Assembly: GCA_021732785.1 (NCBI GenBank)
Contig: JAKFUG010000025.1
Span: forward strand, 1-64,000
Length of the DNA: 64,000 nucleotides
Reading direction: 5' to 3'
DNA from: Planctomycetaceae bacterium
Lineage (GTDB): Bacteria > Planctomycetota > Planctomycetia > Planctomycetales > Planctomycetaceae
The position numbers and the translations under genes are program-made. The notes below the pieces were generated by a model. The model ran no database searches. It saw only the letters and a list, made by a program, of their open reading frames with translations, and was not told the DNA's origin. Position 1 is the stretch's first letter, and the number at the start of each line of letters is the position of its first letter. Positions 1-64,000 of the stretch are shown here, piece after piece.

Positions 1-286
1 ACGCAAGCCGCGAATCACCACGTGTTGGTCGTGCTCGTCCAGCAAAGAAGCATTCCGCGCGGCCAGACCATCGGTCCACCCCGGTTCGCATTCAGACGGG
101 AATTCGTGTCATCGTAATGAATTGGCGCGAAGGGGCGACAAGGTGTCGCGGAATTTCGCAGAGCCGCAGAATTTCATCGGATTGACAGGAAATCGATGAT
201 TGTTGATGCCGCCTGAGGATGACGAACACCGGCTGCGGCGGAGACGGCTATTTCAGTCGCGATTTTTGTAGAGGAGTTTGTCCCTC
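1..286. other. Left-edge stretch without a confident gene
   Basis: No gene can be called here. The minus strand is open from about 108 down to the window edge (36 codons). Its composition is protein-like (for example LLDEHDQHVVIRGL), but it has no in-frame ATG and follows a TGA, so it could be the start of a gene using an alternative start, a fragment, or chance. The plus strand is also open from 1 to a TAA at 115-117. Positions 120-286 show nothing recognisable. Confidence 0.3.
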
Positions 287-661
287 TCATTTCTTTTCCG
301 GCCATGCGGCACCATTCTTTAACCACTCGGCAATCGCGTTGATCTCGTCCTCCGCCAGTTTGCGATCGGGCGGCATCTGGATGTTTCCATAACGCACGGC
401 ATCGAGCAGTAGGCTTTCTTCAGGCTTCTCGGTATTGAATGCCGGGCCGGAATCACCCCCCGCGAGAAAGCCGTCTTTCGTATCGAGACGCAGTCCCGAC
501 TTCTGCTTGTCGGGACCATGACACCTGTGGCACTTCTCGACAAACAGCGGACGGATCTTCTTCTCGAAGAATTCGAGCTGCGCTTTGGTCGGCTCCGCAG
601 CCGTACTTGCAGCGCTTCCCACGCCGATGACGATCAGTGTCAGCAACGCTCGGTTCCTCAT
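287..661 (-). CDS. Small exported c-type cytochrome (planctomycete cytochrome c domain)
   Basis: A 124-residue protein that should bind one haem c outside the cytoplasmic membrane. The N-terminus (MRNRALLTLIVIGVGSAAS) is a Sec signal peptide. The mature part has the haem motif CHRCH (C-x-x-C-H) near residue 44 and a downstream Met in the IQMPPD segment that could be the second axial ligand. The motif order (IRPLFVEKCHRCHG, then SGLRLDT, then GGDSGPA, then MPPD) is the one found at the N-terminus of large planctomycete DUF1549/DUF1553 proteins such as the one at 26865-29309, but here it stands alone. The ATG at 661 is preferred to the in-frame ATG at 688 because it places the signal peptide at the N-terminus. 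No partner gene is adjacent, so the electron donor and acceptor are unknown. Confidence 0.85.
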   Translation of the reverse strand: MRNRALLTLIVIGVGSAASTAAEPTKAQLEFFEKKIRPLFVEKCHRCHGPDKQKSGLRLDTKDGFLAGGDSGPAFNTEKPEESLLLDAVRYGNIQMPPDRKLAEDEINAIAEWLKNGAAWPEKK

Positions 662-780
662 CGTGTGATCCCACAGGACAGATTTCATCGGTTCAAAGCC
701 GGTTGATTCTAACGCGGCGGCGAGTCCGTCCTCCAGACTCGCATGGGCTGATCACAATCGCGGGCCTTGAACCCGCTTTA

Positions 781-857
781 AGAGTCGGGGCAGGGGCCCC
801 GACCAATGGATGTGAAAATCAACGCAAATTATAGGTCGGGGCCCCTGCCCCGACTCT
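781..857. repeat. Dispersed palindromic repeat, family 1 (copy A)
   Basis: Two inverted arms, 781-804 and 834-857, begin with AGAGTCGGGGCAGGGG and end with CCCCTGCCCCGACTCT, separated by about 29 bases (ATGGATGTGAAAATCAAC in the middle). Each arm is itself a small hairpin (GTCGGGGC/GCCCCGAC). Related copies are at 13772, 20032 and 60421. The surrounding gap (662-999) has no other recognisable feature. Confidence 0.9.
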
Positions 858-999
858 TCTGAATGGAAATTGACCCGCCATCATGAACCCGCACGCCAAG
901 TGTCATGCCTGAAAGCTTTGCGGGTTGCACATTCGGAAAACGCATCGCAGGATGTTAGGGGTCGAGTGGATGGACTCCTTCTGAATGGGACGGGCGGCA

Positions 1000-1941
1000 A
1001 TGACGAAGGTTTGGACGCGCCGGATGTGGCTGAAAGCGGCGGCATTGACGGCTGCCAGCGGAATGGTGGCCTGGGGGCAAACCGCACGACCGGGCATTGT
1101 GGATACGCATACCCATTTCTATGACCCGACGCGCCCCGAAGGAGTTCCGTGGCCCTCGCCGGACGACAAATTCCTGTATCGCCCCGTGTTGCCCGCCGAA
1201 TATCGACAGATGACCAAGCCGCACGGCGTGGTGGGCACGGTCGTCGTCGAGGCGAGTCCAAGGCCGGGTGATAACCAGTGGGTGCTCGATCTCGCGGCGA
1301 AGGATCCGTTTGTGCTGGGACTGGTGGGCAACCTGGCCCCCGGTTCGAACGAATTCGCCGAACATTTCCCCAAGTTGATTGCGCAGCCGAAGTTTCTCGG
1401 GATCCGCGTGAATTCCGGACCCTTGGGGGGCGGACTCGACAAACCCGAATTTATGGCAGACATCAAGAAATTGATGGAAGCCGGTCGCGAACTGGATGTG
1501 AATGGTCGCCCCGATCTCTTGCCGCTGGTGGCCAAACTGGCAACCAAACTGCCCGACTTGCGGATCGTGATCAATCATCTTGCCAACGTCCGCATTGAAG
1601 GTCCGACGCTGGACGCCATGTGGGTACAGGACCTTAAAACTGCGGCCCGGCATCCGAATGTGTTTCTGAAGGTGAGTGCGTTAGTGGAAGGGGCTTCCCA
1701 GGGCAATCGTGAAGCGCCCACCGATCCGGCGTATTACAAACCCGTGCTCGATGCCGCGTTCGAAGCGTTCGGCAACAAACGGGTGATCTACGGCAGCAAC
1801 TGGCCGGTGAGCGCCCGCTTCGGCAGCTACGCTGTGGTCCAGCAGATTGTGCAAGCCTATGTCGATGAGCAAGGCCCCGAAATCGCCGATCGGTTTTTCT
1901 TCCACAATGCAAAGTCGGCCTACCGCTGGCCGGCGGTGTAA
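1000..1941 (+). CDS. Exported amidohydrolase-2 family TIM-barrel hydrolase
   Basis: A 313-residue metal-dependent hydrolase of the amidohydrolase-2 family, which includes L-fuconolactonases and related lactonases or decarboxylases. The N-terminus reads TRRMWLKAAALTAASG, a twin-arginine-like export signal. The barrel starts with VDTHTHFYDP, whose two His are the usual metal ligands. INHLANVR near residue 195 supplies a later His. The strand-8 motif reads IYGSNWPVS, where many members have Asp instead of Asn. The ATG at 1000 is chosen over the one at 985 because GGACGGG lies a suitable distance upstream. The substrate cannot be deduced. The gene is followed 44 bases later by the DUF2007 gene on the same strand, but a functional link is not evident. 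Confidence 0.8.
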   Translation: MTKVWTRRMWLKAAALTAASGMVAWGQTARPGIVDTHTHFYDPTRPEGVPWPSPDDKFLYRPVLPAEYRQMTKPHGVVGTVVVEASPRPGDNQWVLDLAAKDPFVLGLVGNLAPGSNEFAEHFPKLIAQPKFLGIRVNSGPLGGGLDKPEFMADIKKLMEAGRELDVNGRPDLLPLVAKLATKLPDLRIVINHLANVRIEGPTLDAMWVQDLKTAARHPNVFLKVSALVEGASQGNREAPTDPAYYKPVLDAAFEAFGNKRVIYGSNWPVSARFGSYAVVQQIVQAYVDEQGPEIADRFFFHNAKSAYRWPAV

Positions 1942-1985
1942 TTTCTCCGGCTCATGACTCTCAACTCTCCGCGCTGGACTGACCC

Positions 1986-2267
1986 ATGGCTGACGATGAT
2001 CTGACCGTCGTGTATCGTGCGGCCCATCCGCTGGAAGCCCACATGGTGGCGAACTTTCTGAAAGAAGCCGGCCTCCCCGCAACCGTGGATGGCGATTACC
2101 TTGCCGGAGCGCTCGGCGACATTCCCATGGGATGGACCACCGCGCCGCGGGTGCTGGTCTGTGAGAAGAACGCGATTGCCGCACGGACCATGATTGAAGC
2201 GGCTCAAGCCGAAGACGATGGGCCGCTGTTCGACGACATCGATCCGGAAGCGATGCAAGAAGAGTAA
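1986..2267 (+). CDS. DUF2007-type small cytoplasmic protein
   Basis: A 93-residue protein without signal peptide or membrane segment. The sequence VVYRAAHPLEAHMVANFLKE followed by LPATVDGD and then VLVCEKNAIAARTMIE is the layout of DUF2007 (putative signal-transducing proteins with a ferredoxin-like fold): an N-terminal strand, a helix that would read 'inherits position in a pair', and a C-terminal helix. The acidic tail ends DDIDPEAMQEE. The biochemical role of the family is not established. It may be co-transcribed with the amidohydrolase 44 bases upstream. The next downstream elements are two palindromic repeats, the first of which could end the transcript. Confidence 0.75.
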   Translation: MADDDLTVVYRAAHPLEAHMVANFLKEAGLPATVDGDYLAGALGDIPMGWTTAPRVLVCEKNAIAARTMIEAAQAEDDGPLFDDIDPEAMQEE

Positions 2268-2304
2268 TACCGATCCTCACAATGAACAGCGCGTTGTGTG
2301 GAAT

Positions 2305-2366
2305 CCGCTCATCACGCGGAGCGTGATGGCCACCATCGTAGCCATCACGCTCCGCGTGATGAGCGG
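2305..2366. repeat. Perfect 26-bp inverted repeat
   Basis: Arms 2305-2330 and 2341-2366 are perfectly complementary (CCGCTCATCACGCGGAGC... and its reverse complement) around a 10-base loop CACCATCGTA. The arm itself contains the sub-palindrome ATCACGC/GCGTGAT. It lies just after the DUF2007 stop codon and has no T-run on either side, so it resembles an intergenic palindrome more than a classical terminator. Confidence 0.9.
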
Positions 2367-2405
2367 CACGTTTCAAAACGCGCGGATAATTCCTGGAATG
2401 CGTAT

Positions 2406-2476
2406 AACGAGCCCGAAGCGCGAGCGCCGGGTTTCTTCTCGCGGAATGCACCCGGCGCTCGCGCTTCGGGCTCGTT
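2406..2476. repeat. Dispersed palindromic repeat, family 2 (copy 1)
   Basis: Arms 2406-2431 (AACGAGCCCGAAGCGCGAGC...) and 2451-2476 (its reverse complement) surround a 19-base loop. The same element is at 48619-48693 with a G/C pair flipped in both arms. This copy ends seven bases before the stop codon of the minus-strand RND exporter gene. Confidence 0.92.
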
Positions 2477-2482
2477 GCGTGT

Positions 2483-5446
2483 TTACGCGACCCGGGTCGA
2501 CTTGGGCATGGGCAGGATTCGGGGTTCGTCTTCGACGTGCATCGGTGTTGACGGAGCCGATAATTCACCCGACGGTTCTTCCGGCTGGCGATGACGTGAG
2601 ATCCAGGCGAGCAGCGCGGGCAAGGTCACCAACGACATGAATACGCAACTGACGACGCCGATCGACAACACCGCCCCGAGGCTGTACAGCCCGCGATGCG
2701 ACGACGTCATCATGCTGCCGAAGCCGCAGATGCTCGTGCAGGACGTCATGGTGATGGCGTTCACCATGCTCGCTGACGGACGGTAGACTTCATGCGGTTT
2801 GCCGTGGAAATCATGCAGCACATGAACGCCGTTGTCGACACCGATGCCGATGATCAGCGGGAGAATGATCAAGTTCGCAGGGTTGAGCGGAATCCCCAGC
2901 ACTGCCAGGCAGGCGAACGTCAGCAGGAGACCCAGAAATGGCGGCACAATCGCTGAGAGTGTGTCGAGCACGCCATCCCGATGCCACCATGCCGCCATCA
3001 AAAAGACCCCCGCGGCGTACAACAACACCATCGGCAAGACCGGGATTTCCACCTTCTGCATCGCCATCCCGCCGATGAGGGCTCCCACGGCAAGGGCTGG
3101 CGGAACGAACGACGCCATTACAAACTCTTTCGGGATGAAGTCGATCAACAACACCAGCAGAATGACGACCAGCGAGTAAATCGCACAGACTTCGTAACTC
3201 TCTTTGATTTGCAGTGCGGCTTCAAAGTTCTGCAGCGGCGTGCCCGTCACTTCGGGGTCAACCGAACGGACATCCTTCACGAACCGTTCAAGGGGTTCCA
3301 TGTCCCACACCTGGTCTTTTGGAAAGACTTGCAGCAACCATTGGCCTTGCGGGCTGACATAGCGGGCCAGCAATTCGGGAGGGAGATCGTTGGTGGTGAC
3401 CGGTTCGGGATCGGACGCCGCGGCGAGTGCCTGAAACTGCGCGAGCAGCGAATACGCCAGGCGGTATTGGAACTCGCCGAGAAGCACCATCTGCGACTGG
3501 ATGTCGAGTTCATCGAGTCGATTGAGGAAGTCGTCGAGTGACGCCGCAATCTTCGCCGCGGCGGGATTGTCCTGCGTTAACAGGAACGCATGGAAGCGGT
3601 CGAGCATCATCCCCACCTGGGCAGGAACGGCGGGTGCGGGAGCCGGAGGGGCCTCCGGCAGCTTCGCAAGATACGTGTGAAACGCCTGCACGAGCAGTTT
3701 CGTTTCTGTGGGAGGCGCCGCAGGCAAACGGGTCGCGAGTTCTTCGACGTGCCTGACCGTCGGCAGCTTCTCGAACTGGGCTTTCAACTCCCGGGCTTGC
3801 TCGGCGGAATCGGCCAACGAGATTGCATAGAGCAAAGAGTTCTTCGACGATTCAAACACACGCTTCTGCGTTTCGACCGATTCCAAACCCTCGGCTTGCA
3901 GGTGGAGCAGGTTGTGATCGTATTTGAGCCGCGGTGTCGGCAGGCCCCGCGACCAGTCGAACGAGCCCCACCCCATCGCCACAAACAACACCACCGAAGC
4001 GGCAAGCACATAGCCCGGATATTGGCTGGTGGCCGACCGCAGGAGCTTTCCCTGAAACGGCACCGGCATCGCCTGTTCGGTCCGACGACGGTCGGCGACC
4101 GCAATCAGCGCCGGCAGAAACGTGAATGTCGCCAACGTACACAGCAAGATCCCGCCGCCGGCAATCAAACCGAGTTCTGCCACACCGAGAAAGGATGTAA
4201 ATGAAGCACAGAAGAACGCCAGGGCCGTGGTAATGGCTCCGGTCATGATCCCCGGGCCGATGACCGTGGAGGTTTCCACCAGAGCATGGCGAACATCGCG
4301 GCCATGATGACGCAGATCGAGATAGCGCGACAGAATATGAATGGCGAAGTCGTTCCCGAGCCCGATCACAATCGAGGCAAAGGCGATCGACAGAATGTTG
4401 AGGTGTCCCACCACGAGGGTGGTGAATCCATACGACCACGCCATCCCGACGGCGAGCGTGGCCATGCCCATCATGGGATGCGAAAAGCCGCGCAGTCCGA
4501 TGAAGAACAGAATCATCACGCCGACGAACGACAGCAATTCCGCACGGATGCTGTCGGACTGCGAGCGTCGCATTTCATCGTTTTCGAGCACCGGGATGCC
4601 GGTCAGCGAAATGCGAGTTCCCGCGATCGTACTTTGCGTTTCGGCGACCACTTCGCGCAATCGGTCGACGGCTTTCGTGGCTCCGCTGAAACCGATGTTC
4701 TGCTGTGCGGGGGCGGCCATCACGAAACCCATCGTGCCGGTTTCGTTGAACAGGTAAACCGTTTGATTGGCCTGATCGCGCATCTGCGGATCAACGGAAA
4801 CGATCTCCGGCCACGGATTGATGAAGTCATTCCGATCGGCGGCGAATCGGTCGAGCGATTCGGCCAGCAGTTCGGCATGGTGCCACAACCCGTCCGCGTC
4901 GTGAGGCGATTTCAGATTCAGATCCTGCAACTGAAATTGCAGCATCGGGATGAGTTTATCGAGCCGGACCAGATCCCATTGCCCGCGTAACACGGGGCGG
5001 TAATCGTCCAACCGTTCCAGACCAACGGCGAGTAAATCGGGCGGGAGATATTGCAATCCCTTGATCCGCAGGTTGCCCGGCTCGATCTTGTAAAGCACGT
5101 TGGCAAACAGTTCCGGTTGCTGCTTGAGCTTCTCGCCGATGCGGTCGAGAGCCTGCTTGATCGTTTCCGGTCCGTCACCTTCCACCACCACCACCATGTC
5201 GGCGGATTCGCCGAAGCTTTTGGTGTAATGCAGCCAGCGTTGCTGGAACGGCGTACTCGGATCGATCAAATCCGATCGATCGGTTTTGAACTTCAGATTG
5301 GTGACGGTGTAGGCAATTGATCCCACGCACGAGAGCACGATTATGAACAACGTCACCCGTGGATGACGTGTGCAGACGTGTGTCAGCGACCTCAGCGCTT
5401 CAGACATCCACGATGGAGCATCGTCAGACGTTTTCTGACCGGACAT
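2483..5446 (-). CDS. RND/MMPL-superfamily exporter, HpnN-like
   Basis: A 987-residue inner-membrane protein of the RND superfamily (MMPL/'predicted exporter' branch), resembling hopanoid transporter HpnN and other lipid exporters. A first membrane helix (VTLFIIVLSCVGSIAYTV) is followed by a large periplasmic domain (KTDRSDLIDPSTPFQQRW and onward), then a block of five or six helices from about residue 290 with the RND motif GLGNDFAIHIL near residue 365. The second half repeats the layout: helix, periplasmic domain, then a helix block from about 740 with GIGVDNGVHVLHDF. Both charged motifs in the helix blocks are typical of proton-driven RND pumps. The start at 5446 (MSGQKTSDD) is preferred to 5479, which adds eleven residues not expected in the family. 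No membrane-fusion or outer-membrane partner is adjacent. The substrate is unknown; a lipid is a guess from the family. Confidence 0.85.
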   Translation of the reverse strand: MSGQKTSDDAPSWMSEALRSLTHVCTRHPRVTLFIIVLSCVGSIAYTVTNLKFKTDRSDLIDPSTPFQQRWLHYTKSFGESADMVVVVEGDGPETIKQALDRIGEKLKQQPELFANVLYKIEPGNLRIKGLQYLPPDLLAVGLERLDDYRPVLRGQWDLVRLDKLIPMLQFQLQDLNLKSPHDADGLWHHAELLAESLDRFAADRNDFINPWPEIVSVDPQMRDQANQTVYLFNETGTMGFVMAAPAQQNIGFSGATKAVDRLREVVAETQSTIAGTRISLTGIPVLENDEMRRSQSDSIRAELLSFVGVMILFFIGLRGFSHPMMGMATLAVGMAWSYGFTTLVVGHLNILSIAFASIVIGLGNDFAIHILSRYLDLRHHGRDVRHALVETSTVIGPGIMTGAITTALAFFCASFTSFLGVAELGLIAGGGILLCTLATFTFLPALIAVADRRRTEQAMPVPFQGKLLRSATSQYPGYVLAASVVLFVAMGWGSFDWSRGLPTPRLKYDHNLLHLQAEGLESVETQKRVFESSKNSLLYAISLADSAEQARELKAQFEKLPTVRHVEELATRLPAAPPTETKLLVQAFHTYLAKLPEAPPAPAPAVPAQVGMMLDRFHAFLLTQDNPAAAKIAASLDDFLNRLDELDIQSQMVLLGEFQYRLAYSLLAQFQALAAASDPEPVTTNDLPPELLARYVSPQGQWLLQVFPKDQVWDMEPLERFVKDVRSVDPEVTGTPLQNFEAALQIKESYEVCAIYSLVVILLVLLIDFIPKEFVMASFVPPALAVGALIGGMAMQKVEIPVLPMVLLYAAGVFLMAAWWHRDGVLDTLSAIVPPFLGLLLTFACLAVLGIPLNPANLIILPLIIGIGVDNGVHVLHDFHGKPHEVYRPSASMVNAITMTSCTSICGFGSMMTSSHRGLYSLGAVLSIGVVSCVFMSLVTLPALLAWISRHRQPEEPSGELSAPSTPMHVEDEPRILPMPKSTRVA

Positions 5447-5860
5447 GCAGCAACTCTCTGCCGAGGATGCGAATCTCAATGTTTGTCATGGACTCACGGT
5501 GAACTGCCGCGAGCGCAGTCGTGGTTGTAGGGCAGGAGGCCCCGTCCGGCCAGTGCAACCTCAGGGTTCGCAGCGTTCGTCATGACCGTCTGCGAAAAAA
5601 GCCGTCCGGAAACAGCAAGACTCGCCGAACTGACAACCCCGTGCCTCTCCTACGCGAAAATCGTACCGTATCTGCCCCGCCTGGCTCAATCATTCCCTGA
5701 ATTACAAATTCGACGGCAGACCACTCGCAGTGCGGCGCGATTCCGTCGGAAAAGACGCGGGCAACACCTCAACAGGAGCAACGTCAGTTCCTTTCCCATC
5801 GCGGCGGCATTCCCTAGAATCGATGGCTTGGCGGGTGACGAATCGGACAGAAGGAAGCGC
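5447..5860. other. Divergent intergenic region between the exporter and exonuclease genes
   Basis: About 410 bases separate the minus-strand exporter from the plus-strand exonuclease. The longer in-frame extension of the exonuclease (from 5582) is rich in Arg and Ser with no family resemblance, so I treat this stretch as non-coding and as the site of two divergent promoters. No clear operator or repeat is visible. Confidence 0.5.
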
Positions 5861-6826
5861 ATGACGCGGCGGTTTATCAGCGATCTCAAAGACAGCGACC
5901 TCGTGGAAGAAGTCTTCTTCGTGGCCGATCGGCAACTGCGGGCCAATCGCAACGCGGCACTCTATCTCTCCGTCGATCTGCGCGACCGCACGGGCATCCT
6001 GAACGGGCGGCTGTGGAATGTCACCGAGGAACTCTGTGAACCGATCCAGGCCGGCAGCTATGTCCGCGTGCGGGGCAAGGTGCAGGTTTATCAGGGTGCG
6101 CTGCAGATGATTCTGTCGCACATCAATCCCGTCTCGGCACTGGGACTGGAGGCTGCCGATTTCGAGCAAGGCCCCGCACAGAACGTCGTCGAACTTCTTG
6201 CCGAGTTAAAGCAGGTCGTTGGAACCGTGACGAATCCGTCGGTTGCGGCAATGCTGCAAGCGTTTCTTGCCGATCCCGCGATTATTGCCGGCCTCGGAGA
6301 GATCCCCGCGGGAGTAAAAGCGCATCATGCGTATCGGGGCGGATTGCTGGAACACATGGTTTCACTGCTGCGCGTTGCGCAGAAGATTTGCGAAGTCTAT
6401 GCCACGCTCAATCGCGACCTGATGATCGCGGGCGTGTTTCTGCACGACATCGGCAAACTGCGGGAACTGAGCACCGACGCCGGGTTCACCTACACCGATG
6501 AAGGTCAATTGCTCGGCCATCTCGTCATCGGCGTGGAAATGCTCACCGAGAAGATTCACGTCGTCGAACAACAAACAGGAACGCCATTCCCGCAGGAACT
6601 GAAGCTGCGGTTGAAGCACCTGATCCTCAGCCACCACGGCACGTACGAATTTGGCAGTCCGCGGTTGCCGATGACGCCGGAAGCGGTCGCGCTGCATCTC
6701 ATCGACAATCTCGACGCCAAGGTTCACGAGTTCACGCAAGCGATCAACTCTGATCCCAACGCCGGTGCCCATTGGACGCTGTTCCAGCCGCGGTTGGAAC
6801 GAAAACTGTTTAAGGGCGGAGAGTAG
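5861..6826 (+). CDS. YhaM-like 3'-to-5' exoribonuclease (OB fold plus HD domain)
   Basis: A 321-residue cytoplasmic nuclease, close to the 314 residues of Bacillus subtilis YhaM. Residues about 10-95 form the OB-fold nucleic-acid-binding domain (LYLSVDLRDRTGILNGRLWN). The C-terminal half is an HD phosphohydrolase domain: HHAYRGGLLEH near 155-165, the HD pair in FLHDIGK at 195-196, LSHHG near 245 and an Asp in HLIDNLDAK near 275. These are the metal ligands expected of an active HD enzyme. The ATG at 5861 has AAGGAAG just upstream. The preceding in-frame extension from 5582 looks non-coding. RNase R begins 114 bases downstream on the same strand, so two 3'-to-5' RNA-degrading enzymes are encoded side by side. 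Confidence 0.88.
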   Translation: MTRRFISDLKDSDLVEEVFFVADRQLRANRNAALYLSVDLRDRTGILNGRLWNVTEELCEPIQAGSYVRVRGKVQVYQGALQMILSHINPVSALGLEAADFEQGPAQNVVELLAELKQVVGTVTNPSVAAMLQAFLADPAIIAGLGEIPAGVKAHHAYRGGLLEHMVSLLRVAQKICEVYATLNRDLMIAGVFLHDIGKLRELSTDAGFTYTDEGQLLGHLVIGVEMLTEKIHVVEQQTGTPFPQELKLRLKHLILSHHGTYEFGSPRLPMTPEAVALHLIDNLDAKVHEFTQAINSDPNAGAHWTLFQPRLERKLFKGGE

Positions 6827-6829
6827 TTG

Positions 6830-6935
6830 GCGGGTGATAGGTGGTCGGTGATGGGCAGAAAATGCGAAAGACACCGCCATCACAACCCATCTTCATCTTC
6901 TTACCACCGACCACCCACCCCCTACCACCTGTGAC
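6830..6935. repeat. Imperfect inverted repeat of the GGTGGTCGGTG type
   Basis: GGTGATAGGTGGTCGGTGAT at about 6834-6853 is partly complementary to CTTACCACCGACCACCCACC at about 6900-6919. It fills the gap between the YhaM-like gene and rnr. Similar GTCAGTGGT/GGTGGTTAG elements occur at 23574 and 51879. Confidence 0.55.
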
Positions 6936-6940
6936 ACCTC

Positions 6941-9208
6941 ATGCCTGACTACCTTCCTCCGCTGCGGGCTTACTTCGCTCACCCCGAGGCGGTCGCAGTG
7001 CGGGTCAAGGATCTGCAGAAGCTGCTTAAGGTGAAACAATCCCAGGCGGCTCCCTTCAAGGCGGCGGTCGAACAATTGGTTGTTGCGGGCGAATTGCGTC
7101 GCGGCAAAAACGGCACGGTCTACAAAGCCGATCGTGCGCCCGCTCCCCAGGTCGAGCAAGTGGCGACGATGGAAGGGACCATCAAACGGACCGCGAGTGG
7201 AGCCGGGTATTTCCGCCCCGTCGTGTCAGCAGAGCCGGATATTACTGTTGAAGATGATGCAGAAATCGCCAATGACGAACCTGCGGAAGCCATCTACATC
7301 GCGGCGAATCATCTCAACGGGGCGCTCACCGGCGACACCGTCCGCATCGAAGTGCTGCAACGGCAACGCCCGGGCGGACAACTCTGCGGAGCCGTTGTCG
7401 AAATCGTCAAACGGAAGCGCACGACTTTCGTCGGTGTCTATTACGAACAGCACAAACGCGGTTTCGTGACGCTCGATGGTGCCGTCGTCGATTATCCGAT
7501 TCCCGTCGGTGACCCCGGCGCGAAAGGAGCGCGGCCCAACGACAAGGTCGTCATCGAGATGCTCCGGTTCCCGTCTCCCGGCGAACCCGCGGAGGGGGTG
7601 ATCACGCAGGTGCTCGGTGCCCGCGGCGCGCCCGGTGTCGACTGCCTGTCGATCATCCACGAGTTCGATCTGCCCGATGAGTTTCCGGAAGCCGTTCTCG
7701 AAGATGCCCGCCAGCAAGCCAGCCAGTTCAATGAACACGAACTCGGCGACCGCGTCGATCTGACACGGGAAACCATCGTCACCATCGACCCCGTTGACGC
7801 CCGCGATTTCGACGATGCGATTTCGCTGGAACAACATCCCGACGGCAGTTGGCGACTCGGTGTGCATATTGCGGATGTGGCCCATTTCGTGCAACCGGGA
7901 TCGCCGCTGGATCGCGAAGCGATCAATCGCGGCAATAGCGTGTATCTGCCCGATCGTGTGCTGCCGATGCTGCCCGAAATCCTGTCGAATGCGCTCTCCA
8001 GCTTGCAGCAGGATCATGTCCGTTTTACCAAGTCGGCGTTCATCGAGTTCACCGCCGACGGGATCCCCACGCATTGCGATCTCGAAAATACGGCGATCAA
8101 AGTCACCCGGCGGTTTGCGTATGAAGAGGTGATGCCGATCATCGCCGACCCGGATGCGTATCGCGGGAAGATCGATGCCAGGGTGCTGACGCTGCTCGAC
8201 AAGATGCACACGCTGGCAATGATTTTGCGCAAGCGCCGGTTCGACCGCGGGGCGTTGAATCTCAACCTGCCAGAAGTGAAGATCGACTTCAACACCGAAG
8301 GCCGCGTCGCCGGGGCGCATACGACATCGCATGATCAAAGCCACGAGATCATCGAAGAGTTCATGCTCGCAGCGAATATCGCGGTCGCCCAGCAACTCAC
8401 GTTGAAAGGTTACCCCTATCTCAGCCGAACCCATGCCGCGCCGGACGAGAAGAAACTGCGGGCGCTGGGTGATTTTTTTCAATCGATGGGGATCGATGCC
8501 AAACCGTGGGCCGGTCGCGAAGAGATTCAGCGCGTGTTGTCGACGGTGCAAGGAACCGATGTCGAGTTTGCGATCAGCTATGCCACGCTGCGCAGCTTAA
8601 AGCAGGCGGAATACAGTCCCGCGACCATCGGCCACTTCGCGCTGAGTGAGCCCCAGTATTGCCACTTCACCAGTCCGATTCGCCGCTATCCCGACCTGAC
8701 GATTCATCGTCTGATTGACGTCCTGATTCAACGAACCCGTAAACCGAAGATTCCCTCGGAAGCCGATCTCGCGCGGCTCGGTGAACAATGCTCGATGACC
8801 GAGCGCCGCGCGGAATCGGCCGAACGCGAATTGAAAAAGGTGAAGTTACTGTTGTTTCTCAGCGACAAGATCGGCTGGAAGCAGGAGGCCATGATCACCG
8901 GCGTCGAACGCTTCGGCCTCTTCTGCATGGGGATTGAACTTCCCGCAGAAGGGCTCATTCATGTGAAGCGCTTGCCGGACGACGGTTACGACTACGATCA
9001 GAAATCGCACACGCTCACCGCCCGTCGCAGCGGCGCGGTGTACCGTCTCGGCGACCGCGTGCAGGTGGAAGTCGCCGCGATTGATCTGCACAAGCGGTTG
9101 TTGGAATACAAACTCGTGCCGCAGCAAAACACGGGCCCGAAGACGAAGGGGCACCGTGCCTATCGCCCACCGCGTCCGTCGATACCAAAGAAGCCCCGGC
9201 GACGGTGA
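6941..9208 (+). CDS. rnr: Ribonuclease R (RNase II/R family exoribonuclease)
   Basis: A 755-residue processive 3'-to-5' exoribonuclease, slightly shorter than E. coli RNase R (813). An N-terminal winged-helix-like segment (residues 1-65, VKDLQKLLKVKQSQAAPF) is followed by cold-shock/OB domains (about 75-240). The RNB catalytic domain has the signature TIDPVDARDFDDAISLE at about 281-297, whose Asp residues bind the catalytic metals. HFTSPIRRYPDLTIHR near 565 is the second family signature. A C-terminal S1 domain (about 635-720, AMITGVERFGLFCMG) is followed by a basic tail ending PSIPKKPRRR, which is typical of RNase R and absent from RNase II. The gene follows the YhaM-like exonuclease and faces glgP across a hairpin. 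Confidence 0.95.
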   Translation: MPDYLPPLRAYFAHPEAVAVRVKDLQKLLKVKQSQAAPFKAAVEQLVVAGELRRGKNGTVYKADRAPAPQVEQVATMEGTIKRTASGAGYFRPVVSAEPDITVEDDAEIANDEPAEAIYIAANHLNGALTGDTVRIEVLQRQRPGGQLCGAVVEIVKRKRTTFVGVYYEQHKRGFVTLDGAVVDYPIPVGDPGAKGARPNDKVVIEMLRFPSPGEPAEGVITQVLGARGAPGVDCLSIIHEFDLPDEFPEAVLEDARQQASQFNEHELGDRVDLTRETIVTIDPVDARDFDDAISLEQHPDGSWRLGVHIADVAHFVQPGSPLDREAINRGNSVYLPDRVLPMLPEILSNALSSLQQDHVRFTKSAFIEFTADGIPTHCDLENTAIKVTRRFAYEEVMPIIADPDAYRGKIDARVLTLLDKMHTLAMILRKRRFDRGALNLNLPEVKIDFNTEGRVAGAHTTSHDQSHEIIEEFMLAANIAVAQQLTLKGYPYLSRTHAAPDEKKLRALGDFFQSMGIDAKPWAGREEIQRVLSTVQGTDVEFAISYATLRSLKQAEYSPATIGHFALSEPQYCHFTSPIRRYPDLTIHRLIDVLIQRTRKPKIPSEADLARLGEQCSMTERRAESAERELKKVKLLLFLSDKIGWKQEAMITGVERFGLFCMGIELPAEGLIHVKRLPDDGYDYDQKSHTLTARRSGAVYRLGDRVQVEVAAIDLHKRLLEYKLVPQQNTGPKTKGHRAYRPPRPSIPKKPRRR

Positions 9209-9229
9209 TTGCGGATGGGTAAACCAAAA

Positions 9230-9257
9230 GACCCAGCCATAGGAATGGCTGGGCTTC
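9230..9257. terminator. Bidirectional hairpin between rnr and glgP (GACCCAGCCAT family)
   Basis: ACCCAGCCAT and ATGGCTGGGC form a 9-10 bp stem around a short loop (AGGA). It lies between two convergent genes, 22 bases after the rnr stop and 27 bases before the glgP stop, where a shared terminator would be expected. There is no long T-run. Related hairpins are at 12537 and 52850. Confidence 0.6.
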
Positions 9258-9283
9258 TGGGGCGTGAATATCGTTAGCGCAAA

Positions 9284-11446
9284 TTACGCGCGGCGGTTCA
9301 TTTCGCAACTGACGCCGCCGGCCGCGGGCAGATAGGCCGACTGCACGTAGTCCATGACCATGCGGTCGGAATTGAAACGCCAGCCGAGGGTGCGGATCGA
9401 ACGTTTCATTCGTTTAATCCATGCCTGCGGCAAGTCGTCGTTGTCGCGGTCGTAGTACAGGGGAATGACTTCGTTGAGCAGCGTCTTCATCAGATCCTTG
9501 GCGTCGCGTTCGTCCAGGATGTCCTGATTGGAATGGCAGGTGCCGCTGCCGATGCCAAAGCCGTTGCTGCCGTCGAACGCTTCGGCCCACCAGCCGTCGA
9601 GAATCGAACAGTTGAGGCCGCCGTTGAGCACGACTTTCTGACCGCTTGTGCCGGAGGCTTCCAACGGCCGCCGCGGATTGTTGAGCCACACATCGACCCC
9701 CTGCACGAGATGCCGGGCGAGGTTGATGTCGTAGTCTTCCAGCAACAGCACTTTGCCTTTGAATTCGGCTTCCTGCGTGAGGTTGTAGATCCGTTGCAGG
9801 ATGCTCTTGCCGCCGTTGTCCGCCGGGTGCGATTTCCCCGCGAAGATAAACTGAATGGGACGTTTCGAGTCGGCGATAATCTGCCGGAACATCTCGATGT
9901 CCCTTAACACCAGGTCGGCCCGTTTGTACGGCGCGAACCGGCGGGCAAAGCCGATCGTCAGCACTTCGGGATCAAGCAGATTCTGGATTTCCGCGACTTC
10001 TGTGGCGGGGAATTTCAATCGCTCGGCACGGGTAATCGACCGTTGCCGGGAGAACGTGATCAGTCCGTTCTTCAGCGCTTGATGAGTTTCCCACAATTCG
10101 CCCGGAGTGACGTGCTCGAAGGCCGCCCAGGTATTGGGGTCGGCGGTCCGTCGCCACCAGCCTTCCTTGAGCGTGCGGTCGTACAGGGTTCGCATTTGCG
10201 GCGCGAGCCAACTGCCGACGTGGACGCCGTTAGTGATATGACCGATCGGCACGTCTTCTTCGCTGCGCCACGGCCACAAACTGGCCCACATGCGGCGGCT
10301 CACGACGCCGTGCAGGTTCGACACACCATTGGCGCGGCGGCTGCATTTGAAGGCGATCACCGTCATGCAGAACGGTTCATTGTGGTTGTTGGGATCGATC
10401 CGTCCCAAACCCATCAACCCTTGCGTACCAATGCCGAGTTGATCGCCCATCGGTCCGAGATGTTCGTCGATCATTCCCCAATCGAAACGGTCGTGTCCGG
10501 CGGGGACGGGCGTGTGCGTGGTGAAGCAGCACATGCTCGCGGTTTCCCGCAGGGCATCGTCGAAGGAGAGACTATCGTTCGCCATGCGCATGCGGATAAA
10601 TTCGAGCGGGGCAAACGCCGAGTGGCCCTCGTTCATGTGGATGACATGCGGCTGATAGCCGAGCGCCGTCAGCACGCGCGCCCCCCCCAGGCCGAGCACG
10701 ATTTCCTGCCGAATGCGGGTCCGCTGATCGCCGCCGTACAACCGGGCGGTCAGTTTGCGGTCTTCGGGGCTGTTCTGCTCGATGTTGACGTCGAGCAGAT
10801 ACAATTTCACGCGGCCGACATCCACTTGCCAGGCCTGGGCGTAAATCGGATTGTGACGGGTGTCCACTTTGACGATCAGTGGATCACCGTTAGGCAGGGT
10901 TGCTAAACGAATAGGCAACTGCGTGTTCTTGACATGCGAGTAGACTTCCTGTTGCCAGCCCTTTTCGTCGATGAGTTGCGAGAAATAGCCTTCGTGATAG
11001 AACAGCCCAATGGCGACGAGCGGGACGCCCAAATCGGAGGCACTTTTCAAATGGTCGCCTGCGAGGACGCCGAGGCCGCCGGAGTAATTCGGTAACGATT
11101 CGTGGATGCCGAACTCGGCCGAAAAGTACGCGACCGGTTTGTGGCAGAGGACGCCGGCGTGGGTAGCACCCCACGTCGTGGAACTGTCGCCCATGTATTC
11201 CTGCCAACGGCGAAATGCATAGTTGACCCGTGAATGGAGCACGGCTTCCCGACCGCGGTTTTCCAGTTGCTCGGGAGTGTATTCGCTCAGCAGGAGCACC
11301 GGATTCTGATCGAGTTGTCGCCAGCGGACGCGGTTCAGATCGCGGAAAATTGAGACCACATCGGGGTGCCAGCTCCACCACATGTTGTGGGCCAGGACGT
11401 TGAGTTTTTCACCAAAAGAAAGTTGTGTCGGAACAGCAGGTGTCAT
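9284..11446 (-). CDS. glgP: Alpha-glucan (glycogen) phosphorylase
   Basis: A 720-residue GT35-family enzyme that releases glucose-1-phosphate from glycogen or maltodextrin, using pyridoxal phosphate. The N-terminal DUF3417 segment ([15 protein letters not shown], residues 12-26) marks the GlgP branch found in many non-enteric bacteria. The substrate-binding [18 protein letters not shown] follows near residue 105. The cofactor lysine is K604 in EASGTSGQK, followed by [14 protein letters not shown]. The ATG at 11446 is preferred: the frame extends to a GTG at 11569, but the extra 41 residues are Arg-rich with no family resemblance. No other glycogen gene is nearby. The gene probably shares the hairpin at 9230 as terminator with convergent rnr. 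Confidence 0.93.
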
Positions 11447-11675
11447 GCGGAGCTCTCGAAGGGGAACCCGATCCTGCGTTCGTCGTCTCCATGATCGACG
11501 AAACACCGGATGACGAGTGCGGCCAAAGTATAACGAACCGTGCGGAAGAACACACCGCGAGTGATTCACTCAAAGAGCAAATCGGATGCCGATGGATGGT
11601 TTCTGTGCGCGATCAGGGATCGGTCATTATGGGGAAGATCAATCCCTCTGTTTCACACAGCGCGTCCCCCCACGC

Positions 11676-11697
11676 CGCTTGCGGTTTCGCGCCCCGC
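11676..11697. repeat. Dispersed repeat, family 3 (CGCTTGCGGTTTCGCG), copy 1
   Basis: The sequence CGCTTGCGGTTTCGCGCCCC occurs here between glgP and the methyltransferase gene. It recurs at 31485 and 58257 and in variant form at 23630. GCGGTTTCGC can form a small hairpin. The rest of the gap (11447-11723) shows nothing else recognisable. Confidence 0.75.
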
Positions 11698-11723
11698 ATT
11701 GATCCCACCGCGTGCTCACCGAA

Positions 11724-12515
11724 TTACTTCGTCGCGAGTCGCTCGAAGATCACCACATGTTGCCGGGGAAGCGTCGCCATCGTCTCTTTCCACTTCATCC
11801 CGAATTCCGGCGGGGACATTTCTTTTTTCACTTGCGCTTCCGTCATCTTGTGGACGAGCTTGATCAGCACCTGCGGGTCTTCGCGGCGGTACTCGACGAA
11901 GGCGACGCGACCGCCGGGCTTCATCGCTTTGCAGATCTCCACCATCATCTCATAAGGGAACGCAAATTCGTGGTAGACATCGACCATCAGCAGCAGATCG
12001 AGTGACGCCGGGGTGAGTTTCGGGTTCTTCTCGGTGCCGAGGACCAGCTCCACCTGCTTGAGACCGAGGCGGTTCGTTTTGTCGGCGAGGAGATTGAGCA
12101 TTTCCTGCTGGATATCGACGGCGTACACCTTCCCGGTCTCGCCGACGCGGTGAGCCATCATCAGCGTGATGACTCCGGAACCGGCTCCCAGATCGCACAC
12201 GGCCTGCCCCGGTTTGAGCTTCAGCAGATCGACGAGCACCGAGAGCCGTTCTTCCTCTTCTCGCTCGGACCGCTCCAGCCACGGTGCTCCGTGAAAGCTC
12301 ATCACCTGGGCGAGTTCCCGCCCCATGTAGAATTTGCCCTGCCCGTCGCGATCGTGTTCCTCGCGGAACTCATAGCGTCCGGTGGCATCCTTCTTCACCG
12401 CGGGCGCTTCCGGTTCCTCTGCGCTCGTCTCCGCGGTGTGAAACACGAGCCATAACAAGCCGCTGAGAATGGCGCACCACAGGCACCACACAGTAATCGA
12501 TTTCTTGGAGTGCAT
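11724..12515 (-). CDS. Exported or membrane-anchored SAM-dependent methyltransferase
   Basis: A 263-residue class I methyltransferase. Motif I is VCDLGAGSGVIT at about 106-117, with an acidic residue after strand 2 (YAVDIQ near 135) and LLLMVDVYHEFAFP near 175 as the motif IV region. These support SAM binding and a Rossmann fold. The odd part is the N-terminus: residues 1-32 (MHSKKSITVWCLWCAILSG then LLWLVFH) form a signal peptide or membrane anchor, followed by a charged linker and a motif with YMGRELAQVMSFHGAPWLER before the catalytic fold. SAM is a cytoplasmic cofactor, so the protein is either anchored facing the cytoplasm or has an unusual role. The acceptor substrate is unknown. The gene lies downstream of the TIM-barrel protein gene on the same strand, across a family 4 hairpin. 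Confidence 0.8.
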   Translation of the reverse strand: MHSKKSITVWCLWCAILSGLLWLVFHTAETSAEEPEAPAVKKDATGRYEFREEHDRDGQGKFYMGRELAQVMSFHGAPWLERSEREEEERLSVLVDLLKLKPGQAVCDLGAGSGVITLMMAHRVGETGKVYAVDIQQEMLNLLADKTNRLGLKQVELVLGTEKNPKLTPASLDLLLMVDVYHEFAFPYEMMVEICKAMKPGGRVAFVEYRREDPQVLIKLVHKMTEAQVKKEMSPPEFGMKWKETMATLPRQHVVIFERLATK

Positions 12516-12536
12516 GTGTCGTCATCCTTAAAATAC

Positions 12537-12564
12537 GACCCAGGGATCGGAATCCCTGGGCTTC
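12537..12564. repeat. Hairpin of the GACCCAG...CTGGGCTTC family (copy 2)
   Basis: GACCCAGGGAT and ATCCCTGGGCTTC form a stem around CGGA. Compared with the copies at 9230 and 52850 (GACCCAGCCAT/ATGGCTGGG), the centre of the stem differs on both sides so that pairing is kept. It lies between two minus-strand genes. Confidence 0.8.
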
Positions 12565-12603
12565 TCTCTGGCTCTGGACTCTCGTCTCTCCGCTCTCGAC
12601 TGC

Positions 12604-13623
12604 TCAGAACCCACGCGCGGTGCGGATGTCGTCGAAATCGCGCAGGTGGTAATCGATGCCGACGTAATCCAGTACGCGACACAACGACCGCACGGCGACG
12701 CCCATGCCGTCCGGACCGCTGAAGCCGCCGAACTGGCCGCCGCCTTTGAGATGCGGTTCGAGTTCGAGAAACACCCCCGGCGCTCCGAGGGCTTTCATCC
12801 GCGCTTCCATCGCCGGCAGATTTTGCTTCAAATCCCGCAGAATCAGTTCGTGGCCCGAATCGCCCACATCGCACGGAACGAAGTTCTTGAGCCGCTCTTC
12901 ATCGACATGCCCGGTCCATTTTTGCGTGGGATCGATGCGATAATCTTTAATGTGCATCCAGCCGAAAACGTCACGCATGGCGACATATTCCGCACAGCAG
13001 TCGATCCCGTTGATGTTCTGGCAACTGATGTTCGCGCCGTCGAAGATGCAGACCAGATTCGGCTGGTTGACCGCCTTCGCCAGGGCCGCGAGCAACCGGC
13101 CGTTCTGTCCAACGAGATTGGCTTCGACTTCCAGACCGAAGACCAACCCGGCTTTCGCGCAGGCTTCCACAATCGGCCCGAGACGATCCGCCGCGGCTGG
13201 CACGTGCGGCGTCGCATCGGTTGCCGCCGGGTGATAGAACGAGAACCCGCGGATCAGCTTTGCCCCCAACGCATGCGCCGAACGGATGGTATCGGCGACA
13301 GTCGTGTCGAGGTATGTCTGGGGATCGACATATTTGTTATGCGAGCTGTCGGTCTGATCGTACAGCTTCACCTTCCCGATGCGCGAACCGATGCTGCACA
13401 CCTTCAGACCGTAATCGGCCTGTAATTTCGCGAGTTGTTTGGACTCGGCTTCGTTCAGTTCGGTGACATGTTTGACGTTGCCGCCGCTCGTGAGATCGAG
13501 AAACCGCGGGCTATAGTATTGCAGCCCGAGTGCCGCGAGCGACGAGAACTGCTCGACCACGGTCTTGGTATTCGCCGCTTCATCGGCAAACGCGGAAAGA
13601 AGAATCGAAGGTTTTTGCGCCAT
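12604..13623 (-). CDS. Sugar phosphate isomerase/epimerase-like TIM barrel protein
   Basis: A 339-residue protein of the xylose isomerase-like TIM barrel superfamily (AP endonuclease family 2 fold). Candidate metal ligands are seen on successive strands: Glu in GLEVEANLV (near 175), Asp in CIFDGANIS (near 199), His in GWMHIKDYR (near 227) and Glu in VFLELEPH (near 292). The start [16 protein letters not shown] matches family N-termini (a short strand followed by DEA), with no signal peptide, so it is cytoplasmic. Many planctomycete genomes hold numerous paralogues acting on sugars or inositols. The substrate here cannot be deduced. It is upstream of the methyltransferase gene on the same strand (88 bases apart), with no obvious pathway link. 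Confidence 0.82.
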
Positions 13624-13771
13624 CGCTGTTCAATGTCTCGAGGAAAGAGGCCGTTCCAATCGCCATCGGCCATCACCGATTGCCGTACGTTGATTGTCGA
13701 AAGACCACCGGCCCGATGCAAGGAACGGCGGGGCGTGGGCCCTCTGATTTTAAGTCACTTTTACATTCGTA

Positions 13772-13796
13772 GGTCGGGGCCCCCGCCCCGACTCTT
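13772..13796. repeat. Dispersed palindromic repeat, family 1 (copy D, single arm)
   Basis: GGTCGGGGCCCCCGCCCCGA is one arm of the element seen in full at 781, 20032 and 60421. The second arm is missing. It sits in the gap upstream of cpaF, about 80 bases before the leader fold. Confidence 0.85.
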
Positions 13797-13876
13797 CAAT
13801 CTGTTCCGCGATCGAGTTGGCGGAACAGTTCTCTCATTCGACGGAAAGAATCTTGCCGTCGGTTGCGAAAAGACCA

Positions 13877-13952
13877 CTCCGGCGCAAGGCAAAACCTAAG
13901 TTGCAAGGACGATGGGGAATCTCCCTGCCCCGTCGGCTGCCCTTTTCCGGAG
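13877..13952 (+). promoter_or_regulatory. Structured leader of cpaF that can sequester the Shine-Dalgarno
   Basis: CTCCGG at 13877-13882 is complementary to CCGGAG at 13947-13952. The latter contains GGAG, the best Shine-Dalgarno match for the cpaF ATG at 13962. Inside this outer stem, GGCA (13887-13890) can pair with TGCC (13938-13941). An 8-bp hairpin forms between CGATGGGG (13910-13917) and CCCCGTCG (13928-13935) with one G-U pair. CTCCC in the loop (13921-13925) could instead pair with GGGGA, giving an alternative fold. The layout suggests translational control of the Tad operon. A match to a known riboswitch class could not be established. Confidence 0.45.
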
Positions 13953-13961
13953 AATCGCCGA

Positions 13962-15326
13962 ATGTTTGCCCCCGCGATGTCCGCTCTCCCCGATGCCAAA
14001 CTCCGCCGCAACGATCAGGAATGGTTCGCGCGGCTCAAGAAAGACGTCCACCAGCGGCTGATTGTCGGCATGGATCTCGACTGCGTGCGCTCCTTGAACG
14101 ATCGCGAACTGCGGCGTCAGTTGCGCGCCGGCATTGAAGAATTATGCGATACCAGCGGCGATCTCCTCACGCAGGAAGAACGCGACCGCCTGGTGAACGA
14201 AGTCATTGATGAAACGCTGGGACTCGGTCCGCTCGATCCCTTGCTGCGCGATCCGACGATCACCGACATTCTGATTAACGGCCCGAAAACAATTTTCGTG
14301 GAGCGCCGCGGCTGCCTGGAACAGGTCCCGATTGCCTTTCACGACGAACAGCACTTGATGGAAATCATCCAGCGGATTGCCAGCCGCGTGGGGCGTCGCC
14401 TCGATGAATCCAGTCCAATGGTCGATGCCCGGTTGGAGGACGGCAGCCGCGTCAATGCGGTGATTCGCCCGCTGGCATTGGACGGGGCGCTGGTTTCCAT
14501 TCGGCGCTTTGGCAGTCGCCCCCTGGGGGCGAGCGATCTCGTCGCGCGGAAGTCGGCAACCCGCGAGATGGTGGCCTTTCTGAGCGCCTGCGTCCATTGC
14601 CGCCTCAACATTATTATCTCCGGTGGCACCGGCAGCGGGAAAACAACCTTTTTGAACGTCTTGTCCGGCTTCATCCCCGAATCCGAGCGAATTGTCACCA
14701 TTGAAGACGCCGCGGAATTGCAACTGCAGCAACCGCACGTCGGTCGCATGGAAACACGTCCCGCCAATGTGGAAGGAACGGGGGAAATCACGGCTCGTGA
14801 CTTGCTGCGCAACGCGCTGCGGATGCGGCCCGATCGCATTATCGTGGGGGAATGCCGCGGCGCTGAAACGTTCGACATGATCCAGTCGATGACCACCGGT
14901 CACGATGGCAGCCTGTCAACCGTTCATGCCAACGACACCCGCGACGCGATGGGGCGACTGGAAATGCTCGTGGGAATGGCGAGCGGTAATCTGCCGTTGC
15001 GGTTTGTCCAGCGATTGATTTCTTCGGCGGTCGATATCGTCGTGCATTGCGAACGGTTGAGTGGCGGTGCGCGAAAGGTCGTGCAGATCTCGGAAATCGT
15101 GGGCCTCGAGGGCGACACGATCAATATGCACGATCTTTTCACGTTCGAACAAACCGGCATCGATCAGAACCAGGCCGCGGTGGGTGAATTCCGCGCGACG
15201 GGCATTCAGCCGCATTGCATGGCTCGGTTCCAGACCTGCGGGTTGCAACTGCCCCCCGAGATCTTCGCCCGCCGCGCGCTCGATCACGACCGGGCCGACT
15301 CGCTGACCTGTCCGAAACGTCGGTAA
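13962..15326 (+). CDS. cpaF: Tad/Flp pilus assembly ATPase CpaF (TadA)
   Basis: A 454-residue cytoplasmic secretion ATPase of the type II/IV secretion superfamily that powers assembly of Flp pili. The Walker A motif is [10 protein letters not shown] at 221-230. Next come the Asp-box region [10 protein letters not shown], a Walker B-like [14 protein letters not shown], and the His-box [14 protein letters not shown], all in the normal order. The N-terminal region ([20 protein letters not shown]) is the usual CpaF N-domain. The ATG at 13962 is preferred to an upstream in-frame ATG at 13863 because it has GGAG nine bases before it and the extra 33 residues look non-coding. TadC follows 58 bases downstream. 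The other Tad genes face it on the minus strand at 17.5-22.3 kb. Confidence 0.93.
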
Positions 15327-15327
15327 C

Positions 15328-15349
15328 CAGCCGAGGAACCGGTCGGCTG
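15328..15349 (+). other. Hairpin between cpaF and tadC
   Basis: CAGCCGA (15328-15334) pairs with TCGGCTG (15343-15349) right after the cpaF stop codon. Without a T-run it could be an RNA-stability or attenuation element that adjusts the cpaF:tadC ratio. Confidence 0.45.
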
Positions 15350-15384
15350 ACATTGGCGGAAAACAATACGATGGGAATGGATCA

Positions 15385-16377
15385 ATGGATGGTTTAACGC
15401 TGCTGATCTCGGTGAGTGCTTTTCTGGCCGTGTTGATGTTTGTGATGGCGGCCGGCGGATCGTTGTTCGACGGCGGCGAGCGGCTGGATACGCGGCTGGG
15501 TCAATTACAGAAGGGGCCGAAGAAATCGCCGCCGAGCACCGGGGGAATTCGATCTTTGTTCGGAAAAAAACCGACAGCCGGCACGAGTGGCAAAGCGGCG
15601 TTCCGGGTGGTGTCGGAGCATGACCCGGAAGGTGGCTTTCAACTCGCGCAGAAACTGCAATCGCAATTGCTGCACGCCGGAATCTATGCACCGTGGGCGT
15701 TCACAGCATTTGTCGCTGCAACAGCGATCCTCGGCATGGGATCGCTGACGCTCGGACTCACGCTCGGTTGGCTCTTCAGTTCTCAGCAGACGGGCATCCT
15801 CCTCGGTCTGCTGGCGGGAACCATCGGACTCTTTCTCCCGACACTGTGGCTGCGACGAAAGAAGTCCCGTCGGCATGCCGTGCTGTTCCGTTCGCTGCCG
15901 GATTTTCTCGATTTGCTGGTGACGTGCCTGGAATGCGGTGTATCGTTCGAGGCGGGGTTGCAGCGCGTCACCGATGAACTGCAGGTGGCCCATCCGCTGC
16001 TGGCCGGTGAGCTGCGCGTTGTGGAAACACAAATCGAATTAGGAACGACTCCGGACACCGCGATGCGAAGTTTCGCCGAGCGGGCCAACTTTGACGCCTT
16101 GCGATCCCTGAGTTCTGTCCTGCAACAGGCGCGCCGCTATGGCGTTGGCCTGGCCGAAGCGCTGCGGCAGCACGCGGAAGAGCTTCGCATTCAGCGCGAG
16201 CAATCGGCCGAAGAGAAAGCGCAGCGCGCTTCGACTCAAGTCCTCATGCCGACGATGCTGCTGATTTTCCCCGCGATTTTTGTGGTTCTCGCTGGCCCCG
16301 CCGCGATTCAACTTTCGGAAGTCTTTGCGAAAAAGGATGAACCACCGCAGCGTATTGCCGTACGACATTCACATTAG
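15385..16377 (+). CDS. tadC: Tad pilus inner-membrane platform protein TadC
   Basis: A 330-residue integral membrane protein with the type II secretion F domain. An N-terminal helix (LTLLISVSAFLAVLMFVMAA) and a linker of about 60 residues precede a pair of helices (about 105-150). The cytoplasmic T2SF domain follows at about 165-290 (LPDFLDLLVTCLECGVSFEAG is the conserved start). A C-terminal helix closes the protein (PTMLLIFPAIFVVLAGPA). With TadB it forms the membrane platform on which CpaF acts. It follows cpaF and is probably co-transcribed. A hairpin with a T-rich tail lies just after its stop codon. Confidence 0.88.
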   Translation: MDGLTLLISVSAFLAVLMFVMAAGGSLFDGGERLDTRLGQLQKGPKKSPPSTGGIRSLFGKKPTAGTSGKAAFRVVSEHDPEGGFQLAQKLQSQLLHAGIYAPWAFTAFVAATAILGMGSLTLGLTLGWLFSSQQTGILLGLLAGTIGLFLPTLWLRRKKSRRHAVLFRSLPDFLDLLVTCLECGVSFEAGLQRVTDELQVAHPLLAGELRVVETQIELGTTPDTAMRSFAERANFDALRSLSSVLQQARRYGVGLAEALRQHAEELRIQREQSAEEKAQRASTQVLMPTMLLIFPAIFVVLAGPAAIQLSEVFAKKDEPPQRIAVRHSH

Positions 16378-16393
16378 AAGAACCGTGTGACGT

Positions 16394-16417
16394 TGCGGAA
16401 ATCGCCGCACCTTATTT
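16394..16417 (+). terminator. Terminator-like hairpin after tadC
   Basis: TGCGG (16394-16398) pairs with CCGCA (16405-16409), followed by CCTTATTTT. It lies 16 bases after the tadC stop codon, between tadC and the convergent regulator gene. Confidence 0.5.
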
Positions 16418-17038
16418 TCAATACCCAGCCGTCTCCCGAGGCGCCGTTGCTTGTGGCTGCGATGGTCGACCCCGGCTAATGAGATTATTGAGCAGTTGAA
16501 ATAACTCGATGTGATCGCGTACGGCAAATCTCTTGAGCACCCGGGCCCGGTGCTTTGCCACGGTGGGCAAACCGATGTGGAGTTCGCTGCCCATTTCTTT
16601 GCACGTTTTGGCGCGCAGCATGAGCAACAGCACGTCCCACTCCCGCGGGGACAACAACTCGAGCGTTTGATCGAGTTGATTCACCATCTCGAACGATGAT
16701 GCGTGCCGGGCCTGCGATTGCAGTTCTTCGCCGACGCGCTGGAGTCGCGACCGGCCGCTTCGCAAGAGGTGGGGGCGGCCCGGCGGATTTCGTTGCACCG
16801 CCGGTACTTCATCAGCGAGCGGCGAATGAGCTCCAGACTCAATCTGTTGAGACGAAGCCGTTGCAAATCGGCTCACATCCACGCGGACAACGGCACAGGG
16901 ACAATCCTCTGCTGCAACAACATCCACGAAATGCCGCAAGTTGTCGAATTTCGCAATTGGATTTTCTGCGGTGTCATTTCCCGTGTCAGTGGTCGTGTCA
17001 TTCGACTGAAATTCCAGAATTAAGCGTTCAATTAACAT
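16418..17038 (-). CDS. LuxR/FixJ-type helix-turn-helix transcription regulator
   Basis: A 206-residue protein whose C-terminal part is a GerE/LuxR DNA-binding domain: LLSPREWDVLLLMLRAKTCK, then EMGSELHIGLPTVAKHRARV, near residues 128-185. This is the usual four-helix layout with the recognition helix in TVAKHRARVLKRF. The first 100 or so residues do not show an Asp-containing receiver domain (no conserved DD or K), so it is either a degenerate response regulator or a one-component regulator. It lies between the two halves of the Tad locus, convergent with tadC, which makes it a candidate pilus regulator by position only. The start ATG at 17038 is the first in the frame. Confidence 0.7.
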   Translation of the reverse strand: MLIERLILEFQSNDTTTDTGNDTAENPIAKFDNLRHFVDVVAAEDCPCAVVRVDVSRFATASSQQIESGAHSPLADEVPAVQRNPPGRPHLLRSGRSRLQRVGEELQSQARHASSFEMVNQLDQTLELLSPREWDVLLLMLRAKTCKEMGSELHIGLPTVAKHRARVLKRFAVRDHIELFQLLNNLISRGRPSQPQATAPRETAGY

Positions 17039-17510
17039 GCCGGTAACATCCCATTAACCATAAATACAACATGTCGAAATGTGAGAAAGCCCGGAACCGT
17101 GCCCTGCGCTGGTCGATTTGTGCAGCGATCGTCGAACAATACGATCCAGGGGGAAAAGGAGGCCGTTAAAGCGCTCCTCAACCACAGGCCCAAACGACGT
17201 GCTTCGGATACGGAACGGGATGGCGAGGCAAGTGACGTGCTGTGCGGCGGCCGATTCAGAGCGATGTTCGCGCCCTGAACGTCGCAACGATTCGCCGCCT
17301 GCCGATCCTGGTCTTCATTGGGATGGGAATTAAGATCAGGAAGGTTTGTCGACTAAGCGATTCGCGGGTCTATATCCACCTTCGGTCCGATTTCGATGAC
17401 TTCCTCAGCGAAATGGCGACACGAACTCAAAGGGAGGGAATTACCTTGAGTGGACATCGTGTTAAATCAACTCAGGCCGATGGGTGACGGCTATCTTGAA
17501 TCAATAATTG
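17039..17510. other. Intergenic region upstream of the LuxR-type gene
   Basis: About 470 bases, somewhat AT-richer than the genes around it, between the tadG-like stop and the regulator start (both minus strand). Short frames here have no recognisable product. I looked for a short Flp-type pilin (G/X-E-x-hydrophobic stretch) and found none. It probably carries the regulator promoter. Confidence 0.5.
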
Positions 17511-18992
17511 CTATTGGACGAGAAATACATCCTGTGCGGGCGGAAGCAACATGGTCGGCGCAATCGTGCAGTCGATCAGATTCGCGAATCGCAGCGATCC
17601 GACCACGAACCGCGCATTCACGGTTCCCATTCCGGCAAACACGACGTCTCCCCATTTGGCATAGACGGTTCCGGTGAAGACACCGTCTGAAATCAACGCA
17701 TCGCGGGAAATCACGAGAATGCGCCGATCGCTGCGGCGCTGAAAAATCAACATCCCGGCATACGGGCTTCCCGGAGTCGTGATGGGAGTCAATCGGCTTC
17801 CCAGTAGTCCGACATTGATCACGCCGCTGATCAGATCTGTGCCAACAACTGTCGCCGATGGAGTCGTACTCCCGTCACTCGCATCAGGGGCACCCGATGT
17901 CGGTGTATAGCCGGAAGAATTAGTAATATAAAACATCACTCCCTCACCTGTGACTTCCCCGGCAATAATCTGCAAGGGAATGCGCGTCACGGGATGCCTT
18001 CCCCGAATGATGTAGACCCCCGCCTGGAAGATCACTTTGCCTGACAGCACTTGGATGTAATCGTAAACGCCCGGTTGCAGGATGGTGGGCAGCGGAATCA
18101 ACGGAATGCTAACCACGGTCACGCCACCGCGCAGTGTTGCGGAGACGTTGACCGGGTCCGCACTCGTTGTGGGAACCGGAATCGAGAGCAAGGGGTCTGG
18201 AACGGACTTGGCGTTCGCCTTGACCGGACATTTCTCTCCCGTCACGAAATTTGCGTAATTGGTGGGATTATCAACCCCACCGACAACGCGAAGATCGCGG
18301 CAGCGCAACTTCGACAGTGACACAATCGGAGTGCAGGTGACCGCAGATTGTTCGAGCAAAGCCCATCCGGCCGGTTGACTGTCTTCATCCATGCCGCCCC
18401 ATTCGGTGTTGACGTGGACCGCCCCATCGATTTTCAAGTTGCCGACGCCCAACACTTCCAGACCGCCCAGATGGTGCGAGGGCATCACGGGCAAGACCAC
18501 CCCCAATCCACCGGGGAGATCCAATGACGGCGGGTTCGGATCGAGCACGACCACGGCGGCTCCCGCCGTCGCATCGGCCAATCCCGCAACGGCTTTGGCT
18601 CCGACCGAAGACTGGGCTTGTCCGTTGAGCGCCGGCAGAAAACTCATGGGAATCGGTCGGTCAATCGTGACTTCAACGTATCCTGTTTTACCCGCATAAA
18701 GTCCGGATTGCGGCGGGATTTGAACCGTGACAACCGCATCGCTGAGTCCGTTGTCGCTTTGCACCACCGTCACGGCACGCTGGCGGGCAATGGCGATGGA
18801 ATTGCCTCGTGCGAGCGACGCCGCGGCGGCGGTCGCGGCAGCATCGGCCGCATGTTGGATCAGTTCGGCTTCCGACATCATGCGGCTGCCGTCGATGATT
18901 AACGCCAGGACCCCGAAGATCGCGGGCAGAAGGACCGCCAGGAGAACGACGATCTTGCCCTGTCGTTGATGCCGAAAAACGGATTTTCCCAT
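17511..18992 (-). CDS. TadG-like pilus-associated protein
   Basis: A 493-residue protein with the Tad N-terminal domain: a basic N-terminus (GKSVFRHQRQGK), one hydrophobic helix (IVVLLAVLLPAIFGVLALII) and then DGSRMMSEAELIQHAADAAA, the amphipathic extension typical of TadE/TadG-like proteins. The large remainder is rich in Gly, Val, Thr and Pro with repeated short strands (GVGNLKIDGAVHV, SGKVIFQAGVYIIRG). It suggests a beta-rich, possibly beta-helical, extracytoplasmic domain. No von Willebrand domain is seen. The ATG at 18992 is preferred to 19076, because the longer form overlaps the upstream gene. It is last in the minus-strand run cpaE-tadB-tadE-tadE-tadG. Confidence 0.75.
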   Translation of the reverse strand: MGKSVFRHQRQGKIVVLLAVLLPAIFGVLALIIDGSRMMSEAELIQHAADAAATAAAASLARGNSIAIARQRAVTVVQSDNGLSDAVVTVQIPPQSGLYAGKTGYVEVTIDRPIPMSFLPALNGQAQSSVGAKAVAGLADATAGAAVVVLDPNPPSLDLPGGLGVVLPVMPSHHLGGLEVLGVGNLKIDGAVHVNTEWGGMDEDSQPAGWALLEQSAVTCTPIVSLSKLRCRDLRVVGGVDNPTNYANFVTGEKCPVKANAKSVPDPLLSIPVPTTSADPVNVSATLRGGVTVVSIPLIPLPTILQPGVYDYIQVLSGKVIFQAGVYIIRGRHPVTRIPLQIIAGEVTGEGVMFYITNSSGYTPTSGAPDASDGSTTPSATVVGTDLISGVINVGLLGSRLTPITTPGSPYAGMLIFQRRSDRRILVISRDALISDGVFTGTVYAKWGDVVFAGMGTVNARFVVGSLRFANLIDCTIAPTMLLPPAQDVFLVQ

Positions 18993-19006
18993 GATCTCTG
19001 CTGCCG

Positions 19007-19483
19007 TTAATGTTGAATCTGCATGATGGAGACGGCTTGTTGCGACCAGGGCGTCATGCCGAACAAGGTGCCGCAAATGAGCTTTTGGTCGTATGTGATC
19101 GTGGCCTTCACTCGTTTATCGCGGGCGTTGCTGGCGTCGAGCCAGTCCAAACGGATCTGCACGTCCGAGGGTTTCATCACCGCCAGGTAAGGTTTCACGA
19201 CCCCGGCAACTTCATTGCCATCGGCAGCGGTTCCCTGAAACGTCTGCGGTCCCCAGGGGGTTCGCTCCGGGGACGATTTCTCTCCCCGCACAATCGCGGC
19301 GCGGCATAACCGGTTCGCAACCGCCGCGAGATTGTTCCGATTGAGGGTGGCCAGTCCGAAGTCGAGAATTCCCAGCACCAGCATCAGAAACGCCGGCACC
19401 ACCACGGCGGCTTCCACCATTGCGGCACCCCGTCGCGATCGAGTGGCCATTTCCGATTGATATTTTGATGTCGTGAGTTTCAT
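19007..19483 (-). CDS. TadE-like minor pilin (second copy)
   Basis: A 158-residue pseudopilin-type protein. SRRGAAMVEAAVVVPAFLML followed by VLGILDFGLATLNRNNLAAV is the TadE N-terminal motif: a Glu five residues into the hydrophobic helix, as in type IV-type pilins, then an amphipathic extension. The C-terminal half is a small extracytoplasmic domain. The ATG at 19483 (MKLTTSKYQ) is preferred to the overlapping upstream option at 19573. It is paired with another TadE-like gene immediately upstream and is probably processed by a prepilin peptidase encoded elsewhere. Confidence 0.82.
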   Translation of the reverse strand: MKLTTSKYQSEMATRSRRGAAMVEAAVVVPAFLMLVLGILDFGLATLNRNNLAAVANRLCRAAIVRGEKSSPERTPWGPQTFQGTAADGNEVAGVVKPYLAVMKPSDVQIRLDWLDASNARDKRVKATITYDQKLICGTLFGMTPWSQQAVSIMQIQH

Positions 19484-19509
19484 GATGCGTCTCGGATTGC
19501 CATACAGTG

Positions 19510-19974
19510 TCAGCGGTATTGTTCCATCGAGACACGCGCGGCCAGCGACACCGTTCGCGGAAGCCCCGGCCAATCGACAATTGTTTGAAACGGATAGTGC
19601 GTGGAGACTTCAACCTGGGGCTGACCCGCGGCGTTGGTGCTGGAAGCGATGCTGATGGACAACTGGGCGGAGTTGAATTGAGGGACCCCTTGCATTTCGT
19701 CCTGAATGGCAGTGCGGACGCGATTCTCCCACACGACTTGCGTGAGCGGAGTGAGCCGATGGGTCGCGCCCTGCTCGGCCCCGACGCGGGTGGCACTCCG
19801 CAGGACAATGGAAGTGGAATAGATGCGACCAAAGTCGATCGCCCCAAGGGCCAGCGTCATGAGAATGGGCAGCACGATCGCAAACTCGACCGCGGCACCA
19901 CCTTGCCGCGAAAGTGGCTGAATCACGGCAAATCGACGATTGTTATGGCGGGAAATGAACACGGGCATTCTCAA
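19510..19974 (-). CDS. TadE-like minor pilin (first copy)
   Basis: A 154-residue protein with the TadE signature GGAAVEFAIVLPILMTLALG then AIDFGRIYSTSIVLRSATR at about 25-65: a basic segment, Glu at position 5 of the hydrophobic helix, and the alpha-helical spine. The remaining 90 residues form a small exported domain ending ARVSMEQYR. It lies 176 bases after tadB, separated by a palindromic repeat. It is about as similar to the next gene as expected for paralogues, mainly in the N-terminal helix. Confidence 0.82.
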   Translation of the reverse strand: MRMPVFISRHNNRRFAVIQPLSRQGGAAVEFAIVLPILMTLALGAIDFGRIYSTSIVLRSATRVGAEQGATHRLTPLTQVVWENRVRTAIQDEMQGVPQFNSAQLSISIASSTNAAGQPQVEVSTHYPFQTIVDWPGLPRTVSLAARVSMEQYR

Positions 19975-20031
19975 AGGAAGGTCTGCAAGAAATGGGAAAC
20001 ACAGGTCGTGAGTCGGTTTGAATTCAACAAT

Positions 20032-20106
20032 GTCGGGGCAGGAGCCCCGACCACTGATTTCGAGTTGATTTTCACATCCATAGGTCGGGGCCCCTGCCCC
20101 GACTCT
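20032..20106. repeat. Dispersed palindromic repeat, family 1 (copy B, inverted)
   Basis: Arms 20032-20052 and 20083-20106 are of the GTCGGGGC/GCCCCGAC type. The spacer GTTGATTTTCACATCC is the reverse complement of the spacer of copy A at 781, so this copy is inserted in the opposite orientation. It lies between tadB and the first tadE-like gene. Confidence 0.9.
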
Positions 20107-20150
20107 TTAAACTGACTCGTTACCGGAACGCCTTTGCCGCGATCTTGGAA

Positions 20151-21140
20151 TTAGTACTCAATGGTGACGATGCGGCGAATCCAGAGCGTGCCCAGGATCT
20201 CGGACGCCGCGAGTCCCACGAGTACCAGCGGGCGCTCCAACAGCACATTGGCGTAATCGCGGTTGAGCAGGAAAATCGCCAGAAACGCGGCGATCGGCAT
20301 CAGCGAAAGGACCGCAGCCTGCAAGCGCCCTTCACTGGTTAATGCTCGGACTCGTCCCACCAGCCGCAATCGCTTGCGAACCACTTCCGAAAGATTCGAC
20401 AGGACTTCGGCACAATTGCCCCCCGATTCGCGCTGCACGAGCAGCGCGACGGTGAGGATTTGCAGTTCCATGACACCGGTTCGCCGCGCCAGATCGCGCA
20501 AGGCCGTGCGAAACGGGAGTCCGAGTTCCTGCTGCTGGCAACAAATCGCGAATTCATCCGTTAACGGCGGCTTCGACTCCGACGAGACCAATTGCATGGC
20601 ACCAATAACGGATTGTCCCGCGCGAATGGCACGCTTCATCTGATCGAATGCCAACGGCAACTGAGAGCACAGTTTCTTGATGCGGGCCCGTCGTCGCAGT
20701 TCGATGAAAATGAAGGGGCACGCGACTCCCATCATTCCTGCCGGGATGGCCAACAACGGCAGCGGACACAGCAGGCCGGTTACCAGGGCGGCAACAATAC
20801 CGAGACCGCCACCCAGCAACAGAACCTGTGTCGGTTTGATGTCGAGTCCCGCTTGCTCAATGGACGTGGTGAAACGGTACCACAGGCCTTGTTGATCGAG
20901 AGTGGTCTGCTGATGCAGCAGTTTCAGGTCGCGAAACAGGGCCGTCCGTGGCCCGGGCGATGTCTCCGGAGAAAACGCCGCATTCATTCGTCGATGGATT
21001 TCGAGACGGTCGTGAATAAAACGGTCATGAATCCAGGCACCCAAAGCCGCGACAAGCGATGTCGTACCGATGAAGATCAGCAACATCAGCAGGGAAGGCA
21101 TCATTTCCGATTTGCTCCATGATACGACGATGAACATCAC
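20151..21140 (-). CDS. tadB: Tad pilus inner-membrane platform protein TadB
   Basis: A 329-residue membrane protein with a type II secretion F domain. N-terminal helices (LLMLLIFIGTTSLVAALGAW) and a helix pair at about 105-150 precede the T2SF domain (QLPLAFDQMKRAIRAGQSVIG, about 185-300, with VALLVQRESGGNCAEVL, a conserved signature). C-terminal helices follow (AAVLSLMPIAAFLAIFLL). Start codons at 21140 and 21104 (MMPSLLM) are both possible. The later one avoids a near-overlap with cpaE. It is homologous to TadC at 15385 and forms the second half of the membrane platform, although encoded on the opposite strand. Confidence 0.88.
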   Translation of the reverse strand: MMFIVVSWSKSEMMPSLLMLLIFIGTTSLVAALGAWIHDRFIHDRLEIHRRMNAAFSPETSPGPRTALFRDLKLLHQQTTLDQQGLWYRFTTSIEQAGLDIKPTQVLLLGGGLGIVAALVTGLLCPLPLLAIPAGMMGVACPFIFIELRRRARIKKLCSQLPLAFDQMKRAIRAGQSVIGAMQLVSSESKPPLTDEFAICCQQQELGLPFRTALRDLARRTGVMELQILTVALLVQRESGGNCAEVLSNLSEVVRKRLRLVGRVRALTSEGRLQAAVLSLMPIAAFLAIFLLNRDYANVLLERPLVLVGLAASEILGTLWIRRIVTIEY

Positions 21141-21142
21141 GA

Positions 21143-22345
21143 TCAGGTCTGACGCGAAATGATCTGCCCCAGTCCAAAGCCCGAAAACAGGTGTCCCTTT
21201 GGTAAGCCGCTGGGGGCCAAAGTCGTATGCGACGGTGTCCCCTTTTCGCCGAGCATGACGGAGGCCAGATGGGCCAGCGATTTGCCGAGCGGAGATTGAG
21301 GGTGCTCCATGATCAACGGAATCCCATTGTTGATGGAACGGTTCGTCAACACCGGATCATCCGGCAGGAAATGTTCAATTCGCAGCGAGAGGGCCTGCTC
21401 GACTTTTTTGAGCGGAACGTCTCCCGGTTGGCCACAGCGATTCGCGACCATGATGACGTTTTTGCGAGAAATGCCGCACCGTTCCCAGTAATCGAGGACG
21501 CGCCCGGTGCCGCAGATCGAGTTGAAGTCGAGCCGCGTCATCAGGATGAGGGCGACGTCGTGAGCGAGCAATCGTTTCACGAGAACTTCGTCGGCAAGGT
21601 TATGCAGATCGAGCAGCACCGCCGGAAACGTGGTCCGTGCGCCGCGGACGAGCCGGTCGACAAAGTCTCCATCAAACAGATCCAACGGGACCATTTCGCC
21701 GGATCCCGCGAGCAGGCTGACGCCGGACTCGTGCGCGACGAGCGCCTGTTCCAGCGTATTGCGGTCGATCTTTTCCGGCTGCTTTCCCAAATCGAGAATG
21801 GTATGACGGGGACTGACATTCAGCATGGACGCACACACGCCGCCCAGGGGATCCAGATCCATCACACAGCACCGGCCCAGGGTTTTCGCGATCAGAACCG
21901 AAAGATTCACGGCAGCCAGACTGCGGCCCGAGCCGCCAGTGGCCCCCGTAATCGCGAAGAGTTTGCCTTGCGGCGTGCTCTTCCCGCGGCTTTGGCGCTG
22001 GACGGCAATCGTGAGTTCGTATTCCAGCCCGTCGGCTTCATCCACATAGTCGTCTGCTCCCGCCCGCATGGCGTCGAGAATCAAACCGGGATCGCGAGGC
22101 CCCACCACAATCATCGGGGTGGACGTGCGGGAGCGAAGCTGGCGAATGGCGGCGAGACCGCCATCGGGATTCGGCGACAAAACCACGAGCAGCAGTTGAT
22201 CCGCCGATCGATCGGGAACAGAAATGTGAGTGGCATCTTCAATCCGGACCAGATTCTCCGCGGGACACGCGTGTTCCCACTGGGTCATCCGCTGACGAAG
22301 CTGATGCGCGATCGATTGGCTATCGGAAACAATCCACGTCAACAT
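21143..22345 (-). CDS. cpaE: Tad pilus localisation ATPase-like protein CpaE (TadZ)
   Basis: A 400-residue protein with an N-terminal receiver-like domain (residues 1-120, LLLVVLSPNPDGGLAAIRQL, and DAMRAGADDYVDE as the usual end of the fold) and a C-terminal ParA/MinD-type domain. The P-loop is GATGGSGRSLAAVN near 132-145: an Arg stands where the canonical deviant Walker A has the final Lys (GGxGKS/T). CCVMDLDPLGG is the Walker A' Asp motif. Deviations of this kind are known in TadZ. CpaE positions the Tad machine at the pole in Caulobacter. It is the first gene of the minus-strand Tad run, directly followed by tadB. Confidence 0.85.
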   Translation of the reverse strand: MLTWIVSDSQSIAHQLRQRMTQWEHACPAENLVRIEDATHISVPDRSADQLLLVVLSPNPDGGLAAIRQLRSRTSTPMIVVGPRDPGLILDAMRAGADDYVDEADGLEYELTIAVQRQSRGKSTPQGKLFAITGATGGSGRSLAAVNLSVLIAKTLGRCCVMDLDPLGGVCASMLNVSPRHTILDLGKQPEKIDRNTLEQALVAHESGVSLLAGSGEMVPLDLFDGDFVDRLVRGARTTFPAVLLDLHNLADEVLVKRLLAHDVALILMTRLDFNSICGTGRVLDYWERCGISRKNVIMVANRCGQPGDVPLKKVEQALSLRIEHFLPDDPVLTNRSINNGIPLIMEHPQSPLGKSLAHLASVMLGEKGTPSHTTLAPSGLPKGHLFSGFGLGQIISRQT

Positions 22346-22807
22346 GGGCCCGCCAGCGTGAAATGATGAGGAAGATCAAATCCACTGTCACAACAGGATG
22401 CCCTGGTGGCATCGCGCTTCATGACCGGAGGGAGTCCACCGATCCGTGTTTTCACCAGTCAGGCGCGAATGGATTCACGTCCTGTCGGAGCAGCGCCGGG
22501 TGGTCCCGAATGGTCACAATGCAACTGTATGTTGCGTTTCGGCGTCGCGGTTCCCTTTGTCACCGCAAGGAAAGTTTCGTTCAGTGGGCCGCCACTTTCT
22601 TTCCCTGCGCGGCACGTCGCCCGGAGAAAACCCTCGGTACACGCGGTACAAACCGGCGACCAATCCACGCGCCGGAGGACGATCGCGCCCGGTTGTTTTC
22701 AAAGAAACCGGACGCTGGCGCGTTCCGGCGGAGATTCTGTCGCCGAGTGAGCGGCCGTGAAATGACAGTGGATTGCGGCTGCGTTGATCAAGCGTGCCGA
22801 AGCCGCT
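22346..22807. other. Intergenic region upstream of cpaE
   Basis: About 460 bases without a convincing gene. Frames of up to 170 codons on the plus strand are Arg/Ser/Gly-rich with no resemblance to a protein family, and they overlap the flanking genes. It separates cpaE from the creatininase gene (both minus strand) and should hold the cpaE promoter. Confidence 0.5.
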
Positions 22808-23566
22808 TCAGCAATCCCACGAGACGCCGTCCCAGGCGATCACGCTTTCGAGAAACGCCTTCACACCAACGCTGAAGGTCTGCAAGAGGTGTTCGCCTTT
22901 TTCCGCGGTGGCGAATTGCGGCGAACCGATGTGACCGGGAACGGTGCGGTCTTTCGTGATCCAGCCGCGATACGCCGGTTCGAACGCGAAACCAAAGTCG
23001 ACAGTTTCCAACTTTGAAACATCGCCTTTCACCAGATGCGGCGCGATCCGCAGAATCATCGACGTTTCCCATTCACACGCATGGCCCATCTGCTTCTGCA
23101 CCAGATCATCGCGCGTCTCCCACGGCTTGGCGGAATCCCAATACGTGGCGAACAGCAGCAACAAATCCTTCCGCGCGCGATGTTTCTGCCGGACTTCAAA
23201 GACGGCTTGTTTACCCGGCGTGCTGTTGCCGCCGTGGCCGTTGAGGAAGACGATGCGTTTGAAACCGTGCGTCAAAAAGTTCTCGGTGAGATCGTTGAGC
23301 AGGTCGAGATAGCCGCGCGGATTGGCCGACAGCGTGCCGGGGAAATCGAGATGATGATCCGAGTTTCCCAGCCACATCAAGGGCGCGAATAGCACGCTGT
23401 CCTTGAGCGGTTCCGACACCCGCCGAACCACTTCGCCGAGCAGCATGCTGTCCGTAAAGACCGGCATGTGATGCCCGTGTTGTTCCAGAGCGGCGACAGG
23501 AATCACCACGGGCGTGTCGCGCGACAGGTTTGCGACCTCGGTCCAGGTCATGTCGGTGAGTTGCAT
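22808..23566 (-). CDS. Creatininase-family amidohydrolase
   Basis: A 252-residue cytoplasmic enzyme of the creatininase/mycofactocin peptidase/formamidopyrimidine deformylase-like family. Metal ligands are visible: Glu28 and His30 in VAALEQHGHHMP, Asp39 in FTDSM, His in the signature FLNGHGGN (near 108), and Glu in HACEWETSM (near 167). These are complete, so the enzyme should be active on a cyclic or linear amide. Which amide is unknown: creatinine is only one possibility. It ends a minus-strand series of cytochrome/DUF1549, DUF1501 and MFS transporter, which suggests uptake and breakdown of the same compound, though that is inference. Confidence 0.85.
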   Translation of the reverse strand: MQLTDMTWTEVANLSRDTPVVIPVAALEQHGHHMPVFTDSMLLGEVVRRVSEPLKDSVLFAPLMWLGNSDHHLDFPGTLSANPRGYLDLLNDLTENFLTHGFKRIVFLNGHGGNSTPGKQAVFEVRQKHRARKDLLLLFATYWDSAKPWETRDDLVQKQMGHACEWETSMILRIAPHLVKGDVSKLETVDFGFAFEPAYRGWITKDRTVPGHIGSPQFATAEKGEHLLQTFSVGVKAFLESVIAWDGVSWDC

Positions 23567-23573
23567 GGGCTTG

Positions 23574-23660
23574 TCAGTGGTCAGTGGATGGTGGTTAGTG
23601 GGTAGGAAGACAAGAGAGCGTAGGATCGACGCTTCGCGGTTTCGCGCTCCGCGTCGATCT
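23574..23660. repeat. Two adjacent intergenic palindromes (GTCAGTGG and GATCGACGC types)
   Basis: GTCAGTGGTCAGTGGATGGT (from 23575) belongs to the GTCAGTGGT element also at 51879. Next to it, GATCGACGC (23625-23633) pairs with GCGTCGATC (23651-23659) around a GCGGTTTCGCGC core, a variant of family 3 at 11676, 31485 and 58257. Both lie between the MFS and creatininase genes. Confidence 0.7.
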
Positions 23661-23676
23661 CACCGCGTGCTTCCAC

Positions 23677-25167
23677 TTAATGCTCTTCCGCTTTCGGTTC
23701 GGGCAAATAGAACGACAGAATCAGGTTCAACAGATACAGCGCCGTCGCCACTCCCGCGGCGACGTAGGCCGTCTTCATGGCAGGAGTCGTTCCCGGCACG
23801 AACGCCGTTGTTGCGAGATATTGCGTGAGCGCGGCGAACGGAGTGCCGATCATGCGCCCGCCGATGTTCGCCGCGAAACTTTCACCCGTTCCCCGCAAGT
23901 GAACTGGATACGCATGCGGCAGATAATTTCCCCAGAAACTGAACTGCGCGACCGTGAAGAAACCCGCCAAGAAAATCGCGATGCCGAGGAACGATACGCT
24001 CAGATTGTGGAAGCCCGGCAGGAAGCTGATATCCATGGTGAAGTAGGTCGATTCCTGCCCCTGAGCGAAGCCCAGGAAAATCAGCGGCATCAGAATCAGC
24101 CCCGGCAGCAGGAACACCTGCAACAACCGGCGACGACTGGCGAACCACACCACAATCACCGCCAGTGAGAAGCGACCGAACAGCCCGCCGAGTTCCTGCG
24201 CCTTCGTGTATTCCGACGCCTTTTCCTGTTCGATTCCCTTACTCATGCGGATCGCGTCGGGCTTCGGTTTTCCTTCTGTTTTCTGAGCGATTTCGGCTTT
24301 CACGGAATCGATCCCGGGAACGATCTGCGGCATCTGTTGAATCGCGCCGAACGCCACGCCGTAGCTGCACGCGAACATGATCGTGGTGAGAATCGTCGTG
24401 GTGCGCAATTCGGGCGAGAAGAGTTCGGCGAAGCTCGGCCGGCGCAACGTCCCTGCGGCCTTCTTCTGCGCCCATTTTGGAGATTCCGGCAGGAACGGAC
24501 GAATAACGATCAAGGGAATCGCAGGAACCAAACCGGACATCAGCGTGTATCGCCACGCAGCGTGAGGATCGAGTGTGATGCCTGCCGCCCTGGGCAGGAA
24601 ATCGGGAAACCAGATAGCCCACATATTCTTGCCGTACTGCACGGCCATGGCGCTGGCAATCGCGACGAGCAATCCGCCGATGGACGAAAACGCCTGCGTG
24701 TATCCCAGCACCTTTTCGCGTTGCGCCGGGTTATCGAACAACTCGGCGAGCCAGGCGACGGCGGCGACGAATTCAATGCACACGCCGATGAACGTCGTCG
24801 TACGGAAGAAGAGCAGCATCGGCAGATTCGTCGAAAACCCGGCCGCAAAGGCAGAGAACGCATAGAGCAGAATGCTCCACGTCAGCACGCGGCGACGGCC
24901 GAGGATGTCGGTGAGATATCCGCCCAGCAATCCGAAGACGCCGCCGCAGACCGCGGGGACGTAGAACATCATGCCGAACCATTTCGCGAATTCGGGCGTT
25001 CCCGGCGCGATCTTGCCAAGTTCCATCAGTGCCGGTCGAATGATGAGCGGCAGCATCAGCAATTCATAGATATCGAACGCAAAACCGATTGCGGCAATGA
25101 CGCAGATGAGCCATTGGGTCGATGTGAGAGACGAGGCGGGAGCACGCAGCGGAGCCGGGGCGGACAT
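23677..25167 (-). CDS. Major facilitator superfamily transporter
   Basis: A 496-residue inner-membrane transporter with about twelve membrane helices. The MFS signature after helix 2 is GGYLTDILGRRRVLTW near 82-97 (G-x-x-x-D-x-x-G-R-R-x). The family-typical RPFLPESPKW follows helix 6 near 225. The central loop is extended and charged (AQKTEGKPKPDAIRMSKGIE), longer than in most sugar porters. The layout fits the metabolite:H+ symporter/sugar porter branch, but the substrate is unknown. It lies between the creatininase gene (110 bases downstream) and the DUF1501 gene (124 bases upstream), all in the same orientation. Confidence 0.85.
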   Translation of the reverse strand: MSAPAPLRAPASSLTSTQWLICVIAAIGFAFDIYELLMLPLIIRPALMELGKIAPGTPEFAKWFGMMFYVPAVCGGVFGLLGGYLTDILGRRRVLTWSILLYAFSAFAAGFSTNLPMLLFFRTTTFIGVCIEFVAAVAWLAELFDNPAQREKVLGYTQAFSSIGGLLVAIASAMAVQYGKNMWAIWFPDFLPRAAGITLDPHAAWRYTLMSGLVPAIPLIVIRPFLPESPKWAQKKAAGTLRRPSFAELFSPELRTTTILTTIMFACSYGVAFGAIQQMPQIVPGIDSVKAEIAQKTEGKPKPDAIRMSKGIEQEKASEYTKAQELGGLFGRFSLAVIVVWFASRRRLLQVFLLPGLILMPLIFLGFAQGQESTYFTMDISFLPGFHNLSVSFLGIAIFLAGFFTVAQFSFWGNYLPHAYPVHLRGTGESFAANIGGRMIGTPFAALTQYLATTAFVPGTTPAMKTAYVAAGVATALYLLNLILSFYLPEPKAEEH

Positions 25168-25291
25168 GCGGGGTTCCTCGGGGCGGGTCTGTTCGGGGGC
25201 GAACCAGCAGCAACACCCGCCGCGAGAAGCCTCGCCACGGGAAGCCGTAGTCTACGAAGAGAGACCAACGCTCGGCAACGCCAGCGGCATT

Positions 25292-26743
25292 TCAACCGCG
25301 AACGAACAATTCCCGCACGGGTTCACCCAAACCATCTTCCGTGGGATAGAACGGGCGGCCTTCCACTTCGAACGTGGTCTTCGGACTGATGCCCATCGCG
25401 GAGAAAATCGTGGCGTGCAGATTGCTCACGCTGACGGGATTCTCCACGGCGACGAACGGCCGCTCATCGGCCGATTTACCGTAGAGAAACCCGCGTTTCA
25501 AACCGCCGCCAAACATCAGCACGTTCGCCCCGCCGGTAAAGTGGCGGTGCTGGCCGTAGTGCTTCATCTCCTGCAGCTTCTCGACGGGGAACGTCGTTTG
25601 ATCGTTCGCGTTCGAGCCGGGCTTGCCTTCCATGATCATGTCGCGGCTGAACTCGCTGGCAACAATAATCAGCGTCCGGTCGAGCAGCTTGCGGGCTTCG
25701 AGATCGAGCACCAGTTGCGAAATCGCCGGGTCGATCTCCTGCTTCATCCGCACCAGCGTTTCGTGGCCGTTCGCGTGCGTGTCCCAATTGAGAAACGGCA
25801 CATACTCGGTCGTGACTTCGACAAACCGTGCGCCCGATTCCACGAGTCGCCGCGCGAGCAGACAGCCCTGGCCGAAGCGGCTGTTGCCGTAGCGCTCGCG
25901 GTTCTCATTCGGTTCGAGTTCCAGATCGAACGCCGCGCGATCGGAGGAACTGAGCAACCGATGCGCGTTGTCGACCGAGCGCAGATACGACTGCTGCTGG
26001 AAGTCGCTCATGCGGTCTTTGAGCGGACTGTTCTTGAGCAACTGTTGATGCAGCCGATACCGTTTGTCGAACCGGCCTGTGTCCATCCCCTTCGGCGGCC
26101 GTACCGATTGAGCCGCTTCCTCCGGGTACGGCAGCACCATTGGGCCGAACTCGCTGCCAAAGAACCCGGCGGTGGTGAACGCCTTCAGTTCTTCCGATTC
26201 GCCGACGCCTTCCAACCGTTGCCCGATGGTGATGAACGGCGGCATGACGGGGTTCTGGGGTCCGAGCACGCGGGCCATCCAGGCGCCGAGATGCGGACAC
26301 GCCACGGTTTGCGGCGGGACATAACCGGTGTGCCAGTGATACTGATGGCGCGAGTGCAGAATGCTGCCGAGATCGGGCAGGACATGCGAGCGGAGCAACG
26401 TCGCGCGGTCCATAACCTGCGCGATGCGTTCCAGCCCCTGTGTGATCTTGATGTTGTCGACCACAGTATCGATGGCCGGGAACGTGCTCTCGATCTCCTT
26501 GACCGGCACGCCAACTTCAAACGGCACGTATTTCTTCGGATCGAACGTATCCGGCGCGGCCATCCCACCGCCCATCCAGAGCAGAATACACGCATCGGCA
26601 GTCGGCTTGGGATGATCAACCGATTCGTCGGCATACAGACGCGGTTCGCGCACGGCCAGCGCGGCCGCACTCGCTGCTGCCATCTGCTTCAGAAAATCGC
26701 GGCGGATCAGTGATTCGGGCAGGTTTGGGTCGATGTCGTGCAT
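25292..26743 (-). CDS. Tat-exported DUF1501 protein
   Basis: A 483-residue protein of the DUF1501 family, an alkaline phosphatase/sulfatase-fold group that is greatly expanded in Planctomycetota. The twin-arginine motif is LIRRDFLKQMAAASAAALAV at 12-31. Metal-region motifs typical of DUF1501 are seen: CILLWMGGGMAAPDTFDPK near 53, RSHVLPDLGSILHSRHQYH near 118 and TLIIVASEFSRD near 365 with TGGANVLMFGGGLKRG following. DUF1501 genes nearly always follow DUF1549/DUF1553 genes with a cytochrome domain in planctomycetes, as here (the partner ends at 26865). The catalytic activity of the family has not been shown experimentally, to my knowledge. Confidence 0.92.
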   Translation of the reverse strand: MHDIDPNLPESLIRRDFLKQMAAASAAALAVREPRLYADESVDHPKPTADACILLWMGGGMAAPDTFDPKKYVPFEVGVPVKEIESTFPAIDTVVDNIKITQGLERIAQVMDRATLLRSHVLPDLGSILHSRHQYHWHTGYVPPQTVACPHLGAWMARVLGPQNPVMPPFITIGQRLEGVGESEELKAFTTAGFFGSEFGPMVLPYPEEAAQSVRPPKGMDTGRFDKRYRLHQQLLKNSPLKDRMSDFQQQSYLRSVDNAHRLLSSSDRAAFDLELEPNENRERYGNSRFGQGCLLARRLVESGARFVEVTTEYVPFLNWDTHANGHETLVRMKQEIDPAISQLVLDLEARKLLDRTLIIVASEFSRDMIMEGKPGSNANDQTTFPVEKLQEMKHYGQHRHFTGGANVLMFGGGLKRGFLYGKSADERPFVAVENPVSVSNLHATIFSAMGISPKTTFEVEGRPFYPTEDGLGEPVRELFVRG

Positions 26744-26762
26744 GGTGTTATCCTGAAGGCGT

Positions 26763-26853
26763 GCGGGGGGACGTCAGTCCCCTAGGTGATTCTCTCTTTG
26801 AATGTATTCCATCCGAATCAATGCAATCACCGGGGGGACTGACGTCCCCCCGC
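26763..26853. repeat. 20-bp inverted repeat between the DUF1549 and DUF1501 genes
   Basis: GCGGGGGGACGTCAGTCCCC (26763-26782) and GGGGACTGACGTCCCCCCGC (26834-26853) are perfectly complementary with a 51-base AT-richer centre. Each arm also contains the inner palindrome GGGACGTCAGTCCC/ACTGACGT. It would fold in the RNA between the two cistrons. Confidence 0.9.
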
Positions 26854-26864
26854 TCGCCAGCTTG

Positions 26865-29309
26865 TCATCGTACCAATTGAAATTCCGGAAGCATCAACAA
26901 AGTCCACAACAAATCGGCGACACCGGCTTCGCTGGCAACCGGGCCGAGAGTCGTCTGCGTGACTGTCAGTTCTTCCACGGTGGGAGAACGGCTCAATGCG
27001 GCCTGATACAACCACGGTACCAATGTCGCGGAAGCCGTTCCGTGTTCCCGCAGAATGTTTACCGCCCCGCGCTGCAGGAGTTCGGCGAGGGATGGCGAAT
27101 TGTTGAGGTCGAGCGCTTCCAGCATGCTGAGTTCGTTCGGCCGCATTGAGACGATCTGATCGCGATTCGGTCGACCGAGCGTGCGCTGTAAGAAGTCGGA
27201 TTTCAACAATGCCGCGCGAACCATCGGCTGCGGTCCATGCACGCCGTGGGCAAGGTTCGCCGCAAGGTCACTGTCCAATCGCTGCGACCACACATTCGGA
27301 CTGGCAATCACGACAGGCGATGCCCAATCGGTCGGCTCCTGCTTGAATTTGCCACGGGCATCGGGCTGCGACTTCGTCCATTCCCACGTCGCATCAGTCG
27401 CCACGGTTTGCGGTTCCCCTTCGGCAAACTTCCAGCGGGCCTCCAGGAAAATCGATGCGGGATTCGGACTGCTGCCGGCGTTCTTCGCGACGATGACAAA
27501 AACGTTGTCGCCCTTCTTCAGCACGTTGTCGAGCGCGACACTTTCGACCTGCTCCCAGTTGTCGCTGTTAGCGAGCTTCTGGCCGTTGACGTAGAGCGTG
27601 AAGGCATTGTCCGCGGTGATGACCGCTCCTGCGCGGACGGGGTTCTCCTTGAGATTCACCGTCTTCCGCACGGAGATCGTTTCCCCGGCCGCGGGAACGC
27701 CTCCATTGGCAGCGCTGTTGGACCAGATCCACTTCCCCTGGAGCGCGATTCCGTCGGCACTCGCCGGCTCGACTTTGCCGCGCTGAACCACGGCATCGAA
27801 CTTCTTCGGCGCGGTCTCGGTCAATTGCCACACCGCATCGACGAACTGTTCCGCGGTCAACCGTTTCGCGCGCGGTCCGGCAAAGTGATATTCACTCGGC
27901 GCTTCATCCGGCTGGATGATTTCCGCCTGGGACTGGTAAGCGTGGGAGGTCGCGATGAGCCGCAACGTGTGCTTGATGTTGTAACCATGTTCGGTGAAAT
28001 CGCTGGCGAGGAAATCGAGCAGGTCGGCACTCCACGGGGGCGTCTGCATGGCATCCAGTGGGTGAACGATCCCGTGTCCCATCAGTCGATGCCACAGTCG
28101 ATTGACCAGCGTTCGCGAAAACCGGCCGTTGTCCGGATGCGTCATCAACGCCGCGAGTTGCTGCATCCGCTCGGGCTGCGGGGCCTTGGGATTGATGTCG
28201 CCGATCTCGGGGAACAACCACTTCGCCGTCGCCTGCCTTCCGACAGGTTTGTCGCAACGATGGATTTCCAGCGGCGTCGACGAATAAATCGCGGCGAGTC
28301 CATACGCTTCGTCGAGTGTCCAGCGGTCGACGAAGCTGTCGTGGCAGGAAGCGCACTTCAGGTTGATCCCGAGAAACGCCTGGCCGACCGACTGCGCGAA
28401 TTGAATCTCGACGGTCTGCCCCGCGCTCACGTTGCCGCGCCACTTGATACCGTCCACAAACCCGGCGGTGTCCGCATTCGGAGCGAGCAACTCGCGGGCA
28501 AACTGATCGTACGGCCTGTTGTCGATGAGGGCCCGGTACAACCATTTGCTGATCTGCTTGCGGCCGCCGGTGATGAACCCGGTGCCGCCGTAGTCGTTTC
28601 GCAGCAGGTCATTCCAGAACGTCAGCCAGTGCTCAGCGTAGGCGGTGTCATCGTCGAGCAAGGAATCAATCCAGCGTGTGCGCCACTCGGGACGGCTGTC
28701 ATCAAACGCCTTGGCCATCGTTAGAGGTTCGGGTAACAGGCCAATCAGATCGAGTGACGACCGGCGGGCAAACGTGGCGTCATCAATCGGTGCCGGACGT
28801 GGTTGCTGATGCTTCGCCAGGTCAGCGTCCAGAATGCGGTCAATCGGATTCGTCCGCCCGTCCTGCGCCGGCGGCAACTCCGGTCGGCGCGGCTTGAGCG
28901 GTGGTTCATACGCCGACTTCGCAAAGGAGAAGCCTGCTTCCCACGGCAACCCGGCGTCGATCCATTCTTGCAGCACCCGCACCTGTTTCTCAGAGAGCCG
29001 ATCCCCTTGCGGCGGCATCTGTACGTCGGGATCGCGTGTCTTGACGAGCGCAATCAACTTGCTCGCCGCGCTCTTGCCCGGTTCGACGACTTTGCCTCCT
29101 TCCCCGCCAGCGAGCAACGTGGCCCGCGTGTTAAAGGAGAGCCCGCCCTTTTCCTGTTCGCCGAGGTGGCACTTGCCGCAGTGCGTCTTGAGAATCGGCA
29201 CGACCTCATGCGCGAAATCAGGGGCGGCGATCGCGACCACCGGAGCGACCGCAATGAGGAAGCCACTGAAGCATGCTGCCGTCATCGAGAGGACAAAACA
29301 ATTTCGCAC
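26865..29309 (-). CDS. Exported cytochrome c / DUF1549 / DUF1553 protein
   Basis: An 814-residue protein of a type characteristic of Planctomycetota. A Sec signal peptide (residues 1-29, MRNCFVLSMTAACFSGFLIA) precedes a haem c domain at about 30-115 with CGKCH and the downstream MPPQGDRLS methionine. DUF1549 follows (about 150-360; FARRSSLDLIGLLPEP, RWIDSLLDD, and the second Cys pair CASCHDSF near 325). DUF1553 is at the C-terminus (VNRLWHRLMGHGIVHPLDAM near 400, and MRPNELSMLEALDLNNSP near 735). An inserted beta-rich domain with AGAVITADNAFTLYVNGQKL near 560 looks like a carbohydrate- or ligand-binding module. It is the first gene of the series that continues with DUF1501, an MFS transporter and a creatininase-family enzyme. 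Confidence 0.93.
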   Translation of the reverse strand: MRNCFVLSMTAACFSGFLIAVAPVVAIAAPDFAHEVVPILKTHCGKCHLGEQEKGGLSFNTRATLLAGGEGGKVVEPGKSAASKLIALVKTRDPDVQMPPQGDRLSEKQVRVLQEWIDAGLPWEAGFSFAKSAYEPPLKPRRPELPPAQDGRTNPIDRILDADLAKHQQPRPAPIDDATFARRSSLDLIGLLPEPLTMAKAFDDSRPEWRTRWIDSLLDDDTAYAEHWLTFWNDLLRNDYGGTGFITGGRKQISKWLYRALIDNRPYDQFARELLAPNADTAGFVDGIKWRGNVSAGQTVEIQFAQSVGQAFLGINLKCASCHDSFVDRWTLDEAYGLAAIYSSTPLEIHRCDKPVGRQATAKWLFPEIGDINPKAPQPERMQQLAALMTHPDNGRFSRTLVNRLWHRLMGHGIVHPLDAMQTPPWSADLLDFLASDFTEHGYNIKHTLRLIATSHAYQSQAEIIQPDEAPSEYHFAGPRAKRLTAEQFVDAVWQLTETAPKKFDAVVQRGKVEPASADGIALQGKWIWSNSAANGGVPAAGETISVRKTVNLKENPVRAGAVITADNAFTLYVNGQKLANSDNWEQVESVALDNVLKKGDNVFVIVAKNAGSSPNPASIFLEARWKFAEGEPQTVATDATWEWTKSQPDARGKFKQEPTDWASPVVIASPNVWSQRLDSDLAANLAHGVHGPQPMVRAALLKSDFLQRTLGRPNRDQIVSMRPNELSMLEALDLNNSPSLAELLQRGAVNILREHGTASATLVPWLYQAALSRSPTVEELTVTQTTLGPVASEAGVADLLWTLLMLPEFQLVR

Positions 29310-29870
29310 GAGAGCCCCTCACGGTGGTTCGCATTGGATGATGACGGACGCGATTCGAAGAGCGTTGCATCTTAGTTCGCCACGGAGAGGGCAGCAACGA
29401 GTGGCCTGGAACCGGACGCGATGCGTTCCGGTTGATGCGGGAGTGGCAAAAATTTTGGCTCAGAAAAGGCAAGGGGCCGGATCACTGCGGGTAGTGATCC
29501 GGCCTGCGTAGGCGAGAGTGATGAGGTGTGTTGTTGGCAGGGCGTAGCCCGTCTCCCTCGGGCCGGCAGGTAATTTCGAAAGGCATCTCGAATCGGCGGG
29601 GAGCCGACCCGTTTTTTCTGTCGTTGTTGGCTTTCGCCGGAGAACCTACTTAGCACGGAGCGTGCCATAGCAAATGAATTCGCCTCGGAAAAAGCGGTGA
29701 AAACGACGTATCTCTTTTTAGTGCATTGACTTGCGTATTATCGAAAAAAACGAGCCATTCGTTAAAGTCCGCCGTATCTGCGTGGTCGTTGTAACCGTTA
29801 CAAGCGAAAGGGCGCGTAATTTCTACAATTACAACGCCGTCGGGATGACTCGGCGGAATGGAGCAAGCCC
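29310..29870. other. Long intergenic region with several potential hairpins
   Basis: About 560 bases between two minus-strand genes. The right part (29650-29870) is AT-richer. The left part (29390-29620) is dense in palindromes: AACCGGA/TCCGGTT types near 29410, the 12-bp hairpin at 29475, and TCGGC/GCCGA near 29596. No protein-coding frame is convincing. It holds the promoter of the cytochrome/DUF1549 gene and perhaps a structured non-coding RNA. Confidence 0.45.
29475..29504 (-). terminator. 12-bp hairpin with T-rich tail on the minus strand
   Basis: GGCCGGATCACT (29475-29486) and AGTGATCCGGCC (29493-29504) are perfectly complementary with a 6-base loop. Read on the minus strand, the stem is followed by CCTTGCCTTTTCTG, so it could end transcription of the transglutaminase gene about 370 bases upstream. 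It could also be another repeat family. Confidence 0.5.
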
Positions 29871-31415
29871 CTATTCTGCCGAAACCACGCCAATTTCCAT
29901 TTTCCCGAGCACGGTGATCAGCGAAATGAAGGACGACAGCGGCGCGATGGAATCGTCTTCGGCAAAGAGGACGTCCGCCAGTTTGATGTGCGTGGCTCCG
30001 ATCCCGCCGCGGCCGAGAGTGCCATCGAGCGGAACCCACTTGCCGCCGAGCCGGGCTTCCGTCCACATGTGACCGCCGAAGGCTTGCAGCGAATCGACAT
30101 ACACCACGCCGACAGCAATCCGCGACGGGATCTCTTTGGCCCGCAGCATCGCCGCCAACAAGACCGCGTGCTCGGTGCAATCCCCTTCGAGACTGCGGGC
30201 CACTTCGCCGGCGGAAGCCAGCGCGGTGGAAAAATTCTTGTTCGTCAGTTTGTCGCGAACATATTTTTCCATCGCCCGGGCGATCGGTGCGGCGTCGGTC
30301 AAACTCCCGGCCGCTAACTTGGCGTGTTCGATCACGCGCTCATCATCGGATTGCAGGAACCGCGTGGGTCTCAGATATTCGTCGCCGATCTTTTCCGGAG
30401 GCGACGTCGCCGGAATGGGCAGCGCGATCACAGTCAGTTCCGCGGTTTCCGGACCGGTCGATTTGAGCGATTGCGTATCCCCCGTCGGCAGCACCTTGCT
30501 CGGATTGTCATCCCGGATCTTGATGCTGTAGACCACTTTCTTCGTGTCATACGGCCGGTTGATTTTCGCCGTTTTCACCAGCGTGCTGACACCGAGATCG
30601 AGATCATTCACCGTCAGCGTCTTGAGTGCCTCTTCCTTGGACACCGTGTAGGTGGCCATTTCGAGACCCAGCATCGACGTCGAACTTTTCACCGTCTGCC
30701 CGGCCTTGTCGACCCACGCATACGTGATGATGCCCGGCAGCAGGGAGTTGTCCACCTTGAATTTCTGCAGCGAGGATTTCTGACCGCCAAGCAATTCGAC
30801 GGGTTCGACATCGCCCGCGGTCACGGTCAACGTGCCGGGCTTGCTCATTTCAGGAAAGAACGCCTCGAATGCCTTGGTTTCCCCGGGTTTGAGCGGAGCA
30901 ATCCGTAGCAGGCGATCCTGGAATGTCGGCGATTTCACCCCCGCTTTCCACGGAGCGGTGGACGCTTTTTTCTTCCGATCAATCGTTGTTTCCAGTTGCA
31001 GTTCGGTGCCCTTCACCCGGCCGGTCGTCTCGGATGAACTCGCCGGGGGGTTGGTCATGCTGAAACGAAACTCCAGCAAGTCGCCGGCGAGTGTTTCCTC
31101 GGAGGACAACGAGGTGTTCATCTTGAGCACCTGCCCGAAACGGCGGATCGTCATCTGCGTTTCCGCCGAGGTATGCACCACCGGCTTGCCGTCGACTTCG
31201 CGAGGATCGATGAGCGCACGGGCATAACCCACACGTTGTCCGCCTAGGAAAATTGCCTGCCAGGTTTCTTCGCGTTCGGGAACCGGCAGCTTTTCGTCGG
31301 CCGCCTGAACACACCCCGTCAGCAACAGGCCCCACGTCAGGCAACAGGACCAACTCAACAGTGATTTCACGATGGATTTCCTTGCGCGTGATTGATCCGT
31401 GGACTCCATTCCCAT
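29871..31415 (-). CDS. Transglutaminase-like lipoprotein
   Basis: A 514-residue protein anchored by a lipoprotein signal (SLLSWSCCLTWGLLLTGC, with Cys in the lipobox). Residues about 50-330 are an extracytoplasmic domain of beta character with no clear family. The C-terminal part is a transglutaminase-like fold: Cys413 in SLEGDCTEHAVLL, His449 in FGGHMWTEA and Asp464 in VPLDGT, a complete catalytic triad. Such bacterial enzymes are usually proteases or peptide ligases rather than cross-linkers. The ATG at 31415 is chosen over the frame start at 31568, because the longer form runs through a palindromic repeat. It lies downstream of the ethanolamine ammonia-lyase fusion gene with the repeat pair between them. 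Confidence 0.8.
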   Translation of the reverse strand: MGMESTDQSRARKSIVKSLLSWSCCLTWGLLLTGCVQAADEKLPVPEREETWQAIFLGGQRVGYARALIDPREVDGKPVVHTSAETQMTIRRFGQVLKMNTSLSSEETLAGDLLEFRFSMTNPPASSSETTGRVKGTELQLETTIDRKKKASTAPWKAGVKSPTFQDRLLRIAPLKPGETKAFEAFFPEMSKPGTLTVTAGDVEPVELLGGQKSSLQKFKVDNSLLPGIITYAWVDKAGQTVKSSTSMLGLEMATYTVSKEEALKTLTVNDLDLGVSTLVKTAKINRPYDTKKVVYSIKIRDDNPSKVLPTGDTQSLKSTGPETAELTVIALPIPATSPPEKIGDEYLRPTRFLQSDDERVIEHAKLAAGSLTDAAPIARAMEKYVRDKLTNKNFSTALASAGEVARSLEGDCTEHAVLLAAMLRAKEIPSRIAVGVVYVDSLQAFGGHMWTEARLGGKWVPLDGTLGRGGIGATHIKLADVLFAEDDSIAPLSSFISLITVLGKMEIGVVSAE

Positions 31416-31483
31416 CACCGTCAGCGTACGCCACGCAGCGGGAAATCGGAAGCGGTCGCAATGATCACCACGGTCACGTTCTT

Positions 31484-31573
31484 CCGCTTGCGGTTTCGCG
31501 CCGCGTGATGAGACAAGCCAGTGGGGTCCGATCACGGAGTGATTTCCGCGCGAGGCGCGAAACCGCAAAGCGA
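31484..31573. repeat. Family 3 repeat as an inverted pair
   Basis: CCGCTTGCGGTTTCGCGCC (from 31484) and GGCGCGAAACCGCAAAGCG (ending 31572) face each other across about 50 bases. TCACGCG/GTGATTTCCGCG matches sit inside. Other copies are at 11676, 23630 and 58253. Confidence 0.75.
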
Positions 31574-31581
31574 TGTTGGGT

Positions 31582-33867
31582 TCACGTGGCGCGCAGCGTG
31601 CGCAGCAACCGTGTCACTTCAACGGCGGCGAGTTTCGGGGCGAGCGCCGTGTTCGCAATCCCCGCCACCACGCGCGTGAGATTGTGATCGACCTTGCCCG
31701 CATCACCCCACAAAGTCCCTTGCGGTGCCGTGAGGTAGACCGAGAACGTGCGGTGTCCGGTCCCGGGCCGTTCGCCGATGACATGCACCATCGCTCGTGG
31801 TCCGGCGAGATTCGCGAACAGCAATTCGCCGATGCGATAACCCGCCCGCACCCGCCCCGCCGTCACCACCAACGGGTCCGGTGCGACGTGAAACCGTTCC
31901 TCAACCAGATTCGCTCGCAGCGTCTGCAGGAACGGCGTCAACTGGTGCTGATCCATGATCGACAGCGCGTTCAAGCCGTCGGAGATGACGATCTGAACGT
32001 CGTACCGTCCGGCGTAATGATCGCGCAGAGACCTCACGGCTTGGGCGGCATCATCGCTCAGTTTCTCCCCCGATTCCGGTCGCAGGATGTACTCCCGCCG
32101 ATCGAGGGATTGCGTCTTCAGCTTGATTGCCGTCGGCAGCGATTGCAGAAATGATTCGTCGAACTCGGCCCAGATGCTCTCCTTCGCGTCGTCATAAATC
32201 CGGTGGATATCAATCGCCAGTTGCGGGGCGAGGTCAGACGGCTTCGCCCCGTGTCCCTCGGCGAGAAAGACGCCGCGGCTGCGAATAGACGCCATTTCTT
32301 CGCGCCCCGTTTGCAGAATGGCTTCGTCGCTACGCGCGTCCTGTTTACGTCGGCGGTATTGCCGATAGACCCACAACGGGTCGCCGAAATGCACGGTCGG
32401 TTGCCCATTCGCATCGATCACGCCGAGCTGCTGGAAGAACGCCCACATGCGGTCATTCACCTTGCAGCCGAACTTTTCGCGCAGCCGCACATGGTCCTGA
32501 AAGCCGGTCGTCAGGTAACCGAGCATCGGGTCGATCTTCGTGGGCAGTGCCATCAGGTACGCCGGTTGGGCCGGCACGAGTTGCTCCAGACACCAGTCGA
32601 GATCATCGAGCGAAACGTCCATGTGCAACGTCGAACAGACATCGAGCCCGAGGCACAAGCCATGCAGCTTGCCCATCACAATGTCTTCGAGGCAACACCG
32701 CACCAGTTGTTCGCGCGTGCGGAAGACTTCGGGGCCAATGAACCCGGCGACGTCGTTGAGATGGACCCACGGTTTCCCCGGATATCCCGCTGCCGCACGG
32801 GCCTTTTCGACCACTTGCGACAACGCCCGGGCAAAGCCGTATTTGCGGGATTCGTGCAGCACCATATCGTAGCCGTGACCGTGGCCGTTGGTGAAATCGG
32901 CTCCCTGACCGGTCTCGAAATACAGCCCGTACGGACCACTCCGTTGAGAGGCGTATTGCCGCATCTTTTCGATGGTGATGTCGAACGTGCCGTTGGCCGT
33001 GTCGCTTCCGGCGATGCTCTGAAACCATAACGCGGTGCTGCCAGGATCGATCCGTTCCACCTCAGCCTGCACATCGATATGGGACAATACACAGTGCGGC
33101 AACGCATCGAAGACGCCGAAGGTTCCCAGTACATCGAGCAACGTCCGCTCGATTGCCGCGACGGACTTCGGATCGCTCGACACCGGGTTGTTGCCGAGCA
33201 CGACATCGCCCACGGCATACGCAAAACCGTTGAAGACCTGCCAGCGAATATCGTCGACGTTGTCTGTCGGTGAGTTGGGTTGAATGCGTGCCCCGAGGTA
33301 CCCTTTCGCTCCCATCTGCGACCCCGGCAGCGGGTTGAAGACTTTCGCGCCCATCGCCGTCAACTCGGCGTTGGACATCAACTTCACCACGCCGCCGATC
33401 ACATCGCTCGACAACCCCGGCATGATGGCCTGAATCGCGGGTTCGTCCTGCGTCAACAAGAACGCCTTCAGTTCTGCGAACGTCCAGCCCGCGAGCTTTT
33501 GGCGCACGGCGGGATCGAGGCTGGCCTGGATCATGCGGTCAAGGTCGTCAACGCGCGGCGGATGGGCATCCATGTCGCCGAGTTTGGTCTGGCTCAGCAA
33601 CCGCCGGGCCAGGGCGCGTTCCTCATCATCCGCCGCGGCGACGCCGACGATCTCGTCCCCTTCCTTGAATTCATTCGCGGCTCCGAGCAACCGCTTGAAG
33701 AGGGCGTCGTCGAACCGTCCCTGCATGCGGTTGATGTACGCCAGCAGACTTTCCTCATGCTGAGTCGAGGCTTCAACGCCGAGACTATCGCTCCGGTGTC
33801 CGAGGGCGAGTGCCGCGGAACCGGTGGTGACGGCGGCCAGAAAATCGCGGCGATTCAGGGACGGCAT
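31582..33867 (-). CDS. eutBC: Tat-targeted ethanolamine ammonia-lyase, EutB-EutC fusion
   Basis: A 761-residue protein joining both subunits of adenosylcobalamin-dependent ethanolamine ammonia-lyase, which splits ethanolamine into acetaldehyde and ammonia. The N-terminus has a twin-arginine signal (SLNRRDFLAAVTTGSAALAL). The EutB barrel spans about 50-480, with GDVVLGNNPVSSDP, GLYFETGQGADFTNGHGHG and GFIGPEVFRT in the right order. After a linker, the EutC part (about 600-760) has YDVQIVISDGLNAL, GRVRAGYRIGELL and VIGERPGTGHR. These match the family motifs well, so both subunits look active. The ATG at 33867 has GGAAGGA seven bases upstream; 33888 is a longer alternative. No EutA, EutL, shell or transport gene is in the window. 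Export as a cofactor-loaded enzyme is inference from the signal. Confidence 0.92.
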   Translation of the reverse strand: MPSLNRRDFLAAVTTGSAALALGHRSDSLGVEASTQHEESLLAYINRMQGRFDDALFKRLLGAANEFKEGDEIVGVAAADDEERALARRLLSQTKLGDMDAHPPRVDDLDRMIQASLDPAVRQKLAGWTFAELKAFLLTQDEPAIQAIMPGLSSDVIGGVVKLMSNAELTAMGAKVFNPLPGSQMGAKGYLGARIQPNSPTDNVDDIRWQVFNGFAYAVGDVVLGNNPVSSDPKSVAAIERTLLDVLGTFGVFDALPHCVLSHIDVQAEVERIDPGSTALWFQSIAGSDTANGTFDITIEKMRQYASQRSGPYGLYFETGQGADFTNGHGHGYDMVLHESRKYGFARALSQVVEKARAAAGYPGKPWVHLNDVAGFIGPEVFRTREQLVRCCLEDIVMGKLHGLCLGLDVCSTLHMDVSLDDLDWCLEQLVPAQPAYLMALPTKIDPMLGYLTTGFQDHVRLREKFGCKVNDRMWAFFQQLGVIDANGQPTVHFGDPLWVYRQYRRRKQDARSDEAILQTGREEMASIRSRGVFLAEGHGAKPSDLAPQLAIDIHRIYDDAKESIWAEFDESFLQSLPTAIKLKTQSLDRREYILRPESGEKLSDDAAQAVRSLRDHYAGRYDVQIVISDGLNALSIMDQHQLTPFLQTLRANLVEERFHVAPDPLVVTAGRVRAGYRIGELLFANLAGPRAMVHVIGERPGTGHRTFSVYLTAPQGTLWGDAGKVDHNLTRVVAGIANTALAPKLAAVEVTRLLRTLRAT

Positions 33868-34266
33868 CGAGCGGTCCTTCCAATCCAAAACGCCGAGACA
33901 CCACAGCGCCGGTGAATCAGCCGAGGAGAACGCTCAGAATACCAATCGGAGGTCGATCACCATACGGCAGAATGCGATGTGGAACGCAAGTGGTGTCTGG
34001 TGTAGACGTGGTCGCCTCTCCCTCGTCCGCGGGGGAGAAGGTGTCCGAAGGACGGATGAGGGGGTCGCGTGCTTCGTCACGCCTCCGGTTTCAACACGCC
34101 CCTCACCCTAACCCTCTCCCCCGCAGACGGGGGAGAGGGGACCGGAGACGTTGCGGATTGTTCGACGGTGCCGTGCCGCCTGTGTTACCCTTTGCGATAA
34201 CATGCGAGGTTCGATCTCCCCCGCGCAGACGATTCGTTTTCGATTTCCTTGTGAACCCGATTCCGC
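33868..34266. other. Divergent intergenic region upstream of eutBC and the yhaO-like gene
   Basis: About 400 bases between eutBC (minus) and the nuclease gene (plus). Most is taken by the palindromic elements at 34017-34140. I saw no cobalamin-riboswitch-like box in the eutBC leader. Promoters for both genes should lie here. Confidence 0.5.
34017..34140. repeat. Palindromic elements of the CTCTCCCCCGC type
   Basis: CTCTCCCTCGTCCGCGGGGG (from 34016) and CCCTCTCCCCCGCAGACGGG (from 34112) are two related hairpins. The second is CCTCTCCCCCG...CGGGGGAGAGG, a 10-11 bp stem. The intervening bases contain the partly complementary GTCCGAAGGAC. Confidence 0.75.
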
Positions 34267-35535
34267 ATGGCCTTCACTTTTATTCACGCCGCCGATATCC
34301 ACCTCGACAGTCCGCTGCATGGTTTGCAGCGTTACGACGGCGCGCCGGTCGATGCGATCCGGCAATCGACGCGCGAAGCGCTCAAACGTCTGGTGGATCT
34401 CGCGCTGTCGCGGCGCGTGAACTTCGTGGTGATCGCCGGTGATCTCTACGATGGCGACTGGCGGGATTACAACACGGGCCTGTTTTTCGTCGCGCAAACG
34501 CAGCGGTTACAGGATGCAGGCATTCCGTTGTATCTGATCGCCGGGAACCACGATGCCCAGAATGTGATGACTAAGTCGCTGACGTTACCCGCGAACACGA
34601 CGCTGCTTTCTGCCCATCGGCCGCAATCGGTGTTGCTCGACGATCTCGGCGTCGCGATTCACGGACAGAGTTTTTCGACCCGCGCCGTTTTCGAGGATTT
34701 GTCCGTGGGTTATCCGTCCGGAGTGCGGGGCCTGTTCAACATCGGCGTCCTGCACACCTCGGCGACGGGCAGCGAGGGACACGAACCGTACGCGCCCTGC
34801 ACGCTGGATGGCTTGCGATCGCGGCAATATCAGTATTGGGCGCTCGGGCACGTTCACCAGCGGATGGAGTTATGTCAGGACCCGTGGGTCACATTCTCGG
34901 GCAACATCCAGGGGCGTCACATCAGGGAAACCGGGCCGAAAGGCTGCTGGCTGGTGACCGTCGATGACCATCAGCGGGCCACTCTCGAATTCGAACCGCT
35001 CGACGTGCTGCGCTGGGAACGAGTCACGATTCCCGTGGAAGACATCGCCCACGAAGAGGACCTGTGGCCGGCGGTCGCGCAGCAATTGAGTCGGCTCGAA
35101 GCCGCGGCGGGGGGACTGCCTCTGGCGGTCCGTGTCGTGCTGACGGGAAAGACGGCGTTGCACGATCGGCTGCACGCGCGGCGTGATTTCGTCGTGAATC
35201 AGATTCGCAGCGTCGGTTTGCAGGCCGGCGGCGGTCGCATCTGGATCGAGAAGGTTTCGTTGCACACCCAGCCGCCGCGGCGGTCCACGGCGACACCCCT
35301 GCTGGACGACGGGCCGTGGGATGAGTTGACATCGGTCTTCTCCGAGTTGCGGGCGAACCCGGACGAATTTCAATCGATCAGTAAAGACATCATCGAATTG
35401 TGTCAGCGGTTACCGGACGTCAACCTGGCCACGCTCGGATTCGATGCCGCGAATCTCGATCAACGCTCCGGCTTGCTCGATGAAGTGGAAGCCTTGTTGT
35501 GGAACCGGTTATCGCCCGGGGAGGACGATGCGTGA
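34267..35535 (+). CDS. YhaO/SbcD-like DNA repair exonuclease (Mre11-type phosphoesterase)
   Basis: A 422-residue calcineurin-like phosphoesterase of the Mre11/SbcD branch, closer to YhaO. The five metal motifs are seen in order: HAADIHLDSPL (about 7-17), VIAGDLYDGDW (near 57), LIAGNHDAQN (near 93), NIGVLHTSATG (near 161) and WALGHVHQR (near 193). These form the dinuclear metal site for 3'-to-5' nuclease or endonuclease activity. The C-terminal 180 residues are the capping and ATPase-interaction region. The stop codon overlaps the GTG start of the ATPase gene (GTGA), so the two subunits are probably made at matched levels. Confidence 0.88.
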   Translation: MAFTFIHAADIHLDSPLHGLQRYDGAPVDAIRQSTREALKRLVDLALSRRVNFVVIAGDLYDGDWRDYNTGLFFVAQTQRLQDAGIPLYLIAGNHDAQNVMTKSLTLPANTTLLSAHRPQSVLLDDLGVAIHGQSFSTRAVFEDLSVGYPSGVRGLFNIGVLHTSATGSEGHEPYAPCTLDGLRSRQYQYWALGHVHQRMELCQDPWVTFSGNIQGRHIRETGPKGCWLVTVDDHQRATLEFEPLDVLRWERVTIPVEDIAHEEDLWPAVAQQLSRLEAAAGGLPLAVRVVLTGKTALHDRLHARRDFVVNQIRSVGLQAGGGRIWIEKVSLHTQPPRRSTATPLLDDGPWDELTSVFSELRANPDEFQSISKDIIELCQRLPDVNLATLGFDAANLDQRSGLLDEVEALLWNRLSPGEDDA

Positions 35536-38500
35536 AGTTCGTCACCCTGCGATTGCAAGCCTTCGGACCGTTCAACAATGTCACGCTCGACCTGTCCCGG
35601 CCGGGAATGCACCTGATTTACGGACCGAATGAAGCGGGCAAGTCTTCGGCGCTGCGAGCCATTCGCCAAACGCTGTATGGCATGGACCGGGTCAGCCGCG
35701 ATGCGTTTCTCCACCCCACCGCGGCATTGCGCCTGGGCGCATTGCTCGAACGGAATGACGGACGGCAACTGGAATTCATGCGTCGCAAGGCGGACAAAAA
35801 TTCCTTGCGGCAGGCGGACGATCAGGGACCGTTCGCGGAAGACGCACTCGACGATTGGCTCGCGGGCATCGACGAAGAAAAATTCGAGTTGATGTTCGGG
35901 ATCGATCATCCCCGCTTGCGAAAGGGTGGCGAAGAGATCGTCCGCGGGCAAGGCAAGCTCGCGGAAACGCTCTTTGCGGCGGCGGGCGGTGTTGCCAATC
36001 TGCAGAAAATTCAGACCGATCTCAGCAAGGGCTACGAGTCGCTATACATTCCCAAAGGTCGCAATCAGGCCATCACGAAGAAACGGAGTGAACTGGAAAC
36101 CGCTCGCAAAACGCTGCTGGAAATGCAGCTTCCCAGTGAAGAATGGCGGCGCTGTCGCGACGAATTGAGCGCGAAAGAACAACAACGAGAAACGCTGCTT
36201 TCGACTCTGATGGAACAGAAGCAGCAACAGGCCCGACTGACACGCTATCGCACCGCCTTTCCCATCATCGCGCGCTGGAAACAGGCTCAGCAAAATCTCG
36301 CCAGCGAACCCGCGGTCCCGGTGTTGCCGGTCGATTGCCGCGCGCGTTACGAAAAGCAGCAACAAGCACTGGAACTGCAGCGGCGACGGGTTCTCGATGC
36401 GCAAACCGCGCTCGATCAACTGGCCGTCGATTTAGAGGAAGCACCGGCGTCCGTCCACGTCCTCGGTGAAGACGAGGCCATCGAACAGCTTCGCGAACAG
36501 TTCGGCAGCCATCGCAAAGCGCTGCAGGATCGTCCAATTCTCATCTCACGACTGGAATCCGCCCGCGCCGCCGTTCAGCAGCAACTGCACACTCTCGGTG
36601 ACGCTGGCAGCGCTGCGGACGTCGCCGCGCTGCGACTCGCTCCCGATCGCAAAGTGCGGATTCAGGAACTCGGCGCGGAACAACAGGCGCAGCTTCAGCA
36701 GTATCAATCGGCACTGGCAAATCGCACGCAACTGGAACGACAACGGACAGAACTCCAGGCCAAACAGGCAGAAAGCCCGCAGGTTTCCGATCCCGGAGTG
36801 TTACGCAAGATTGCGGAACGCGTTCGCGGTTACGGTGACATTGCTGCCCAGATCGATGAAATGACGGCAACGTTGACCGCCGCGCGCGACGCCCTTTCCG
36901 CGCGATTGCAGCGGCAAGCCTATTGGCAGGGAACGCTCGACGAATTCACCACGCTCGCCGTTCCGGGTCCGGAAACGATCGACCGCTTTGAAGCCGAACT
37001 GAAAGAACTGGAAGCGGCGCGGAAAGCCGAGGCCCGTCATCAAAAGGAACTCACGCAAAATCGGACCGCCGTTAATGAGCAATTGCAATCGCTCGAAGCA
37101 CAAGGAACGATTCCGTCCGAAGCCGATTTATTCGCGGCCCGGCAACAGCGCGATGGGCTGTGGGAGAAAATCGACGCTGCCTGGGACGCGGGGAAAAAGC
37201 CGCCTCGGGGTGAACGCGAATCCTTTGTTACCAGCATGCAGGAAGCCGATCAACAGGCCGACCGCTTGCGAACCGCAGCCGATCGTGTGGCTCAAAAGGC
37301 CGCACTCATCGCCGAACAAACGAGGGTTGTCGCGAAACACGCCGAATGTGCCGCACAGCTTGGCGACATCGATCAACGATTGGCAGAAACTCGTCACGAT
37401 TGGATCGAAGCCTGGGCCAATCTCGCGTCACCGCCCGGTTCCCCGACGGTCATGCGCCGCTGGCATCAGGAACGGACGGCGATTCTCGAAGACGTTGCCG
37501 CACTTCAATCGCAGCACATCAAACGGGACGAACACCAGCAACTCGCCCTGCGGCTCAAGCAGGAACTTGACGCCGCAATGAACCACAGCGACGCGGCACC
37601 GACGTTGGCATTTTCTTTAACGCAGGCGGAAATCCAGCTCGAACAATTCGAGCGTCAACGCCAGCAATACGAACGGCTGACGACATCCCTTGTCGACACG
37701 GAGCGCGAACTCGCCGACGCCATCCATGCTGCCGAAGAAGCCGAACACCGATTGGCGAATTGGCGCACGGCCTGGCAGGAGGCCGTCGCGCCGTTGAGAC
37801 TTTCCGCGCAGTCCTCGTCGTCGGAAGCGTTTGCGGTCTTGCAGACGATCGACGCGGTCTTGCAACGTCAGCATGATGTGGAGGAACTTGCCCGACGAAT
37901 CCACGATATCGACCGCGATGCCGAACGATTCACGGCATCCGTGTGGGAAATCACACGGCGATTACATTTGGAAGAAAGTGACCGGGGCGTCGAAGACCAA
38001 ATGGCGGTGCTGGTCAAGTTTCTCGTATCGGCCCGCAGCCAGCGCGATCGCCGGGAGGCGTTGCAGGCGGAATGGGATCGACAGCGTCAACAGTTCGAGA
38101 CCGCGCGTGCGGCTCAGTCGACAGCCGAAGCCGCGTTGGATGCGTTGTGCGAACTGGCCGGGGGAGTCGTACGCACGGCATTGGCGGAAACGATCGAACG
38201 TTCGGAACGTCGCCGCGCATGGCAGAATTCGATCACCGCCCTCGAAGAGCAACTCGTCCCGCTCGCTATTGGGATGCCGTTGAGTGAATTCGCGGCGATG
38301 GTCGACACCGTTGATGCCGATGCTCTGGGCGGGCAGTTGGACGCGCTTGCCACGCATCAGCAACAAACCGAAACCGAGTTATCGGAAATCGATCAAGCTA
38401 TCGGCACAACTCGTGCGGCGCTACGGGCGATGCAACAGCGCGGCAATGCGGCGGAACAGAACGAAGTTTGCCAGTCGCTTGTTGCCGATCTGGAAGAATC

Positions 38501-39008
38501 GACGCGGCAATACGCCGTATTGCGGCTCGCCGCCGCGGTGTTGCAGCGGGGGATTGAGCGCTACCGCGATCGTCATCAGGGACCGTTGCTGGCCCGCGCG
38601 AGTGATCTTTTTTCCAGGCTCACCGCAGGGTCCTTCAGCGGCTTGCGTTCGGATGTGAACGACAAGGCGGAACCGATTCTCGTCGGCGTACGGGCCGATG
38701 GTCGCACCACGCTGGAAGTCTCCGGCATGAGCGACGGCGCGTGCGATCAGATGTACCTCGCCCTGCGATTAGCCGGACTGGAAGCATGGCTCGATCACCA
38801 CGAACCCTTACCGTTCATTGTGGATGATGTGCTGCTGAACTTCGACGATGTTCGTTCGACGGCGGCATTGCAGGTTCTGGGCGACTTCTCGCGCCGCACG
38901 CAGGTCCTCTTCTTCACCCATCACGACCGGCTGAAAGAACTCGCGGTCGACCATCTGCCGGCGGACTTGTTGACGGTGCATGCGTTGCCCGCGACAACCG
39001 CGAAGTGA
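35532..39008 (+). CDS. YhaN/SbcC-like SMC-family DNA repair ATPase
   Basis: A 1158-residue partner of the nuclease. The P-loop GPNEAGKSSALRA lies at about 31-43, in the short ATPase head that follows FVTLRLQAFGPFNNVTLDLS. The central 850 residues or so are long coiled coil, rich in Gln, Glu, Arg, Ala and Leu. The C-terminal head has an ABC-type signature (MSDGACDQMYLALRLAGLEA) and Walker B PFIVDDVLLNFDD near residue 1110, then FFTHHDR (H-loop). The GTG start at 35532 overlaps the upstream stop; the in-frame ATG at 35499 is inside the nuclease gene and less likely. There is no zinc-hook CxxC in the middle, unlike Rad50 and SbcC, which fits the YhaN branch. Confidence 0.88.
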   Translation: MKFVTLRLQAFGPFNNVTLDLSRPGMHLIYGPNEAGKSSALRAIRQTLYGMDRVSRDAFLHPTAALRLGALLERNDGRQLEFMRRKADKNSLRQADDQGPFAEDALDDWLAGIDEEKFELMFGIDHPRLRKGGEEIVRGQGKLAETLFAAAGGVANLQKIQTDLSKGYESLYIPKGRNQAITKKRSELETARKTLLEMQLPSEEWRRCRDELSAKEQQRETLLSTLMEQKQQQARLTRYRTAFPIIARWKQAQQNLASEPAVPVLPVDCRARYEKQQQALELQRRRVLDAQTALDQLAVDLEEAPASVHVLGEDEAIEQLREQFGSHRKALQDRPILISRLESARAAVQQQLHTLGDAGSAADVAALRLAPDRKVRIQELGAEQQAQLQQYQSALANRTQLERQRTELQAKQAESPQVSDPGVLRKIAERVRGYGDIAAQIDEMTATLTAARDALSARLQRQAYWQGTLDEFTTLAVPGPETIDRFEAELKELEAARKAEARHQKELTQNRTAVNEQLQSLEAQGTIPSEADLFAARQQRDGLWEKIDAAWDAGKKPPRGERESFVTSMQEADQQADRLRTAADRVAQKAALIAEQTRVVAKHAECAAQLGDIDQRLAETRHDWIEAWANLASPPGSPTVMRRWHQERTAILEDVAALQSQHIKRDEHQQLALRLKQELDAAMNHSDAAPTLAFSLTQAEIQLEQFERQRQQYERLTTSLVDTERELADAIHAAEEAEHRLANWRTAWQEAVAPLRLSAQSSSSEAFAVLQTIDAVLQRQHDVEELARRIHDIDRDAERFTASVWEITRRLHLEESDRGVEDQMAVLVKFLVSARSQRDRREALQAEWDRQRQQFETARAAQSTAEAALDALCELAGGVVRTALAETIERSERRRAWQNSITALEEQLVPLAIGMPLSEFAAMVDTVDADALGGQLDALATHQQQTETELSEIDQAIGTTRAALRAMQQRGNAAEQNEVCQSLVADLEESTRQYAVLRLAAAVLQRGIERYRDRHQGPLLARASDLFSRLTAGSFSGLRSDVNDKAEPILVGVRADGRTTLEVSGMSDGACDQMYLALRLAGLEAWLDHHEPLPFIVDDVLLNFDDVRSTAALQVLGDFSRRTQVLFFTHHDRLKELAVDHLPADLLTVHALPATTAK

Positions 39009-39012
39009 GCCC

Positions 39013-39783
39013 TCATGCCGTCGCGGCGATGGCGGTCTGCCAGTTGGACTGAAAATGATCGAGATTCAGACCGCCCAGAATTAAGCTGCCAACCGCGGGG
39101 TTTTGAAGCACAAAGCGGATCGCATCGGCCGGGGGCAGTCGTCCTGACGCGAGCCCTTTTTTGACGAACACGCCCACGCTCTTCGCGGCCGCCGCAGCCA
39201 TGACATCGGCATGCGACACATCATCGAGATGATATTCGACCATCAGCACATCGGCCCATGCGAGGGCTTGCTGTGCCCCGGCAATCGTCTTGCCGGAAAG
39301 ACCGATCGCACGAATTGCCCCGCGGGCTTTCCATTCGTGCAACACCGCGACGGCGGCGGTCTCGTTCAGAATTCGTTCGTCGTCACCGTTCGAGTGAATG
39401 AACACGAGATCGAGCACGTCGGTTTGCAGCCGTTGTAAACTCCGCTGCAAACTCGCTTCGAGACCATTCCGTGAAAAGTCGTAACTCGACTTTCCGTCCG
39501 CGAATGTCTCGCCGACTTTCGTCGAGAGCACGAATTCCTGGCGGCGCGTGCCCATCGCGCGGCCGATCCGTTCTTCACTGAGGCCGTACGCCGGGGCGGT
39601 ATCGATTAGCGTGCAGCCGAGGTCGAGCACACCGCTCAGCAATCGCGCCACGGCGGCATCATCGGGTAAGTCGTACGGCTGGGGATATTTGATCCCCTGA
39701 TTGCGGCCGATCTTGAACGCCCCGAAACCAAGCGGCGGGACCATGAGCCCGGTCAGTCCCAGCGGTCGCAACGACGACGACAT
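39013..39783 (-). CDS. Aldo/keto reductase
   Basis: A 256-residue NAD(P)H-dependent oxidoreductase with the (beta/alpha)8 fold. The catalytic tetrad is present: Asp and Tyr in [17 protein letters not shown] (near 57-70), Lys in FVLSTKVGE (near 86) and His in [11 protein letters not shown] (near 128). It is short for the family (300-330) because the C-terminal substrate loops are reduced. Its ATG overlaps the stop codon of the BY-kinase gene by one base (TAATG), so it is translationally coupled. That links it to exopolysaccharide or envelope synthesis more than a free enzyme would be, though the substrate is unknown. It converges with the YhaN-like gene, whose stop codon lies 4 bases away. Confidence 0.88.
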
Positions 39784-42101
39784 TACGCCGCCCGTCGGTA
39801 TGACACGGGGGCATCATCTTCATCGTCGGCTTCGAACGAACGTGACGGAGTTTCATCGGCGTCCTGGCCGACTTCCGGAGCTTCGTCGTGGCCGTAGCCG
39901 TAACCGTAGCCATAGCCGTAACCGTAGCCGTACTCGTTCGACATCGAATCCGCGAGATGATTGACGGCAATTCCGAGCACCCGCACGCCGGTGGACCGGA
40001 ACGATTCAATCGCGCGGACGACCATCTTGCGACGGTTCTTATCGGGCCGAATCACAACCATCGCCCCATCGACAATTCGACCAATGATGGCCGGGTCGGT
40101 CACGGCGAGGATCGGCGGGGCGTCGATCAGAATCTGATCGTACACCGTTTCCGCCCAGGCGATGATGTCGTTGAACCGCTCCGTCGAAAGGAGTTCCGAA
40201 GGATTCGCGGGGCGTGGACCGGAGGGCATGACATCGAGGTTTTCAACGCCGATGTGGAAGATGTTTTCCAGGCAGCTTTCGACCACGGGCTGCGTGTCGC
40301 GCAGGACTTGAGACAGACCGCGCGGGCCTTTCAGTTCCAGCAACTGCGTCATGCCGGGGCGGCGCAGGTCGGCGTCGATGAGCAGGGTTTTCTTCTTGGC
40401 CTGAGCAAAAGCGACCGCAAGATTGGCGAGCGTGGTCGTTTTGCCGTCGCCGGGTTCGGTACTGGTGACCACAATTCGTTGTGTGTCGCCCTGGCAGAAG
40501 GTGATGGCACTCCGCAAAGTCCGGAAGCACTCGGATTCAATGCTGTCGGGTTTCGCAAACGTGACAATGGTATCGATGCCATTGCCGGGCAATTGGGGCA
40601 TTTGCCGGATCATCGAGAGCACCGGCAAGCCGAGTTGCCATTGCAGTTCATCGGGCGATTTGAAGCGATCATCGACCGCATCGAGCACATAGATCACCAC
40701 CACGCCGAAGCCCACGCCCAACACCAGACTGATCATTCCGATGAGCGAAAGTTTCGGAGCGACGGGCTTGGGCGACACTTTGGCGGGGCTCATCACGCGG
40801 ATGCGCAGGCCGTTGTCGGCGCCCATGTCGAGATCGCGCATGCGGTCGAGAATCAGATCGGAATACGAACGTTGACGCTTGACGTCGCTCTCGAGCCGTT
40901 CGATATCGGCCAGTTTGCCGTTCATGGTCAACGCTTCGGTATTGGCATGATCGAATTGCCGTGTCAGCGATTGTTCGTGTCCCTGGGCCTGCATGTACCG
41001 TTGCTGGGCCATTTGCAGCAAGCGCGGCGCGAGTTCCGAGGTCCGCATCTGCTTCAAACGTTCCGCGGTCTGCACATTGCGATTGGCGAGGTATTGTTCG
41101 GTGCTGGTGATCTTGCCTTGCAGAGTTACGACATCGGGATGCGCCGGGCCGAGTTTCAGCAGCAGGGTCTGCAAGGCCGCCCGGTCATCGCTGAGCTGTT
41201 GCTCAAAGCGAACCAGCGTGTAGTTGTCGCCATCCCCCAAGCCGATTTCTTTTTCCAGAAATTTGCTGCCGATGCCATCGGCGGCCTGGCTGAGGTACTG
41301 GTGAATGTCGCCGCCGTTGCGAACGGCATAATTGACGGAGTTGTAGAAGTTGTACGCCTCGGCGGTTTTTTGTTTCGCCTCGGAGAGCGCGGTGTTCAAC
41401 TTGCGTGCTCTTTCCACCAGCAAGTGGTCGTCGTGTCCGCCGTTCTGGTTGTTGCCGCTGCTCAGGAAGAGCCCGAGGTTGCTCTTGAGCTGATTGAGCC
41501 GCGACTCTTTCTCGTCGAGTTGCTGCTCGACTTCCTTCTTGTCTTTGGTGAGTGTCGCGAGCATTTCGCGCGAAGTGCTGCGATTGGTTTCGTCCATGTA
41601 CTTCAGGTACGAATCCACCACCGCAGTGACGATGAACTGTGCGGTCGCGGGATCGTTCCAGATGCAGCGGACGTTGATGACGTTCGCTTGCCGCGTGAGC
41701 GTGACCGTGAGGCTGCCGCGGAGAATGGCGGCCCATTTGTCGCGCGGGATGGTTTTCAGATCGCCGCGGAATTTCGCCGGGATCTTCTTGGCGGCCATTT
41801 CCAGCACGTCATCGCTGGTGATGACTTTCTGCCAGGTGGGTAATTGCGACTGGATGAGGAACTGGCTCTGATCGTTCTTGTCGCCCTTGGAGCCGGGGGT
41901 TTGCAGGATGAGGACTTCGGCGGAAGATTCGTACTTGCGGGTGGCGGTTGTGTAATACGCCGCGCCCAGTCCTCCAACGACGGTGACGCACAGCAGCAGG
42001 AGCATCCGTCGCATCCACACGATGTGGAGGAAGCGCATGACTTCCGCCAGCGCCGTGTTATGCGCGGGTTCCATCGACGGCGTTGTCGCGTCGTTCTCCA
42101 T
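39783..42101 (-). CDS. Wzz/BY-kinase fusion, polysaccharide biosynthesis tyrosine autokinase
   Basis: A 772-residue inner-membrane protein that controls export of an extracellular polysaccharide. Residues about 20-55 hold the first helix ([20 protein letters not shown]). A large periplasmic, partly coiled-coil Wzz-type domain spans about 60-430. The second helix ([20 protein letters not shown]) lies near 450. The cytoplasmic tyrosine kinase domain follows, with Walker [21 protein letters not shown]-like sequence near 540, Walker A' [12 protein letters not shown] and Walker [11 protein letters not shown]. The C-terminus carries the Tyr cluster: seven Gly-Tyr pairs after SMSNEY. The ATG at 42101 follows GGGGGGAGG; the frame extends to a TTG at 42113. 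The Wza-like gene is upstream and the aldo/keto reductase overlaps its stop codon. Confidence 0.93.
39891..39932. repeat. Hexameric tandem repeat coding for (Tyr-Gly)7
   Basis: Seven 6-base units with slight variation (GTAGCC, GTAACC, ATAGCC) encode the alternating Tyr-Gly tail of the BY-kinase. Hexamer repeats of this kind can change copy number by slippage without breaking the frame. Confidence 0.9.
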
Positions 42102-42133
42102 GCCTCCCCCCAAACTTACAGTACGAGCATTCG

Positions 42134-43306
42134 CTAGAAGAACGTTGTCAGCGGAAGCGAAGCCCCCAAGCCGAAGTTGATGACTTTCAGGGCATCGATC
42201 AACACCGTCGCCGGCGTTTGCTCGACGCTGATGACATCTCCCGGCGATAACATCAGGTTGTGAGCTTCAGCCCGTTTGGCGCTGGAAATCGTCATTTCCA
42301 CAATGGCGGTCTGACTGGAATTCGGCTTCCGACGAATCACGTAGACTTTGTTTGCCACCGAATTCGAGACGCCGCCCGCGAGTGCCAGCGCATCGAGCAA
42401 CCGGAGATCTTGCGCGATGGGGAACTCGTAACGGTTGGGATTCTTCACCAGACCCAGAACGTGAACCGGTTCCGGGTCGCGTTTTTCGACCATGACGACG
42501 CCGCCGTCGAGCACTTCGTAGCCTCCGGTGCCGGCTTTCGTCGCGGTGATCAGGTCGACTTTGATCGATTCCATCCGCGAAGAGACCGGATCGGCATCCA
42601 GCGAAAAGCCCGCGGGATTCACCCCCGTCCCGGTGGCTCCGGAGGCGATGGGGGGAGGACTGAACTCGCCCCCACCCGACGATTTGCGCGGATTGCGGAT
42701 TTCGACTTTCGTGCCGGCTTCCGGCGATAGTCCGCCCGCCGCCACCAGGGCGGAGAGCAGGTCACTGTTGCGACGCGGCACGGCATACACGCCGGGTTCC
42801 TTCACGGCTCCGACAACCGTGACCTTGTTGGTCCGCTGATGCTTCATCGTCACCGTGACATGCGGGGCACGGTACAACTGGCGTTCAATACACGCTGCGG
42901 CAATGGCGGCTTCCGCGGCTTCCATTTCCAATCCCGCCACAGGAACCGGACCAATGACCGGGATTTCGGCTTGTCCGTCTTCCCGCACACGCGCGGTTAA
43001 CGGCACGATGTCCTTTTCATTCAACCCGGCGGCAATGTCGATCCTCAGCACGTCGCCCTTGTCGATGATTTCGCTGTTTCCGACGGCGCTGGCGAGACGC
43101 GACAGATCGATCGTTTTGACGTTATCGCGCTTGGCGGCAACCATGGTCGCCGGCAGCTTGTCGACGGTGTAGATCTCGCCCTGCGGACCGGAGGCACAAC
43201 CGGCCATCCACAAGAGCATCCCGCACAGGCTGATCGCGCGCAGCGATAACCAAACCGTTGAGCGAACGGCATACGACGGACGCGATTGGAAGCTGCAACC
43301 CGGCAT
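42134..43306 (-). CDS. Wza-like polysaccharide export lipoprotein
   Basis: A 390-residue outer-membrane polysaccharide export protein. A lipoprotein signal peptide ends in LWMAGCASG (near residue 37). The Poly_export domain follows (IIDKGDVLRIDIAAGLNEKD, with LTARVREDGQAEIPVIGPVP, about 85-180). Next are two SLBB domains (VTVVGAVKEPGVYAVP near 190 and VHVLGLVKNPNRYEFPI near 305). The short C-terminus after SLBB2 has LMLSPGDVISVEQTP and no obvious barrel-forming helix. The ATG at 43306 is preferred; 43345 starts a longer Arg-rich form. It precedes the BY-kinase gene by 32 bases, forming a classic export pair. Confidence 0.9.
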   Translation of the reverse strand: MPGCSFQSRPSYAVRSTVWLSLRAISLCGMLLWMAGCASGPQGEIYTVDKLPATMVAAKRDNVKTIDLSRLASAVGNSEIIDKGDVLRIDIAAGLNEKDIVPLTARVREDGQAEIPVIGPVPVAGLEMEAAEAAIAAACIERQLYRAPHVTVTMKHQRTNKVTVVGAVKEPGVYAVPRRNSDLLSALVAAGGLSPEAGTKVEIRNPRKSSGGGEFSPPPIASGATGTGVNPAGFSLDADPVSSRMESIKVDLITATKAGTGGYEVLDGGVVMVEKRDPEPVHVLGLVKNPNRYEFPIAQDLRLLDALALAGGVSNSVANKVYVIRRKPNSSQTAIVEMTISSAKRAEAHNLMLSPGDVISVEQTPATVLIDALKVINFGLGASLPLTTFF

Positions 43307-43478
43307 CGAACGGGGTTCCCGGTCTCGCTGGACCCTTCGACACAAACACCAATTCCTTCTACGAAGTGAGCGTCACGACGACAGCGCAGCGCTCCTTCTG
43401 TCGAGAAGGCGGGCGGAATCTAGGTGAGGAGGGCTTTGACGTCAAGACGGTATTGCGGTTGGGCCTCTGCAAACGAAC

Positions 43479-43508
43479 AAAGCTCGGGAAATGATTTTCC
43501 CGAGCTTT
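43479..43508 (-). terminator. Terminator hairpin after the Hsp70 gene
   Basis: AAAGCTCGGGAA (43479-43490) and TTCCCGAGCTTT (43497-43508) are perfectly complementary with a 6-base loop. It lies 33 bases after the Hsp70 stop codon on the minus strand, so the polysaccharide genes downstream probably have their own promoter. Confidence 0.75.
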
Positions 43509-43541
43509 GTGCATGAACCATCTGTAAACCGGCGGAATCCG

Positions 43542-45119
43542 CTATTCCACCTGGTACAACGAAGCCAGATTCTCGAAGGCGTCGACGTTCTGATCCGTCA
43601 AACCGGAATCGCGAACGATGGACGCTTCCGCCTTTTTGTTGCCCGTCAGTTCCTTGGCGGCGGCATGAATGCGGCCGTTCGCGTCATAACTGTACGTCAC
43701 TTCCACCGGTGAACCAGCCGGCAGGTTGGGGGGCAGGTCGACCACCTGGAAGTCGCCGATCTGCGAGCACGCATCCGGATCCTTGGTGTCCCCTTCCAGA
43801 ATGTAAACGTGAACGGTCCGTTGATTCGGCGAATTGGTGACAAACCGCTGGCTGAAGCTGCACGGCACCTGCGAGTTCTTCGGGATCATGATGTGATTGA
43901 TCTTCTTCCCGCGGTTGTCGGGATCGGAAACCTTCACGCCGAGCGAGTGCGAGTTCACATCGGACGTTTGCACAGCCCGCAGTCGCTGAATCACAGCCTG
44001 GGCGATCTGGGTCGATCCACGATTTTCCCGGGCTTCGAGAATCGCCGCGTGAATCGCTGCTCCTTGAGCGACGGCCTCTTCCGGCTTCAACTCGCGAGAC
44101 GGCTGCCGCTGGCAGACTTCCGCCAGCATCTTTTCGACGGCAGGCATGTACGTTGACCCGCCGACGAGCACCACTTCGCTCAACGTCCGGGGATCGACTT
44201 TCGCCTGTTGCAGCACCAGTTCGGTGGTGTCCTGCGTCCGTTGCAGCAGGTCGCTGGTCATCCGTTCGAAATCGTTGCGGGTAAGGGCCAGCGTCAACGT
44301 TTTCCCGGCGTGATACACGGTCAGCGGCACCGAGGATTTCGTGCTCAGCGCCCGCTTGGCGTCTTCGCATTCCAGCGAGAAGCTCCGGACCGATTCGGCA
44401 CTCGACCGCGGATCGGTACCAAACTTGCGCTGGAACTGCTCGGCCACGTGGTCGACAATTCGCCGCGTCCAGTCGATCCCGCCGAGCATCACGTCGCCGT
44501 CGGTGGCGAGGACGCGGAATTGCGTCGGCGTGTATTTCACCACGGTGACGTCGAAGGTCCCCCCGCCGAGATCGTACACGAGAATCGTCTTGGATTCCTG
44601 GCTGACATCGGTCCGGCCGAGTTCGCCCTTCATCCAGGCGTAAGCCAGCGTCGCCGCGGTCGGCTCGTTGATGATGTCGACCACGTTCAACCCGGCGATC
44701 CGGCCCGCGTCCTGCGTCGCTTTGCGGCGGACATCGTTGAAGTAATACGGCACAGTGATCACCGCGTTCGCGATCGGGCCGACATTCTTTTCGGCGTCCT
44801 GTTTCATCTTTTTCAAAATCAGGGCCGAGATGAATTCGGCGGTCAGCTTCTTGTTCTGGAAGATGACGTAGAAGTTCTTGTTGCCCATTTGCCGTTTGAC
44901 GGCTTCGACAATGTGGTCGGGCGATTCATGGGACGAACGCTCGAACGTGGGGCCGACCACCACGGAGCCGTCGTCACCCAGCATCACCACAGAAGGGGTA
45001 ATGTTGCGGCCATCGGAATTGAGGAGGGAAACCGGGTTCCCTTCCGCGGACATTTGTGCGATTGCCGAGTAAGTCGTGCCCAGATCGACACCAACGGTTT
45101 GGCCTTCGAGGAATTTCAT
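43542..45119 (-). CDS. Hsp70/DnaK-like chaperone lacking the C-terminal lid
   Basis: A 525-residue Hsp70. The nucleotide-binding domain spans about 1-385, with phosphate-1 motif GVDLGTTYSAIA at 10-21, phosphate-2 ILVYDLGGGTFDVTVVKY near 190, and adenosine motif LVGGSTYMPAVE near 335. The beta-sandwich substrate-binding domain follows (SLGVKVSDPDNRGKKINHI to DANGRIHAAAKELT, to about 500). The usual helical lid of about 100 residues is missing: the protein ends LASLYQVE. The housekeeping DnaK of 630-640 residues must be elsewhere. The ATG at 45119 begins FLEGQTVGVDLG as expected; the frame extends to 45323 without similarity. No DnaJ or GrpE gene is adjacent. Confidence 0.88.
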   Translation of the reverse strand: MKFLEGQTVGVDLGTTYSAIAQMSAEGNPVSLLNSDGRNITPSVVMLGDDGSVVVGPTFERSSHESPDHIVEAVKRQMGNKNFYVIFQNKKLTAEFISALILKKMKQDAEKNVGPIANAVITVPYYFNDVRRKATQDAGRIAGLNVVDIINEPTAATLAYAWMKGELGRTDVSQESKTILVYDLGGGTFDVTVVKYTPTQFRVLATDGDVMLGGIDWTRRIVDHVAEQFQRKFGTDPRSSAESVRSFSLECEDAKRALSTKSSVPLTVYHAGKTLTLALTRNDFERMTSDLLQRTQDTTELVLQQAKVDPRTLSEVVLVGGSTYMPAVEKMLAEVCQRQPSRELKPEEAVAQGAAIHAAILEARENRGSTQIAQAVIQRLRAVQTSDVNSHSLGVKVSDPDNRGKKINHIMIPKNSQVPCSFSQRFVTNSPNQRTVHVYILEGDTKDPDACSQIGDFQVVDLPPNLPAGSPVEVTYSYDANGRIHAAAKELTGNKKAEASIVRDSGLTDQNVDAFENLASLYQVE

Positions 45120-45434
45120 CGCGATTGCATTTCCGATTGGCAGGCAGAGAACGACACGGCGAGCGTTCCGCCTCTCGGGAACGACACAGAAAGTGCCGTT
45201 CGCCGTTGGCCACCGAACTGGACCCGCCACGAGCGGTGCATTCTGACCGGTCGACACCGGGGAAATCAAGGATCGAATTCCCGATCCGGCAAAGACTTTC
45301 CCGGATCGTGTCGAAGAGCACACCGCCGCGAAAGGCCCGATTGGACGTGCGGCCAGCCGTCAACAGGCCGGTTACGGGCGGCGAATCGCAAAATCCATGA
45401 AATCAACGACTTTGGACGCGCGTTTTCCGTCCTG
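45120..45434. other. Intergenic region upstream of the Hsp70 gene
   Basis: About 315 bases between the mlaD-like stop and the Hsp70 start (both minus strand). The longer Hsp70 frame covers part of it but has no similarity. No CIRCE element (TTAGCACTC-N9-GAGTGCTAA) or other heat-shock operator is visible. Confidence 0.5.
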
Positions 45435-46589
45435 TCAGTTCTGCGAGCGAACCGTCGGTGTTCGGGCCGCCGGCGGTTTGGCGGTACCGGGTTGCAGCAG
45501 TTCGTAATCGCGCAGACCGCTGCTGGGGCGGACGACGCCGCCGGCACCGAGCACTTCGGGATTGCGGGCCACCTTGTCGCTGAACTCCTTGAAGTCCTTC
45601 AGCAACGGTTCGGCATTCCGCAGGATCGTGGCCAGCGATTGTGAAGACCGGTTGAGATTGTCGTACAACGTCGGGTCCGCTGCGAACTTTTGCAGCGTGC
45701 CGTTCGGCTTGTTCACCATCTGCGTGAACCGGTTGAGTTCGCCGAGCAGTTGTTCGAGACTCGACAAACTGCTGTCGAGTTTGCCGACCATCGCTTCGCC
45801 CCGTTGACCGATGGGTTCGGTGATTTGCGCGAGATTGATCATGTTGCGATGCACGCCTTCGATGGCCATTCGCGACCCGGCGATGGTCCGGCGGGTGTCT
45901 TCCACCAGCAACGGTAAGCCGTTGATCGTTTCGGACAACGATTGCTGCGTCGTGGGATCGCCCAGCACCTTGTTGGCGGACGCGATCATTTTGTTAGCCG
46001 TCTGCAAGGTCTTCGTGAGCTCGTGTAACGATTCCGCGGCTTCTTCGATGACCAGATCGACATTCCCGCGGTTGGTCGTCATGAGCGAGTTGACGTTCGA
46101 GCCAACCTTCTGCCATTCATGGGTCGTCATGGCGAGGGAATCGAGCAATTGCACCGCGCGGCCTTCGAGACGTTGAATTGCGGCCAGCGGATCGGAGGCC
46201 CCTTGCCCCGCGATTTCCGAACCGTCGACGAGAAAGTCTGCGGCGCGCCCCGGTAGAAATTCGATCGCCGCTTCACCCAGCAATGAGCGCGTCACGATCG
46301 GGCGACTATCGGATTTGATCTGGATTTCCGGGCGAATTCCGAGTTCCGCAATTACACCGATGTCTTCCCCGAACCGAATGCGCGCCACATAGCCGATGGG
46401 GAGTCCGCTCATCAAAACCGGCGCGCCGTGATACAGCCCGCCCGCGGTTTCGAGATGGACCATGACGGTGTACCGCTGCTGCAGATCTTTCTGCAAATCG
46501 CCAAACCGAATGACCAGCGCGGTCCCGATCGACAAGGCGATCAACACCACCAGGCCTACCTGAAACTGGAGACGGCGTTCGTTATTCAT
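45435..46589 (-). CDS. mlaD: MlaD-like MCE-domain protein
   Basis: A 384-residue periplasmic lipid-binding subunit anchored by one N-terminal helix (FQVGLVVLIALSIGTALVIR, residues 9-28). The MCE domain is at about 40-120 (VMVHLETAGGLYHGAPVLMS, GLPIGYVARI). The C-terminal 250 residues are mainly amphipathic helix rich in Leu, Asn and Ser (NKMIASANKVLG, LDSSLSSLEQLLGELN), likely the oligomerisation and channel region, and longer than in E. coli MlaD (183 residues). It ends a mlaE-mlaF-mlaD run encoding a phospholipid ABC transporter between the membranes. Confidence 0.9.
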   Translation of the reverse strand: MNNERRLQFQVGLVVLIALSIGTALVIRFGDLQKDLQQRYTVMVHLETAGGLYHGAPVLMSGLPIGYVARIRFGEDIGVIAELGIRPEIQIKSDSRPIVTRSLLGEAAIEFLPGRAADFLVDGSEIAGQGASDPLAAIQRLEGRAVQLLDSLAMTTHEWQKVGSNVNSLMTTNRGNVDLVIEEAAESLHELTKTLQTANKMIASANKVLGDPTTQQSLSETINGLPLLVEDTRRTIAGSRMAIEGVHRNMINLAQITEPIGQRGEAMVGKLDSSLSSLEQLLGELNRFTQMVNKPNGTLQKFAADPTLYDNLNRSSQSLATILRNAEPLLKDFKEFSDKVARNPEVLGAGGVVRPSSGLRDYELLQPGTAKPPAARTPTVRSQN

Positions 46590-46603
46590 GGAAGAAGCTT
46601 ATG

Positions 46604-46712
46604 GCTAAGAGCTAAAGGTTTAGGGACGGAGAAAGGGATTGGATGTTTCAGGGTTGCCTTGGGTAGAGGGTTTGAGTTCTCTGTCCCTTAGCTCTTGGCC
46701 CTCGACCCTTAG
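46604..46712. repeat. Imperfect inverted repeat between mlaD and mlaF
   Basis: GCTAAGAGCTAAAGGTTTAG (from 46604) and GTCCCTTAGCTCTTGGCCCT (from 46683) are partly complementary (TAAGAGCTAA/TTAGCTCTTGG). They fill the 130-base gap between mlaF and mlaD. Confidence 0.6.
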
Positions 46713-46718
46713 TCTCCT

Positions 46719-47531
46719 TCATGCCGCCATTTCCTGAACGCGGCGGGTGGCGTCACCGCGGATAAAGTCCGACACGCGTTCATCGTCGCTGGTGAAGGCT
46801 TCCGCGGCCGTCCCCTCAAAGACAATCTGCGATTCGTTCGGTCCGAGCCGGTTCAGTGGATACAGCATGACCACGCGATCGGCGACGCGCCGGACGGTGT
46901 GCATGTCGTGCGTCACCACCACGCTGGTCACCGATTGCCGCTCGCGCGTCCGCAGAATGAGTTCGTTGATCACGTCGCTCATTACAGGATCGAGGCCGGT
47001 GGTCGGCTCGTCGTAAAACATCACTTCGGGCGACAGAGCCAATGCCCGAGCCAGCCCGACCCGTTTTTTCATGCCGCCGGAAAGTTCCGAAGGGCGTTTC
47101 GTGGCGGTCGCGGTCGGCAAACCGACGTCTTTGAGCCGTTGATGGACAATGTCGCGCACTTCCGCTTCGCGAAGCCGACGGTTTTCCCGCAGCCCGAAAG
47201 CAACGTTCTCAAAAACATCGAGACTGTCGAACAGCGCCGCACCCTGGAACAGATAGCCGAACCGCAAGCGCTGCCGGCGGAGTTCCACATTGGGCAGTGT
47301 TGACACCGAGCGACCATCCCACAACACGTTCCCCTGCGTCGGGTTCAGCAATCCCGCGAGCAGCTTCGTGGTGACGCTTTTGCCGCAGCCGCTTTCGCCG
47401 ATAAGGACCAATGTTTCCCCGACCCGCACCTGAAACGAGACGTCGCGCAGCACCGATTGCGTGCCGAATCGCTGCGACACATGCCGCAGTTCGAGGACAG
47501 TCGACGACGGCTCAGAAATGGGAATACTCAC
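46719..47531 (-). CDS. mlaF: MlaF-like ABC transporter ATPase
   Basis: A 270-residue cytoplasmic ATPase. The Walker A motif is [14 protein letters not shown] at about 43-56. The Q-loop is [16 protein letters not shown] near 97. The ABC signature [17 protein letters not shown] lies near 149, with Walker [13 protein letters not shown] near 174 and the H-loop VVTHDM near 206. The sequence of the signature (GGM) and the [12 protein letters not shown] motif are typical of the MlaF branch. It drives the MlaE permease. It lies between mlaE and mlaD on the minus strand. Confidence 0.92.
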
Positions 47532-47578
47532 GCGAATTCAATAGTTAGAGATACTATGTTTTTGACGTCTTCAATCTT

Positions 47579-47600
47579 GCGTGCCACGGCCGTGGCACGC
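47579..47600. repeat. Perfect 22-bp palindrome between mlaE and mlaF
   Basis: GCGTGCCACGG followed by CCGTGGCACGC reads the same on both strands. It lies 48 bases upstream of the mlaF start codon, in an otherwise AT-rich gap (47601-47640). It could be a regulator site or a repeat. Confidence 0.85.
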
Positions 47601-47672
47601 ATTGATTATACATATAGCCACAATATGAATTGTTATTTGTCCTGATAGACGAGCCCGAGGATTCGCAGAGCG

Positions 47673-48512
47673 TCAAACCAGCATCATGCCCCCATACAGC
47701 AAGCGGTATAAATGGAGGAAGGCTACGCCGAGGAGAAAATCCAGGGCTAAAATCGCGATAAAGGAATACACAAACGCCTCGGTTGCCGCCCGACCCACGC
47801 CTTCCGCACCGGCTCCGCAGTGAAAGCCCCGATGACAGGCGATAATCGCGATCGCCGCGCCGAACGAGAGGCTTTTCGCAACACCGCTCAGCACATCAAA
47901 CGCCGTGACATATCCATCCGAGTAATACCAATAATAGTGCTCACTGATTCCCAGTGCATGGACACTGAGCATCCACCCGCCGAGCATGCCGATCGCGTCG
48001 GCCAGAATCGTCAACGTGGGGATCAACCAGAAGCACGCCAGAAAGCGGGGGACAACGAGATATCCAATCGGATCAGCGCCGAGGGCTTGCAGCGCGTCAA
48101 TCTGTTCGGTCACACGCATCGTCCCGATTTCGGCCGCAATCCGGCTGCCAATCCGGCCGGCGAGCATGGTCGCGGCGAGCACCGGTCCCAGTTCTTTCAC
48201 CAGCGAAACGTTGATCACCGAGCCGAGCCGGCTTTCCACGTGCATCATGCGGAGTGTGTCGTAAGTTTGAATCGCCAAAACCATGCCGATGAACAATCCC
48301 GTGACCAGGATCACCGGCAGGCTCTGCACGCCGACGTCGTGCATGATCGGCCAGAGGACTTTACCGCGCGGCATGCGTGGGAGTTGCGAAATCATCCGGG
48401 AAATGAAGCCGGACAGATCGCCCACCGCGACGACGCCATCAATCACGACCCGGCCGACCTCATGGATGAGCGTTCGCGCCGGTTGTTTGGGCAAGACAGC
48501 AGACATCGGCAA
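47673..48512 (-). CDS. mlaE: MlaE-like lipid ABC transporter permease
   Basis: A 279-residue membrane protein with about five helices. The family motifs are seen: [20 protein letters not shown] near 69, [20 protein letters not shown] near 104 (with [20 protein letters not shown] following), and a C-terminal pair of helices. The charged [14 protein letters not shown] loop is a hallmark. The N-terminus ([20 protein letters not shown]) is cytoplasmic. It is first in the mlaEFD run and is the membrane partner of MlaF. Confidence 0.92.
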
Positions 48513-48618
48513 TCCTCGGGACCGATTTCTGCGGGGTTGATCCCGATATTACGGTCCATGAGGCGTGAAGTAGCAGAATCCGCCGATGGCGCGGAGAGCA
48601 GTTTTCGAAATCACGATC

Positions 48619-48693
48619 AACGAGCCCGAAGCGCCAGCGCCGGGTGCATTTGATTTGTCAGAAGGCACCCGGCGCTGGCGCTTCGGGCTCGTT
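48619..48693. repeat. Dispersed palindromic repeat, family 2 (copy 2)
   Basis: Arms 48619-48647 (AACGAGCCCGAAGCGCCAGC...) and 48665-48693 surround a 17-base loop. Compared with copy 1 at 2406, the G at the arm centre is C here and the matching C is G, so pairing is preserved. It is upstream of the alpha/beta hydrolase gene. A longer in-frame start at 48586 would translate through this repeat. Confidence 0.92.
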
Positions 48694-48753
48694 CCAGTTG
48701 CGAGTGCCACCGCCGCGACGTACGTTGACATCGACTTTTCGGAGAGGACCACA

Positions 48754-50802
48754 ATGTCCCGCTGGGTCTGCCTGCTCATTCTGTTCACTGCGTGCTGTTC
48801 AACGGCATTCGCCGAAGTCGTACGGTTCCAGATCACCGACCGGCAACTCCTCGCCGACGGGGCAACCTTCGGCGAGCGCGGGCCGTACGAACGGATTGAT
48901 GGCCGCGTCTTCTACGAACTCGATCCGGCACTCCCGGCGAATCAAGCGATTGTCGACTTGGTGCTCGCCCCGCGAAATGAACGGGGCCGAGTGGAATTCT
49001 GGGCCGACCTGTGCCTTCTCGCGCCGCAGGAGACCGCGAAGGCCAACGGGGCGGTGTTGTATGACGTCAACAATCGCGGCGGCAAACTCGCGCTCGGCAT
49101 GTTCAACGAAGCGGGGGGCAACAACCCCCGCACCAAGGGCGACTGCGGCAACGGCTTCATGATGGAGCAGGGCTTCACCATCGTCTGGTGCGGCTGGGAC
49201 GGCGAACTCCTGCCCGGCGGTGATCGCTTGCGGCTCGCCGCCCCGCTTGCCAAATCGGGTGACACGCCGCTCACCGGTTTGGTCCGTTGCGAGATCGTGG
49301 TCAACGAATCCGGCATCACGCGCTCCGTTGTCAATTGGGCGAATCACGGATCCTACCGTCCTACCGGACGCGGACTTCCCCAGGCCACGCTCAGCGTCCG
49401 GCAGCGTCCGGGTGACGCACGGCAAAGTGTTCCGCGCGAGAATTGGCGAATCCATATCAGCGATGTTTCCAGCGATGCACCGACGCAACTCCCCAAAATT
49501 GAGCTGGAAATTCCCGATGAATTCGAGCCGGGGTGGATTTACGAACTGATCTACGAGGCACAAGACCCGTTGGTGATGGGCGTGGGGTTTGCCGCCGTGC
49601 GGGATCTCATCGCTGCTTTGAAAGACGGTCGCGGGACGGATCATCCCTTGTTGCGCGAAGGGAAGCCGTGGATCACGCGGGCGCACGGTTTTGGTGTGTC
49701 GCAATCGGGGCGATTTCTCCGGGAGTTTCTGCATGCGGGCTTTAATGCCGATGAACGTGGCCGCAAGGTGTTCGACGGGTTGATCCCGCACGTCGCCGGG
49801 GGTGGGCTCGGTTCGTTCAATCACCGTTTCGCCCAACCGACCCGGCACTCGAATCAGCACGACCATCACGATTATCCGCCGGACCGCTTTCCGTTCGCGT
49901 ACGACACGCAGACCGATCCGCTCAGCGGTCAGATGGACGGCATCCTCGCGAAAGCCGTGGCGACGAACACTGCGCCGAAAGTGTTCCACACCCAATCCAC
50001 CGCCGAGTATTGGACCCGCGCGGGATCGCTGCCGCACACCGATCCCCTGGGCCAGCGCGATGCCGTCGTTCCGGACAACGTGCGGTTCTACACGTTCGGC
50101 GGCACGCAGCACGGGCCCAGCGGTTATCCCCCCGCCAAAGGAAACGGCGTCCACTTGCAAAACCCCGCGAACTACAAACCCTTCCTGCGGGCGCTGTTGC
50201 TCGCGCTCGATCAATGGGTGAAGGATGACGTCGCCCCGCCGCCGAGTGTGTATCCGCGGATTGCCGATGGGACATTGGTTCCTGCCACGATGTCGGCCAC
50301 CGGCTTTCCGTCCATTCCGGGAGTCAACTTTCCGCAGGTGATCCATGCCCCGCTGTGGTTGGATTGGGGACCACGCTGGCACACCGAACGGATCATTGAT
50401 CAGCAACCGCCGCGCGTGCTGGGAACGTACGCCGTACTGGTGCCACGCTGTGGGCTGGACGGCAACGAAGTCGGATGCCTGTCTCCGCCGGAAGTCACAA
50501 TTCCAACGGGCACATATACCGGTTGGAATTTGCAGAATCCCGATGTCGGAGTGAAAGGGGAACTGGTGAGCCTCACCGGATCTTACATTCCGTTGGCGCG
50601 AACCGAATCGAACCGCATGAACAGCGGCGACCCGCGCGAAGCCGTGATGGAACGCTATGGTTCACTCGTCGAATACACCCAGCGCGTGACGACCGTTTGC
50701 GAGAAACTGCGCGATCAACGATACCTGACGACCACCGATGCGAAACGATTACCGACATTGCTGACCGAGCGTGTGCGTCCCTTGTTCGAAGACCCAAAGT
50801 AG
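48754..50802 (+). CDS. Exported alpha/beta hydrolase-domain protein
   Basis: A 682-residue exported protein of the 'alpha/beta hydrolase domain' group. A Sec signal peptide (MSRWVCLLILFTACCSTAFA) is cut near residue 20. The conserved N-terminal part (about 25-190) has GPYERIDGRVFYELDP, then FTIVWCGWDGELLPG. The hydrolase core follows with the nucleophile in HGFGVSQSGRFLREFLHAGF (Ser near 320). DHHDYPPDRFPFAYDTQTDP and THTDPLGQR-like His/Asp segments come later. The ATG at 48754 has GGAGAGGA just upstream; the longer frame begins inside the repeat at 48619. The stop codon abuts another palindrome. The substrate is unknown. Confidence 0.78.
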   Translation: MSRWVCLLILFTACCSTAFAEVVRFQITDRQLLADGATFGERGPYERIDGRVFYELDPALPANQAIVDLVLAPRNERGRVEFWADLCLLAPQETAKANGAVLYDVNNRGGKLALGMFNEAGGNNPRTKGDCGNGFMMEQGFTIVWCGWDGELLPGGDRLRLAAPLAKSGDTPLTGLVRCEIVVNESGITRSVVNWANHGSYRPTGRGLPQATLSVRQRPGDARQSVPRENWRIHISDVSSDAPTQLPKIELEIPDEFEPGWIYELIYEAQDPLVMGVGFAAVRDLIAALKDGRGTDHPLLREGKPWITRAHGFGVSQSGRFLREFLHAGFNADERGRKVFDGLIPHVAGGGLGSFNHRFAQPTRHSNQHDHHDYPPDRFPFAYDTQTDPLSGQMDGILAKAVATNTAPKVFHTQSTAEYWTRAGSLPHTDPLGQRDAVVPDNVRFYTFGGTQHGPSGYPPAKGNGVHLQNPANYKPFLRALLLALDQWVKDDVAPPPSVYPRIADGTLVPATMSATGFPSIPGVNFPQVIHAPLWLDWGPRWHTERIIDQQPPRVLGTYAVLVPRCGLDGNEVGCLSPPEVTIPTGTYTGWNLQNPDVGVKGELVSLTGSYIPLARTESNRMNSGDPREAVMERYGSLVEYTQRVTTVCEKLRDQRYLTTTDAKRLPTLLTERVRPLFEDPK

Positions 50803-50903
50803 CCCTGCCGCTCCGCGACAGGATAGCCGTTGACAAGTTGCGCTCTGATCCTTGAACCCCACTCTCACTTTTGTTGGCGATCCTGTCGCGGAGCGACAGG
50901 GCC
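50801..50903. repeat. 24-bp inverted repeat abutting a stop codon
   Basis: AGCCCTGCCGCTCCGCGACA (from 50801) and TGTCGCGGAGCGACAGGGCC (from 50884) are the two arms, with a 55-base spacer. The first arm begins inside the TAG stop codon of the upstream hydrolase. Each arm also contains the inner palindrome TGTCGC/GCGACA. Confidence 0.85.
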
Positions 50904-50950
50904 ACCTTGCGAAATCCGAAGTCCATCCACAACCTTGAAAAGACTCCACC

Positions 50951-51865
50951 ATGATGAAACCACTCGCCTTCACTCTGGCTCTGATCCTCGTTCCGCTGGC
51001 ACTGCAGGCCGACGATGAAATCCGGCATTCGTTCTTCATTGCGGGGCCGACGTTTACCGGCATTCTGGGCGAAGACGGGGCGGAAATCTGGAATTCCGGC
51101 AAACCGGCCGCGCGCGACGGGTTCGTGCTCCCGAACGGCAACGTGCTGATTGCGTGGTCCGATGAAGTCCGCGAAATGCAGCGCGATCTCACGGTGGTCT
51201 TTCACTACAAACTCTCCGCGGACAACAAGGAAATCGGCACCGTCGAACGGCTCGACAACGGCCGCACGCTCATCACCGAACTGGGTCCCAAGCCGCGGTT
51301 GATGGAAGTCTCTGCGAATGGAAACTTCGCCGTCGGGGTCCCGTTGCAACCGGAGACCGACAACGCCCACATGCAGACCCGCATGGCCCGGCGGTTGCCC
51401 AGCGGCGATTATCTCGTGCCGCATCTGCTGGCATTTGCGGTGAAGCAATACACGCCGAAGGGGGAAATCGTGAAGACCTTCAAAACCGACCTCGATCAAC
51501 TCGGCGGCCGCGCGGCGGAAAACTGGCCCTTCACCGCCATTCGGCTGGAGAACGGCAACACGCTCGTCAACCTGACGCACGGCAACAAAACGGCCGAGTT
51601 CGACGCCGAGGGGAAAGTCGTGTGGAAAGTTGGCAACGATGATTTCCCGGACCTCAAGCCGTTCGATGATCCGTGCGGCGGGCAACGGCTTCCCAACGGC
51701 AACACCGTCATCGCCAGCTATCACGCCAGCGGCGAGGCCATCAAAGTGTTTGAAATCACGCGCGACAAAAAGATTGTCTGGAAGTATTCGGGTCCGCACC
51801 GGGCGCACGAAATTCAGGTGCTGACGACGAACGGCAAGCCGGTCGAAGGCAAGCCGATGAAGTAG
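50951..51865 (+). CDS. Exported beta-propeller (PQQ-like repeat) protein
   Basis: A 304-residue protein with a Sec signal peptide (MMKPLAFTLALILVPLALQA). The mature part is a series of four-stranded repeats of the form D-x-x-G-x-x-x-W (GEDGAEIWNSGKPAARDG; DAEGKVVWKVG; RDKKIVWKYSG), interleaved with LPNGNVLIAW, LDNGRTLITE and LENGNTLVNL. This repeat pattern is that of PQQ-like/arylsulfotransferase-type propellers. No cofactor-binding Trp or Cys pair is seen, so it may be a binding or scaffold protein. It lies between two exported hydrolases on the same strand and could act with either. Confidence 0.75.
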   Translation: MMKPLAFTLALILVPLALQADDEIRHSFFIAGPTFTGILGEDGAEIWNSGKPAARDGFVLPNGNVLIAWSDEVREMQRDLTVVFHYKLSADNKEIGTVERLDNGRTLITELGPKPRLMEVSANGNFAVGVPLQPETDNAHMQTRMARRLPSGDYLVPHLLAFAVKQYTPKGEIVKTFKTDLDQLGGRAAENWPFTAIRLENGNTLVNLTHGNKTAEFDAEGKVVWKVGNDDFPDLKPFDDPCGGQRLPNGNTVIASYHASGEAIKVFEITRDKKIVWKYSGPHRAHEIQVLTTNGKPVEGKPMK

Positions 51866-51878
51866 ATTGTGGCCAATT

Positions 51879-51963
51879 GTCAGTGGTCGGTGGTTAGTTG
51901 TCAGTGGTGAAAGACGCGATTCAAATGGTCTTTCCAACTCACCACTGACAACTAACCACTGAC
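51879..51963. repeat. GTCAGTGGT/ACCACTGAC inverted repeat
   Basis: GTCAGTGGTCGGTGGTTAGT (from 51879) is complementary to ACTAACCACTGAC (ending 51963). Between them is TCACCACTGACAACTAACC. Similar sequences occur at 23575 and in a weaker form at 6834. Confidence 0.8.
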
Positions 51964-51981
51964 CTCCCAAGGAATCCCCCC

Positions 51982-52827
51982 ATGCCCGTGTTGCTGTTGT
52001 TGGCCTGCCTCGCGGCCGAACCGTCGTCATTTGCCGGCGGGAAGAGCGAAGTGGAAATCATGGTTGGCGATGTGCCGCTGAAATGCTTCGTCTATCGACC
52101 GGCGACGTACAAGGACGGGCCGTTGCTGTTCGTCTTTCATGGCGTGCTGCGGAATGCGGAGGAATACCGCGATCATGCGGTCGGCATGGGCGATCGCTTC
52201 GGTGCGCTGGTCGTCGCCCCGTTGTTCGATGAAGCCCGGTTCCCGATTGCCAAGTATCAGCACGGCGGCATCGTCCGCGACGGCATGGCGGTCCCGAAAG
52301 ACGAACGGACCGGGGCGATGGTCCCGAAGCTCGCGGCCGAAATCCGCCAGCGCGAGAAGCGACCCGACATGCCGTATTACCTCATCGGTCATTCCGGCGG
52401 CGGGCAATTCCTGTTTCGATTGGCCGCGTTCGTGGACACGGACGCAGCCGAGATTGTCGCCTCGAATTCCGGGACGCTGGTGTTTCCCCGCCGTGAGGCC
52501 CCGTTCCCGTACGGTTATGGAAAACTGCCGGAGGAACTCACCACGGATGCCGAGTGGAAGCGATTTGTGGGTCAGAAATTGACGCTGTATCTCGGCGACA
52601 AAGACACCGAGCGCGATGAACACCTCGACGTTTTGCCCGACGCCGAGCAACAGGGACCCTACCGTTTCGCGCGCAACCAGGCGGCGTTCGCGGCGTGGAA
52701 GAAAGTCGCCGAAGAAAAGGGCTGGCCGTTCCGCTGGCGCATCGTGGTCGCCAATGGGATTGAACACGATCACGAGAAGATGTTCGACAATGCGATGTGC
52801 AAGGAAGCGCTGTTTGGTCGGCAGTAG
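51982..52827 (+). CDS. Exported alpha/beta hydrolase
   Basis: A 281-residue protein with a short signal peptide (MPVLLLLACLAAEPSSFAGG). The fold starts with LLFVFHGVLRNAEEYRDHAV (oxyanion-hole HG). The nucleophile elbow is LIGHSGGGQFLF (Ser near 139). LTLYLGDKDTERDEH (near 205) may supply the acid residue. The C-terminal GIEHDHEKMFDNAM contains the likely catalytic His. The layout resembles esterase/PHB-depolymerase-like hydrolases. Substrate unknown. It faces fliS across a GACCCAG-type hairpin. Confidence 0.82.
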   Translation: MPVLLLLACLAAEPSSFAGGKSEVEIMVGDVPLKCFVYRPATYKDGPLLFVFHGVLRNAEEYRDHAVGMGDRFGALVVAPLFDEARFPIAKYQHGGIVRDGMAVPKDERTGAMVPKLAAEIRQREKRPDMPYYLIGHSGGGQFLFRLAAFVDTDAAEIVASNSGTLVFPRREAPFPYGYGKLPEELTTDAEWKRFVGQKLTLYLGDKDTERDEHLDVLPDAEQQGPYRFARNQAAFAAWKKVAEEKGWPFRWRIVVANGIEHDHEKMFDNAMCKEALFGRQ

Positions 52828-52849
52828 GCCGTCCGTGAAATCGTGAAGA

Positions 52850-52878
52850 GACCCAGCCATCGGAATGGCGGGGCTTCC
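52850..52878. terminator. Bidirectional hairpin between a hydrolase gene and fliS
   Basis: ACCCAGCCAT and ATGGCGGGGC pair around CGGA with one mismatch. As at 9230, it lies between convergent genes: 22 bases after the hydrolase stop and 7 bases before the fliS stop. There is no T-run. Confidence 0.55.
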
Positions 52879-52884
52879 GGGAGA

Positions 52885-53400
52885 TCATGTCAGCCACGAG
52901 CGCCCGTGCGGGGGCGGGACGGCGGGATTGGCGAAGGTCGGCGGGCCATCGGGCAGATTCGCGGTCGCTTCTTCAATCAAGCGTTCGCCGAGTGCGACCC
53001 ACGTATCGCGGTGGAGTAACAGAATCCGCATGGCGTCGCGCAGATGTTGCGGGTTGCGCTCGAGGTCGCCGAGCGTCAGCATCCGGTAGATGAACGTGAA
53101 GAGCCCCTGGAACGATTCCACCAGTTCGGGCGCGGTTTCCGGATTCAGGCCGCTGATCAGTTCGGTCACACACTCGCGGGCTTTGCTCAGGCAGCGATCC
53201 AGATCTTCCCAGTGGCCGGAATCGAGCGCGTCCAGCGCTCGCCGCGTTTGACGCAAGGCCGCATCGATCACCATGAGGTGCAAACGATGGGGCGACGCAG
53301 AAAAAACCTGGTTTTCGAGATATTCACCAGCGAGCGACACGGTCGATGGCCCTTCCTGGAATTCAGACGCCGTCAATGATTCCGTTCGTTGCGTCCCCAT
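52885..53400 (-). CDS. fliS: Flagellar export chaperone FliS
   Basis: A 171-residue cytoplasmic chaperone that keeps flagellin unpolymerised before export. The family start is AGEYLENQVFSASPHRLHLM (about 24-43), where the Tyr and the SPHRL segment match the consensus Y-x-x-x-x-V-x-x-x-S-P-x-x-L. Helices with a long central segment (RCLSKARECVTELISGLNPE) follow, then the LRDAMRILLLHRDTWVAL region. The C-terminal 30 residues are Pro-rich, an extension beyond typical FliS (about 125-135 residues). It is downstream of fliD by 43 bases, the usual fliD-fliS order. Confidence 0.88.
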   Translation of the reverse strand: MGTQRTESLTASEFQEGPSTVSLAGEYLENQVFSASPHRLHLMVIDAALRQTRRALDALDSGHWEDLDRCLSKARECVTELISGLNPETAPELVESFQGLFTFIYRMLTLGDLERNPQHLRDAMRILLLHRDTWVALGERLIEEATANLPDGPPTFANPAVPPPHGRSWLT

Positions 53401-53443
53401 CCCATTTCGATGTCGTCAAAGTCCGTTCGACGACGTCACTTGT

Positions 53444-56185
53444 TTAACCCGAGCTACTCGTACCGCGGAGATTTGCCAGGACGCTGGTCAACGTAGTCAG
53501 CGTCCCCTGCTGCGATTGCAATCCGCTCAGAATCGTTTCCATATTGGCAAACTTCTGCTCCAGCCGTTGCTGGCGGACCGCGAGCTGGCTGTCGAAGTCT
53601 TTCACGCGTTTCTGCAACGACTCGATCGTCTTTTGCACGCCGTTGACCTGGGCCGTCAACGACCCTGTCGTGGCGTTATTGAGCTGATCGAGAGCCGTGC
53701 TGAAGGCGGTGCCGAAACCGGTTGTCGTATCGGTGAAGAGCGTGCGGACTTCGTTGGGATGGTCCTGCAACGCGGTGTCCAGCTTCGAGGAATCAAACGA
53801 GAGTTTCCCGCCCGCAGTCAAGCGAATGCCTACATCGGCCAGAGAGCGGATCGGTGCCCCCTCCGTGCCGGTCACGCGATTGAACAACGTGTTCAACTTC
53901 AACTGAATGTTGAGCGGCGTGTTCGATCCCTGCAGGGCGGCTCGCTGTCCCGTCGTGCTGTCGAATTTCGTCAACGTCGTCGCAGTGTCGATGTAAGCAT
54001 TGTAGCTGTTCACGAACGACTGCAGCGCAGTTTCGATCTTCTGTGTATCTGGCGACGCCGTAATGGTGGCGGGAGTCGTTCCCACTTTCAGCGCCGTGAC
54101 GTCGAAACCGCTGACGGCATTGGTGAACGTATTCGAAGAAGATGTCAAAACCGTCGCCGTGGAATCCGTTCCGCCCACGCGCAGCACGGCATCGCGGCCG
54201 ACATCGACCGCGTTGAAGCCCAGATTCAGGCCGCCGTCATCCACCTGGAATCGCCCCGCCTGTCCGGACGAGGTGGATTGCAATGACAGCCGGAAACCAT
54301 TCAAAGCGGCTCCCGTCGAGCTGACCGAGGCGCGGACCGTGCCCCCTAACAAGCTGATTTTCGCCCCGATGGCGGCGAGCGAATCGGTCGCGACGACGTC
54401 CACCGTCAAGGCTTGCCGGGCGTCAATCCGTTGCTTGCCGTCCGTGCCCGTCACTGCGGTATTGGTTAAACGCAGATCACTCGCGGCTTTCCCGCCGAGA
54501 TCGGTCACCGAAAAGGTCCCCGTGCCGCCGGCATTATCGACGAGCTCAATGCCATCGCCCGAGGAATTGAGCTTCGCGGTGACTAGTGACCCCGACGCAT
54601 TGATCCGGTCGAGCACGTCGCCGATGGTCTTCACCGCAGACGTGATGTTCACAACTTTCAAGTTGCCCGCCGAGTCCTTGATCTGAAACGATCCGGAACT
54701 GACGCGGAAACCCTGCGGCGAATAATTGTCCAGACTGGTGGCTTCATTGACTTGCCGAAATCCGAGTGCGGATCCGGTCGCTTCGTTGGAGGCCGTGTCG
54801 GTGGCAATCCCCAGATTGGCCGCGGTCGTGCCGCCGCCGACATCGGCGATAATCAAGTTGGATGCCGTGCTGCCCGACGAATCCCGAACGACAATCCCGG
54901 TTCCCGCCGAGTTGAGTTCCGCCTTCAGCGCGAGCGGCGCTCCGCCGCCCGTGGTCGCCGTGTTGATGGCATTGAGGACTTCATCGAGCGATTGCGCAGA
55001 AGACAAATCGACCGTCGCCGTCGCTCCCGTGCGATCGGTCAGGCTGATCGATCCGGGTTGCTCGATCCCCTGGCCGCCGCGCAGATTCTTCAGCAGGACG
55101 GAATTGAGGCCGGGAATCAGCCGCGTTCCCGTCAGCACATTCCCGCTCGCGGAACTTTTGAGACCGAACACATCGGTGGCGTTGCTGCCGTTGAGATTCT
55201 CCACCGAGAGCGCGTCGGATCCAGTGGTGTGATCGGTGATGACAATCCGATTGTTGACCAGCGCCGCGGTGAACGTGTTCCCGGTTTGCCCGGCGGCGTT
55301 CAGTTTGTTCACCACGCCGCCGATCGTTTTCACATCGTCGAGATTCACATCGACATTGGCCCCGCTCGCCAGATGAAGGCGAAGATCATCGGACCCGGCG
55401 GTTTGCTGCAGCCCGTTGCCGTCGTTCAACAGCCCCAGCGTGAACTGATCCGTCACGCGGAGCACGGTATTGCCACTCAGCGTCGAGGAGGCGACGGATT
55501 GCGCCAGCCCCAGGTCGGTGGCCGTGTGTCCCGAACCGACTTCAGCGACCGTCAGATTTCCCGCTTGCCCGGTGGTATCCCGCAGGAGGAATTGGCCGTC
55601 GAGCACGCTCGCCGACACGCCAATCCCGGCGTTGTTAATGGCATCCACAACGTCGCCCGAGGTCACGCTGTTGCGGAGGTCAACCGTCGCCGCGGCTCCA
55701 CTGCGATCGGTAATTTTGATCTGCCCCAGACGCACGCCCTGTCCGTCGTTGAGCAGGTCGAGTTTCACCGGCCGCGATAAATCTCCACCCCGGCGAATGG
55801 CCACCTGGCCGGTCAGTCCGAGCGCGGCGCTGGGATCGCTGACCCCTTTGGAGGCCACGCGGTGCGAGGTCGCCAGTTGAATGGTCTGAAAGCCGTATGT
55901 TCCGGCCAGCGAGGTCGTCTTTGTACTGACGGCCACCTGGGCGGGATCGGAATTGGTCAGACTCAAACTGCTGAACGTGGTGCGACTATTGAGCGTCACC
56001 GCCGAGGACGAAAGGCTGAGCAGTTGGGCCTGCAACTGTCCCAAACCGGCCTGGGTGGCCTGAAGCGCCTTGGTCCGCGTTTCGAGGCGCGCAGCGGGAG
56101 CCCGTTCCGCGTTGATGATCGCGGTGACCAGCGAACCGATGTCCAGACCGCTAACCAGTCCGGTCGTTGATCGAATGCCCGTCAT
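53444..56185 (-). CDS. fliD: Flagellar hook-associated cap protein FliD, unusually long
   Basis: A 913-residue filament cap protein. The N-terminal FliD_N motif is GLVSGLDIGSLVTAIINAER (9-28), then an amphipathic helix (RLETRTKALQATQAGLGQLQ). The C-terminal FliD_C has LQSFVNSYNAYIDTATTLTK (near 725), LNTLFNRVTG and a coiled coil (QVNGVQKTIESLQKRVKDFD, then RQQRLEQKFANMETILSGLQ). Between them lie at least four repeats of a module of 95-110 residues (for example VVDAINNAGIGVSASVLDGQ; VLNAINTATTGG; VLDRINASGSLVTAKLNSSG), each with flagellin hook IN-type motifs. Typical FliD has 450-700 residues. No hook or flagellin gene is in the window. Confidence 0.92.
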   Translation of the reverse strand: MTGIRSTTGLVSGLDIGSLVTAIINAERAPAARLETRTKALQATQAGLGQLQAQLLSLSSSAVTLNSRTTFSSLSLTNSDPAQVAVSTKTTSLAGTYGFQTIQLATSHRVASKGVSDPSAALGLTGQVAIRRGGDLSRPVKLDLLNDGQGVRLGQIKITDRSGAAATVDLRNSVTSGDVVDAINNAGIGVSASVLDGQFLLRDTTGQAGNLTVAEVGSGHTATDLGLAQSVASSTLSGNTVLRVTDQFTLGLLNDGNGLQQTAGSDDLRLHLASGANVDVNLDDVKTIGGVVNKLNAAGQTGNTFTAALVNNRIVITDHTTGSDALSVENLNGSNATDVFGLKSSASGNVLTGTRLIPGLNSVLLKNLRGGQGIEQPGSISLTDRTGATATVDLSSAQSLDEVLNAINTATTGGGAPLALKAELNSAGTGIVVRDSSGSTASNLIIADVGGGTTAANLGIATDTASNEATGSALGFRQVNEATSLDNYSPQGFRVSSGSFQIKDSAGNLKVVNITSAVKTIGDVLDRINASGSLVTAKLNSSGDGIELVDNAGGTGTFSVTDLGGKAASDLRLTNTAVTGTDGKQRIDARQALTVDVVATDSLAAIGAKISLLGGTVRASVSSTGAALNGFRLSLQSTSSGQAGRFQVDDGGLNLGFNAVDVGRDAVLRVGGTDSTATVLTSSSNTFTNAVSGFDVTALKVGTTPATITASPDTQKIETALQSFVNSYNAYIDTATTLTKFDSTTGQRAALQGSNTPLNIQLKLNTLFNRVTGTEGAPIRSLADVGIRLTAGGKLSFDSSKLDTALQDHPNEVRTLFTDTTTGFGTAFSTALDQLNNATTGSLTAQVNGVQKTIESLQKRVKDFDSQLAVRQQRLEQKFANMETILSGLQSQQGTLTTLTSVLANLRGTSSSG

Positions 56186-56950
56186 GGTTCAGTGCGAAAC
56201 GGAGAAAACGATGCCGTGGCGATACAAAGTGTCGTTCTGATGGGATCGGAAGATTCCCCCATGCGCCCCCAGCAAACCTCCCTCAGGTGGGAGGAAAGTC
56301 AGGCCATGGGAAAATCCAAAATCAGGATTTGCGTAGTTTTGGAGAAATTCTCCGTAAATCCTGTCTGTAAAAGTGTTTTGGATAGGAAAACTGGGGGAGT
56401 TGTAATTCCCGTCCGAGGAAATGGTGTACATAAGACACGCAATTTCGTGAGGGGATGTGTTGACAGTTTCATCTGTAATGCCTTTAATTCCTGATTGAAC
56501 ATCGTGGCAACAGACTGAAGTGGGGTCATTGCAGACCGTTGCAACGTGCGGTGGGCGTGTTTCGCTGGGCCGGTTCGCCTTGAATCGGAATGAAAAACGC
56601 CTGCATCGCATCACGATGTGAGGGTGGTGTTTCTCCAAAAGTGAATCCGGGACTGTTCGCGAGTCATCTGAAGGTTGGCGAATTGCGCCGACAACGGTTA
56701 TTCGCAAGGGACTTCCGAACCGATACAACCCAATAACGGGATTATACGGACAGTGCGGTCTGCAACGGCCTCGCTGTCCGGGATGCTCCCGTTGACGGAA
56801 GTGTCGGGAATAAAACGTCATTTCGTATCCAGATTCCTGAGTGCGGTTGGACCGTGAGCAGGGGTTTTGCAGGGATTGCCGGGTACGAGGTCAATCGGGT
56901 CGTTCGCAGGCGGATCGCCGTGGAACGAGACGATGGGTCGAGGTCGAGCT
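56186..56950. other. AT-richer intergenic region upstream of fliD and the ketosynthase
   Basis: About 765 bases with no convincing gene. Two divergent promoters should be here. A 13-bp perfect dyad, GGAGAAATTCTCC, lies at 56341-56353, and a hairpin CCTCCC/GGGAGG lies at 56277-56294, in the fliD leader on the minus strand. A sigma-28 or sigma-54 promoter could not be recognised with confidence. Confidence 0.5.
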
Positions 56951-58243
56951 ATGACGGCATCCAATGCAGTCCCGCGAATCGTCGTTACCGGTGTGGGAGT
57001 CGTTTCCCCCATTGGCATCGGTCGCGAAGCGTTCTGGCAGGCGCTTCTGGACGGACGTTCCGGTATCGATACGCTCTCCGCGTTCTCCAGCCAGGGGCTT
57101 CCTTCACCACTGGCTGCTGAAGTCCGCAACTTCGTTCCCGAAGATCACATCTACAACAAGAAATTCCTGAAGGTCATGTCGCGGGATATCCAGTTGGGTG
57201 TCGCCGCCGCTTCGATGGCCATGAAGGACGCCGGCTTGCCCCCCGGTTCGGTTGATCCCGATCGCCTCGGTGTCGACTTTGGTGCCGGGCATATCGCTCC
57301 GGTCCCCGCCGATCTGGTGGATGCCGCCCGCAGTTTCGCCGCCGACGTGGAAGACGGTCGTTCGTGGTCCCGGTTCGCCGAAGACGGCTTGAGCCACATC
57401 GGACCGCTGTGGCTGATCAAGCAACTCCCGAACATGCCCGCCTGTCACGTGGCCATCGAACATGATGCCCGCGGACCCAACAACACCATCACGGCGTGCG
57501 AATCCTCGGCGTTGCTCGCCTTGGCCGAAGCGATCCGTGTGATTCAGCGTGACGCCGCCGACGTGATGATTGTCGGCGCGTGCAGTTCCCACATCACGCC
57601 CCTGGAAATCGCCCGCCTCAACGTTTCCAACTTGCTGACGCGGGTGGATGATCCCGAATTGGCATGCCGACCGTTTGACCGTTACCGCGACGGAACGGTG
57701 GCGGGTGAAGGGGCCGGTTCGTTCGTGCTGGAAAGCTACGAACATGCGGTCCGCCGCGGGGCGACGATTTACTGTGAAGTCGTCGGTGTTGGTGCCGGAT
57801 GTGATGGAACCTCGGACGCCAACCGTGCTGGGGGTGTCGGTTTGGTCCGTGCGATCCAGGGGGCGTTGCGACAATCGAATCTGACTCCGCGCGATCTCGG
57901 CCACATCAACGCCCACGGCAAAGCCACCCGCAAAGACGACTTCGCCGAAGCGCAGGCGTATCACACGGCGCTCGGCCAAATCGCCGAACGCATTCCGGTC
58001 ACCGCGCTGAAGAGTTATTTCGGCCACTTCGATGCCGGCGCTGGTGCCGTCGAACTGGTCGGTAGCCTGCTGGCGATGCGGCACGGTGTGCTGCCGCGGA
58101 CACTCAACTACCGCAATCCCGATCCGTTCTGCCGGTTGAATGTCGTACACGACGAACCGTTGTGGATGACGAATCCGATCGCCCTGAGCGTGAACCGCAC
58201 CCGTGTCGGCCAAAGCGCCGCCGCCGTCATCCGCGCGATCTAA
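56951..58243 (+). CDS. Beta-ketoacyl-ACP synthase (FabF-like)
   Basis: A 430-residue thiolase-fold condensing enzyme that extends fatty acyl chains or starts polyketide-type chains. The catalytic residues are Cys183 in NTITACESSA, His324 in INAHGKATRKDD and His361 in SYFGHFDAGAG. The spacings (141 and 37) match FabF. The conserved Thr after the first His motif (usually HGTST) is Lys here (HGKAT), which is unusual. The start MTASNAVPRIVVTGVGVVSP is normal for the family; the frame extends to 56867 without similarity. It is not next to fabG, fabD or acpP, so it may be a specialised ketosynthase rather than the main FabF. Confidence 0.88.
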   Translation: MTASNAVPRIVVTGVGVVSPIGIGREAFWQALLDGRSGIDTLSAFSSQGLPSPLAAEVRNFVPEDHIYNKKFLKVMSRDIQLGVAAASMAMKDAGLPPGSVDPDRLGVDFGAGHIAPVPADLVDAARSFAADVEDGRSWSRFAEDGLSHIGPLWLIKQLPNMPACHVAIEHDARGPNNTITACESSALLALAEAIRVIQRDAADVMIVGACSSHITPLEIARLNVSNLLTRVDDPELACRPFDRYRDGTVAGEGAGSFVLESYEHAVRRGATIYCEVVGVGAGCDGTSDANRAGGVGLVRAIQGALRQSNLTPRDLGHINAHGKATRKDDFAEAQAYHTALGQIAERIPVTALKSYFGHFDAGAGAVELVGSLLAMRHGVLPRTLNYRNPDPFCRLNVVHDEPLWMTNPIALSVNRTRVGQSAAAVIRAI

Positions 58244-58252
58244 TCCAGCCCT

Positions 58253-58278
58253 CTTCCGCTTGCGGTTTCGCGCCCCGC
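58253..58278. repeat. Family 3 repeat (CGCTTGCGGTTTCGCG), copy after the ketosynthase
   Basis: CTTCCGCTTGCGGTTTCGCG begins about nine bases after the ketosynthase stop codon. The convergent hydrolase gene ends about 20 bases downstream, so the element again sits at a convergent junction. Confidence 0.7.
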
Positions 58279-58299
58279 GCAGACTTGACCGGGTTGCTG

Positions 58300-60390
58300 T
58301 CATTTCGCGTCCGGTTTCAAGACGCGACCAATAAACTCGTACGCTTCGTGCCGCGCGTCCATCGGAAAATCATGCGGACTATCGGGGTAGACGGCTTTCA
58401 ATAACGTCGGCGCTGGGTGAAGTTCGAAAATGGGTTGCGCGAGCCTCACCGCATCCTTCACGCCGGTCACGTCGAAGTCGTCATCGCGCGTTGCGGCCGA
58501 AATGAATACGGCGCTTGGAGCCAGACTCGCGATCAACCCCGGGAAATCGAACGGCAGTCGCTTTGCCTCGTTACCGAACTGCGTGGCAATCCGCGGCAGA
58601 TACCGTGGGCCGTTCCAGCTCGGGACGTCGTCTTTCGTCATCGTCGAGAATCCGCAACTCGACACGATCACCTTCAATCGCGGCTCGAAAACGGCAGTGA
58701 AGATCGCCCCATGCCCGCCGAGCGAATGACCGATTACGCCGATCCGTTCGGCATCCACTTCGGGCAATGCGGTCAGCAGATCGACGCCGCGGATATTATC
58801 CCACACGGCTCTCATCGAACCGCTGGCATACTCCGGATGGGTCGCGAAATCGTAGGGGTGTTCGCCGAACGACGGGTAGTCGGGTGACAGCGTGACATAC
58901 CCGCGCTCGGCGAGTTCTTTCGCGTAATGCAGATTCGGTGAACCCCCGCGACCAACGGGTTCATCTTTGCCGATGTTCGTCGTCTGATGCAGACACAACA
59001 TCGCCGGAAGTTTTTTCTCCCGCGCCGGATCGGGGATGAGTAACCATGCGGTGACTTTGTCGAAACCGTCGGACTGATAACGCACTTTGCGATGCAGGAC
59101 CGTGCCAACGCGTTCTTCGCTGAGTGTTTCCACATTCAATGGAACACGATCAACGGCGCTCGGTAACGGCCCCATCACCCGTTCGAGATGTGTCCGAATG
59201 TGGTCGCACCGACGTTGCCAGTCAGCGACGGTTTGGACCGGATGCCGCGTGCCATCGGCGGTGCGATACGACAGCAGATCGTGCTGATCGGGATACTCCG
59301 GCGGCAACGGGTTCGGCTCAAATCGGCCGACGGGAAAGCCCTGCTTGTACGAAATGACAAACGCACCGTGGGTGGTGCGATAACGAACCTGCTCGTCGGC
59401 CCCATCGAAATCCGTCTTGCGACTCGCCACATTCGTCGTGTGAGGAAAAAACATTTTCACCATCTGCGGGGCGATCTTCGTGCGGTTTCCCAGCGCATGG
59501 CCGGTGCTCGTGAACACCACGCCATCGAGCTGTTCTTTTCCGATGAACTGCGGGGCGACGGACAGCCCCGCAGTCTTCAGATGGGCGACAAGTTCCTGAG
59601 CATCGGCAAACGGACACGTCGCATCCTGCGTGCCGTGGACGATCACCATCTGGCAATCGTTTCCAAGAGCTTTCATCGTGGCGAGATGTTGCGGATGGCC
59701 GACGAAGCGCAGTTCCTGTTCATCGATCGACAAGTAATTTTTGCTCTGCGGGTCGCGGCTCCAGCGGGCGTTCAGATCGCTGCCGCCGGGGAGGCCGAAC
59801 GCGATGTCGTGGCTGAGTTTTTTCATCCCGCACATATCGACGATGCACGCAAAGGTCCGCGGCGCGAGCTTGTTCGCCATCAGCGTGACGTTGCCGCCGC
59901 CGGAACCACCCGTGGCGAAGATGCGGCCGCGCGCGAACGGAATCTTCGCATCATCCAGACCGTGCATCACGAACCATAACGCGCGGAGTGCATCGAGCCC
60001 TTGCAGGTAGCCGAAGTCATACGGTTCCGGGGCTTCGATCGAATCGTGCTTGCCGCTTTGAAGATAGTTCACGCACAACGCCACGACGTTGAGTACATTT
60101 GCGAGCGTCTGCGGATCGGCGGTCCCCGCGCAGTCTTCGCCGCCCCAGTTGTGCAGGCTCAGCATCACCCCGGTGTCGGCGGTCATTTTCGTTCGCTGTC
60201 CGCCGGGAAAGAATACTTTCACCCGCACCGTCCGCGGCCCCGGTCGCTGCGGCCATTCCTGTGCCGGAATCGCCACGGTCGCGTTCTGATCGGGAAACAC
60301 CGGCCATGCGGGCTCCTCCGCAAACGCCAAGGTGGTCATCGTGATTACAACCAAACAGCCGAGAATTCGCTTCACAATGAGGCCTTTCAT
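58300..60390 (-). CDS. Exported protein with two tandem alpha/beta hydrolase domains
   Basis: A 696-residue exported protein with two hydrolase domains in one chain. A Sec signal peptide (ILGCLVVITMTTLAFA) ends near residue 24. Domain 1 (about 50-320) resembles PHB-depolymerase/feruloyl-esterase-like enzymes: Ser163 in FATGGSGGGN, Asp256 in VHGTQDATCPF and His298 in STGHALGNR. Domain 2 (about 385-690) resembles acetyl-xylan-esterase or dienelactone-hydrolase-like enzymes: Ser556 in IGVIGHSLGGHGA, Asp near 636 in AATRDDDFDV and His673 in DSPHDFP. Both triads look complete. A plausible role is removing ester groups from polysaccharides, but that is inference from the families. It is convergent with the ketosynthase gene. 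Confidence 0.82.
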   Translation of the reverse strand: MKGLIVKRILGCLVVITMTTLAFAEEPAWPVFPDQNATVAIPAQEWPQRPGPRTVRVKVFFPGGQRTKMTADTGVMLSLHNWGGEDCAGTADPQTLANVLNVVALCVNYLQSGKHDSIEAPEPYDFGYLQGLDALRALWFVMHGLDDAKIPFARGRIFATGGSGGGNVTLMANKLAPRTFACIVDMCGMKKLSHDIAFGLPGGSDLNARWSRDPQSKNYLSIDEQELRFVGHPQHLATMKALGNDCQMVIVHGTQDATCPFADAQELVAHLKTAGLSVAPQFIGKEQLDGVVFTSTGHALGNRTKIAPQMVKMFFPHTTNVASRKTDFDGADEQVRYRTTHGAFVISYKQGFPVGRFEPNPLPPEYPDQHDLLSYRTADGTRHPVQTVADWQRRCDHIRTHLERVMGPLPSAVDRVPLNVETLSEERVGTVLHRKVRYQSDGFDKVTAWLLIPDPAREKKLPAMLCLHQTTNIGKDEPVGRGGSPNLHYAKELAERGYVTLSPDYPSFGEHPYDFATHPEYASGSMRAVWDNIRGVDLLTALPEVDAERIGVIGHSLGGHGAIFTAVFEPRLKVIVSSCGFSTMTKDDVPSWNGPRYLPRIATQFGNEAKRLPFDFPGLIASLAPSAVFISAATRDDDFDVTGVKDAVRLAQPIFELHPAPTLLKAVYPDSPHDFPMDARHEAYEFIGRVLKPDAK

Positions 60391-60420
60391 TCACAACGGC
60401 GACTCGGGTGTGGGTTTGAA

Positions 60421-60494
60421 AGAGTCGGGGCGGGGGCCCCGACCTATGGATGGAAAATGAACCTCAAATCTTAGGTCGGAGCCCCCGCCCCGAC
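60421..60494. repeat. Dispersed palindromic repeat, family 1 (copy C)
   Basis: Arms 60421-60444 (AGAGTCGGGGCGGGGGCCCC) and 60474-60494 (GGTCGGAGCCCCCGCCCCGA), with TATGGATGGAAAATGAACCT in between. Compared with copy A at 781, A-to-G in one arm and T-to-C in the other keep the pairing. It lies upstream of both the tandem hydrolase (minus) and OsmC (plus) genes; the rest of 60391-60690 shows nothing clear. Confidence 0.9.
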
Positions 60495-60690
60495 GCCTTT
60501 CGATTCAAACCGACGAAGGACAGACAAGGGACGCAGCCTATTCACAAGACAAACGATGTTAGACCGCGCCACGCGCGACCTCAAGGACGTCCGTGATCAG
60601 AACGACATGCGAATCGGCGGCCATATCTGTACGCTGCAGAACCGACGGCGTAGGATCGTGAAGGAATCTCTGCGTTCATGGAGTCGGAAC

Positions 60691-61149
60691 ATGCCTGCTC
60701 ATCATGCGATCGTCGAATGGGCCAATCGCGGTCCCGATTTTCTCAAAGGGAAATACTCGCGCGAGCACACCTGGACCTTCGATGGCGGCGTGATCGTTCC
60801 CGCTTCGCCGGCACCGTCGGTGGTTCCGGCACCGTGGTCGAACGCCGCGAATGTCGATCCCGAAGAAGCGTTTGTCGCCTCGATCGCCAGTTGCCATATG
60901 CTCACGTTTCTGTGGGTCGCTTCGAAAGCGGGCTTCGTGTGCGAGTCCTATCGCGATGACGCCGTCGGCACCATGACCAAAAACGATCGCGGCGTGTGGT
61001 GGGTCTCGCAAGTCGTGTTGAAACCGCAACTGTCCTGGCAGGGTGATCGCATCCCGACGGCCGAAGAACTGCAACATCTGCATCATCGCGCTCACGAAGA
61101 GTGCTTCATTGCCAACTCGGTGAAGACCACGGTGACAGTCGAATTGTGA
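60691..61149 (+). CDS. OsmC/Ohr-family peroxide-detoxifying protein
   Basis: A 152-residue cytoplasmic thiol peroxidase of the OsmC family. The two reactive Cys are seen: Cys68 in VASIASCHMLTFLW and Cys138 in AHEECFIANSV. These are the positions of the peroxidatic and resolving cysteines in OsmC/Ohr. The N-terminal strand region (YSREHTWTFDGG) is typical. It reduces organic hydroperoxides. The ATG at 60691 is chosen; the frame extends to 60556 without similarity. The downstream aminotransferase starts 8 bases after the stop codon, so the two are probably co-transcribed. Confidence 0.88.
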   Translation: MPAHHAIVEWANRGPDFLKGKYSREHTWTFDGGVIVPASPAPSVVPAPWSNAANVDPEEAFVASIASCHMLTFLWVASKAGFVCESYRDDAVGTMTKNDRGVWWVSQVVLKPQLSWQGDRIPTAEELQHLHHRAHEECFIANSVKTTVTVEL

Positions 61150-61157
61150 GAACGCGG

Positions 61158-62486
61158 ATGGCAGATACGCCGGAAACAAACCGCTCACGCGATCTGTACC
61201 GCGAAGCGCGGCGATGGATTCCCGGGGGGACGCAACTTCTCAGCAAGCGGCCGGAAATGTTCGCCCCGGAACGCTGGCCAGCGTATTACACGGACGCTCA
61301 TGGTTGTGAAGTTGTCGACCTCGACGGCCGCAAGTACCTCGATTTCACGCACAATGGGGTCGGGTCTTGTCTGCTGGGATATGCGCATCCGCGCGTGACG
61401 GCCGCCGTGGTCGATCGCATTCAGCGGGGTTCGATGTGCTCGTTGAACAATCCCGAAGAAGTCACGCTGGCCCGGAAATTGATCGAGCTGCATCCGTGGG
61501 CGGAGCAGGCCCGGTTTGCTCGCTGTGGCGGCGAATCACTGGCGATCGCCGTCCGGATTGCCCGCGCGGCGACCGGTCGGGATGTGATCGCCTTCTGCGG
61601 TTATCACGGCTGGAGCGACTGGTATCTCGCCGCGAATCGGAGTGCCAACCAGGCTCTCGACGGACATTTGCTGCCCGGCCTCAGCCCTGCCGGTGTGCCA
61701 CGGGGCTTGCAGGGAACCGCGTTGCCGTTCGGTTATAACCGTCTGGAGGAACTCGCGGCGATCATTCGTGATCAGGGCCGAAATCTCGCCGCCGTGGTGA
61801 TGGAGCCGACGCGCCATACTCCGCCGCTGCCGGAGTTTCTCCCCGGTGTGCGGCAACTCTGCGATGACTGCGGGGCGAAACTCGTTTTTGATGAAGTCAC
61901 CACCGGGCTGCGATTTCGCCAGGGGGGCAAGCACCTCGATTACGGCGTGATCCCCGACATGGCGGTCTTTGCGAAAGCGCTGGGGAACGGCCATCCCATC
62001 GGCGCGGTCATCGGCCGTGCCAGTACGATGGAAGCGGCGCAGAACACATTCATTTCGAGCACCTACTGGACGGAAGGAGTCGGCCCGACCGCAGCCTTGG
62101 CCACACTTGAGGTGTGCGGCGAGATCGATGTCGCCGGTCATGTTCGCAGCATTGGCGAGCAGTTTCGCGACCAGTGGCAAACGCTCGCCAAGAAACACGA
62201 GTTGTCCGTCACGCTGGGCGGTTATCCGGCCCTCACCACGCTGGCCTTTGGGCACGAAGACGCCGCGGCCTTGATGACGTTGTTTACGGTTCGCATGCTC
62301 GATCACGGCTTTCTGGCGGGCAGCGGGTTTTATCCCACGCTGGCACATCAACCCGAGCACATCGACAAATTCATGTCCGCCGCGGAGCACGTCTGTATGG
62401 AACTTGTGGACGCGGTCCAACAGGGCGATGTCCGCACTCGGTTGGGCAGTCCCGTTAAACACGGCGGCTTTGCCCGGCTGACGTGA
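61158..62486 (+). CDS. Class III aminotransferase (glutamate-1-semialdehyde aminomutase-like)
   Basis: A 442-residue PLP-dependent enzyme. The N-terminal pattern IPGGTQLLSKRPEMFAPERW resembles the GSA-aminomutase branch. PLP-site residues are Asp245 in KLVFDEVTTGLRF and Lys273 in VFAKALGNGHPIGAVIG. A 'GYHGWSDWY' segment (near 148) is typical of the branch and lines the cofactor site. It may be an aminotransferase acting on a sugar or amino sugar rather than a haem-pathway enzyme; glutamate-1-semialdehyde aminomutase proper usually has a recognisable STVS motif that I do not see. The start at 61158 leaves 8 bases after the osmC stop. It is convergent with the DUF4190 gene. Confidence 0.85.
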   Translation: MADTPETNRSRDLYREARRWIPGGTQLLSKRPEMFAPERWPAYYTDAHGCEVVDLDGRKYLDFTHNGVGSCLLGYAHPRVTAAVVDRIQRGSMCSLNNPEEVTLARKLIELHPWAEQARFARCGGESLAIAVRIARAATGRDVIAFCGYHGWSDWYLAANRSANQALDGHLLPGLSPAGVPRGLQGTALPFGYNRLEELAAIIRDQGRNLAAVVMEPTRHTPPLPEFLPGVRQLCDDCGAKLVFDEVTTGLRFRQGGKHLDYGVIPDMAVFAKALGNGHPIGAVIGRASTMEAAQNTFISSTYWTEGVGPTAALATLEVCGEIDVAGHVRSIGEQFRDQWQTLAKKHELSVTLGGYPALTTLAFGHEDAAALMTLFTVRMLDHGFLAGSGFYPTLAHQPEHIDKFMSAAEHVCMELVDAVQQGDVRTRLGSPVKHGGFARLT

Positions 62487-62498
62487 TCTCAATCACAA

Positions 62499-62882
62499 TC
62501 AATGATTTTGTGCCGCGATGGCACCAATTAAGCCCAGAATGGTGATGGCCGTCCAGAGCAGGCCGAAGAAGCCTCCCAGAACGATGCCGATCCAGGCATG
62601 CACGGTTCCGCGCACTTCAGGCGTCGCATAGACTTTCCGCAAGCCGATGATGCCCAACACGAGCGCGACCAAACCAATGGGAAAGCACGGCAGCAGCGAG
62701 AACAATCCGAGATAATAAGCGATGAGCGCCGGCGGATTTTTGTACGGAATCAATCCGGAGATCGCATGATCGTTGGACGATTTCCGCTCGATCATTTCGC
62801 CACAGAAGCGGCATTTCTTCGCGGCGACAGGGATTTCCTGACCGCACATCGGACAGGGTTGGCGCTCGGCGGTTTCCGACAT
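62499..62882 (-). CDS. Zinc-ribbon DUF4190 membrane protein
   Basis: A 127-residue protein. An N-terminal zinc ribbon has two Cys pairs (CPMCG at 10-14 and CRFCG at 24-28). Two membrane helices follow (ALIAYYLGLFSLLPCFPIGL, then IGLRKVYATPEVRGTVHAWI with a second hydrophobic stretch), the arrangement of DUF4190. The ATG at 62882 gives a clean start (MSETAERQPCPMCG); the frame extends to 63179 with no similarity. Function is unknown; zinc-ribbon plus DUF4190 proteins are common in Planctomycetota. Confidence 0.85.
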   Translation of the reverse strand: MSETAERQPCPMCGQEIPVAAKKCRFCGEMIERKSSNDHAISGLIPYKNPPALIAYYLGLFSLLPCFPIGLVALVLGIIGLRKVYATPEVRGTVHAWIGIVLGGFFGLLWTAITILGLIGAIAAQNH

Positions 62883-63169
62883 GACGTGGGCTTTTCGTAA
62901 AAGGGGGGCCAATTCAAACTGGCGTCCAACAGAATGCCGAACCAACGGCCCCGGTGCCAGTGTGAAAGCCGGCCGCATGTCCTGTTGGTTTGGCGAATTT
63001 GCGGTGTTTGTTTCGGTCCCGTGGAGGCTGGCGGTCATGCCGGAAATGCCGTTCGAGCAAGGGTTCCGGCGACGATGAATGAGCCGTGTCCCTAAGGATA
63101 TCGCTCGTGCCGGAACGCCGTTTATTATCGTCGCCGAATTCGCCGGGCGATGTCGTCGGCAGAGAGAGA

Positions 63170-63718
63170 TTGATCGCAAAGCATTTTCTACAAATTGTTT
63201 GCGTGCTGATGTTTTTCCTGCAGGGCTGTGCGCTGTACTCGCCGTATCAAGTCTTTCGCTTCACGGGTGACTACAACACGGAACGGCGACCGTCACTTCA
63301 GGCCGAAGTTTTCGAACACTTGCCCTCGCATCCGGTCCGGGTGCGACTCAATCAATGGGCCTACAACGTCGGGCCGCAAATCTCGACATCGAGCATTCCC
63401 ATTCCGGCCAATTCGCCTGTGGCTCCCGCGCCGATGGCCACTCCGGGACCGCCGCAATATCCCGGCCCAAACGGTCCGGCCTTGAATCCCGGTGGTGAAC
63501 CGCCCGACGCGGATCTCCTCGACGAAGCGCGGCCTCCCGATCTGCTGCCGAGACCACCCTTACCGCGAACCGATCTGCGCAGCGAAGAGCCCGGCACCGG
63601 CCGTTTTGGGCCATCGGCTCGGGCCAATGGCAAAATTCGCGGTGCGAGTTACGAGGTGCCGGTTCCGCAGACGCAATCCGTCCCCGATCCGCCTGGAGCG
63701 TGGCTCTTTGGGCGTTGA
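63170..63718 (+). CDS. Proline-rich lipoprotein of unknown function
   Basis: A protein of about 182 residues with the lipoprotein signal LIAKHFLQIVCVLMFFLQGC (Cys in the lipobox). The mature part begins ALYSPYQVFRFTGDYNTERR, then is rich in Pro, Gly and Asn (SSIPIPANSPVAPAPMATPG), as expected for an extended surface or periplasmic protein. No known domain is seen. The start could be the TTG at 63170, which has GAGAGAG just upstream, or a GTG at 63086 that adds 28 residues (the longer form overlaps nothing). The TTG form gives a compact signal peptide and is preferred. Maf begins 14 bases after the stop codon. Confidence 0.65.
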   Translation: MIAKHFLQIVCVLMFFLQGCALYSPYQVFRFTGDYNTERRPSLQAEVFEHLPSHPVRVRLNQWAYNVGPQISTSSIPIPANSPVAPAPMATPGPPQYPGPNGPALNPGGEPPDADLLDEARPPDLLPRPPLPRTDLRSEEPGTGRFGPSARANGKIRGASYEVPVPQTQSVPDPPGAWLFGR

Positions 63719-63731
63719 AGCGAGTGGTCTC

Positions 63732-64000
63732 ATGGTGCGATTCGTGCTCGGTTCGCGATCACCCCGCCGGCGGGAATTGCTGCAACAGATCGTGCCCGCC
63801 GACCGCATCGACATCGTTCCCCCGGCATCGTCCGAGGAAGCCGGTTTCGAGGGCTTGACCGACTGGCCGAGCGTTCGCGACCGCATGCAGGCAATCACTC
63901 GGCACAAGTCGGCGCAGGTGTTGCAGCAACTCGGTGATGCCGCGGGCAGTGCAATCGTAATCTGTGCTGATACTTCGATTATCATTTCGGAAGCCTCGTC
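63732..64000 (+). CDS. maf: Maf-like nucleotide pyrophosphatase (partial, runs off the window)
   Basis: The first 89 residues of a Maf/Ham1-type pyrophosphatase. The N-terminal signature FVLGSRSPRRRELLQQI (residues 3-19) matches the Maf consensus (S-x-S-P-R-R-x-E-L-L), and IVICADTSIIISE near 77-89 is the strand carrying the catalytic Asp. The protein removes pyrophosphate from non-canonical or modified nucleoside triphosphates. It is cut by the window end, so the C-terminal half is not seen. Confidence 0.85.
   Translation, partial: MVRFVLGSRSPRRRELLQQIVPADRIDIVPPASSEEAGFEGLTDWPSVRDRMQAITRHKSAQVLQQLGDAAGSAIVICADTSIIISEAS

Follow-up and report, generated by a model that had tools for sequence, protein, structure and literature searches.

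A single gene of a Planctomycetaceae bacterium encodes both subunits of ethanolamine ammonia-lyase, EutB and EutC, in one chain behind a twin-arginine (Tat) signal. We consider it probable that the product is an adenosylcobalamin (AdoCbl)-dependent one-chain enzyme that would be loaded with its cofactor in the cytoplasm, exported folded by the Tat system, and active in cleaving ethanolamine outside the membrane, with no importer needed. In textbook accounts, ethanolamine is broken down in the cytoplasm, in many cases with the help of an importer, a reactivase, and a protein shell. The fusion, the conserved signal, the kept active site, the missing reactivase gene, and the near absence of a permease-like gene were computed here. 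The gene, its fusion, and its signal are firmly established at the sequence level, and catalysis outside the membrane appears to be the best-supported reading.

The fused EutBC gene and its active site

The window, meaning the whole stretch of DNA that was analyzed, comprises 64,000 nucleotides of contig JAKFUG010000025.1. An earlier note on this DNA, made from the letters alone, had read EutB and EutC as parts of one open reading frame (ORF), and this was borne out: a minus-strand ORF occupies exactly 31582-33867, and both Pfam domains score above their cut-offs (EutB PF06751, 447 bits against 25; EutC PF05985, 115.3 bits against 25.8). The features are as follows.

31582..33867, minus strand: fused EutB-EutC ethanolamine ammonia-lyase, 761 amino acids plus stop, ATG start, N-terminal twin-arginine signal
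33778..33867, minus strand: twin-arginine (Tat) signal region, about residues 1-30, with RR at residues 6-7 and a hydrophobic stretch at ∼10-22
32395..33699, minus strand: EutB domain, residues 57-491 (PF06751), large subunit with substrate and radical site
32212..32394, minus strand: EutB-EutC linker, residues 492-552 (∼60 residues), mostly helical in the AlphaFold model
31591..32211, minus strand: EutC domain, residues 553-759 (PF05985), small subunit

The chain runs from the twin-arginine signal (RRDFLAAVTTGSAALAL) through a short spacer, EutB, and the linker to EutC. An in-frame TTG at 33888 would put seven extra residues ahead of the signal. The NCBIfam EutB subfamily model NF011649 also scores above its cut-off (587.3 bits against 554), while the NCBIfam EutC equivalog NF003971 reaches 89.8 bits, below its cut-off of 230, and 69.7 to 89.5 bits in nine scanned relatives. 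By these scores, the small-subunit part is a divergent EutC-type domain and not the EutC equivalog.

Five distinct PDB sequences were matched by phmmer (E 0.001), every one an ethanolamine ammonia-lyase chain, with best matches of 6e-70 for the EutB part and 6e-11 for the EutC part. The earlier note had called for comparison of the EutB active site by alignment, and all eight residues compared are kept: R194, Q196, N227, S284, E318, F376, D409, and L449 align with E. coli R160, Q162, N193, S247, E287, F329, D362, and L402, which we take to be substrate and radical-site positions, R160 being named also in the title of a reference. These eight are invariant in 11 sequences of the A-type clade described below (alignment A1); in a set of 37 sequences, D409 is conserved at 90% or above and the other seven do not vary. 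In the EutC part, G631 L632, G671 R672 V673, and G698 E699 R700 P701 G702 are invariant in 37 sequences, and the motifs around SDGL, GRV, and GERPG, some of which may contact cobalamin, align with E. coli EutC. At this level of motifs, the loss of cobalamin-binding residues in EutC that the earlier note had named as a refutation is not seen. An AlphaFold model of the fused protein, built with 37 sequences (pLDDT 90.8, pTM 0.89), matches the E. coli enzyme, with a TM by target of 0.88 for chain 3abo_A and 0.71 for chain 3abo_B; its first ∼30 residues are of low confidence (pLDDT about 43).

The twin-arginine signal across the A-type clade

The fusion belongs to a clade, termed A-type here, that is found in Planctomycetota, in Myxococcota, on Sinorhizobium plasmids, and in some metagenome-assembled genomes (MAGs). 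The gene is thus not restricted to planctomycetes, the group in which the earlier note had suggested counting it. In a sample of the phylum, 31 of 392 genomes match, and 16 of these are fusions at no less than 56% identity (A-type); an RR signal is present in 14 of the 16 (L003-L016) and missing from L017 and L018, which come from other families. Within the window's own family, 111 of 170 genomes match. Sorted by hand, 72 of them have an A-type fusion, with an identity of about 45 to 75% to the query (which is itself left aside in this range), and in the other 39 only other EutB types occur. Of at least 562 relatives in a wider contig search, the best 80 come mainly from Planctomycetota and Myxococcota. 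These 80 also include MAGs labeled Bacteroidia, Melioribacteraceae, Aminicenantes, Deltaproteobacteria, and others, labels that may be wrong, and the share of signals among them is biased upwards, which makes the family sample the fairer count. A close copy of the Sinorhizobium meliloti pSymA gene was found in 25 plasmid records (23 Sinorhizobium, one Ensifer, and one Pararhizobium), with the pSymA records of S. meliloti strains Rm41 and SM11 among those holding the gene. The pSymA protein (L186:6965-9313) shares 52% identity with the query and bears the signal TRRDLLLMAGATATLA, an N-terminus taken from one record.

A second group of fusions, B-type (L031, L032, and L174-L179), is about 30% identical to the query and has no Tat signal; a loose RR pattern is positive in three of six B-type stretches (L174-L176), where it lies upstream of the likely start with no hydrophobic stretch by eye. 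EutA lies beside the B-type fusion on the same contig in four planctomycete genomes (G435, G436, G449, and G485). On these grounds of identity, signal, and accompanying EutA, B-type fusions were set apart from the A-type kind, and they possibly represent a separate fusion event. One further candidate fusion, L019, was rejected for a stop between EutB and EutC.

That the gene carries a twin-arginine signal, as the earlier note had claimed, is supported by the Tat model TIGR01409, which matches residues 4-23 above its cut-off (19.8 bits against 16.7), and by conservation of the motif in relatives. Both a twin-arginine and a hydrophobic stretch stand at the translated N-terminal start, as in a Tat substrate. 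A strict Tat rule, which asks for RRx-hydrophobic and then for a stretch of 12 residues that has a high mean hydropathy and is free of D, E, K, R, N, and Q, was positive in 89 of 118 A-type loci, in 128 of 11,800 shuffled N-termini (1.1%), and in 0 of 14 non-A loci; on this evidence the predicted signal is not due to chance. After 20 loci with core identity of 98% or more were dropped, the nonredundant A-type set comprised 98 loci. RRx[hydrophobic] stands ahead of the EutB domain in 87 of these, is absent from 8, and is cut off by a contig end in 3 (L054, L096, and L133); the strict rule is positive in 72 of the 98. The eight untruncated relatives without a signal (L017, L018, L106, L116, L122, L125, L126, and L131) show that the fused enzyme also exists without one. 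In the window's family, the RR motif is present in 67 of the 67 readable A-type N-termini from the 72 A-type genomes (66 by pattern, and NRRNAL in L144 by eye), and four genomes (G404, G476, G484, and G496) hold A-type pieces without an N-terminus on the contig. Since a loose RR pattern is positive in 14.5% of shuffled N-termini, weight is put on the strict rule, on conservation, and on the lipoboxes described below.

Across 95 aligned N-termini, the two arginines are the sole columns conserved at 90% or more. TIGR01409 finds 26 of these N-termini even at E 0.5, and so the curated model alone would not reveal the pattern. Run on whole signal-bearing proteins, it recognized one of seven (L124) and missed Sinorhizobium and myxobacterial proteins.

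Codon changes between relatives also fit translation starting at the putative signal. In 11 pairs, the first 35 codons show 74 synonymous and 79 nonsynonymous changes, against 12 and 152 in the 35 codons upstream; these totals cover the 11 of 15 pairs with equal N-terminal length, pairs share members, two pairs show no change upstream, and the comparison is ungapped, so that indels add to the upstream total. Fisher's test gives a p of 3e-17, which overstates the contrast because of the ungapped comparison and the shared members. The core column of the comparison was left out, being misaligned for some pairs. Four close pairs that differ by few changes (L006/L007, L008/L010, L034/L035, and L047/L053), summed by hand, give synonymous-to-nonsynonymous ratios of 14:4 in the signal region versus 2:10 upstream. 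A start codon downstream of the Tat motif in most homologs would have counted against export; that possibility is not supported, since the count of signals among fused relatives, which the earlier note had asked for, stands at 87 of 98 nonredundant A-type loci and at 67 of 67 readable N-termini in the family, and the codon changes fit coding from the signal onward. Export of the fused EutBC is likely.

In Myxococcota, the Tat motif is followed by a lipobox in 8 of 13 loci (L085, L086, L101, L103, L114, and L119 by pattern; L064 and L070 by eye). The other five are L088, with a Tat motif and no lipobox, and L106, L116, L122, and L125, with no signal. The lipobox pattern was also positive in four planctomycete loci (L046, L069, L083, and L130), which were not counted. 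The lipobox is a mark of export that is independent of the RR motif; a lipobox and RR together would be hard to account for except as an export signal, and these myxobacterial proteins should be membrane-anchored lipoproteins. Two strains have two fused copies each, one with a signal and one without: Archangium violaceum (L086 and L116) and Myxococcus sp. RHSTA-1-4 (L070 and L106). The paired copies look as if they were outside and inside isozymes. On a FastTree phylogeny of 100 rows, the "no signal" state takes four changes, and for this reason the order of gain and loss cannot be set.

Genome context and the permease contrast

Profile searches found one copy each of EutB and EutC in the genome, both in this ORF. 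EutA had no match anywhere in the genome, and the best genome-wide score for the ethanolamine permease model TIGR00908 was 95.6 bits against a cut-off of 381.75. The earlier statement that there is no other eut gene thus holds genome-wide for EutA, for further EutB or EutC, and for the permease at its curated cut-off. The genome does contain microcompartment (BMC) shell genes, which lie away from EutBC on two other contigs, C10 and C40. The gene set that marks a Eut microcompartment system, in which EutA and BMC shell genes accompany EutBC, is not present here. The C10 stretch (L190, G000:C10:37000-55000) encodes, along with BMC shell genes, a PduL-type PTAC, acetate kinase, a DeoR regulator, and an aldehyde dehydrogenase; it is possible to imagine it as a sink for acetaldehyde. 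The genome also has a TatC gene and a member of the PF01923-type ATP:cobalamin adenosyltransferase family.

No conserved operon partner emerged among 68 loci (67 of at least 8 kb plus part of the window) in the 40 largest clusters; the neighbor clusters that recur are the gene itself, overlapping ORFs on other frames, or groups of up to four loci. Within the window, no cobalamin riboswitch matched Rfam at the gathering score. Directly downstream of EutBC lies a gene for a transglutaminase-like protein (29871-31568, minus strand) that is not conserved among relatives, and nearby (25292-29309, minus strand) are a DUF1501 gene, with an RRDFL N-terminus of its own, and a PSCyt1/PSCyt2/PSD1 gene.

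Ethanolamine is mostly a cation and is commonly brought in by a permease. In the window's family, a TIGR00908 permease-like gene scoring 200 bits or more occurs in 1 of 72 A-type genomes, in 23 of 39 genomes with only other EutB types, and in 17 of 59 genomes with no EutB, a threshold that was set after the list was seen, with genome sorting and scores entered by hand. With the curated cut-off applied, these numbers become 0 of 72, 8 of 39, and 13 of 59. G485, the sole A-type genome with a permease-like gene, holds a B-type copy and EutA besides. In some genomes with only split or B-type EutBC (e.g., G373 and G321) the gene directly adjoins EutB, and its presence in genomes lacking EutB means that it does not mark EutBC use. 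Of the 72 A-type genomes, 2 carry EutA, and each of these has a B-type copy as well; of the 39 others, 6 carry EutA. As the counts ignore kinship, the permease contrast may partly be a lineage effect.

Proposed mechanism, alternatives, and known systems

Folding and cofactor binding in the cytoplasm are the classical reason for Tat use. We propose that the fused EutBC would fold and take up AdoCbl in the cytoplasm, the location of the adenosyltransferase, and that Tat would then carry the folded unit to the outer side of the cytoplasmic membrane, where it may be free or membrane-tethered, with a lipoprotein form predicted in several myxobacteria. A large assembled oligomer is a harder Tat cargo by reason of size; the fusion would let one catalytic EutB-EutC unit ride on one signal. 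Outside the membrane, ethanolamine, which may perhaps come from phospholipids as the earlier note had suggested, would be converted to acetaldehyde and ammonia, both of which could cross the membrane unaided, and the cell would gain carbon and nitrogen without an ethanolamine importer. Extracytoplasmic cleavage with diffusible products would explain the missing permease. We infer that AdoCbl is loaded before export, that the enzyme acts outside the membrane on ethanolamine, and that the products enter the cell. AdoCbl enzymes lose cofactor during turnover, and how long an exported enzyme would work without an EutA gene is a real problem and the weak point of the best reading. We lean toward a broader view, on which the widespread A-type clade would consist of AdoCbl radical enzymes that work outside the cytoplasmic membrane and, in Planctomycetota, in Myxococcota, and on rhizobial plasmids, take the place of ethanolamine import, microcompartment, and reactivase.

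Export might occur with AdoCbl acquired outside, from free or scavenged cofactor, Tat being used for another reason such as fast folding or oligomerization. The AdoCbl site of the E. coli enzyme sits between EutB and EutC, so that a folded apo-unit could take up its cofactor later; however, cobalamin adenosyltransferase uses ATP and is cytoplasmic. Corrinoid reductive dehalogenases are a precedent for a corrinoid enzyme carried to the P-side by Tat (PMC10624902), and we regard acquisition outside as improbable. An N-terminal RR stretch that is no working signal in the native host, leaving the enzyme cytoplasmic like other EutBC, would agree with the eight signal-less fused relatives and with the 69 of 95 N-termini that TIGR01409 misses at E 0.5. 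Yet all 67 readable N-termini of the family keep RR even as the surrounding region diverges, lipobox versions occur in Myxococcota, the codon changes fit coding from the signal, and the permease-like gene is nearly absent from A-type genomes; a cytoplasmic enzyme is accordingly unlikely in our estimation.

The protein could also have left ethanolamine behind, as an exported corrinoid-binding or storage protein or as a lyase for another amino alcohol. Such a change of function would suit the lack of a conserved ethanolamine-related neighbor and the score of the EutC part under the NF003971 equivalog cut-off, and a close amino alcohol such as 2-amino-1-propanol is conceivable, an ethanolamine ammonia-lyase having been crystallized with it according to a PDB entry title. 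A protein that merely binds would, however, be expected to lose the eight active-site positions, which are invariant in 11 sequences, and we think this explanation quite improbable.

The E. coli and Salmonella enzymes (3abo and 5ysr) share with the fused protein the domain order, the fold, and the eight active-site residues; there, EutB and EutC are two separate subunits, whereas here one chain bears an export signal in a genome with no EutA gene. According to the relevant portion of one account, EutB and EutC are commonly accompanied by EutA, EutT, and a microcompartment (PMC5821096). The fusion itself is not new: fused EutBC1 and EutBC2 of Pelobacter carbinolicus, joining large and small subunits, were noted in 2012 (PMC3543383). 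As the passages of that paper on these genes have it, fused EutBC occurs without eutA in strains growing on ethanolamine, and the EutBC genes adjoin cobalamin genes and genes for periplasmic substrate-binding and membrane proteins thought to serve ethanolamine or choline uptake (PMC3543383). The fusion is common to P. carbinolicus and the window, a likeness drawn from the published description, and those passages mention no signal on EutBC.

Handling of ethanolamine without a reactivase or microcompartment is known in Acinetobacter: in the part of the study that treats growth, A. baumannii EutBC supports it without EutA and without a metabolosome (PMC9426561). There, eutB and eutC are separate, eutH, a putative permease, adjoins eutB, and AbEutC is described by the authors as having no predicted N-terminal (microcompartment) signal sequence (PMC9426561). 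As far as those passages go, both systems do without EutA, A. baumannii with separate genes and a putative permease, and the one described here with a fused enzyme and an export signal. Because EutBC of A. baumannii and of P. carbinolicus manages without eutA, the lack of EutA need not be fatal to catalysis outside the membrane.

Respiratory reductive dehalogenases are corrinoid enzymes that Tat delivers to the outer side of the cytoplasmic membrane (PMC10624902); they are unrelated proteins with Co(I) chemistry and FeS clusters, in contrast to the adenosylcobalamin radical chemistry of the fused EutBC. A full-text search of the open-licence literature found no report of an exported or Tat-borne ethanolamine ammonia-lyase, and one may exist elsewhere. 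As far as that literature shows, the exported fused EutBC, if active there, would be the first known AdoCbl radical enzyme outside the membrane, a known enzyme in an unexpected place, with the fusion already described and the predicted export new. If the enzyme works outside, B12 radical catalysis would not be tied to the cytoplasm, toxic acetaldehyde would be made away from it, and eut operons would be no guide to ethanolamine use. With 72 of 170 genomes carrying it, the gene is common in the family of the window, and it also occurs in S. meliloti, a bench organism, which makes the idea directly testable. On the Sinorhizobium plasmids, the Tat-tagged fused EutBC is annotated, where at all, as EutB.
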